Assembly: GCA_903923345.1 (NCBI GenBank)
Contig: CAIXXI010000475.1
Coordinates: forward strand, 1-38,761
DNA length: 38,761 bases
Direction of reading: 5' to 3'
Source of the DNA: an uncultured Burkholderiales bacterium
Lineage (GTDB): Bacteria > Pseudomonadota > Gammaproteobacteria > Burkholderiales > Burkholderiaceae_E
Shown here: positions 1 through 38,761 of the stretch, piece by piece
How positions within the stretch are numbered: the stretch's first letter is position 1
Layout of the letters: each line of letters opens with the position of its first letter
Position numbers and translations under genes: made by a program
Notes under the pieces: model-generated
Database searches by the model: none
What the model saw: only the letters and a program-made list of their open reading frames with translations
What the model was told of the DNA's origin: nothing

Positions 1-149
1 CCGATCTGCGTGGCACCTGGACGATGTCCAAGCAGCACAACCCGATCCAGGACATCTACCTGCGCCGGGTCGAGGGCGAGCAGAACAAGTACGTGTCGGT
101 GGCCTGGAAGGCGCTTGCCGACCCGGCTCGCGGCTGCCGCATGGCCTGA
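1..149 (+). CDS. ABC transporter substrate-binding protein (branched-chain amino acid/amide type), C-terminal end only
   Basis: Open frame from the window edge ending in TGA at 147-149: ...DLRGTWTMSKQHNPIQDIYLRRVEGEQNKYVSVAWKALADPARGCRMA. It sits directly upstream of livH, the usual position for the periplasmic binding protein. Confidence 0.75.
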   Translation, partial: DLRGTWTMSKQHNPIQDIYLRRVEGEQNKYVSVAWKALADPARGCRMA

Positions 150-161
150 CCAAAGCAACAC

Positions 162-1031
162 GTGGACAGCGTCGCCTCGATCCTCATCCAGATCCTCAAC
201 GGGCTGCAATACGGCCTGTTGCTGTTTCTGGTCGCCTCGGGGCTGACGCTGATCTTTGGAATCATGGGCGTGATCAACCTCGCCCATGGCAGCTTCTACA
301 TGGTCGGCGCCTACCTCGCTTTCTCGCTGACCTCGGCCTTCAACAACCTGCTGCTTGCCCTGATCGCCGGTGTGGTGTTGTCGGTGCTGCTGGGCCTGCT
401 GCTTGAGCGGCTGCTCATCCGTCACTTCTACCACCGTGATCACCTCTACCAGGTCCTGCTCACCTACGGGCTGATCCTGATCTTCGAGCAGCTGCGCTCG
501 CTGCTGTGGGGCGATGATGTGCAGGGCGTGAAGATCCCCGAGCTCTTCAATCATTCGATTGCGCTGACCGACACCCTCTCCTACCCGGTCTACCGACTGG
601 TGATCTCAGCGGTCTGCATTGCGATTGCGCTGGCGCTGCATGGACTGATCCGCCATACCCGGCTGGGCATGATGATCCGGGCCGGTGCACACAATCGCGA
701 GATGACCGAGGCCATGGGCATCAACATCCGCCTGCTGTTCGCTCTGGTCTTTTCGCTCGGCGTGGCGCTGGCTGCGTTTGCCGGCATGCTGGCCGCCCCG
801 GTGTCATCGGTCTATCCGAACATGGGCAGTCAGGTGCTGATCATCTGCTTCGTGGTGGTCGTGATCGGCGGTATCGGTTCGGTCAAGGGCGCCCTGGTGG
901 CGGCCCTGCTGATCGGGCTGGCCGACACCTTCGGGCAGGTCTATCTGCCGCAGATCGCCGGCATGGTGGTCTATCTGCTGATGGCCCTGGTGCTGATCTT
1001 CCGGCCTGAAGGCCTGTTCAAGAAAACCTGA
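162..1031 (+). CDS. livH: Branched-chain amino-acid ABC transporter permease, LivH family
   Basis: 289 aa hydrophobic protein; 'LLLFLVASGLTLIFGIMGVINLAHGSFYMVGAYLAF' is a LivH signature; first permease of a five-gene block. Confidence 0.92.
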   Translation: MDSVASILIQILNGLQYGLLLFLVASGLTLIFGIMGVINLAHGSFYMVGAYLAFSLTSAFNNLLLALIAGVVLSVLLGLLLERLLIRHFYHRDHLYQVLLTYGLILIFEQLRSLLWGDDVQGVKIPELFNHSIALTDTLSYPVYRLVISAVCIAIALALHGLIRHTRLGMMIRAGAHNREMTEAMGINIRLLFALVFSLGVALAAFAGMLAAPVSSVYPNMGSQVLIICFVVVVIGGIGSVKGALVAALLIGLADTFGQVYLPQIAGMVVYLLMALVLIFRPEGLFKKT

Positions 1032-1040
1032 CCGGATCCA

Positions 1041-2021
1041 ATGCACGCCCATTCCCGCACCCTGGGTGCCCTGTTGCTGCTGGCTCTGGTAGCACTGGCT
1101 CTGTTTCCACTGGTCGGCAGCACCTTCTATCTGCAGCTGATCACCAAGGTGATGATCCTGGCCATCTTCGCGATGAGCCTGGACCTCCTGGTCGGCTATA
1201 CCGGACTGGTCAGCCTGGGCCATGCAGCCTTCTTCGGGCTGGCTGGCTATGCGCTGGCACTCATCCAGCCGAAATACGATCCGATGTCGATCTTCATCAC
1301 CCTGCCCGCAGCCCTGGCCCTGTGTGCGCTTTTTGCGCTCATCACCGGCGCGCTGGTGCTGCGCACCCGCGGCATCTACTTCATCATGGTCACGCTGGCC
1401 TTTGCGCAGATGGTGTACTTCGTCTTTCACGACACCGCATTGGGCGGCGGATCAGACGGTCTGTACATCAACAACAAGCCGCTGGTGGGATGGGGTGACC
1501 TGACCCTGCTCGATCTGGAAAACCGCACAAGCTTCTATTACCTCGTGCTGGTGCTGTTGGCGGCGGTCTACCTGCTGCTGCGTCGGGTGCTGGCCTCGAA
1601 TTTCGGGCATGCGCTGCAGGGCATCCGCGTCAACGAACACCGCATGCGCGCCATCGGTTTTCCGGTGATGCGCTATCAGCTCGGAGTCTATGTGCTGGCC
1701 GGCGTGCTGGCGGGTTTATCCGGCTATTTATCCGCCGCTCAGTTCGGTTTCGTGAACCCGGAGATCATCTCCTGGCATCAATCGGGTGCCGTGCTGATGA
1801 TGGTGATTCTGGGTGGCATGGGCACCTTGTCAGGTTCGATGATCGGCGCATTCGTGTTCGTGCTGCTCGAGGAATTCTTCAAGGACGACACCGTGTTCGG
1901 CGCAGTCGCCAAGCACTGGCAACTGCTCATGGGACTGATCATCGTGGCAGTCGCCTGCTTTTTGCCGCGCGGGCTGGTCGGGCTGCTGAGCCGGCGCAAC
2001 AAGGAGCCAGGCGATGCTTGA
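1041..2021 (+). CDS. livM: Branched-chain amino-acid ABC transporter permease, LivM family
   Basis: 326 aa; 'LDLLVGYTGLVSLGHAAFFGLAGYA' and 'VILGGMGTLSGSMIGAFVFVLLEE' are LivM-like motifs; overlaps livG by 8 nt. Confidence 0.92.
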   Translation: MHAHSRTLGALLLLALVALALFPLVGSTFYLQLITKVMILAIFAMSLDLLVGYTGLVSLGHAAFFGLAGYALALIQPKYDPMSIFITLPAALALCALFALITGALVLRTRGIYFIMVTLAFAQMVYFVFHDTALGGGSDGLYINNKPLVGWGDLTLLDLENRTSFYYLVLVLLAAVYLLLRRVLASNFGHALQGIRVNEHRMRAIGFPVMRYQLGVYVLAGVLAGLSGYLSAAQFGFVNPEIISWHQSGAVLMMVILGGMGTLSGSMIGAFVFVLLEEFFKDDTVFGAVAKHWQLLMGLIIVAVACFLPRGLVGLLSRRNKEPGDA

Positions 2022-2769
2022 GGTCAGCCAGCTGAGCAAGCACTTCGGTGGACTCAGGGCCAACTCCAACGTGGCACTGTCCGTGCGCGTCGGGCAGATC
2101 CATGTGGTGATCGGCCCCAATGGCGCCGGCAAAAGCACCCTGATCAACATGCTCTCGGGCGATCTCGCACCAAGCTCTGGTTCGATCAAGCTCGATGGCC
2201 GCGAGATCGCCGGCCTGCGCCCGGATGAAATCTCGCGCATGGGTGTGGGCCGCAGTTATCAGAAGACCAATATCTTTTCGAGCTTCACCGTGCTGGAGAA
2301 CTGCCGACTTGCGGCGCAGTCGCGCGCACCGCATGCCTGGCGGCTGTTCACCCCAGCCGATCGCCATGAGCCTGCGCTCGCCCTGGCCCGCCATGCCATC
2401 ACACAAGCCGAACTCGACGGACGTGAACATCGCATCGCCAGCACCCTCTCGCACGGCGAACAGCGCCAACTCGAAATCGCGCTGTCGCTGGCCACCTCAC
2501 CCCGTGTCCTGCTGCTGGACGAACCGCTGGCTGGCATGGGAGCTGAGGAATCGCAGCGCATGGTGGGGCTGATCGGCAAGCTCAGGTCCGAACACGCGAT
2601 TGTGCTGGTCGAACACGACATGGAGGCGGTGTTCGCGCTGGCCGATGTCCTGACCGTGATGGTCGAGGGCCAGGTGCTGGCCAGTGGCAGCCCCACCGAA
2701 ATCCGCACCAACCCGCAGGTGCAGGCGGCCTACCTGGGTCACGCGGGCGAGGAGCAGCCTCATGTCTGA
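2014..2769 (+). CDS. livG: Branched-chain amino-acid ABC transporter ATPase, LivG family
   Basis: Walker A 'GPNGAGKST', signature-like 'LSHGEQRQLEIA', Walker B 'VLLLDEPLAGMG'. Confidence 0.93.
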   Translation: MLEVSQLSKHFGGLRANSNVALSVRVGQIHVVIGPNGAGKSTLINMLSGDLAPSSGSIKLDGREIAGLRPDEISRMGVGRSYQKTNIFSSFTVLENCRLAAQSRAPHAWRLFTPADRHEPALALARHAITQAELDGREHRIASTLSHGEQRQLEIALSLATSPRVLLLDEPLAGMGAEESQRMVGLIGKLRSEHAIVLVEHDMEAVFALADVLTVMVEGQVLASGSPTEIRTNPQVQAAYLGHAGEEQPHV

Positions 2770-3475
2770 CTGGCTCATCGAGGCCACCGGCCTGCACACC
2801 TACTATGGCGCGAGCCACATCCTGCATGGCGTCGATTTTCGAGTCGCGCGCGGCGAGGCCATCGGCCTGATGGGCCGCAACGGCATGGGCAAGACCACCC
2901 TGATCAAGTCATTGCTGGGTCTCGTGCCGGTGCGATCCGGCGAGATCACCATCGCCGGCAAATCGATGCGCGGCGCAGCGCCTTATCGCATTGCGCGCGC
3001 GGGCATCGGCTATGTGCCCGAGGGTCGAGGCATCTTCCCGACGCTCTCGGTCATCGAAAATCTGCAGATGGCCGCAAGACCCGGCATTGATGGTCGGCGG
3101 CACTGGACACTCGAGCGCGTGCTGCAGACCTTCCCGCGGCTGGCCGAACGACGCCATCACGGCGGCACGCAATTGTCGGGCGGCGAACAGCAGATGCTGT
3201 CGATCGGCCGCGCGCTCATGACGCACCCGGACGTGCTGTTTCTGGACGAAGCCACCGAAGGTCTGGCACCCCTGATCGTGGCCGAGATCTGGCAGATCAT
3301 CGGCAAGGTCCGCGCAGAGGGCATTGCCACGGTGGTGGTCGACAAGAATTTCCGTTCGGTGCTCAAGTCCAGCGATCGCGCGGTGGTCTTGGTCAAGGGC
3401 GAAGTGGCGCTGGATGCGCCCTCAGCCAGCCTGGCCAGCGATCCGGATCAGTTGAATCGATTGCTCGGGGTTTGA
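2762..3475 (+). CDS. livF: Branched-chain amino-acid ABC transporter ATPase, LivF family
   Basis: Start trimmed to MSDWLIEATGLHTYYG at 2762; Walker A 'GRNGMGKTT', signature 'LSGGEQQMLSIGRAL', Walker B 'VLFLDEATEGLAP'; overlaps livG by 8 nt. Confidence 0.92.
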   Translation: MSDWLIEATGLHTYYGASHILHGVDFRVARGEAIGLMGRNGMGKTTLIKSLLGLVPVRSGEITIAGKSMRGAAPYRIARAGIGYVPEGRGIFPTLSVIENLQMAARPGIDGRRHWTLERVLQTFPRLAERRHHGGTQLSGGEQQMLSIGRALMTHPDVLFLDEATEGLAPLIVAEIWQIIGKVRAEGIATVVVDKNFRSVLKSSDRAVVLVKGEVALDAPSASLASDPDQLNRLLGV

Positions 3476-3494
3476 GGGTCGGTGCTAAAACCCC
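3467..3494 (+). terminator. Possible weak hairpin terminator at the end of livF
   Basis: GGGGTTT (3467-3473) and AAACCCC (3488-3494) form a 7-bp stem overlapping the livF stop codon; no T-tract follows. Confidence 0.3.
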
Positions 3495-3610
3495 AACCAA
3501 CTCGACCCGCAGAATGCACAGCGCGTTCTGTCTTTCCTGCGCGACCGGGTGGCTCCACAGGACAATCCAGGCAGCATCGGCGAGGCTCTAAGCGGCTCGC
3601 AGCAGCCCGC

Positions 3611-5233
3611 TCACACCGCAATCGCAAGGCCCCCGGTCGCTGGATCAGCCCCACCATCCAGCACGCCGTCTTGCAGCCGAATGGCATGCACCCAAGCAAA
3701 GGTGTAGCTCTGAGCATGTCGCTTCACCGTATAGCCCTGACTGCATAACGCACGTTCGGTCGCATGCAGAATCCTGTTGGACAGCTCGATGGTGTTCGAC
3801 ACGGCTGCAAACCGCGGGGCACACACCGCCTGTTCAGCGCTCATCCCAAACTCCAGGACATTCAGCATGACCTGCAGATTGCCCATCGTGATGTAAGTCG
3901 CGCCTGGTGCACCCAGCACCAGATAAGGCCGATCATTCCTGAACACGATGGTCGGCGAGAGCGCAGAGAACCTGGCCTTGCCGGGTGCCAAGGAACCGGC
4001 ACGCCCTGGGCGCGGATCGAACACCGCCATGGCCCCGTTGTACATGAAGCCAAGCCCGTCAGTCACCACACCCGAGGGCTGACCCAATGTGTGAGTCATG
4101 GTGAAGGCATTGCCCTGATCATCGACGACGCAAATTTGCGTCGTGTGCTTGCTTTCTGCGCCGCCTGCATTGAACCGCGGGACATGGGCATGTTCACCGC
4201 GACGAATACGCTCCGCCATCGCCGCCGCGTAGGACTTCGAGGTGAGTTCCGAGACAGGAACATCATAGAAGCGCGGATCGCCCACTTTGGCATCTTTGTC
4301 AGCGGTGGCGATCTTCATCGCCTCCGACACCACACGAATGTATTCGGCCGAGTTGTGCCCCATCCCTCTCAGATCGAAGTGCTCGAGGATATTCAGCATC
4401 TCGATCAATTGAATGCCACCGCCAGGCGGGTGATTGGTCGCGATACGGTCCCCTCGATAGGTGCCCCAGAGCGGCGCTTTTTCCTCCACTTCGCACTGCT
4501 CCAGGTCGGCCTGAGACAGCAAACCACCGTTCGCCGCCATATCCGCGACGATCTCCTTGGCCAGCGCTCCGCGATAGAAGTCATCTACCCCATGCTTCGC
4601 AATACGCTCGAGCGTCGTGGCCATATCCGGGTTACGCAACATGTCGCCCACGGCAAGCACGCGACCATCAGGCTTGACATAGATCTTTCTGGTAGCAGGG
4701 TACTTAGTCACCATGCCGATGTTCGCATCGCGCCCAGCGCTGGGCGGCAAATTCCAGAACTCGCTCACATGCGGGCGAACAAGGACACCCTGACGCGCAT
4801 AGTCGACTGCAGGCCCCATCACATCGGCCAGTGACCGGGTGCCGAATCGGCGCAAAACGGTGTCGAAGGCCCGCAATGACATCGGCGTGGTCACCGCCTG
4901 GTAACCGATCTCATTGACCCGGTCTTTCAGGATGAATCCCCAACCATCCTGAGCCTCATGAAGAATGCGATCGGCCCACATGTCAGGTCTGACCGCCAGC
5001 GGCGCACGACCGTGAAAATCGATGCTGGTATGAGTGCCCTGCCCCGGCATGTAGATTTGCATATTGCCCATGCCGGCAATCCCGCACATCTGAGGATCCA
5101 CCACGGTTTGTACCAGCGCTGCCGCAATGGCTGCATCCACCACATTGCCGCCGGCGCGCAGCACGTCCGCCCCCGCCTCAGCCGCTTCCGGTTGTGCCGC
5201 GCATACCATCCCGTGTGTTGTTGCCTGCGTCAT
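3611..5233 (-). CDS. Gamma-glutamyltranspeptidase-family Ntn-hydrolase
   Basis: 540 aa; N-terminal 'GMVCAAQPEAAEAGADVLRAGGNVVDAAIAAALVQTVVDPQMCGIAG', putative autoprocessing Thr in 'KHTTQICVVDDQGNAFTMTHTL', and 'GAPGATYITMGNLQVMLNVLEFGMSAEQAVCAPRF' are GGT-family motifs. Confidence 0.88.
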   Translation of the reverse strand: MTQATTHGMVCAAQPEAAEAGADVLRAGGNVVDAAIAAALVQTVVDPQMCGIAGMGNMQIYMPGQGTHTSIDFHGRAPLAVRPDMWADRILHEAQDGWGFILKDRVNEIGYQAVTTPMSLRAFDTVLRRFGTRSLADVMGPAVDYARQGVLVRPHVSEFWNLPPSAGRDANIGMVTKYPATRKIYVKPDGRVLAVGDMLRNPDMATTLERIAKHGVDDFYRGALAKEIVADMAANGGLLSQADLEQCEVEEKAPLWGTYRGDRIATNHPPGGGIQLIEMLNILEHFDLRGMGHNSAEYIRVVSEAMKIATADKDAKVGDPRFYDVPVSELTSKSYAAAMAERIRRGEHAHVPRFNAGGAESKHTTQICVVDDQGNAFTMTHTLGQPSGVVTDGLGFMYNGAMAVFDPRPGRAGSLAPGKARFSALSPTIVFRNDRPYLVLGAPGATYITMGNLQVMLNVLEFGMSAEQAVCAPRFAAVSNTIELSNRILHATERALCSQGYTVKRHAQSYTFAWVHAIRLQDGVLDGGADPATGGLAIAV

Positions 5234-5341
5234 TCCCGTCTCCTGCTGATGGGCTGTGATTTGTGGGCTCGTCCGACGCCGGGCAAGCGGAGTACCGGGC
5301 AGGCTGCAGTGCCACGCATCTGCCGCGCAAACAATGAATCT

Positions 5342-5941
5342 CTAAGCCGGAAAGTGCTGAGCCGCCAATTGCCGCAACTCAGCCTCCTGAAGCGGTGCCA
5401 AGGTCGCCAGTGCCCACAAATCAAACGAACGTTCACGGCGGCGGGCTGCCACACCCGCAAAGCCTGACGACTGCAAGGTGCTGCTCAGCACTTTCTGGGT
5501 AAAGCCACATCGGTGCGCCATGTAGAGATTACCGCGCGCCATCGGTGGACGGTGGCCGTACAGAATGTCCAGTGGCGTGATGGGGCCTAGCGACGAGACA
5601 TAGGCAGGATCCAGCAGTTTGTCCTGCGCCACCAAGGCACAGACCGACTGCAAGTCAGGGCAGGTAATCACCACAAAGCCAGTCGGTCGAAGCACCCGCT
5701 TGAACTCGGCCAAAGCCAAGGGCACCTCATGCGGGTACAAATGCTCGATGTTGTGACTGGAGAAAATCGCATCAACCGATACCGAGGCCACGGCCGACAT
5801 ATCGGTCATCGTGCCAATGATGTCAGGCTGAACGGACGGATCGATGTCCAGGCGCAGTTCAGTCCAATCGGACGTGTTGAAGCCGCGCGTCGTCTGATTT
5901 TTGCGTTTGGGGCCGCAACCCACGTGGAGGAATGTTTTCAT
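5342..5941 (-). CDS. SAM-dependent methyltransferase-like protein (class I fold)
   Basis: 'FLHVGCGP', 'VDAIFSSHNIEHLYPHEVPLALAEFKRVLRPTGFVVITCPDLQ' resemble class I methyltransferase motifs. Confidence 0.75.
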   Translation of the reverse strand: MKTFLHVGCGPKRKNQTTRGFNTSDWTELRLDIDPSVQPDIIGTMTDMSAVASVSVDAIFSSHNIEHLYPHEVPLALAEFKRVLRPTGFVVITCPDLQSVCALVAQDKLLDPAYVSSLGPITPLDILYGHRPPMARGNLYMAHRCGFTQKVLSSTLQSSGFAGVAARRRERSFDLWALATLAPLQEAELRQLAAQHFPA

Positions 5942-6022
5942 AAGGAATTCTAGGCTGATCCGTCACGTATGCACGTGATCAATCGCCAAAGGAATACTCA
6001 AGAACGACGAGTCTGCCCTGTA

Positions 6023-7015
6023 TCAGCCGCGATGCGCAGCCGCCGCTCGCGTCAGGCGATCTCTCACCGCATCCCACTCGCCACCCGATGGCGGGGCAAG
6101 CACCAGTATCCGATCGATCCCAGCCCGATCGAAGCGCCGAAGCGCAGCAAACAAAGCCGCTTCGCAGTCAACAGCGCGGGTCGCGGCGGGCACCCAATCA
6201 CTCACGGTCGCAGCCAGGTGAGCTGGCGGTGGCTCGAACGCCCACAGCCCGATCTTCAGACCCTGACGCGCGAAGGCCTCGAGCCGAGCCTCGAGCGCAG
6301 CCGGCTCGATCAACTCGAGCGGCACATTCGGACTGTAGTGGGCCGCCAGCGTGCCCGAGGCGCGCGCGGCCTGCTCGTCTCGATCGGCCATTGGCTCACC
6401 CAGCACCTGTTCAATCCCCTCCCGGCGAATACGACCCGGACGCAGCCAGCGGGCCGGCGCACGGGTCAGATCAACGATGCTGGATTCCACGCCCACCTCA
6501 CAGGCGCCGCCATCCAGGATGAACGGCGCATCGGCACCGAGGTCATCGAGCACATGCTGTGCGGTGGTCGGACTGACCTTGCCAAAGCGATTGGCCGATG
6601 GCGCGGCCACGCCACTGCCGCCCAGCGCCACGAACCGGGCCAACAGTGCCTGTGCCAGAGGATGCGATGGGCAGCGCAGCCCGATGCTCGCCTGACCACC
6701 ACAGGCCCATGCCGGTGCATCAACGCGACGCGGCAGGATCATCGTCAAGGGCCCCGGCCAGAACGCAGCGGCCAGGCGCCGGGCGCGCTCATCGAACTGC
6801 GCCCACTTCATGGCCTGCTCAAGATCACTGACATGCACGATCAAAGGATGATCTGCAGGTCGTCCCTTGAGCGCATAGACTTTTTCGACCGCCTCACCCT
6901 GCGCGGCATCCGCGCCCAGCCCGTAGACGGTCTCGGTGGCAAAGGCCACCAGTTCACCCTCGATCAGCTGGCGCGCCGCCCGGTCGATGTTCTGCCGAGT
7001 CGGTGACTCGATCAC
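6023..7015 (-). CDS. tsaC: L-threonylcarbamoyladenylate synthase (Sua5/YwlC/TsaC family)
   Basis: 'LIEGELVAFATETVYGLGADA', 'KGRPADHPLIVHV', 'SGVAAPSANRFGKVSPTTAQHV' are YrdC/Sua5 motifs, with a C-terminal Sua5-like extension. The track's ATG start (7063) overlaps purK by 52 nt; a GTG at 7015 giving a 4-nt GTGA overlap with the purK stop is more plausible. Confidence 0.85.
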   Translation of the reverse strand: MIESPTRQNIDRAARQLIEGELVAFATETVYGLGADAAQGEAVEKVYALKGRPADHPLIVHVSDLEQAMKWAQFDERARRLAAAFWPGPLTMILPRRVDAPAWACGGQASIGLRCPSHPLAQALLARFVALGGSGVAAPSANRFGKVSPTTAQHVLDDLGADAPFILDGGACEVGVESSIVDLTRAPARWLRPGRIRREGIEQVLGEPMADRDEQAARASGTLAAHYSPNVPLELIEPAALEARLEAFARQGLKIGLWAFEPPPAHLAATVSDWVPAATRAVDCEAALFAALRRFDRAGIDRILVLAPPSGGEWDAVRDRLTRAAAAHRG

Positions 7016-8199
7016 CGGACGATGCCCAGCTGGCGCTCGATCGAATCCGCGGTGCGATGGCATGCTTCAACGCTCATACCCAGCACGGTCGCATGCCCCA
7101 TCTTGCGCCCGACCCGGGCATCGGTCTTGCCATACAGATGCAGCTTCACGCCGGGATGCGCGAGCACGGAAGACCAGTCGGGCTCGCTCGAGCCACCGGC
7201 CGGCCCGTCGGGCAGCCAGCAGTCGCCCAGCAGGTTGACCATCACTGACGGACACAGCGCATCAACCGCGCCGAGCGGCAAGCCAGCCAACACCCGCACC
7301 TGCTGCTCGAACTGACTGGTGATGCAGGCATCGATGGTGTAGTGCCCCGAGTTGTGCGGACGCGGCGCCATCTCGTTGACCACCAGCCGGCCGTCTTCAA
7401 GCAGAAAGAACTCGACGCACAGCACGCCGACATACTCGAGCCGGGCGGCAATCTGCAGGGTGGCCTCGGTGGCCTGACGGGCGAGGCTGTCATCGATGCG
7501 TGCGGGCACCGTCGAGACCGCCAGAATGCCGCCCCGATGAACATTCTCGGCCACGGGAAAGGCCACCGCTTTGCCATCAAAGCCACGGGCCACCACCACC
7601 GACAATTCGAGTTTCAGGGCCAGGCGCTTTTCGAGCACACAGGGCACATCACCGAGCGTGCCCTGCGCGTTGAAGGCCTTGAAGGCTTCGATCGCCTCGG
7701 TGCGGTCGGCCACGCGGGCCTGACCCTTGCCGTCGTAGCCCAGGCGCGCGACCTTCAGAATCGCTGGAAACAGCGCGTCTTCGGCCGCCATCAGATCGGC
7801 CTGCGTGGTCACCACGCAATAGGGCGCGACATCGATGCCGCAGCCGCGGATGAAATCTTTCTCGGCGATACGGTCCTGGGCGATGGCCACCGAGCGGGCC
7901 GCAGGGCTGACCACAATGTCGCGCGCCAGCCGATCGAGTGCCGCAGCCGGTACGTTCTCGAATTCGGTGGTCGCCGCCCCACACAGCCGGGCCATCTCAT
8001 CGAGGGCTGCTGCATCCAGATAATCGGCCTGGATGTGGCGGTCTGCGACCGTACCCGCAGGGCTGTCACTGCCCGGATCGAGCACACACACGCGATAGCC
8101 CAGGCTCTGGGCGGCCATGCAGAACATGCGACCGAGCTGGCCGCCGCCAAGCAGACCCAGCCAGGCACCCGGCGGTAAAGGAGGAACGGGACGCTTCAT
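7012..8199 (-). CDS. purK: N5-carboxyaminoimidazole ribonucleotide synthase
   Basis: ATP-grasp protein; start trimmed to MKRPVPPLPPGAWLGLLGGGQLGRMFCMAAQSLGYRVCVLDPGSDSPAG (ATG at 8199, 396 codons including stop); 'LGGGQLGRM' is typical of PurK; next to purE. Confidence 0.94.
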   Translation of the reverse strand: MKRPVPPLPPGAWLGLLGGGQLGRMFCMAAQSLGYRVCVLDPGSDSPAGTVADRHIQADYLDAAALDEMARLCGAATTEFENVPAAALDRLARDIVVSPAARSVAIAQDRIAEKDFIRGCGIDVAPYCVVTTQADLMAAEDALFPAILKVARLGYDGKGQARVADRTEAIEAFKAFNAQGTLGDVPCVLEKRLALKLELSVVVARGFDGKAVAFPVAENVHRGGILAVSTVPARIDDSLARQATEATLQIAARLEYVGVLCVEFFLLEDGRLVVNEMAPRPHNSGHYTIDACITSQFEQQVRVLAGLPLGAVDALCPSVMVNLLGDCWLPDGPAGGSSEPDWSSVLAHPGVKLHLYGKTDARVGRKMGHATVLGMSVEACHRTADSIERQLGIVR

Positions 8200-8203
8200 C
8201 GGC

Positions 8204-8701
8204 TCAGGCAGGCGGCAGTCGCATCGCACGCGCCGCATCGGTCTGCTTCGCGCGGAAGGCTTCGAGGCGAACAGCCAGGTCCTGATCGACGCAGGCGAGC
8301 ATCGCGACCGCATGCAGGGCGGCATTGGCTGCGCCCGCCTCGCCGATGGCGAAGGTCGCCACCGGAATGCCGCGTGGCATCTGCACGATCGAGAGCAGCG
8401 AATCTTCGCCGCGCAGGTACTTGGACGGCACCGGCACACCGAACACCGGCACGATGGTCTTGGCTGCGATCATGCCGGGCAGGTGCGCGGCGCCGCCGGC
8501 GCCGGCGATGATCGCCTGCAGGCCGCGGCCGCGCGCCGATTCGGCATAGGCGAACATTTCATCGGGCATGCGGTGGGCTGAGACCACCTTGAATTCATGG
8601 GGCACATCGAAGGCTGCCAGCACATCGACCGCATGCTGCATCACCTCCCAGTCGCTGCTGCTGCCCATCACCACGCCGACCCTGGGGGCGATATCACTCA
8701 T
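8204..8701 (-). CDS. purE: 5-(carboxyamino)imidazole ribonucleotide mutase
   Basis: '[21 protein letters not shown]', '[12 protein letters not shown]', '[28 protein letters not shown]' are PurE class I signatures. Confidence 0.96.
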
Positions 8702-8743
8702 CGATTGCTCCGGAAAAACCGCGATTTTACCGGACCGCCCTGC

Positions 8744-9640
8744 TCAGGCGAGCGATTGGCCGGTGAGGCGCTGCAGGGCCTCGCGATATTTCGCTGCGGT
8801 CTGTTCGATGACTTGTGCAGGCAGCGCCGGAGCCGGCGCGGTCTTGCCCCAATCGGTCAGTGTCTCGAGGTAGTCGCGCACGAACTGCTTGTCGAAGCTC
8901 GGTGGCGAAATGCCCACCCGATAGGAATCGGCCGGCCAGAATCGGGATGAATCGGCGGTGAGCACTTCGTCCATCAGGTGGAGTTCGCCTGCGTCATCCA
9001 GTCCGAATTCGAACTTGGTGTCAGCGATGATGATGCCTCGCGTGGCGGCATACTCGGCTGCGCGCCGATACAACTGCAGTGAGACCTCACGGATGCGTTC
9101 GGCCAGCGGCGCACCGATGGTCACGATCATCTGCTCGAACGAAATGTTCTCATCGTGCTCACCGTGCTCGGCCTTGCGCGCCGGGGTGAAGATCGGTTCT
9201 GGAAGCTGCTGGGCCTGTTGCAGGCCGGCAGGCAGATCAATGCCACAGACCGCACCGCTGTGCTGATAGTCCTTCCAGCCCGAACCAATGAGATAGCCCC
9301 GCACCACCGCCTCGACCATGATGGGCTTTAAGCGCTTGACCACCATCGATCGCCCGCGCACCTGCGCGGTTTCATCAGGCGCAACCACCGACTCGGGTGC
9401 AATGCCCGTCAGGTGATTGGGCACGATGTCAGCCAGTCGGTCGAACCAGAACATCGCCATCTGGTTGAGCACCCGCCCCTTGTCCGGGATCGGTTCATTC
9501 ATGACCACATCGAAGGCCGAAAGCCGATCGCTGGTGACGATCAGCAACGTGTCGTTACCGACCGCATAGTTGTCTCGGACCTTGCCGCGCGACAGCAGCG
9601 GCAGCGAATGCAGGGAACTCTCGTACAGTGCAGGGGTCAT
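8744..9640 (-). CDS. purC: Phosphoribosylaminoimidazole-succinocarboxamide synthase (SAICAR synthase)
   Basis: '[55 protein letters not shown]', '[18 protein letters not shown]', '[32 protein letters not shown]'. Confidence 0.96.
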
Positions 9641-9753
9641 GCGGCAGACTCGGCAGAATGATCAATCGTCAGACTGCGCATTGTGCCGCATGGCTTGCGT
9701 CCCATGACTTTGAGATAGCCTGCAGCCATGCTTTGTGATCTGCCCGCCCGCTC

Positions 9754-10149
9754 ATGCCGCTGAACCCCGCCGACTTATCGATTCGGGTCTTCGATGTGGA
9801 CGCCAGTTGCCGCTACTTCGAACGCACCCTGGGGCTGATCACGCACAGCCGAACCGGCGTGCCGCCGCACCGGGCCGAATTGCGCCGCGACGCACTGCGC
9901 CTGACCCTGATCGGCGTGCGAGGCCCGGGTCATCAGGATGACGATCTGGAGCAGCATCACCTGCGTGCCATTCTGATTGAAGCCGACAAGTCAGACTCGC
10001 TTCGCGCGCTGTTCGAACACGCCAGCGCGCACGGCGCCCGGATGCGTCAACCGCTGCAGACCCGGCCCTGGGGCGTTCTGACCTTCGTGATGAGGGACCT
10101 CGACGGCAATCTGCTGCTGTGCTCGGCGCCGCTGGATGAGGTGAATTAA
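9754..10149 (+). CDS. VOC (glyoxalase/bleomycin-resistance-like) family protein
   Basis: 131 aa; 'LSIRVFDVDASCRYFERTLGLITHSRTG' at the N-terminus and 'GVLTFVMRDLDGNLLLCSAPL' at the C-terminus follow the VOC pattern. Confidence 0.7.
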   Translation: MPLNPADLSIRVFDVDASCRYFERTLGLITHSRTGVPPHRAELRRDALRLTLIGVRGPGHQDDDLEQHHLRAILIEADKSDSLRALFEHASAHGARMRQPLQTRPWGVLTFVMRDLDGNLLLCSAPLDEVN

Positions 10150-10153
10150 GCGC

Positions 10154-10372
10154 TCAAGCGCGGCGTTTGCGAAAGTCTGGCGGCTGGCGCATCGGTTGAC
10201 GAGCCTGCAGTGCCAGATCAACGCCACCGAGGCGGCCGACACGTGAGCGAATCACTACTGACACGTTGCTCGGTGGACGGTCATCCGTCACCACTCGTCC
10301 CAGGGTATCGCAAGCCTTCTCATCGGTGGAGTCACCCATCTCAGCTGATCGAACACTCGAATGCCGCTTCAT
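10154..10372 (-). CDS. Hypothetical small protein (72 aa)
   Basis: ORF with a purine-rich GAGGTGAG stretch upstream of the ATG (minus strand), G/C-rich third codon positions, and ends 4 nt from the convergent VOC gene. No family recognised. Confidence 0.4.
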   Translation of the reverse strand: MKRHSSVRSAEMGDSTDEKACDTLGRVVTDDRPPSNVSVVIRSRVGRLGGVDLALQARQPMRQPPDFRKRRA

Positions 10373-10386
10373 GCGTGACTCACCTC

Positions 10387-10409
10387 AAAAAACCGCAGCG
10401 CCGGTTTTG
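10387..10409 (-). terminator. Rho-independent terminator downstream of fba
   Basis: Minus strand reads AAAACCG-GCGCTG-CGGTTTT followed by further Ts (TTTTTT run, 10392-10387); 7-bp stem, 40 nt past the fba stop. Confidence 0.7.
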
Positions 10410-10448
10410 ACGCCGCGTAGACCGACCTTGCCCCCTGTGCTGCAGTCG

Positions 10449-11513
10449 TCAGACCACCTTCTGGGCCAGCTCGCCCGCCTTGTAGCGCTGAATCATCACC
10501 GACAAGGGCGTGGGCGCGATGCGGCTGCCCTGACCCGCGCAGCCGAACTCGTTGTAGCGCTGCAGGCAGATTGCCTTGGCGGCTTCACGGGCGGGCTTCA
10601 GGTACTCGCGCGGATCGAACTTGTCAGGGTGGACTGCCATGAACTTGCGGATGGCGGCGGTCATCGCCAGGCGAATGTCGGTGTCGATGTTGATCTTACG
10701 AACACCGAATTTGATCGCTTCCTGAATCTCCTCGACCGGCACGCCATAGGTCTCCTTCATGTCGCCGCCGTATTGGCGAATCTCGGCCAGCAGATCCTGC
10801 GGCACCGACGACGAGCCGTGCATCACCAGGTGCGTATTGGGCAGGCGTGCGTTGATTTCCTTGATGCGCGAAATCGCCAGGATGTCGCCGGTGGGCTTGC
10901 GCGAAAACTTGTAGGCGCCGTGGCTGGTGCCGATGGCAATCGCCAGCGCATCCACCTGGGTGCGGCGCACGAAATCAGCCGCCTGCTCCGGGTCGGTCAG
11001 CAACTGCTCGCGGGTCATGGTCGCGTCCGTGCCGTGGCCGTCTTCCTTGTCACCCTTCATGGTCTCAAGCGAGCCCAGGCAGCCGAGTTCACCTTCGACC
11101 GTCACGCCCACCGCGTGGGCCATGTCGACCACCTTGCGGGTGACATCGATGTTGTAGTCGTAGCTGGCAATGGTCTTGCCGTCTTCTTCCAGCGAGCCGT
11201 CCATCATCACCGAGGAAAAGCCCAGGTCGATCGCGCCCTGGCAGATCACCGGCGACTGGCCGTGGTCCTGATGCATCACCACCGGAACCTTAGGGTAGGA
11301 CTCGACGGCAGCCGAGATCAGGTGACGCAGAAAATGCTCTCCGGCGTATTTTCGAGCGCCGGCCGAGGCCTGCATGATCACCGGCGCATCCGCCTCCGAG
11401 GCGGCGGCCATGATGGCCTGCACCTGCTCGAGGTTGTTGACGTTGAAAGCCGGGATGCCATAGCCGCGCTCGGCGGCATGATCAAGAAGCTGGCGCATCG
11501 AAACGAGAGGCAT
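10449..11513 (-). CDS. fba: Class II fructose-1,6-bisphosphate aldolase
   Basis: Start trimmed to [30 protein letters not shown]; '[13 protein letters not shown]' metal-binding motif; '[19 protein letters not shown]', '[22 protein letters not shown]'. Confidence 0.95.
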
Positions 11514-11651
11514 GGATCGGGCTCCTGAGATGTGGATGAATGAAACCGCCAATTATGCCCGCACGGTATGACGCCATGAGTGAGATACCGCACTGATGTA
11601 CTTGACCATGCGCAGTCACCTCAGGACTTGGGCATGTCATAAGGTTCCGGC

Positions 11652-13085
11652 TTAGCCGTGCTCGCCGACCCGCACGATTTTCAGGGTATTCGTGCCACCC
11701 GACTTTCCGATGGGCTCGCCGATGGTCATCAGCAGCAGGTCTCCGCGCTCGACCACGCCCAAATCGAGCAGCTTCTGTTCCGCTTCAAGCAAGAGATTTT
11801 CGCGATCAGAGGCTTTGAAGTTCATCAGCACCGGATGGACTTCACGGTACAGCGACATCCGCCTGCGACTGCCTTCTTCGGGGGTGAGCGCATAAACCGG
11901 CACGCCGGAATCCAGCCGTGACATCCACAATGCCGTGGAGCCCGACTGGGTCAGCGAGCAGATCGCCTTGACCTTCATATGAACCGCCGTAAAGAGCGCT
12001 GCCATCGCGATCGCCTGATCGATCCGGGTGAAGGTGCGGTTCAAAAATTCCTTGTCGAGGGCGAAGGTCCCTGATCGATCGGCTTCGTCGCACACGCGGG
12101 CCATTGCAGCAACCGTCTCGACCGGGTACTTGCCCGAGGCGGTTTCGGCCGAGAGCATCACCGCATCCGTGCCATCGATGACCGCATTGGCCACATCCGA
12201 CACCTCGGCACGCGTGGGGACCGGTGACTCGATCATCGACTCCATCATCTGCGTGGCGGTGATGGTCAGCTTGTTCAATTCTTTGGCCATGCGGATCATG
12301 CGTTTTTGCAGAGCCGGCACCGCCGCATCGCCCACCTCGACCGCGAGATCGCCGCGAGCCACCATGATGCCGTCAGAGGCCTTGAGGATTTCCTCCAGAT
12401 TGCCGATGGCCTCAAAGCGCTCGATCTTGGCGATCATCAAGGCCCGCCCGCCCGCAGCCCGCGCCAATTCACGAGCCATGTACATGTCCGAGGCATTCTT
12501 GGGGAACGACACCGCGATGAAATCGGCCGCCAGCGCCACCGCTGTCTTGACGTCTTCCATGTCCTTGGCGGTGAGTGCCGGTGCAGACAAGCCACCGCCC
12601 TGACGGTTGATGCCCTTGCGGTCAGACAACACACCGCCTACGGTCACCCGGCACTCGATCGTGCGCTCGCCCACGCGCTCGACCACCATGGTCATGCGGC
12701 CATCGTTGAGCAGCAGGGTATCGCCCGCCTTCACATCCTTGACCAGGTCCTTGTAATCCAGGCCGACCCGGGTCTCATCGCCGAGTTCGCAGTCCAGATC
12801 GAAGGTGAAGGCATCACCTTCCACCAGACTGACCTTGCCGCCGGCAAATTTGCCGATCCGGATCTTGGGCCCCTGCAAGTCGGCGAGCACTCCGATGTCA
12901 CGGCCCAATCGGGCGGCCACCTCGCGCACCGCGTTCACCACCGCAGTGTGCTGCTCGATCGTGCCGTGGGAAAAGTTGATCCGGATCACATTCACGCCGG
13001 TGAGGATCATGCGTTCGAGCGTGGCCGGGTCTGAACAGGCCGGACCGAGGGTGGCAACGATCTTGGTGGCGCGCGGAATGCTCAT
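11652..13085 (-). CDS. pyk: Pyruvate kinase
   Basis: Start trimmed to MSIPRATKIVATLGPACSDPATLERMILTGVNVIRINFSHG (477 aa); 'IMVARGDLAVEVG', 'ITATQMMESMIESPVPTRAEVSDVANAVIDGTDAVMLSAETA'. Confidence 0.96.
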   Translation of the reverse strand: MSIPRATKIVATLGPACSDPATLERMILTGVNVIRINFSHGTIEQHTAVVNAVREVAARLGRDIGVLADLQGPKIRIGKFAGGKVSLVEGDAFTFDLDCELGDETRVGLDYKDLVKDVKAGDTLLLNDGRMTMVVERVGERTIECRVTVGGVLSDRKGINRQGGGLSAPALTAKDMEDVKTAVALAADFIAVSFPKNASDMYMARELARAAGGRALMIAKIERFEAIGNLEEILKASDGIMVARGDLAVEVGDAAVPALQKRMIRMAKELNKLTITATQMMESMIESPVPTRAEVSDVANAVIDGTDAVMLSAETASGKYPVETVAAMARVCDEADRSGTFALDKEFLNRTFTRIDQAIAMAALFTAVHMKVKAICSLTQSGSTALWMSRLDSGVPVYALTPEEGSRRRMSLYREVHPVLMNFKASDRENLLLEAEQKLLDLGVVERGDLLLMTIGEPIGKSGGTNTLKIVRVGEHG

Positions 13086-13267
13086 GGTGGACGTCCTGAG
13101 GGGATGGCGGTCGGGCGCTTGGGCGCGATTGGCCCATTGTCCGTCATTTTCTTGACACCACACCCACCGGATGGATGTGCCCATCAAGACGGCTTTGAGT
13201 GTTGAGAAACGACCCCGTTCGAGAGGATCGTCGGTCATGTGACTTAGGATGCTGCCACCACACAGAC

Positions 13268-14029
13268 ATGCCACCGCGTATGAATCATTCGACACATCAT
13301 TCACATGAGCACGCACCGCTGGCGATCATCGTTAATGGTCCGAGTTCATCGGGCAAGTCAACGCTGTGCAAAGCCCTGCTTGACCGCCTGACCGATCTGG
13401 CCTGCGGCGACCCGGAAGCTTCATTTGCCAGGGTGGCGTTCGATGACCTGGTCGTGCTCATGTCGGACAAACTCTTTCCCATCAGCTACGTGCAGCTTCA
13501 GGACGGCGACCTCACTCGGCTTGCCTCACGCAGCCCACATGACGGACGCGCGGGTTGGGAGTATGTGGATGAGAGCCACGCGCCCGGCCGGCACGGAGGA
13601 AGCCCGAGGCTTCGCATTGTTTTAAATTCGCATGTGCGCCGTCTGCTCAGTGGTCTTCAACGAAGCTGGGGCGCCCATCTCAAAGTGGGCACGAACCTGC
13701 TCATCGATCACTTCATTCAGGATGCCGACTGGTGTCAGGAACTGCTTGATGTGCTGCGCGACAGTGCGGCGCAGGTTTTCATGGTCAGGGTGGAGTGCGA
13801 CCTGGCCGAGTTGGAGCGCCGCGAATCGTTTCGAGGCGACGGCAAACTCGAGGGCCGTCCGCTGGGTCTGGCCCGCAGAAGCGATGAGCTCTGCCACGCC
13901 CATGCGCTGCCCTACAACATCACGGTTCACACTGACCGGCAGACAACCGATCAGTCGGTCGCGGCGATCATCGCGGCACTTCTGAGCAGCGGCTTGATGC
14001 CACGCGGCGCCGGGGCGTCTCCTCGTTAG
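13268..14029 (+). CDS. Chloramphenicol phosphotransferase-like P-loop kinase
   Basis: P-loop 'LAIIVNGPSSSGKSTLCKALLDRL', 'ARVAFDDLVVLM', and 'VFMVRVECDLAELERRESFRGDGKLEGRPLGLARRSDELCH' follow the CPT family layout. Start could also be the Met at 13280. Confidence 0.7.
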   Translation: MPPRMNHSTHHSHEHAPLAIIVNGPSSSGKSTLCKALLDRLTDLACGDPEASFARVAFDDLVVLMSDKLFPISYVQLQDGDLTRLASRSPHDGRAGWEYVDESHAPGRHGGSPRLRIVLNSHVRRLLSGLQRSWGAHLKVGTNLLIDHFIQDADWCQELLDVLRDSAAQVFMVRVECDLAELERRESFRGDGKLEGRPLGLARRSDELCHAHALPYNITVHTDRQTTDQSVAAIIAALLSSGLMPRGAGASPR

Positions 14030-14073
14030 CACGCACCAAGCAAAACCCGCGGGCCTCGCCAAGCGACTCTCAC

Positions 14074-14094
14074 GCCCTGTTTTGAAGGGCTTTT
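14074..14094 (+). terminator. Possible hairpin terminator between the CPT-like gene and flp
   Basis: GCCCT-GTTTTGA-AGGGC-TTTT: 5-bp stem followed by TTTT, 45 nt after the CPT-like stop. Confidence 0.35.
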
Positions 14095-14296
14095 AGGCCT
14101 TTTTCCGCACTCTTTTCCCGCAATCAAGGCCGCCAAGTGGCTGCACCCCTGCAGGCTGGCGCGCCGCACACGCCCGCCCACTCGCCACAACCGTACCGAA
14201 AATCGATCGACACAGTGCCCTTTTCGGGTCGATACAGGCCCCACGAAAATAACAAAAGTGTCCTGGTTGTTTCTAAAGTGTTGAAGCAAATTTGCA

Positions 14297-14324
14297 GTTC
14301 GGCGGTCATTTCCGACCGCTGAAC
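14297..14324 (+). promoter_or_regulatory. Hairpin in the flp leader
   Basis: GTTCGGCGGTC-ATTTCC-GACCGCTGAAC: 11-bp stem with one G-U pair and a 6-nt loop, ending 75 nt before the flp ATG. Confidence 0.5.
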
Positions 14325-14399
14325 GGAAACCGAGTGACCCGATCCGGGCGACGGTGACCGTTTCTGCGTCCTTCAATCAATCAAATACCAGGAGTGAAT

Positions 14400-14573
14400 A
14401 TGAAAAACCTTAAAGCTGCTTTTGATGCGTTTCTGAACGATGAGTCGGGTGCCTCGGCTGTTGAGTATGGGCTGATTGTGGCTTTGATTGCCGCAGTTGT
14501 GGTGGTGGGCGTAACGAACCTGGGCACCAAAATCAACGGCGTTTTCACTGGCGTCACCAGCAAGCTTCCGTGA
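14400..14573 (+). CDS. flp: Flp/Fap-type major pilin (57 aa)
   Basis: Absent from the ORF track, probably because it is short. Translation: MKNLKAAFDAFLNDESGASAVEYGLIVALIAAVVVVGVTNLGTKINGVFTGVTSKLP; Flp prepilin site G|ASAVEYGL; preceded by AGGAG. Confidence 0.95.
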   Translation: MKNLKAAFDAFLNDESGASAVEYGLIVALIAAVVVVGVTNLGTKINGVFTGVTSKLP

Positions 14574-14601
14574 ATTAAAAGTTCCTAGTTCTCACGCACA
14601 C

Positions 14602-14631
14602 AGGACGGCTCGCCCATCGGCGGACCGTCCT
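14602..14631 (+). terminator. Strong hairpin between flp and the prepilin peptidase gene (attenuator or mRNA stabiliser)
   Basis: AGGACGG-CT-CGCC-CATC-GGCG-GA-CCGTCCT: outer 7-bp and inner 4-bp stems joined by a C/A mismatch and a U-G pair, 4-nt loop; only TT follows, so termination would be partial. Confidence 0.55.
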
Positions 14632-14737
14632 TATAGAACGAACGAAGAACGCAGGGGTCCATGAAATCTGCGTGTGAGTCAACAAGAATCGGTCAAGACG
14701 AAGCCATCTGGACCACTCCCCCAAGAAGAAAGCTGAG

Positions 14738-15265
14738 ATGACACTGACCTTTGCTGTGCTGGGGATCCTTTTGTCCTTCGCAGCCTATACAGACTTGAGA
14801 TTCCGCCGCATCCCCAACGCGCTGGTCGCCATGGGGCTGTGCGCAGCGCTGGCTGTGGTCGGCCTCGGCTGGTCGCACCTGACGCTGGGTCAATGCATGC
14901 TGGGCACACTCACCGGTCTGCTGCTGTTTCTCCCGCTCTACATGATGGGCGCAGTCGGCGCGGGCGACGCCAAATTGATGGCGGTTGTCGGTGCCTTTCT
15001 GGGTACTCAAGCAGTGGCCTGGGTCGCGGTGTACACCGCGCTCATCGGCGGCGTCATGGCTCTGATCACCGTGATCGCGCTGGGCAACGGAAAGCAGACC
15101 GCACAGGGCATCTGGGCGTATCTGGGCGCGCTGCGGATTCGTTTTTCAGGCGTGGGCGCGCCCACGCCAGCGTTTGTGCCGTCAACCACCGCACGCATGC
15201 CTTATGCGCTGGCGATCGGCGCGGGGGCAATGAGCTGGTTCGCAATCGGCCCGCTTGTTCCTTAA
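14738..15265 (+). CDS. tadV: Prepilin peptidase, CpaA/TadV family
   Basis: 175 aa membrane protein; 'AAYTDLRFRRIPNALVAMGL' and 'GAVGAGDAKLMAVVGAFLG' contain the two A24-type aspartate motifs (D-x-R/K-x-R and GxGDxK). Confidence 0.9.
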   Translation: MTLTFAVLGILLSFAAYTDLRFRRIPNALVAMGLCAALAVVGLGWSHLTLGQCMLGTLTGLLLFLPLYMMGAVGAGDAKLMAVVGAFLGTQAVAWVAVYTALIGGVMALITVIALGNGKQTAQGIWAYLGALRIRFSGVGAPTPAFVPSTTARMPYALAIGAGAMSWFAIGPLVP

Positions 15266-15301
15266 CTCACACCGCTTCATTCAACTCATTCAGGAGCCGT
15301 C

Positions 15302-16207
15302 ATGCGTGGCAGTAAGACCGTGTTGATGCTGGGCTCGGCACTCCTCTTCGGTGGGGCAGCCGCCTACCTCGCAGTCGATTGGATCAACTCGCAAGTCAGT
15401 CATCAGGTGGCGGGCCAGTCGAACGTACCCCTGCGCAAGGTGGCCATTGCTGCGGCCGATTTACGCGCAGGCAAGGAGCTTGTGACTGCCGACCTGACCA
15501 TCGTGCAGTGGCCTGCGTCAACCCTTCCTGATGGGGCCGTGACCGACGCGGCTGAACTGGTCGGTCGCGTGCTGCGAAACAGCGTGGCTAAAGGCGAGCC
15601 CCTGAACGAAAGCCGACTGGCTGCCAAAGGCGCTCGAGGCGGCATTGCGTCACTCATTGCACCGGGGAAGCGCGGGATTTCAATCTCGGTGAACGATGCA
15701 GTCGGCATGGCTTCGTACGCGCTGGAAGGCAGCTTCGTCGACATCATCGTGAACTCCGCGGATGCGGTGGAAGGTGATCGTCAACGCAGCATGTCAAAGA
15801 TTGTGCTTGAGCGCGTGCTGGTGCTGCGAACCGCACAGGCGGCTCAGGGCGAAGGACGCATCGGCGCTGTCACCCTCGAAGTAACACCGGCTGAAGCCGA
15901 AACACTTGATCTCGCGCGCAGCGTGGGGACCCTGTCTCTTGCGCTGCGCAGTGACTCTGAAGGCGAGCAAGTCAGGACTAAGGGCGCAACGAAAGAGTCG
16001 CTCTTTGGCACGAATTTGAAGCCTGCCCCGGTACCGGTCATTCAACCGGTCATCCCACCGGTGGCTGCCGTGTCATTGCCTGCCGTGCCACGGCAGGCCG
16101 TGGTCAGAGAGGTGGTGCGCATGGAGCCGGCGTTAGCGAGGCCTTCGCCTGGCAAAACCTGTGTGGATGCGCTGATCGGCAATGAGCGCCGCAGCGAATG
16201 TTTCTGA
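15302..16207 (+). CDS. cpaB: Flp pilus assembly protein CpaB/RcpC
   Basis: Signal-anchor N-terminus, SAF-like 'VPLRKVAIAAADLRAGKELVTADLTIVQWP' and 'GKRGISISVNDAVGMASYALEGSFVDIIVN'; position in the tad cluster. Confidence 0.9.
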   Translation: MRGSKTVLMLGSALLFGGAAAYLAVDWINSQVSHQVAGQSNVPLRKVAIAAADLRAGKELVTADLTIVQWPASTLPDGAVTDAAELVGRVLRNSVAKGEPLNESRLAAKGARGGIASLIAPGKRGISISVNDAVGMASYALEGSFVDIIVNSADAVEGDRQRSMSKIVLERVLVLRTAQAAQGEGRIGAVTLEVTPAEAETLDLARSVGTLSLALRSDSEGEQVRTKGATKESLFGTNLKPAPVPVIQPVIPPVAAVSLPAVPRQAVVREVVRMEPALARPSPGKTCVDALIGNERRSECF

Positions 16208-16226
16208 TCTCAATTCAAGGGTGACG

Positions 16227-17906
16227 ATGATGAGGAATTCAGGGGCTGAAACCCTGGGAGTGCGCACTGCCTGGATGCAACGCCTGACCCTGCTCGGCTG
16301 TGTGCTCGGCGCATGCGGCACGGCGGTCAGCCATGCCCAGGGGACGGGTGCGGGCCCCGTGGGCAATCGGCCGGGCCAAGCGGCCACTGCAGTGCGCGCC
16401 GAACCCAATGCGGCTGCAATGACCGAATCGCAAGCAGCAGGCTTTGGGCTGCAAGACATGGGTGCAGCACCATCGTGCGTGGGCGGTTTGCCCAGGCCGA
16501 TCGCGGTGCGAATGAATGGTGGCAAGTCAACGCTGGTGGATTTGCCCGAGCCGATTGTCAGGCGCACGGTGGGTGACCCAAGGGTGATCGAGAGCCGGAT
16601 GGTGTCGGAGAAAACGCTGTATCTGGCCAGCGGCCGGATTGGATCGACCAATGTGATTTTGCAGGGCAAGAGCGGGCGCTGCATGTTGCTGGACGTGGTG
16701 GTCAGCATTGACACGGATGCGGTGCAGTCCAAACTCGCTGAATTGCTGCCGCGCGAAAAGGACCTGCGGGTGGTAGCGGCCGGCGACAGCCTGATTTTGG
16801 TGGGCGTGGTGTCCGACGCGATTGCGGTGGAGCAGGCGGTGGCGATCACAAATGCCTACCTTCGAACGGGCATGCAGGCCGGGTTCACCGGACAAGGGGC
16901 TCAGGGTGCCGCCGGGACGCCCGGCGTCAGCAACATCATGCAAACCGCAATCGCAGGGGGTGCGCCGCTGCTGGCGCGGGTCATCAACATGCTGAGCGTG
17001 GCCTCGCCGCAGCAGGTGATGCTGGAGGTGAAGATTGCCGAGGTGTCCAAGACCTTGCTGGATCAGCTCGGGGTCAACCTCGCTGGGGTCGCCACACGGG
17101 GCAACGTGACCTACTCGCTTGTCAGCAACCTGGTGGCGAGTGCGCTCGCGGGCAGCCTGACAGTGTCCGACGCAAAGGGCAACAGCCTGTCAATCCAGGC
17201 CCAGAAGACCGACGGTCTGGTGCGGATACTGGCAGAGCCCAACATCATGGCGATCAGCGGCCAGGAGGGCAGCTTCCTGGCCGGCGGCAAGATCCTGATC
17301 CCGGTGGCACAAGGTGCGGCGACGGGTTTACCGGCAGTTTCGCTGGAGGAGCGCGAATACGGTGTGGGTCTGAAATTCAGCCCGACAGTTCTGGGCGATG
17401 GGCGCATCAACCTGAGGGTGGCGCCGGAAGTCTCGGAGCTTTCCAAGTCCGGGGTGAGCCTCTCGACCGGAACGTTCTCCTCGACAACGCTGCCGCTGAT
17501 CACCACGCGTCGAGCGTCCACGACAGTGCAGCTTTTCGATGGTCAGAGCTTCGCGATTGGTGGCCTGATCCGCAGCAGCGGGGCAGCGACCGTAAACGCC
17601 TTGCCGGTGCTCGGTGAGTTGCCCGTGCTGGGCGCCTTGTTTCGCAGCACGCAGTTTCAGGAAGACAAGAGCGAGCTGGTGTTCATCGTGACGCCACGCC
17701 TGATCAAGCCGCTGCCGCCTGAGTACCCCTTGCCCACGGACCGGGTGGGGCTGCCCGATCGGCGCCAGTTGATGCTCGATGGTCGACTGGACAGTGCACA
17801 GGACCTTTCTCGCACGCCGCTGCCTGTGCCTGTGCAGCCGACCCCATCACCCGTGTTGCCCGTGCCTGGAGCGCCCAGTCGCACGATGGGCTTTGAAATC
17901 AAATGA
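16227..17906 (+). CDS. cpaC: Type II/III-like secretin, CpaC/RcpA
   Basis: BON-like N-terminal part; 'VMLEVKIAEVSKTLLDQLGVNL', 'YGVGLKFSPTVLGDGRINLRVAPEVSEL', 'ITTRRASTTVQLFDGQSFAIGGLI', 'LPVLGELPVLGALFRSTQFQEDKSELVFIVTPRLI' are secretin motifs. Confidence 0.93.
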   Translation: MMRNSGAETLGVRTAWMQRLTLLGCVLGACGTAVSHAQGTGAGPVGNRPGQAATAVRAEPNAAAMTESQAAGFGLQDMGAAPSCVGGLPRPIAVRMNGGKSTLVDLPEPIVRRTVGDPRVIESRMVSEKTLYLASGRIGSTNVILQGKSGRCMLLDVVVSIDTDAVQSKLAELLPREKDLRVVAAGDSLILVGVVSDAIAVEQAVAITNAYLRTGMQAGFTGQGAQGAAGTPGVSNIMQTAIAGGAPLLARVINMLSVASPQQVMLEVKIAEVSKTLLDQLGVNLAGVATRGNVTYSLVSNLVASALAGSLTVSDAKGNSLSIQAQKTDGLVRILAEPNIMAISGQEGSFLAGGKILIPVAQGAATGLPAVSLEEREYGVGLKFSPTVLGDGRINLRVAPEVSELSKSGVSLSTGTFSSTTLPLITTRRASTTVQLFDGQSFAIGGLIRSSGAATVNALPVLGELPVLGALFRSTQFQEDKSELVFIVTPRLIKPLPPEYPLPTDRVGLPDRRQLMLDGRLDSAQDLSRTPLPVPVQPTPSPVLPVPGAPSRTMGFEIK

Positions 17907-18208
17907 GGACGATCGGCATGAAGACGATGGCGAGCATGACGGCGCTGATGAGCACAGTGCTCACGGGGTGTATGTCCCCGACGCCGAATTTCGACGCGCA
18001 ATTTGGACAGTCGGTTCGGACGCTGAGCGAGCAACAAACACTCAGGCCGCAGGCGGCGCTGGAAAACCGCGACCGGGTGCCCGAGGGCATGGAAGGTCGG
18101 GCAGCGCGCGAAACGATCGAGCGCTATCAGCGCTCCTTCGAATCGGCTCCGACCCAAAACCAGAACTACATGATCGGCGCTTCGGGCGCCGCTCAGGGGC
18201 CGCGCTAA
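17903..18208 (+). CDS. Small Tad-locus lipoprotein (CpaD-position protein, 101 aa)
   Basis: Lipobox-like 'MSTVLTGC'; ATGA overlap with the secretin; lies between cpaC and tadZ where CpaD/TadZ-associated lipoproteins occur. Confidence 0.65.
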   Translation: MRTIGMKTMASMTALMSTVLTGCMSPTPNFDAQFGQSVRTLSEQQTLRPQAALENRDRVPEGMEGRAARETIERYQRSFESAPTQNQNYMIGASGAAQGPR

Positions 18209-18246
18209 GCGCGCCACAGCCCTCAGGTCTTCGCGGAGTCAACACC

Positions 18247-19425
18247 ATGAGCACTCAAGAGCCGCTCTCAGCTTTTATCCTGGCACCTGATCCTGCCGCG
18301 CTCGAATCGATGCGTGCCATGACAATGTCGCTCGAGGGCGTCACCCTTGCTGCAACAGCCACCGGGTCGGTGTCAGACGCGGACAAGCACCTTCGATCGC
18401 ACCCAAGCGACCTGCTGCTGGTCGCGTGTAACCCGGATGATCCAGCTCAGGCCGATGCATTGAGCAGCCTGAGCGCCCAGCATCCCAGATTGGACATGGT
18501 CCTGTTTGTCGCTGAACTCAGCAGCGCGACACTGCAGTCGGCTTTGCGTATCGGTGCACGTGAAGTCATCGCGCTCAATGGCTCAGGCACAGAGTTGCAA
18601 ACCGCGATCGGACGCATTCAATTCAGGCAACAGGCAACGCGCTCGCATCGTGGCCGAATGCTGAGCTTCGTCTCATGCAAAGGAGGCAGTGGTGCCACCT
18701 TCATCACGGCGAACCTTGCATATTCGCTGGCGAGCCTGACCGACAAGCGCGTGCTGCTGATCGATCTGAATCTGCAATTTGGCGACGCCATCTTGTACGT
18801 CTCCGATACCCGACCATCCGTCACGATTGCCGATCTGGTGGGTGATGTGCAGCGACTGGACAGCGCACTGCTCAAAGCATCCGTCGTTCAGATCCTGCCG
18901 AATTTCTGGCTGCTGCCAGCACCCACCGACCCTGCCAGCGCAGCAGACCTGCAAGCCCAGGATATCGGCAAGCTGCTGCGCTTTGCCAAGACCCAGGCCG
19001 ACCTGGTGCTGATCGATCTGGGCCGAAAGCTGGACGCAGGTGCTCTGGAGGCACTGGACCTGTCCGACTCCGTCTTCCTGGTGGTCCAGCAGACCTTGCC
19101 GTATATCCGCGATGCACGTCGCATGCTGGATCTGTTCCGCAGCCTGGGCTACAGCACTGACAAGGTCAAACCGATCTTGAGTCGATTCAACAGGCAAGCA
19201 GACATCACCACCCAAGACATCGAAGGCGCGCTTGGCTCGGCGCTGTTCGCCCATGTACCCAATGACTACAAGGTGGCTTCTGCAGCAGTGAATCAGGGCG
19301 TGCCGGTGCATAAGCTTGCCCCGAACAGCCAGGTGGCACGAGGACTGAACGAATTTGCCGCGAAGCTTGGAGCCCCACCCCAGCGCGACGCCTCGTGGCT
19401 ACGGCGCGTACTCAAGCACGCCTGA
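18247..19425 (+). CDS. tadZ: Pilus assembly protein CpaE/TadZ (receiver-like N-terminus plus MinD-like ATPase)
   Basis: Start trimmed to MSTQEPLSAFILAPDPAAL; 'LSFVSCKGGSGATFITANLAYSLA' deviant Walker A, 'RVLLIDLNLQFGDAILYV', 'ADLVLIDLGRKLD'. Confidence 0.9.
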   Translation: MSTQEPLSAFILAPDPAALESMRAMTMSLEGVTLAATATGSVSDADKHLRSHPSDLLLVACNPDDPAQADALSSLSAQHPRLDMVLFVAELSSATLQSALRIGAREVIALNGSGTELQTAIGRIQFRQQATRSHRGRMLSFVSCKGGSGATFITANLAYSLASLTDKRVLLIDLNLQFGDAILYVSDTRPSVTIADLVGDVQRLDSALLKASVVQILPNFWLLPAPTDPASAADLQAQDIGKLLRFAKTQADLVLIDLGRKLDAGALEALDLSDSVFLVVQQTLPYIRDARRMLDLFRSLGYSTDKVKPILSRFNRQADITTQDIEGALGSALFAHVPNDYKVASAAVNQGVPVHKLAPNSQVARGLNEFAAKLGAPPQRDASWLRRVLKHA

Positions 19426-19449
19426 TCCCAAGAACGGAGGAGATCTGCC

Positions 19450-20814
19450 ATGTCATTAAGAGAGCGACTTCAAGCGATCGATGCCGCCCCTCGGCCTGCC
19501 CCTGCCGGAGTATTTCGCGAGGAGCCCGAGATCGCTGCGGCACGAGCACCCAGCGATCTCAAGCAGCGGGTGCACCAGGAGTTGCTGGACCGTGTCGATC
19601 TGGCGCGCCTGCGCAGCCTGACGTCAAAGGCCACGCGCGATGAGGTCCGGATCCAGGTGGATCAAATTCTCGAAAGCACGGGGGTTCCACTCAATGATTC
19701 CGAGCGCCGCTCGCTGTTTGAGGATGTGCAGCACGAGATGTTCGGGTTCGGCCCACTGGAGCCGCTCCTGGCGGATGCGGGGGTGAACGACATCCTGGTG
19801 AATGGTCACGCGCATGTGTATGCCGAGCGCGCGGGCAAACTCGAGCGCACGACGGTTCGTTTTGACGATGACGACCATCTGATGAACGTGATCGAGCGCA
19901 TCGCGTCGCGGGTCGGGCGGAGGGTGGATGAGTCCAGCCCGATGGTCGATGCTCGCCTGCCCGATGGCTCGAGGGTGAACGCGATCATCCCGCCGCTGGC
20001 TCTGGACGGTCCGGTCTTATCGATCAGGAAGTTCTCCAAGGTGCCGCTGCGCATGGAGGACATCGTGGCGCGCAAGTCGCTGCCACCGCCAATGGCTGCG
20101 TTTTTGCAGGCGGTGGTGACCGGCAAGATGAACATGGTGATCTCCGGGGGCACCGGCAGCGGCAAGACGACGCTGCTGAACATCCTGTCGTCCTTCATTC
20201 CGGATGACGAGCGGATCGTCACGATCGAGGATGCGGCCGAGTTGCAGTTGCAACAATCGCATGTGGTCAGGCTGGAGACGCGTCCGCCGAACTTCGAGGG
20301 CAAGGGCGAGGTGAATCAGCGTGCGCTGGTGCGCAACGCACTACGGATGCGTCCGGACCGAATCATCCTGGGCGAAGTACGGGGTGCCGAAGCATTCGAC
20401 ATGCTGCAGGCGATGAACTCCGGGCATGAGGGGTCTATTGCGACAGTGCACTCGAATTCACCGCGAGATGCCATTGGCCGGATCGAGTCGATGTTGAGCA
20501 TGAGCGATGGGGGCATCCCGATCAAAGCGATGCGTCAGCAGATTGCCTCGGCGATTTCTTACATCGTGCAAGTGTCAAGGCTGAGCGATGGCAAGCGCAA
20601 GGTGATCAGCGTTCAGGAAATCACTGGGCTCGAAGGCGAGACCGTCGCGATGCATGAAATCTGGGGCTACAAGCAAACGGGTGTGAGCCAGACCGGGGAG
20701 GTTGAAGGGTATTTCGCCGCGACCGGGATCCGACCACGCACGCTGGATCGCATGCAAAGCGCAGGGCTTTCGCTGGGCGCCGAGATGTTCGATTCAGGCA
20801 AACGTTTCGCGTGA
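19450..20814 (+). CDS. tadA: Secretion ATPase CpaF/TadA
   Basis: '[23 protein letters not shown]', '[53 protein letters not shown]', '[43 protein letters not shown]'. Confidence 0.96.
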
Positions 20815-20821
20815 GTTGACG

Positions 20822-21805
20822 ATGAGTCCAACCGTTCAGATCGTATTGATTGCTGTGCTGAGCTTTGGCAGCGTGGCGATCCTGGCGCAGCTGGGGCTGA
20901 GCTGGTGGCAAAGACACCAGACCGTCGGCGCACGCAGGTTGCGAGGGCGCATTGCGCGGGCAAGTCGCTCGCAGGCTGAGACGCTCAGTGATGACAGCTC
21001 GGGTGCACCGATCACTACCGGCCTTCAAAACGGGATCAATGCGCTGCTGAGTCGAATGAACCTGACCCGTTCACTTGCAGCGTCCCTGGGCCAGGCCGGT
21101 CTGGCCTGGAGCCCCGCTCGTCTCATGCTGATCAGCGCAGGCTGTGCCATCAGCTGCCTCGTGTTGAGCCTCATCGCACAAGCCGGTGTGGCAACCGCGC
21201 TGGTTTGTGCGGTGGTTGGAGCGCTCGCACCCTTTGCCTATGTCGATCGCAAACGGTCAACGCGCTTGCGCGCCCTTGAGCGTCAGTTGCCTGACGTGCT
21301 TGAGGTGATCGGTCGGGCGATGCGCTCGGGGTATTCGTTTTCGGGTGCACTGAAGGTGGTCGGCGAAGAGATGCCAGCGCCCATTGGCCCGGAGTTCGCG
21401 CGCACCCAGGATGAGATCAGCTTTGGCATTCCAGTGAAAGACGCGCTGCAGAACCTGCTGAACCGCGTGCCGAGCGACAACCTGCGCTACATGGTGGTCG
21501 CCACGCTGGTGCAACGCGAAACCGGCGGAAACCTCGCCGAAATCTTCGCCAAGATCGCGCACCTGATGCGCGAGCGTATTGCCTTACAGGGGCAAATTCG
21601 GGTGTTGTCGGCGGATGGGCGGGTATCGGCATGGATCTTGTGTCTGTTGCCAGTCCTCGGTGCCCTGACCATGTTCTTCATTAACCGCCCTTACATCTCG
21701 CGGCTTTGGCTGTCACCAGACGGCCATTCCTTGCTGATGCTGAGCGCCGTAATGATGCTGACCGGCATCGTATGGATGCGTCGCGTGATTCGCATTCGGA
21801 TCTGA
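20822..21805 (+). CDS. tadB: Type II secretion F-family protein TadB
   Basis: Start trimmed to MSPTVQIVLIAVL; 'LERQLPDVLEVIGRAMRSGYSFSGALKVVGEEMPAPIGPEFARTQDEISFGIPVKDAL' T2SSF motif. Confidence 0.92.
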   Translation: MSPTVQIVLIAVLSFGSVAILAQLGLSWWQRHQTVGARRLRGRIARASRSQAETLSDDSSGAPITTGLQNGINALLSRMNLTRSLAASLGQAGLAWSPARLMLISAGCAISCLVLSLIAQAGVATALVCAVVGALAPFAYVDRKRSTRLRALERQLPDVLEVIGRAMRSGYSFSGALKVVGEEMPAPIGPEFARTQDEISFGIPVKDALQNLLNRVPSDNLRYMVVATLVQRETGGNLAEIFAKIAHLMRERIALQGQIRVLSADGRVSAWILCLLPVLGALTMFFINRPYISRLWLSPDGHSLLMLSAVMMLTGIVWMRRVIRIRI

Positions 21806-21835
21806 CCGGATTCAGGACTCAAGCACAAACAGATC

Positions 21836-22783
21836 ATGACAGCACACATGCCTTCAATGCTCGGATTCGCAGCGCTGGTGTTTGCAAGCGCAGTCCTGAC
21901 CTTCGCCCTGATCTGGCAAAACCTCAGGCGCCGAAGCCTCAGGCGGCGTTTGCAGCAGGTCGCATCCGATATACCGACCGCCCAGTCAGAAACCCAGGGA
22001 TGGATCGAATCTGTCGCCCGGACGACCGGTCGATTGTCGAAGTACTCAAGCTCGAATGATGCCGATTCGGCCTCGGCACTGAAGCTGAAATTGATTCGAG
22101 CAGGATGGAGAAATCGCTCTACGCCGGTCGCCTTTTTCGGCATCAAGACCCTGTTGGTCCTGGTTTTTCCCGTGCTGGTCTTGGCCGTGTGTCTGTTGCT
22201 TCCAAATCAGCCGAGCGCCATGACGATTGTCCTGCTTTCCTTGATCGCTGCATCGCTGGGCTTGTATCTGCCCGACATGGCACTCAATGCGGCCATTCAA
22301 AGCCGGCGGCAACATCTGTTGGAGGAGTTTCCGGATGCGCTCGATCTGCTGACGGTATGCATCGAGGCCGGCTTGAGCCTGGAAGCCGCCCTGGTGCGCG
22401 TGGCCGACGAGATGGCGATGAGCCATCCGCTGTTGTCCAGCGAATTGAATCTGGTGGTTCTGGAGATGCGATCCGGTCGACCTCGTGATGAGGCTATGCG
22501 CAACCTCGCTCGCCGCAACGACCTGGAAGCCATCGAATCTTTTGTGGCCACGCTGACCCAAGCTGAGAAATTTGGCGGCAGTATCGGCGACGCGATCCGT
22601 GTGTACAGCGAGACCTTGCGAACCCAACGTCGCCAAGGGGCCGAGGAGCAGGCTGCCAAGATTGGCACCAAGCTGACGATTCCGCTGGTGCTGTGCATCT
22701 TGCCGGTGCTGTTCATGGTGATGGCAGGCCCGGCGATGCTCACATTGGTTGAAGTGTTTTCTTCCGGCCTGGGAGCACAGTGA
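21836..22783 (+). CDS. tadC: Type II secretion F-family protein TadC
   Basis: 'FPDALDLLTVCIEAGLSLEAALVRVADEMAMSHPLLSSEL' and 'IGTKLTIPLVLCILPVLFMVMAGPAMLTL'; follows tadB. Confidence 0.92.
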   Translation: MTAHMPSMLGFAALVFASAVLTFALIWQNLRRRSLRRRLQQVASDIPTAQSETQGWIESVARTTGRLSKYSSSNDADSASALKLKLIRAGWRNRSTPVAFFGIKTLLVLVFPVLVLAVCLLLPNQPSAMTIVLLSLIAASLGLYLPDMALNAAIQSRRQHLLEEFPDALDLLTVCIEAGLSLEAALVRVADEMAMSHPLLSSELNLVVLEMRSGRPRDEAMRNLARRNDLEAIESFVATLTQAEKFGGSIGDAIRVYSETLRTQRRQGAEEQAAKIGTKLTIPLVLCILPVLFMVMAGPAMLTLVEVFSSGLGAQ

Positions 22784-23940
22784 TGAGCATAAGCCGTGTG
22801 CTTGGTGCCCGGGTGTCAGACCCCTCTCAAATAGGGGCACGCGCTCGGCATTTGACGGGTGTGTCGATTGTCGTGTGTCTGGCGGGGTGTGCGATCGGAT
22901 CAGTCCAGTCGCTGGGTACGCCAACGAGTCTGGCAATGGACAGCGAGGGCGTGCGGTCGGCGTCCGAATCCATGACGACTGTTGAGCAGCCCAGACTGGC
23001 CGAGCGACACTACGATCTCGCGCGCTACTGGCTCAGGCAGGAGCGCCTTCAAGCAGCCATGCAGGAACTGGATCATGCCTTGGTGGCTGATCCGCAGCAT
23101 GTGGAGGCGCTCAATGCGCGTGCGGTCCTGCGTGCACAGTACGCCGATCTGAGCGGCGCGCAGACCGATCTGCGCTCGGCTCTATCGATTGATCCGAGTC
23201 GCCCTCATCTGCATTTCAATATGGGGCTGGTCCATCGACTGCGTCAGGACGAGGCTGCCGCCCGTGACGCATTTCGTCACACGCTGTCGCTTGACCCGAA
23301 TCACGAAGGAGCCAAGCTTGTACTGGCCCTGGACGAAGAAGCCAGATGGTCATCACCACCTGAATCAACGCATGACGCCTTTGTTCGCGTGACTGCTGCG
23401 CAGGCAAGCGCTGCTGCGACGCCCGAACACCGTCTGATCGTTCAGCCTGAAAACGACCAGGCGAATACGACAGCCACCCGCAGGGCATCGACATCCGATC
23501 GGCCTCGGGCGCAGGCCGGTTCCACTACCAGCGGCGCTGCTGCGGTGGCGTCTGGTGAGCCGCGAATCGACCTTGCAAACGGGAATGGCGCAGAAGGATT
23601 AGCGCGCGCCTTGCGGGCCCAACTGAGCGAGACGGGATTGCCCGTTCGACGGGTCCGGAACTGGGTGAATTTCGATCAATACCAGACCCGAATCTATTAC
23701 CGACGCGGTCACGAGGAAACGGTACTGAAAATTTTCGACGCCCTGCCGGTCGAGTCGTCAATCACCGTGCTTTCGCCTGCCAGCCTGGGCCGACGGGATG
23801 TACTGGTCGTTCTGGGGCAGGACTTGAAAGACTACGCGTTTAACTTCAGGCGAAATCAAACGCTGTCGGATTCCGGCCGCGAGCCAACCGTCTTGCCGGT
23901 ACATGCGAAGTCCGGCGGGGCATCGATTCAGTCCCTTTGA
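22780..23940 (+). CDS. tadD: TadD-like TPR lipoprotein with a C-terminal LytR_C-like domain
   Basis: Lipobox-like 'VCLAGC'; TPR-like 'AALNARAVLRAQYADLSGAQTDLRSALSIDPSRPHLHFNMGLVHRLRQDEAAARDAFRHTLSLDPNHEGAK' (first residues approximate); C-terminal 'RIDLANGNGAEGLARALRAQLSETGLPVRRVRNWVNFDQYQTRIYYRRGHEE...VLVVLGQDL' resembles LytR_C. Confidence 0.85.
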   Translation: MMSISRVLGARVSDPSQIGARARHLTGVSIVVCLAGCAIGSVQSLGTPTSLAMDSEGVRSASESMTTVEQPRLAERHYDLARYWLRQERLQAAMQELDHALVADPQHVEALNARAVLRAQYADLSGAQTDLRSALSIDPSRPHLHFNMGLVHRLRQDEAAARDAFRHTLSLDPNHEGAKLVLALDEEARWSSPPESTHDAFVRVTAAQASAAATPEHRLIVQPENDQANTTATRRASTSDRPRAQAGSTTSGAAAVASGEPRIDLANGNGAEGLARALRAQLSETGLPVRRVRNWVNFDQYQTRIYYRRGHEETVLKIFDALPVESSITVLSPASLGRRDVLVVLGQDLKDYAFNFRRNQTLSDSGREPTVLPVHAKSGGASIQSL

Positions 23941-23962
23941 ACGATCAGGAGTGAGGTGACCC

Positions 23963-24430
23963 ATGTGGTCTGTCAGACGATTCCAGCGCGGCGCAGTGGC
24001 GGTTGAATTCGCGCTGGTGGCGCCCTTATTGTTGCTGCTGTTGCTCGGCATTTTTCAGTTCGGTTGGCTTTTCAACAACTATCTGATGCTGACCCAGGCG
24101 ACCTCCGCGGGCTCACGCCTGTTCTCGGTTCAGCGCGGTTATCCGAGCCCCTGTACAACGGCCTATGACGCTGTGAAGTCAGCCGCCCCCGGACTGAATG
24201 CCGCGAGCATTTCCATGTCCTGCTCAGTCAATAACGGAGCCGTTTGCAGCGCGTGTCAGGCAGGCTCCTGTTCAAGCGATGCGAGCTGCCAGACCCAGTT
24301 GACCGCCAACGCGGGCAACCCGGCCAGCGTGTCGGTGGCCTATGCGATGAGTCCGCTGGTGGAGTCAGCGTTTGCTGCGCTGAAAATTCCCAGCACCCTG
24401 ACCCTCACCGCAACGGATCGGGTGCAATGA
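23963..24430 (+). CDS. tadE: TadE-family minor pseudopilin, cysteine-rich
   Basis: 'QRGAVAVEFALVAPLLLLLLLGIFQFGWLFNNYLMLTQATSAGSRLFSV' TadE-like motif; ATGA overlap with the next gene. Confidence 0.9.
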   Translation: MWSVRRFQRGAVAVEFALVAPLLLLLLLGIFQFGWLFNNYLMLTQATSAGSRLFSVQRGYPSPCTTAYDAVKSAAPGLNAASISMSCSVNNGAVCSACQAGSCSSDASCQTQLTANAGNPASVSVAYAMSPLVESAFAALKIPSTLTLTATDRVQ

Positions 24431-25908
24431 AACCTCGCCTGTCCAAACCGCAGCAATCTGCACGGGCTCATCAGGGCGGGGCCGTTGCGGTGATGGTGGC
24501 CGCCTCCCTGGTGGCCTTGTTCGGCTTCGTGGCACTGGTCGTCGATATCGGCCGAGTCAATCAAGTTCGGCGCGCGCTGCAGGCCTCGACCGACTCCGCT
24601 GCGCTGGCAGGTGGCACTGAACTGATCAATGGCGCTGCATCCGCGGAGACGGTGGCCTTGCGCTACGGCGCCGGCGGATTCAACGGGGTTCAAGGGCTCG
24701 CCTCAACGGCCAGCGTCATCCCGAAATGCTTGAGTTCACTGACCGGTCTGGGTGTGCCGTGCTACGGGACACCCGCCTACAACGCGGTGTCGGTGACTCA
24801 GAGTGTCCAGGTGCCATTGACCTTCGGTGCGATTTTCAACCAGACCTCATGGACGGTGTCGACATCAAGCATGGCCAGCATCGGTGGCGGATTCAACGTC
24901 AAGCCGATGAATGTCATGCTGGTGCTCGACACCACAGGATCGATGAACAACAACGATCCTGCATGCGGCAAGACCCGAATCGCCTGCGCACTGGAAGGGG
25001 TTCAAACCCTTCTCAAGCTGCTCAAGCCCACGGCGGCGAATGTGGGGCTGATGGTGTACCCGCCGGTTGCATCGGCTGCTGAAGCGGCCAAGAACTTTGA
25101 CTGCAATGGCAACAGCAACCCGGCCATTTCGCCATACGGCAACCCCGATGCAGTGTATTCGATCATTGGTTCAAACAATGGCCTGACCAACGATTTCCTG
25201 TCATCGAACAACTCGACCACCTTGTCCACGACATCAAACCTGAACAAGGCCGTGGGTGCGGGAGGCGGATCTTGCGCGCCCTTGAAGGCCATTGGCGGAG
25301 AAGGGACCTACTTCGCCGATGCGATCCGTACCGCGCAGGCCATGCTCAATGCCCTACCCAACAAGGAGTCGACACAGGAAGTCATCGTGCTCTTGAGCGA
25401 TGGCGATGCATCGGCCTCCATCTCCAGTCTCGTGCAAACCTGGTTGAGCGGCAAGACCTACGAGCCGGGTGATCAGGTCAGCGTTGGCGCGGTCTACTAC
25501 AGCTACACGGGCAGCAACTCGGCCTTGGCGAGCGCAGTCAACAAGCCTGGATCGGGCGCGAACTGGACGAGCTACTGGACGAGGCTATCTGGCGCATCGG
25601 CCACCAAAGCAGCCAATCAATGTGCGGCCGCCGTGGCTGCTGCTGCGCAAGCCAAGGCCGCGGGCACACGGGTGTATTCGATCGGCTATTCACCCAGCAC
25701 CAGCACGTCTGGCAGTTGCTCGACTGATTCGCCGAGGATTTCCGCTTGTCAAACGATGCGGGCCATCGCTTCGGACGCCAGCACCTTCTACTCCACGACG
25801 ACCAATTCCAATTGCCAGCCTGGCACCGCCCGGTCGCTGAACAGCATTTTTTACTCGCTCGCCCAGACCTTCAACAGTTCCCGACTTCTCCCGATTGACG
25901 CCCAATAA
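24427..25908 (+). CDS. tadG: TadG-like protein: TadE/TadG N-terminus plus VWA domain with an inserted module
   Basis: Start at the ATGA overlap (MKPRLSKPQQ); 'GGAVAVMVAASLVALFGFVALVVDIGRVNQVRRALQASTDSAALAGG'; VWA MIDAS-like 'MNVMLVLDTTGSMNNND' and 'EVIVLLSDGDAS'. Confidence 0.9.
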   Translation: MKPRLSKPQQSARAHQGGAVAVMVAASLVALFGFVALVVDIGRVNQVRRALQASTDSAALAGGTELINGAASAETVALRYGAGGFNGVQGLASTASVIPKCLSSLTGLGVPCYGTPAYNAVSVTQSVQVPLTFGAIFNQTSWTVSTSSMASIGGGFNVKPMNVMLVLDTTGSMNNNDPACGKTRIACALEGVQTLLKLLKPTAANVGLMVYPPVASAAEAAKNFDCNGNSNPAISPYGNPDAVYSIIGSNNGLTNDFLSSNNSTTLSTTSNLNKAVGAGGGSCAPLKAIGGEGTYFADAIRTAQAMLNALPNKESTQEVIVLLSDGDASASISSLVQTWLSGKTYEPGDQVSVGAVYYSYTGSNSALASAVNKPGSGANWTSYWTRLSGASATKAANQCAAAVAAAAQAKAAGTRVYSIGYSPSTSTSGSCSTDSPRISACQTMRAIASDASTFYSTTTNSNCQPGTARSLNSIFYSLAQTFNSSRLLPIDAQ

Positions 25909-25927
25909 GAAAGAGCCACGAAAGAAT

Positions 25928-26395
25928 ATGAGCGCTGGGTACAAACCGACTCAACACTGGATACAAACCAATCTGGTCGACGCGACCGACGATGGGACGC
26001 TCCTGGCAGACCCATCAGTCTTCACCCTGGATCAGGCTAAAACGCTCGTTCAGCTTTTCGCCAAGGTGACCAGCTGCCGAGATCCCGCCAGCTTTGCTTC
26101 CGGCTTCACCGAAGACTGCGTCGCATGGTTTCCGCCCCAACCCGAGCTACGAGGTCGTTCGGCCCTGCATGATTTCATGGCAGCTGGTTTCAAGGCATTA
26201 GGCGACGACTATGTCTGCACCAAGTCACTGCGCACCGTCAATGGCAACGTGCTGGGGGTGACCTGGATGAGCACCTGGACGAATAGAAAGTCGGGCGAAA
26301 CCATGATCGGCCGCGGATTGGAGTTCTGGATCATGCGTGAGCAAAAGATCGCGCGCTGGGACTGTTCGCAGACGGTATGGACTGTGAGTGCATGA
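25928..26395 (+). CDS. NTF2-like/SnoaL-like protein
   Basis: Start trimmed to MSAGYKPTQHW; 'LVQLFAKVTSCRDPASFASGFTEDCVAWFPPQPELRGRSALHDFMAAGF...GRGLEFWIMREQKIARWDCSQTVW' follows the NTF2-like pattern. Confidence 0.7.
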   Translation: MSAGYKPTQHWIQTNLVDATDDGTLLADPSVFTLDQAKTLVQLFAKVTSCRDPASFASGFTEDCVAWFPPQPELRGRSALHDFMAAGFKALGDDYVCTKSLRTVNGNVLGVTWMSTWTNRKSGETMIGRGLEFWIMREQKIARWDCSQTVWTVSA

Positions 26396-26509
26396 CCGGT
26401 TAACGAACGGACCGTCGATGCCCTTGAACTCATTACGCACGCGCCTGCCACAGGGTTATCGAAGTATTAACTCTCGTTCATTTCAACACCCCCCTCACTC
26501 GGAGACCCC

Positions 26510-26884
26510 ATGTCACCTTCGACCATCCTTGCAATTCACGCTGTTATAGCCCTGTGTTTCGCAGTCCCGATGCTGCTCAGACCGTCGTTCACATCCGGCC
26601 AGTATGGGCTGTCTGACGACGCAAGCTCCCGTTACCTTGCTCGGCTGCTCGGTGCCGCCTTCCTCGCCTTTGCGGTCATTGCCTGGATGGCGCGCACCTC
26701 AACCGACGTGGCCGCGCTGTCGGCCATTTGCGCCGGCTTCACAATCGGCAGTGCGGCAGGCCTGCTCGCCTCGCTGAAAGGCCAGTTGGGCGGATCGTTG
26801 AAGCCCGCAGGCTGGTCCATCGAGCTGATTTATGCATTTCTCACGCTCGGTTACGGGTCAGCCTGGATGGGATTGAGCCGCTGA
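26510..26884 (+). CDS. Small integral membrane protein (about four TM segments), unknown function
   Basis: 124 aa hydrophobic ORF preceded by a purine-rich CGGAGAC stretch; no family named. Confidence 0.65.
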   Translation: MSPSTILAIHAVIALCFAVPMLLRPSFTSGQYGLSDDASSRYLARLLGAAFLAFAVIAWMARTSTDVAALSAICAGFTIGSAAGLLASLKGQLGGSLKPAGWSIELIYAFLTLGYGSAWMGLSR

Positions 26885-26886
26885 CC

Positions 26887-27051
26887 CGCAGTGCCGATTT
26901 CATCGGAAACAGGCGAGTCGTTTTTAACATCGGGGGGAACCACTACCGGCTGATCGTCGCCGTGGCCTACCGAACGGGTTGGGTCTATGTGAAATTTGTC
27001 GGCACCCATGCGGAATATGACAAGGTCGATGCAGCAAACGTGGAGATGTGA
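26887..27051 (+). pseudogene. higB: HigB-family toxin remnant, C-terminal half only
   Basis: 'SADFIGNRRVVFNIGGNHYRLIVAVAYRTGWVYVKFVGTHAEYDKVDAANVEM' matches the C-terminal half of HigB toxins; in this frame there is no plausible start near the homology, and the N-terminal half is missing. Confidence 0.75.
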
Positions 27052-27054
27052 ACG

Positions 27055-27435
27055 ATGGAAATCAAACCGATCAGAACCCGGAAGGATTACCGATCAGCGC
27101 TGAAGATCGTCTCTCGGCTTGTGGACATGGACCCAGCGCCGAATACACCTGAAGGTGAACATCTTGAATTGCTCGGAACGCTGGTGGAGGCGTGGGAAAG
27201 GCGGCATTTCCCAATCGACGATCCGAGTGCGATCGAAGCCATCCGATTCCGGATGGAACAGATGGGCCTCACGGTGGCAGATATCACGCCAATTTTCGGG
27301 CGACCCAACCGTGCCTATGAAGTCTTGAGTGGCGTTCGACCTTTGTCGATCGGAATGATCCGAAAACTGCACCGAGACCTGCAAATCCCATTCTCAGCGC
27401 TTCTCAAGGAGCCGACTGAGCGTGTGAAGCCCTAG
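27055..27435 (+). CDS. higA: HigA-family antitoxin (helix-turn-helix)
   Basis: 'MEIKPIRTRKDYRSALKIVSRLVDMDPAPNTPEGEHLELLGTLVEAWERRHFPIDDPSAIEAIRFRMEQMGLTVADITPIFGRPNRAYEVLSGVRPLSIGMIRKLHRDLQIPFSALL'; starts 3 nt after the higB remnant. Confidence 0.88.
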   Translation: MEIKPIRTRKDYRSALKIVSRLVDMDPAPNTPEGEHLELLGTLVEAWERRHFPIDDPSAIEAIRFRMEQMGLTVADITPIFGRPNRAYEVLSGVRPLSIGMIRKLHRDLQIPFSALLKEPTERVKP

Positions 27436-27543
27436 ACACGCGGGAGGTCTCCGGGTCATTCTCTAAACCTTTCAGTGGCGCTGGATTTCGGGGCAGGTCA
27501 CACTCACACCCGCTCCCATCGTTTCCTGCGCATGAGGTCGTGA

Positions 27544-30500
27544 ATGTCCCGATCGCTCGAGGTCTGGCTGCAGCTGCATGGCCTGTCTCATCTCGCCGAG
27601 GTCCTGACCGCCGCATCGGTTGATCTGGACATCCTGGACGCGCTGTCCGAGCCCGACCTCGAACGCCTGGGCGTGAGCCTCGGAAACCGCAAGCGTTTAC
27701 TGCGCGCGGTGGCCTTGAGCCTGCCCGGCGCCACCACCAGCGCCTCGGCAGAGCGGCGGATGATCACCGTGATGTTCGTCGATCTGGTGGACTTCACCGC
27801 CATGAGCCGCGCGCTTGATCCAGAGGATCTGCGCGAAGCGACCCGCACCTTTCAATCGGTCTGCGCCGATGCGGTAAAACAGTTCGATGGCAGCATCGCG
27901 CAATACTTGGGCGACGGCATCCTCGCGTACTTCGGCTATCCGCGTGCCCATGAAGACGATGCCGAACGTGCGGTGCGGGCTGCCTTCAATGTCATCGGCC
28001 GCGTCAGCGGTTTGCTGGCTTGGCATGGCATCCCAATAGCTGTTCGCGTGGGCATCGCGACAGGCTTGGTCGTGGTGGGCGATGTGGTCAGCGCTGAACT
28101 GGTCGCGGGGCAGGCGGCTATTGGCGAAGCGCCGAATGTTGCAGCCCGGCTGCAAGCCATGGCCGAACCGGGTGCGATTGTCATTGCACCGACCACTGCA
28201 CGACTACTCGGCCAGCGCTTTCGGCTTGAGGCCTTACCGGCCATATCGCTCAAGGGACTGCTTTCTCCGATGACGGCCTATCGGGTGTGGAGTGAGCAGG
28301 CCGTGGTCAGCCGGTTTGAATCGCGGCCTGCCCGGGGGCGGTCTGCACTCGTTGGGCGCGAGTCGGAGTTCTCTGCCCTGTGGCGGGCCTGGCAGGCTGC
28401 AGCCGTCGGTCGGGGCAGCCTGTATCTCGTGCAAGGCGAGGCTGGCGTGGGCAAGTCGCGGTTGTGCGCAGACCTTGCAGACAGACTGGAGGGCATCGAG
28501 CATGCGCGGGTGACCTTGCAGTGCTCTCCGCATCACACCGCCACACCGATGTATCCGCTGATCCGATACATCGAACAGGCAGCCGGCCTTCAGGGGCTTG
28601 ATGACGGCCCTGAGGAATCAACCAAGCCGACGCGATTGACGCGACTGCGCGCCTGGCTGGAACGAACCCTCTCAGACCAGCCTGCCGAACTGGAGCGCGC
28701 GACCGCAGCCCTGGCAGCCTTGCTGTCGATTGCGAACGCACCACCCCTGCCAGGCCCCCCCGCGCTGCGGTGGCTCACCACGCGGCACTGCCTGAGAACG
28801 CTTCTGCTGAGCGCTGCAGCCACGCGTCCATTGCTGCTGGTGGTCGAGGACCTGCATTGGGTGGACCCAAACACCGCAGCCTGGCTGAAGGAATTGGCGC
28901 AGCCGCTCACCGCTGCTCGCGCGCTGGTCTTGATGACCGCTCGGCCCGAGTACCCATCGGACTGGGTTGCAAACGTCATGGCCCTGGACCGACTGGCCCC
29001 TGAGGCTGCACATCTGCTGCTGGAAAACACGCTTGAAGGCCGGGAATTGGCGCCAGGCATGGTCGATCGCATCTTGAGCAAGTGCGACGGCATCCCGCTG
29101 TACATCGAGGAAATCACGCAATCGGTCCTGGAGGCGGTGGACTCGACTCAAACCGCTACGCTGTCGATTCCCGAGACCCTGCAGGAGTCGCTCACTGCAC
29201 GCCTGGATCGCTTGGGCAGTGCACGCGAAGTGCTTCAGGTGGGGGCGGTCATCGGGCGCGAATTCACCAAGCCCCTGCTGGCTGCAGTCATGGGTTGGAA
29301 CGACGATCGGCTTGACGCCGCGCTGACCTGGGTCAGCCGATCAGGCCTGGTTCAGGTCATACACGCGAACTCCAGCCCCCAATACCTGTTCCGGCACGCC
29401 CTGATCCAGGAGAGCGCCTATTCAAGCTTGCTGCTGGCTGACCGCAAGCGGATCCACGGCAAATTGGCGCAGATCATTGAGACCCAGTTTGCTGAACTCA
29501 TTCGCCTCACCCCGGCGGTGCATGCCCGGCACCTCACTGCGGCCGGTCAGGTCGACGCGGCAATCGACGCCTGGTTCCAGGCAGGCATGCAGGAGGCGGC
29601 TGTGGCGGCCAGCGGTGAGGCGGTCCAGCACTTCGAGCAGGCACTCGCCCTGGTGCGAGCGCTGCACGCCGATGCTCCCGACACGCCCGCAGCCGCACGC
29701 CGGGAACTCGACATCCTGATCAAGCTCGGCCCGGTGGTGATGATGGCCCGAGGCACGGGTTCCGAGCACAGCGCTCGAACCTACGAGCGCGCACGTGACC
29801 TGGTGAACCGTGTGGGCAATGAGGCCGAGCGCTTTGTCGTGGCGTTTTCGCTGTGGTATGCCTATGAGAACCAATGCCGGCACGAACTCACCGACTCCAT
29901 GATCGATGAGGTCGACCGCCTGGCTGATGCGTCGCAGGACACGCGCTTTTTCGTTCAGGCGCGTCATGCACGCTGGACCACTGCACTCACCCGCGGCCTG
30001 TTTACCCAATGCCTGCAGAGCACGCAGGACGGAATCGACACCTTTAAAGCTGAAGACCGGCCCTTCCACATCCAGACCTTTGGTGGCCATGACCCCTACC
30101 TGTGTGCACTCAGCAATCGGCTCTGTGCGCTGTGGTACAGCGGCGACCCTGACGGCGCCTATCGCATGGCCGAGACCGCACTGACGGAGTCGGCCGCGCT
30201 GCAGCACCTGCCCACGCGCATCATCAGCACCTTTGCTGCCGTGTCGCTCTACCGGAACGCACTCGACCCGCAACGCATCCGGGCAGTGGCCGACCCTGTG
30301 GTCGAACTGTGCAACCGCGCGGGCATTGCGTACTACGGCGGCATTCTCACGATCTTTTGCGGCTGGGCCGATGCTGCCCTGACGAACGACCCCGCCTCAG
30401 TCGATCTGATGATCGAGGCATTGAAGCGGTTTGAGTCCACCGGATCGCGCTTGCGGGTGGGTTTGTTCGAAACCCTCATTGCTGATGCCTGCCTGATGAC

Positions 30501-30864
30501 GGGCCGCCTTCCTGAAGGGACCGCGCGCATCGCGTCGGCGCAACGCAGCATCGAGCAATACGGTGAATACGCCTTTCGCACGTTTGCGCTGGTTACCGAA
30601 GGCGGCGTGCACGCCGCGCAGGGCGACTTGGCTGCGGCTGAACGCAGTTACCTGAAGGCGATCGAGGTCGCACAGTCTCAACACGCCCTCGGTCTTGAGT
30701 TGCGCGCCACACGGCTGATGGCCGAGTTGCTGGGGCGCACGCAGCGTGCAGCCCAGGGACTTGCCTTGCTGTCGCCGCTCATTGAGCGCTTTCCGGCCAA
30801 GCTGGACACGGTGGACTTGAACCTGGCACGCGCGTGGATCCTGGGTGCGTCACTGGCATCATGA
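27544..30864 (+). CDS. SAM domain, class III adenylate/guanylate cyclase, AAA-type ATPase and TPR-rich multidomain protein
   Basis: 1106 aa; N-terminal SAM-like 'VWLQLHGLSHLAEVLTAASVDLDILDALSEPDLERLGVSLGNRKRLLRAV'; cyclase 'TVMFVDLVDFTAMSR', 'IAQYLGDGILAYFGYPRAHEDDAERAVRAA', 'GEAPNVAARLQ'; Walker A 'GEAGVGKSRL', Walker B-like 'LLLVVEDLHWVD'; C-terminal helical repeats. Confidence 0.88.
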   Translation: MSRSLEVWLQLHGLSHLAEVLTAASVDLDILDALSEPDLERLGVSLGNRKRLLRAVALSLPGATTSASAERRMITVMFVDLVDFTAMSRALDPEDLREATRTFQSVCADAVKQFDGSIAQYLGDGILAYFGYPRAHEDDAERAVRAAFNVIGRVSGLLAWHGIPIAVRVGIATGLVVVGDVVSAELVAGQAAIGEAPNVAARLQAMAEPGAIVIAPTTARLLGQRFRLEALPAISLKGLLSPMTAYRVWSEQAVVSRFESRPARGRSALVGRESEFSALWRAWQAAAVGRGSLYLVQGEAGVGKSRLCADLADRLEGIEHARVTLQCSPHHTATPMYPLIRYIEQAAGLQGLDDGPEESTKPTRLTRLRAWLERTLSDQPAELERATAALAALLSIANAPPLPGPPALRWLTTRHCLRTLLLSAAATRPLLLVVEDLHWVDPNTAAWLKELAQPLTAARALVLMTARPEYPSDWVANVMALDRLAPEAAHLLLENTLEGRELAPGMVDRILSKCDGIPLYIEEITQSVLEAVDSTQTATLSIPETLQESLTARLDRLGSAREVLQVGAVIGREFTKPLLAAVMGWNDDRLDAALTWVSRSGLVQVIHANSSPQYLFRHALIQESAYSSLLLADRKRIHGKLAQIIETQFAELIRLTPAVHARHLTAAGQVDAAIDAWFQAGMQEAAVAASGEAVQHFEQALALVRALHADAPDTPAAARRELDILIKLGPVVMMARGTGSEHSARTYERARDLVNRVGNEAERFVVAFSLWYAYENQCRHELTDSMIDEVDRLADASQDTRFFVQARHARWTTALTRGLFTQCLQSTQDGIDTFKAEDRPFHIQTFGGHDPYLCALSNRLCALWYSGDPDGAYRMAETALTESAALQHLPTRIISTFAAVSLYRNALDPQRIRAVADPVVELCNRAGIAYYGGILTIFCGWADAALTNDPASVDLMIEALKRFESTGSRLRVGLFETLIADACLMTGRLPEGTARIASAQRSIEQYGEYAFRTFALVTEGGVHAAQGDLAAAERSYLKAIEVAQSQHALGLELRATRLMAELLGRTQRAAQGLALLSPLIERFPAKLDTVDLNLARAWILGASLAS

Positions 30865-30928
30865 ACGCACCCAGACACCGTCCAGCGACCCAAGAACACG
30901 CTCCCGCGCCGTCGCTGAGGCTGGCCCC

Positions 30929-32236
30929 TTACGCCTTGGCCCGCTTGCGCGTGACGCCCAATGCCCCGAATAGGCCAACAGCAAGCAGCCCCACCGTCCC
31001 TGAGACCGGCACATTGCCTTCGATGGTCTGAAGGATCGGGATCATCGTTCCGGTAAACGTTCCAGAACCACTTTGGGCGGCAAACTCTAATCCAGTAATA
31101 AATGCCGTCGGATTCATCGGATCGAGCATCGCCGAGGTTTCAATCCCGGTCACTTTGAAGCTGGCAAAACCCGCCGGGTTCCGGTTCAGGAAACTGAATC
31201 GCTCTCCACCATTGATCACGAGTTCGGTTCCGTCAGGCAATGTCAGCGTAAAGCGGTTATCACCAATCCCTGTAGGCAATAGCACCGAAGTGAAGTTTGG
31301 ATCGCCGGCACCGGTTTTGTAGTCATAGCCGACAGCCACATCCGGATCAATGAACACCGTACGCCCACCGACATTGGTGATATCGAATTGATAGGTCGGC
31401 GCTTGACCCGGTCCGCCCGGCACAACGCTCGGCAAAACCACGTTGCTGGGCTGATTGGGGTTGCTGCTAAGCGTGAAATCGAAGAACGATTTCGATCGAG
31501 ACAGGGTGTTGGAGACGCTGGCATCGTTAGCCAAATTGTTTCTCGTATCCACCAGTGCGATTTCGATGGAATATTGGCGCCCGAATTCAAGAGGCTTGCC
31601 GGCGACGGCGGATGGAACCTGAAAACTTCTTGTGTCGGCGGCCAATGCCTGACTCAAGATGATGTCGCTCAGCCCCGAACCACTCACTGTTCGGCCCGTG
31701 TCCCAGAGCTGAATGCGCTGAGCATCGAACACCGCACTCCCTGGCACCGTCCAGTTGAAAACCGGAGAGGAGCCGGTACCTGTGACGGTCATGTTTTGCA
31801 CAAATGGCATCACACTGGCGGCCGAAGCCGACGGCGTGTTGACTTGCCTGGTGTCCGCTCCATTCGAAAAAGTCAGCGTCCAGGGGCTGGTTTTGTCTGC
31901 GCTATACGCCGTGGAGGCGGACCAGAAATTGGGCGCGGTCGAAAAGGCATAGTGTGTCAGCGGGATGGTCGAGGCGCCCGTGTTGGCTGTCGCAGTCGTA
32001 CCCGCAGTTGAGTTGGGCCGCCCAGACTCAACACCACCCTGCAGCCTAAGTCCTGTGCTTTCCCCCACACTGTTGGCGCTGACATTGCCTAGCAGCAGAT
32101 AAGGGTCCGTGAGCGTCAGCGTTGCAGCGTGCGTGAACGCCGACCCACTCAACATCACCAAACCGAGCCCTAAGCTCTGGGCACTGAACGCCCTTGAAAC
32201 CGGAGACCCAAAAGATCGAAATAGCCGAAAGATCAT
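30929..32236 (-). CDS. Exported protein with a PEP-CTERM-like C-terminal sorting signal
   Basis: Start trimmed to MIFRLFRSFGSPVSRAFSAQSLGLGLVMLSGSAFTHAATLTLTDPYLL (signal peptide); C-terminus 'VPVSGTVGLLAVGLFGALGVTRKRAKA' is short motif, TM segment, basic tail. Confidence 0.75.
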   Translation of the reverse strand: MIFRLFRSFGSPVSRAFSAQSLGLGLVMLSGSAFTHAATLTLTDPYLLLGNVSANSVGESTGLRLQGGVESGRPNSTAGTTATANTGASTIPLTHYAFSTAPNFWSASTAYSADKTSPWTLTFSNGADTRQVNTPSASAASVMPFVQNMTVTGTGSSPVFNWTVPGSAVFDAQRIQLWDTGRTVSGSGLSDIILSQALAADTRSFQVPSAVAGKPLEFGRQYSIEIALVDTRNNLANDASVSNTLSRSKSFFDFTLSSNPNQPSNVVLPSVVPGGPGQAPTYQFDITNVGGRTVFIDPDVAVGYDYKTGAGDPNFTSVLLPTGIGDNRFTLTLPDGTELVINGGERFSFLNRNPAGFASFKVTGIETSAMLDPMNPTAFITGLEFAAQSGSGTFTGTMIPILQTIEGNVPVSGTVGLLAVGLFGALGVTRKRAKA

Positions 32237-32239
32237 GAG

Positions 32240-32264
32240 TGACCTCTGAAGATAGTGGAGGTCA
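32240..32264 (-). promoter_or_regulatory. Inverted repeat covering the ribosome-binding site of the PEP-CTERM-like gene
   Basis: Minus strand: TGACCTC-CACTATCTTCA-GAGGTCA-CTC-ATG; the 3' arm contains the likely Shine-Dalgarno GAGG. Confidence 0.5.
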
Positions 32265-32409
32265 ACGTAGTGCAATTTACATACCAGACACAATTTCTCT
32301 TGGCACTGCAACAGCTTGCGCGATGGATCGATCTGATAAGGGGTCGCAATGTAAAGCGAAGCGACTCATTCAGAAGTTGGTGCCCCGAGCGCTTTCCGGC
32401 AAAACACAC

Positions 32410-33243
32410 TCACGCCCCGCGAGGACGACCTCCGCTGGACACCACCGCTGGAGCCGGCACCTCAAATTGGACGCCGGTTGTAAAGCGCAGCGCCAGATCA
32501 CTCAAGGCCTTGCGAATAGCGGCCAGAGCCTGAAGGGTCTGAGCTTCCAGAGTGGCCGACGCACGCACCGATCCGCGCCGAATGTTGTCGAAGAGTTCGC
32601 CCGGATCCTGCCCGCGCATGAATTGCGGGGCCTCGAACACGTTGATGTCGGTAAAGCCCGCCGCCTGCAAGCTGGCCGCAGCGGCGGCATGATCACTGAA
32701 CAAAAAAAACGCAGGACCCTGAGGTAAACCCACATCAGCCGTGCCGTGCGCTTGAATGGCGGCATAGAGCGCGCCGAAAGCCAGCGCCCGTTGTGGTCCG
32801 GCCCAAACTGAAAATGCGATGCGCCCTCCTGGCTTGAGCACACGAAACGCCTCTGCCAGGGCCGCCTGTGGATCAGCCACATGACACATGCCGAATCCAC
32901 AGACCACCGAGTCAAACGATTGATCATCAAAGGGCAAGGCCACGGCATCGCCTTGCTCAAACTGAAGGCCTGGATACTGCTTCCGCGCGAGCGTCACCTG
33001 GCCCGATGAAAAGTCCACACCGACCGGACGAGCGCCTCGGCTCGCGGCGGCGGCTGCCAGATAACCGGCCCCACAAGCCACATCCAGCACAGTCGACCCC
33101 GCTTTCACACCGGCTGCGTCCAGTACGGCCTGCGCCGATTGGGTGGTGATTTGTGGCGCGACCGCATGGTAAGCAGCGACCGTTTCGGCCCGCTCCCAAC
33201 CCGTGCGCTCGAACTCCGAAAAAGAGACCAAGTCTGATGACAT
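32410..33243 (-). CDS. SAM-dependent methyltransferase (UbiE/COQ5-like class I)
   Basis: Start trimmed to MSSDLVSFSEFERTGWERAETVAAYHAVAPQ; 'GSTVLDVACGAGYLAAAAASRGARPVGVDFSSGQVTLARK', 'FDSVVCGFGMCHVADPQAALAEAFRVLKPGGRIAFSVWAGP'. Confidence 0.88.
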   Translation of the reverse strand: MSSDLVSFSEFERTGWERAETVAAYHAVAPQITTQSAQAVLDAAGVKAGSTVLDVACGAGYLAAAAASRGARPVGVDFSSGQVTLARKQYPGLQFEQGDAVALPFDDQSFDSVVCGFGMCHVADPQAALAEAFRVLKPGGRIAFSVWAGPQRALAFGALYAAIQAHGTADVGLPQGPAFFLFSDHAAAAASLQAAGFTDINVFEAPQFMRGQDPGELFDNIRRGSVRASATLEAQTLQALAAIRKALSDLALRFTTGVQFEVPAPAVVSSGGRPRGA

Positions 33244-33329
33244 GAATGCTCCTCTGATAGGTCCGAAAATCCCTGAAGAGACTGCGCGGGCAAAGGGATA
33301 GGCCTCGCCGGTTAACTGAAGCCCTTCGG

Positions 33330-34802
33330 CTATGACGCATGCACGCTTCGAGCGTCCGTCAGAAACGCCTGCAACCTCGCGTCCTGGCAATACGCCACGT
33401 TGAATCGCATCCAGGGCGAGGTGCCGGGCGCAGGCCTGAAAGGTTCTCCGGTGGCCAACATCACGTTATGCCGCTCAGCCAGGGCGATGCACTCGGTGGA
33501 GTCTTCGCAGCCCGGCACACGAGCCCACAAGAAGTGCCCATCTCTGGGCCGACAGAACACCTCCAGCCCCAGTGCATCAAACTGATCCAGCGTGGCCGAG
33601 CGTGCGAGCGCCGTGCGGGTCCGCAACCGGTCGACAAATTTGCGGTAATGCCCATCGAGCAACAGGTGGTGCAACACCATCTCACTGAACTGCGAACTGC
33701 TGACGGACAGTCGTAATTTGATGCGAATCAAGGCATCAATGATCTGATCACTTGCGATGACATAGCCCACCCGGAAGCTTCCCGGCAGGGTCATGGAAAA
33801 GCTGCGCACATAGATAACCCGCTCCAGACCATCGAGCGCCGCCAGTCGGGTCGCAGGCAGCGACTCGAAATCGGCGTTTCGGTCATCCTCCACAATCTGA
33901 AAGTCGCATGCCCGGGCCAACGCCAGAATGCGAATCAGGGCCTGAGCCGAGGTGGTGGAGCCTGTAGGGTTTTGCAGCACGGTCTGCGTGAAATAAGCCT
34001 TGGGACGATGTGCACGCGCAGCCACTTCCAAGGCCTCGACATCCGGTCCGTTGACATGCCGCGGGATCGGAACGAGGCGCACGCCGAACCAACGCAAGTA
34101 ATTGCAGATATGAAAACAGCCTGGGTCATCTACCAGCACCGTGTCACCCGGTTTGAGCAGATGACGGGCGATCAGGTCGATCGCCTGACTGGAGCCGGTA
34201 CACAAGAGCACGTCCGAAGCCTGGGCGGGAATGTCCAGCGCATCGGCGACCCGCCCGATCTGGATGCGAAGCGGACCGTAACCCATTGGGTGGCCGTGCT
34301 GCAGAAACAGAGACCCCGGACGCCTGGACACTGCGCGCACGGCGGTCTGTACATACTCTGCATCGATCCACGACTCAGGCAGCCAGGGGGCACCAACCTT
34401 CAAGGCACCGCTTTCGTCCTGCAGCAGCGCCCGGGTGAACTCAACCGGATCACTGCTGGAGCGACTGACCGATGACCTGGAAGGTGTTTCGGCACGGGCT
34501 TCGCCTGGCGCATAGACCGCGAAAAATCCGGCGCCCCGTCGAGCCTCCAGATAACCCATAGCCACCAGCCGGTCGAAGGACTCGACAACTGCATAACGGC
34601 TGACGCCGTAATGCCGGGCGAACTCACGGATGGACGGGAAACGGCTCCCAATCGGCCACGTACGTCGCTCGAAACTGTCGACCAGCGCGAAGACAATCGA
34701 GTCCACTGACGTGCCCGACAGGAAAACCGACTTCAGCTGACTGCTATCGACACGCGGCTCTGCTGCATCGGCGAGGGCCTTGATCGGGGGCGTTGCATTC
34801 AT
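33330..34802 (-). CDS. MocR-type regulator: GntR winged-helix domain fused to a fold-type I aminotransferase-like domain
   Basis: N-terminal 'WPIGSRFPSIREFARHYGVSRYAVVESFDRLVAMGYLEARRGAGFFV'-type GntR motif (sequence reads ...RRGAGFFAVY); aminotransferase-like 'LLCTGSSQAIDLIARHLLKPGDTVLVDDPG', 'QNPTGSTTS', 'IVEDDRNADFESLPATRLAALDGLERVIYVRSFSMTLPGSFRVGYV'. Confidence 0.88.
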   Translation of the reverse strand: MNATPPIKALADAAEPRVDSSQLKSVFLSGTSVDSIVFALVDSFERRTWPIGSRFPSIREFARHYGVSRYAVVESFDRLVAMGYLEARRGAGFFAVYAPGEARAETPSRSSVSRSSSDPVEFTRALLQDESGALKVGAPWLPESWIDAEYVQTAVRAVSRRPGSLFLQHGHPMGYGPLRIQIGRVADALDIPAQASDVLLCTGSSQAIDLIARHLLKPGDTVLVDDPGCFHICNYLRWFGVRLVPIPRHVNGPDVEALEVAARAHRPKAYFTQTVLQNPTGSTTSAQALIRILALARACDFQIVEDDRNADFESLPATRLAALDGLERVIYVRSFSMTLPGSFRVGYVIASDQIIDALIRIKLRLSVSSSQFSEMVLHHLLLDGHYRKFVDRLRTRTALARSATLDQFDALGLEVFCRPRDGHFLWARVPGCEDSTECIALAERHNVMLATGEPFRPAPGTSPWMRFNVAYCQDARLQAFLTDARSVHAS

Positions 34803-35443
34803 GCTTCAGGCAACACGATGAAGGGCAACACGAGCATCAGGATCAATTCGGAGAGCCTGCTGACGCCTGTCTTGAGAAACACCTGCCTCAGATGTGACTT
34901 CACTGTGTTGACGGAGATGCTCAGTTGCTGCGCCACCTCGGTCACATCGTGGCCTCTGAGCAGACCCGCCACGATGCGTGTCTGTGCCGGTGTGAGTTCA
35001 TCAATGAACGACAGAATGTGTTCGACGTCCTGATCGCGCGGCTGAAGGTCAACCACATCTGCAACAACCCTGGGCGCGCCATCCTGCGCATCGAATGGGC
35101 GATCACGGCTGATCGGGTGAAAGCGGATGCATAGCGGCGCGCCGACCGGGCGCCGGATGGTCCGCCAGCGAACGGGCGTTCCAGCACCACCGTCCGCGTC
35201 GCTCCACGCCAAGCTCAGTGATCTCTGGTCGGCTTCGCGGCGAGCGACCAGACAACCGTCCACCACCTGAAGTGCATCGCCTGGGTCAAGGATGCGCTTG
35301 GCGGCCTGATTCAGATCAAGGATGCGTCGCCGTCCATCGAGCAGAAGGTGCCCGTACGGCCATCGATGCGAGCCGGTCTGACCCAGCCATTCGGGTCGGG
35401 CTTGGCCTTCGGACGGCCAGGCGCTCGCCTGCACATTATTCAT
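34799..35443 (-). CDS. LuxR-type response regulator-like transcription factor
   Basis: C-terminal 'LTPAQTRIVAGLLRGHDVTEVAQQLSISVNTVKSHLRQVFLKTGVSRLSELI' LuxR HTH; PAS-like N-terminal part. The ORF extends to 35569, but MNNVQASAW at 35443 is the more likely start. Confidence 0.85.
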   Translation of the reverse strand: MNNVQASAWPSEGQARPEWLGQTGSHRWPYGHLLLDGRRRILDLNQAAKRILDPGDALQVVDGCLVARREADQRSLSLAWSDADGGAGTPVRWRTIRRPVGAPLCIRFHPISRDRPFDAQDGAPRVVADVVDLQPRDQDVEHILSFIDELTPAQTRIVAGLLRGHDVTEVAQQLSISVNTVKSHLRQVFLKTGVSRLSELILMLVLPFIVLPEA

Positions 35444-35567
35444 GTCTGGAGATTTCGCTCGACCGGAGTTGATTAACACAGTTGGGTGATATCGAGCATC
35501 GGTCGTCTCCGATAGCATGCATGACTGTTCTGGGTCGGCGCTCCCAATCACCACTGTGCCCTGTGCC

Positions 35568-36197
35568 ATGCCGGATCAATCCGAGGCCTTTTTTGCCGCC
35601 TTGCGCCCTTTGGGTGTGGTGCGAGCGTTTGATGCGAACCGAGTCGTCGTGATGCAAGGCGACGCGGCAGACAGCCTTTACCTGATCGAATCGGGACGCG
35701 TGCGGGTCTTCCTGACCGACGCTCAGGGCCGTGAAGTCTTGCTCAACACGCTGGGCGTGGGCGAGTGTTTTGGCGAGATGATGCTGACCAATGCCACGCG
35801 AACAGCGTCGGTCCAGACGATCTCCGCGTGCACCTTCTGCGTGGTCAGTCGTGACGGGGTGGAACGCGCGATCGCAGCCGACCCGCACTTGGCGCTGCAC
35901 CTGATCGGCATCCTCACCGCACGCGTCAATCACCTCACACGCGGCGTCGCGGGTCTGGCGACCCAAAGCGTTCAGGAGCGGGTGGCCGCATTCCTGCTTG
36001 ATCGGGCTGACACCGCGTCCGGCGATCTGCGCGCTCCGGCACTGAGCCTGAAGGTCATTGCCGAAAGCGTCGGAGCCTCGCGCAGCATGGTGCACAAGGT
36101 CATCAACGACCTCGTCGAGGCTGGCCACATGAGCCGAGGCAAATGTCACTACAGGCTGCATCCGTCGATCCGATCAGAGGCGGGCCGCAGCAACTGA
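35568..36197 (+). CDS. Crp/Fnr-family transcriptional regulator
   Basis: Start trimmed to MPDQSEAFFAALRPLG; cNMP-like 'VVVMQGDAADSLYLIESGRVRVFLTDAQGREVLLNTLGVGECFGEMMLT'; HTH 'LSLKVIAESVGASRSMVHKVINDLVEAGHM'. No FNR-type N-terminal Cys cluster. Confidence 0.88.
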   Translation: MPDQSEAFFAALRPLGVVRAFDANRVVVMQGDAADSLYLIESGRVRVFLTDAQGREVLLNTLGVGECFGEMMLTNATRTASVQTISACTFCVVSRDGVERAIAADPHLALHLIGILTARVNHLTRGVAGLATQSVQERVAAFLLDRADTASGDLRAPALSLKVIAESVGASRSMVHKVINDLVEAGHMSRGKCHYRLHPSIRSEAGRSN

Positions 36198-36276
36198 AGG
36201 TGCTGCGGTCGGGCTGTGCTGATCTTGGCCTGACAGTTGAACGTGGGCTATTCAAAATTGAACAGCTTCATCACGC

Positions 36277-36290
36277 TTGATCCGCATCAA
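36277..36290. promoter_or_regulatory. Perfect FNR/ANR-type box upstream of ccoI
   Basis: TTGATCCGCATCAA matches the TTGAT-N4-ATCAA consensus exactly. Confidence 0.7.
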
Positions 36291-36344
36291 AGCCTGGCGT
36301 GATGCAGCCCCGCCAACAGCCCAGCATCGCTATGATGGGCTCAC

Positions 36345-38621
36345 ATGAATGCCCTTGAACCGCGCACGGCAGCAGCCCTTGCGCTGCTGAACGATCCCGC
36401 CGAACTCGCCGAAATCACGCGCACCCTGGCGCCGCGAGCCGATGGTGCCCGCCGGCTCGAAGCCGTACTGACCGTTGATGGCGTGCACTGCGCGGCCTGT
36501 GTGGTGAACATCGAAGCAGCCCTGCGCGACGCGGTGGAGTCTGTCTCGGTCAATGCCGCCACGCGCCGCGCGAGGCTGGTGTTCCTGCCGGACTCGCAGC
36601 CGCTGTCCAGTCTTTTTGAGCGCATCGAGCGTCTGGGCTATCGGCCCCGACCGGTCTCTCGCGATGCCATCGGCATGGCCGAGCAGGCAGGCAGACGGGT
36701 CGCGCTGTGGCGGATGCTGGTCGCTGCCCTGTGCATGATGCAGATCATGATGTACGCCGTGCCACGCTACACCGCGGCGGCGCTGGAGATGCCGCCCGAC
36801 ATCGTGCGCCTGCTGACCTGGGCTGAATGGACCCTGAGCCTGCCGGTGCTGGTCTTTGCTGCCGGCCCCTTCTTTCGCAATGCCTGGAAAGACCTGCGCC
36901 AGCGACGCATTGGCATGGACGTGCCGGTTGCTCTGGGCATCGCGGTCGCCTTCATTTCGAGCAGTGCCGCGATTGCACGCGGCGACGGGGAGGTCTGGTT
37001 TGACTCCCTCACCATGTTCATCGCCTTTTTACTGATCGGCCGCTGGCTTGAATCGGTGGCCCGTGAGCGCGCCCTGTCGGGTCTGGGCGACCTGACGGCC
37101 CGACTGCCGCAGACCGTCGAGCGCATCGAATCCGATGGATCCACGACGACCCTTAGCGTGCGTCGACTGGTTCCCGGCGATCGGATCCGGCTTGCCGCCG
37201 GACAAACCGTTCCGGCAGATGGGCGGGTCGAGTCGGGTCGCTCGCATGCCAACGAATCCCAGCTCACCGGCGAGAGTCACCCGATCGCAAAGCAGGTCGG
37301 AGACGCCCTGGCCTCGGGCAGCGTGCTGATCGATGCGCCGCTGTTGATGGTGGTCGAGCGCGCGCCGCGGGACTCCCGCATGCAGGAGATCGCCGACCTG
37401 ATCGCCTCCGCATCGGCTCGCAAACCCCGGCTGGCCCAGCTGGCCGACCAATGGGCTGGGCCCTTTCTGGTGGCCATCCTGCTGCTGGCCGCCGCAGCCT
37501 GGCTGGGCTGGCAGTTCATCGATCCGCATCGAGCCCTCGCGGTGGCCACCGCAGTGCTGGTGGTCTCGTGCCCCTGTGCCCTGTCGCTGGCCACGCCCAC
37601 TGCGCTGCTCGCTGCCAGCGGGCACCTGGCACGGCTGGGTCTGCTGGCCCGCTCGCCCCAGGCGATCGAATCACTGGCCCAGGCCGACACCTTTGTTTTC
37701 GACAAGACCGGCACGCTCAGCTTTGACCGACTCGCACTCGCCTCGGTGCAGATGCAGTCCCATGACACCCCGATCACCAGCGCTTCGCAGGCGCTGGGCC
37801 TTGCCGCTGCACTCGACGCCGATTCTCTGCACCCGGTGGCCGCCGCCCTGAGACGCGCCTGCGAAGCCGATCCGCAGGCATCGCGCGAAGTCTTCGGGCT
37901 CACCGACCTCAGCGAACAGGCAGGCCAGGGCATGTCCGCCACGCTCACGCTCGCGGGCCGGCCACGCTCGGTGCGGCTCGGACGGCCGGGTTTTTCGGGC
38001 CCCTCCGATCAAAGCGATGAAGGCATCATTCTGTCAATCGATGGGGTGTCGCTTGCACGCTTCATGCTGGATGAATCGATCCGACCCGACGCTGAGCCAA
38101 CCCTGCAGGCGCTTCATGCTGCAGGACTGCGCCTCGAAATCCTGTCAGGCGATGAGCATCCGCGCGTGGCCGCGCTGGCTGCCCGGCTCGCCGTCGACCG
38201 ATTTCAGTCACGCGCTTCGCCACAGGACAAACTGGCCCGCCTGATCGATCTTCAGCAGAGCGGGCACCGGGTGGCGATGGTTGGAGATGGGATCAACGAT
38301 GCGCCGGTGCTGGCGCAAGCGCAGGTCTCGATCAGCTTTGCCACGGCCGCGCCACTGGCGCAGCATCAGGCGGATCTGCTGATTCTTGGCGATCGCCTGC
38401 ACAGCCTGACCGAAGCGCGGCGGCTGTCGATCCGTGCGCTGCAGGTGGTGCGCCAGAACCTGTTTTTTTCAGTCGCCTACAACCTGCTGAGCATCCCGCT
38501 GGCGCTGGCCGGGGCACTGCCGCCCTGGCTGGCTGGGGTTGGCATGGCGGCCAGCTCGCTGGTGGTGGTGCTCAATGCAATGCGCCTGGCGCCTTCATCG
38601 ACCGCCAGACCGACCCCTTAG
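36345..38621 (+). CDS. ccoI: Heavy-metal (copper) translocating P-type ATPase, CcoI/FixI-type
   Basis: CxxC 'VDGVHCAACVVNIEAAL', TM 'VVSCPCALSLATPTALL', 'FVFDKTGTL', 'VAMVGDGINDAPVLAQA'; immediately followed by ccoS. Confidence 0.9.
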   Translation: MNALEPRTAAALALLNDPAELAEITRTLAPRADGARRLEAVLTVDGVHCAACVVNIEAALRDAVESVSVNAATRRARLVFLPDSQPLSSLFERIERLGYRPRPVSRDAIGMAEQAGRRVALWRMLVAALCMMQIMMYAVPRYTAAALEMPPDIVRLLTWAEWTLSLPVLVFAAGPFFRNAWKDLRQRRIGMDVPVALGIAVAFISSSAAIARGDGEVWFDSLTMFIAFLLIGRWLESVARERALSGLGDLTARLPQTVERIESDGSTTTLSVRRLVPGDRIRLAAGQTVPADGRVESGRSHANESQLTGESHPIAKQVGDALASGSVLIDAPLLMVVERAPRDSRMQEIADLIASASARKPRLAQLADQWAGPFLVAILLLAAAAWLGWQFIDPHRALAVATAVLVVSCPCALSLATPTALLAASGHLARLGLLARSPQAIESLAQADTFVFDKTGTLSFDRLALASVQMQSHDTPITSASQALGLAAALDADSLHPVAAALRRACEADPQASREVFGLTDLSEQAGQGMSATLTLAGRPRSVRLGRPGFSGPSDQSDEGIILSIDGVSLARFMLDESIRPDAEPTLQALHAAGLRLEILSGDEHPRVAALAARLAVDRFQSRASPQDKLARLIDLQQSGHRVAMVGDGINDAPVLAQAQVSISFATAAPLAQHQADLLILGDRLHSLTEARRLSIRALQVVRQNLFFSVAYNLLSIPLALAGALPPWLAGVGMAASSLVVVLNAMRLAPSSTARPTP

Positions 38622-38666
38622 ATCGCCCCCTTAGACCGACCAAACCGTAATATCCCTCTTAAGATT

Positions 38667-38761
38667 ATGGATATACTGTATCTGCTGGTTCCCCTCTCAG
38701 TGCTGATCGTGATGGCGATCATCGGGGTGCTGGCCTGGTCGATTTTCGGTGGGCAGTTTGA
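38667..38761 (+). CDS. ccoS: CcoS-like cbb3 oxidase assembly protein, truncated by the window end
   Basis: MDILYLLVPLSVLIVMAIIGVLAWSIFGGQF..., typical CcoS N-terminus, directly after ccoI. Confidence 0.88.
   Translation, partial: MDILYLLVPLSVLIVMAIIGVLAWSIFGGQF

Follow-up and report, generated by a model that had tools for sequence, protein, structure and literature searches.

A TadG minor pilin with a CBM5/12-superfamily module of phage-tail subtype inserted in its VWA domain, from an uncultured Burkholderiales bacterium

The window analysed here, a whole stretch of 38,761 nucleotides, carries a complete tad/flp locus, recognised from Pfam searches of its genes, of which tadG is the last. 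On the plus strand, the gene for the major pilin, flp (14400-14573; Pfam Flp_Fap, E 3.9e-18), is followed by the prepilin peptidase gene tadV (14738-15265; Peptidase_A24), rcpC/cpaB (15302-16207; RcpC) and the secretin gene rcpA/cpaC (16182-17906; Secretin). The locus also holds a small lipoprotein-like open reading frame, and on the plus strand lie tadZ/cpaE (18220-19425; AAA_31, E 1.1e-10), the ATPase gene tadA/cpaF (19450-20814; T2SSE, E 7.6e-64), tadB and tadC, which encode the platform proteins (20822-22783; T2SSF), a gene for a tadD-like TPR protein (22780-23940; TPR_2, E 5.7e-10) and the minor pilin gene tadE (23963-24430; TadE, E 2.2e-16). No separate tadF was seen at the tad locus. 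Two other genes of the window were read by eye: positions 27544-30864 (plus strand) encode a 1106-aa protein with a SAM-like start and nucleotide-cyclase-like and AAA ATPase-like parts, and positions 30929-32311 (minus strand) encode a secreted protein of 460 aa that resembles exosortase-sorted proteins in its hydrophobic stretch at the C terminus and its basic tail.

The tadG gene (24427-25908, plus strand) is one open frame of 493 aa that overlaps the tadE stop codon by four bases (ATGA), and its product is minor pilin-like, with a pilin-like N terminus and a VWA domain. The hydrophobic Tad/TadG segment at residues 18-63 (24478-24615) matches Pfam Tad (PF13400, E 9e-10). The first part of the VWA domain, residues 160-337 (24904-25437), is defined by Pfam, by alignment with TadG-VWA relatives and by motif positions; Pfam matched the domain piecewise, upstream of the insert described below (VWA_2, E 2.8e-10; VWA at residues 287-337). 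The MIDAS residues, placed by motif and not by structure, are D168-T170-S172 (DTTGS), T294 and D325 (LSDGD). The PF13400 segment, the C-terminal VWA domain with MIDAS residues and the complete tad locus together identify the protein as a TadG-type VWA minor pilin. By alignment, a long region at about residues 213-291 (25063-25299) exceeds the length found in related TadG VWA domains, and it was modelled mostly with pLDDT below 50. This region separates the early VWA strands from the MIDAS Thr, contains two cysteines and is possibly another, first arm of the VWA domain. Close relatives of the whole protein are few, the best (E 1e-11) matching over the N-terminal third, and a scan of genome contigs gave an N-terminal match only.

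Within the VWA domain, residues 338-387 (25438-25587, plus strand) form a module of the CBM5/12 superfamily and of phage-tail subtype, as judged from hidden Markov models of phage modules, BLASTP, AlphaFold2 (AF2) and Foldseek. An original prediction, made from the letters of the DNA, had described a carbohydrate-binding-like module here, starting at W339 (base 25441); by profile, the domain spans residues 338-387. The motif likeness that it proposed is well above chance by profile, but the first spacing is W-x5-Y and the W-x4-Y version was dropped. As a single sequence, the insert found little or nothing in Pfam, NCBIfam, PHROGs, the PDB (phmmer), phage sequences (tblastn) or viral contigs; its match to Pfam CBM_5_12 (PF02839) reached 10.8 bits (E 0.53 among 24,736 models), with a gathering cut-off of 26.2. 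The top PDB phmmer matches were antibodies, which were rejected as a chance compositional likeness. Since single-sequence searches were nearly blank, a profile route was needed.

Phage modules were gathered from public viral contigs by the motif W-x5-Y-x2-G-D-x-V-x6-Y, and a profile of 265 non-redundant modules, from which the insert was left out, scored 25.9 bits against the insert (E 5e-10), with shuffled controls at or below 9.4 bits. Across all 352 window frames of at least 60 aa the same profile scored the TadG frame only, the next best reaching 3.3 bits. This test is not fully independent because the insert satisfies the collecting motif, although other positions contribute to the score too. 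A second signature, PG-x-G-x-N-W-x-x-Y-W, was present in 115 viral stretches, nearly all with the consensus Y-x-C...HTS...(D)EPGxGANWxxYW. A profile of 44 phage modules of this type only, again without the insert, matched residues 338-387 with 35.5 bits (E 3.8e-13), and about 4,900 shuffles stayed at or below 11.2 bits. Both module sets were thus collected with motifs that the insert also satisfies, whereas the comparisons with Pfam, the PDB and known folds are free of that dependence. When 33 phage modules were aligned and searched individually, 31 matched Pfam CBM_5_12 (best 1.7e-10), and in the PDB the module profile matched the chitin-binding domain of chitinase A1 (ChiA1; 1ed7, E 4e-9) and chitin deacetylases (E 1e-9). 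Homology of the insert to the CBM5/12 superfamily is therefore reached through intermediates, the phage profile matching the insert as well as 1ed7 and the deacetylases. The insert is a small domain in its own right, belonging to the chitinase-A1/CBM5-12 superfamily.

Structure prediction points the same way. AF2 modelled the insert as a small separate beta domain, and not as an integral loop or strand of the VWA fold, with a mean pLDDT of 82 and about 90 in the core. In Foldseek comparisons with solved structures, nearly all of the best 50 matches to this model were chitin-binding domains or phage/injection-system proteins, with the baseplate protein of an Anabaena injection system, the binding domains of chitinases and deacetylases and the tail fibres of phages at the top. 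Foldseek probabilities to chitin-binding domains were 0.9-1.0 and E-values were modest (0.02-0.5), as expected for a module of just 50 residues. In a viral structure library the model matched phage tail and ChiA1_BD proteins. The predicted fold can be assigned firmly to the CBM5/12 (ChiA1) type. A discrete CBM5/12-like domain, with a fold common to chitinases and phage tail proteins, was what the original prediction had expected, and the significant matches of the phage-derived profiles and the separate modelled fold bear this out.

The insert starts 13 residues past the MIDAS D325, in the beta4-alpha5 loop between strand beta4 and the following helix. When nine TadG-VWA proteins from its family are aligned with it, the insert falls after the strand that ends in SDG and before the next helix. 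The second part of the VWA domain, residues 388-484 (25588-25878), comprises helix alpha5, strand beta5 (RVYSIGYS) and the last helices, as indicated by alignment and by model secondary structure of low confidence. In the model of residues 156-493, the VWA domain was covered by one sequence only and is weak for that reason (mean pLDDT 53), and the order of elements is strand 161-169, module, helix 234-256 and strand 259-266 in the numbering of the segment. Among PDB entries, the VWA part of this model best matches SpaC, a VWA pilus adhesin (E 3.4e-4); RrgA and GBS104 rank below it. TadG-VWA homologues for structure alignment were sought in viral contigs and none was found there. With Pfam VWA_2/VWA matches before the insert, and VWA elements placed after it by alignment and model, the module does lie inside the VWA domain of TadG, as had been proposed. 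The same beta4-alpha5 site (SDGAPN ... CNVNKAARNM) holds another insert, about 80-95 aa long, in other TadG of the family (L002, L003, L004, L009, L010, L011, L015, L078 and L120), and the one tested had no Pfam match. The loop therefore tolerates cargo and is a variable site among related TadG of the family.

The nearest relative found is a module in a phage tail protein (contig locus L544), with 44% identity over 52 aa; BLASTP of TadG against this protein gave E 1e-9, and the nearest named phage match to its module is annotated as a minor tail protein. Both host proteins that were tested fall in the tail-protein family phrog_376. The insert is closest to the phage-tail type of module and not to chitinases. 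It resembles the phage HTS...EPGxGANWxxYW modules (phrog_376; L544, L377 and L458 in IMG/VR) over its whole length, including the conserved W, Y, GD and PGxGxNWxxYW, and these modules likewise sit inside another domain. It differs from them in lacking both the HTS motif and the Cys that they conserve behind the strand Tyr, in two extra loop residues and in its carrier, which is TadG rather than a phage tail protein. In the phrog_376-type tail proteins of L544, L377 and L465, the module, which in some cases occurs twice, is embedded in another domain close to the N terminus. The literature examined apparently does not describe what it does in such proteins.

In characterised domains of the superfamily, ligand binding involves Trp687 of ChiA1 (PMC3701571), a Tyr-Trp pair and Y296 in CBM5 and, in CBM73, the surface aromatics W371, Y378 and W386, with Y351 and W390 as core residues (PMC8449059). 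The insert shares the fold and the core aromatic/hydrophobic pattern with the ChiA1 domain (CBM12, 1ed7), CBM5 and CBM73, but it has none of their ligand aromatics, except possibly W380. No aromatic is aligned in the loop that bears ChiA1 W687, CBM5 Y282-W283 and CBM73 W371/Y378. The only match, W380, aligns with CBM73 W386, and its spacing of four to W384 is that of W386 to W390; ChiA1 W696 can be aligned with either W380 or W384. The surface aromatics typical of chitin-binding CBM5/12/73 domains are thus missing from the insert, apart from this possible W380-W386 match. The ligand loop is also without an aromatic in 42 of the 44 phage modules of the same subtype, whereas 128 of the 265 general phage modules have one. 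Since homology is present but the ligand aromatics are missing, neither plain chitin nor cellulose is a predicted ligand of the module. The module belongs to the superfamily by homology and is not classed here as a functional CBM, and the earlier suggestion that it confers chitin or glycan adhesion is so far unsupported.

Compared for presence of the module, none of the TadG homologues sampled carries it: searches of 74 family genomes, 399 from the order and 369 from the class, of plasmids, and of 399 genomes from the phylum, where signature matches were not read in frame, turned up no other case. A relaxed signature, P..G.[ND]W..YW, occurred in seven genomes of the order sample and, among those inspected, was module-like only in the window, the rest being chance-like frames. 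A PF02839 search within the family did not list this TadG and returned only tail-fibre-like and other proteins. In related genomes, two phage-like proteins, a collagen-like tail fibre (L118:1981, plus strand) and an RCC1-like repeat protein (L119:2557, minus strand), contain weak CBM5/12-type modules. The GC content of the insert (0.60-0.66) is similar to that of the remainder of tadG, and recent foreign DNA was rejected as an explanation on these grounds. The combination of TadG with a carbohydrate-binding module was not found in the open-access papers searched.

Several explanations of the insert can be weighed. That it is no more than a usual VWA loop resembling such modules by chance might be argued from the single-sequence Pfam score (10.8 against 26.2 bits) and from the PDB phmmer ranking of antibodies above All3316, but profile scores of 26-36 bits against at most 11 in shuffles, the BLASTP match with the tail protein of a phage (E 1e-9) and the confident separate fold refute this reading, which is scarcely credible. 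A true chitin- or cellulose-binding CBM, attaching the pilus to chitinous or plant surfaces, would fit the superfamily homology to the binding domains of ChiA1 and chitin deacetylases and the alignment of W380 with W386, one of the three surface aromatics of CBM73 (PMC8449059). This seems distinctly unlikely, given the lack of aromatics at the positions of ChiA1 W687, CBM5 Y282-W283 and CBM73 W371/Y378, and nearest relatives that are phage tail modules and not chitinases.

It is also conceivable, if rather doubtful, that the module itself binds no ligand and acts as a structural spacer or stability element, left behind passively after recombination with phage tail DNA. The phrog_376 tail proteins hold the module as a loop insert, so that in phages the subtype could be a spacer and not a binding domain; moreover, the loop accepts other inserts in relatives, and no related TadG among those sampled has the module. 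Against this, the module is intact, the conserved W, Y, GD and PGxGxNWxxYW have been kept and its GC content is like that of the rest of the gene, which suggests maintenance rather than recent arrival. An arm that senses rather than adheres, altering the transmission of force or contact through the VWA domain, would accord with the proposal that VWA minor pilins such as the Tad minor pilin CpaL are mechanosensors (PMC12607857), but nothing in the window ties the locus to a surface-response output, and this function is considered highly improbable.

The reading that we favour, and regard as somewhat probable, is that a phage-tail-subtype CBM5/12 domain in the beta4-alpha5 loop enlarges the VWA domain of TadG, forming an arm beside the MIDAS that modifies binding at the pilus tip. 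Against this reading weigh the single TadG known to carry the module, the low confidence of the modelled VWA part and the missing canonical ligand aromatics. Placed in this loop, after the MIDAS Asp of a TadG encoded in a tad locus, the module would be an accessory arm on the adhesive face of the VWA domain of a probable tip pilin. Together with TadE, TadG would act as cap or primer of the Flp (Tad) pilus that the locus produces, and the VWA domain would face outwards at the pilus end, as modelled for TadG/KilN tips (PMC12075869) and CpaL (PMC12607857); it is from such published models of other TadG/CpaL proteins that a tip position is suggested here. The 50-residue module would then stand exposed next to the MIDAS as a small rigid arm, probably with a role in ligand binding, and would widen or alter the contact of the pilus tip with its ligand.

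Parallels for such an arrangement exist. TadG/KilN tips with variable domains have been described (PMC12075869), and these complexes similarly contain a TadG-type minor pilin with a variable domain thought to be tip-exposed; their variable domains are C-terminal, however, and no CBM5/12 insert is described in the text examined. Caulobacter CpaL is likewise a Tad minor pilin with a MIDAS-bearing vWA domain split by a beta-rich insert (PMC12607857), but there the insert consists of two tandem domains and comes after the DxTxS motif and before the MIDAS Thr, whereas the TadG insert is of CBM5/12 type and follows the MIDAS Asp. In the pilus VWA adhesins PilB of Streptococcus sanguinis and RrgA of pneumococci the MIDAS is flanked by protruding arms, two in PilB, although these belong to different pili and the arms are not CBM5/12 modules (PMC8179133). 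Modular, tip-customised pilins are already known, and TadG with its CBM5/12 insert is a further variant.

A more specific and tentative idea, which we hold to be improbable as it stands, is that a receptor-recognition module of phage tails was taken into a pilus-tip adhesin, at a site filled with differing cargo, and that the tip recognises a surface molecule of other microbes in a phage-like manner. To our knowledge, the ligands of Tad pili are mostly unknown. A TadG with a recognisable and removable binding-type module at the adhesive face of its VWA domain offers a direct test of the customisation of Tad tips by domain swapping, and phage tails and pilus tips here use the same small module. 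On another contig (L090; contig C208 of G000), the same genome encodes a further TadG-like protein of Tad type, about 445 aa long.
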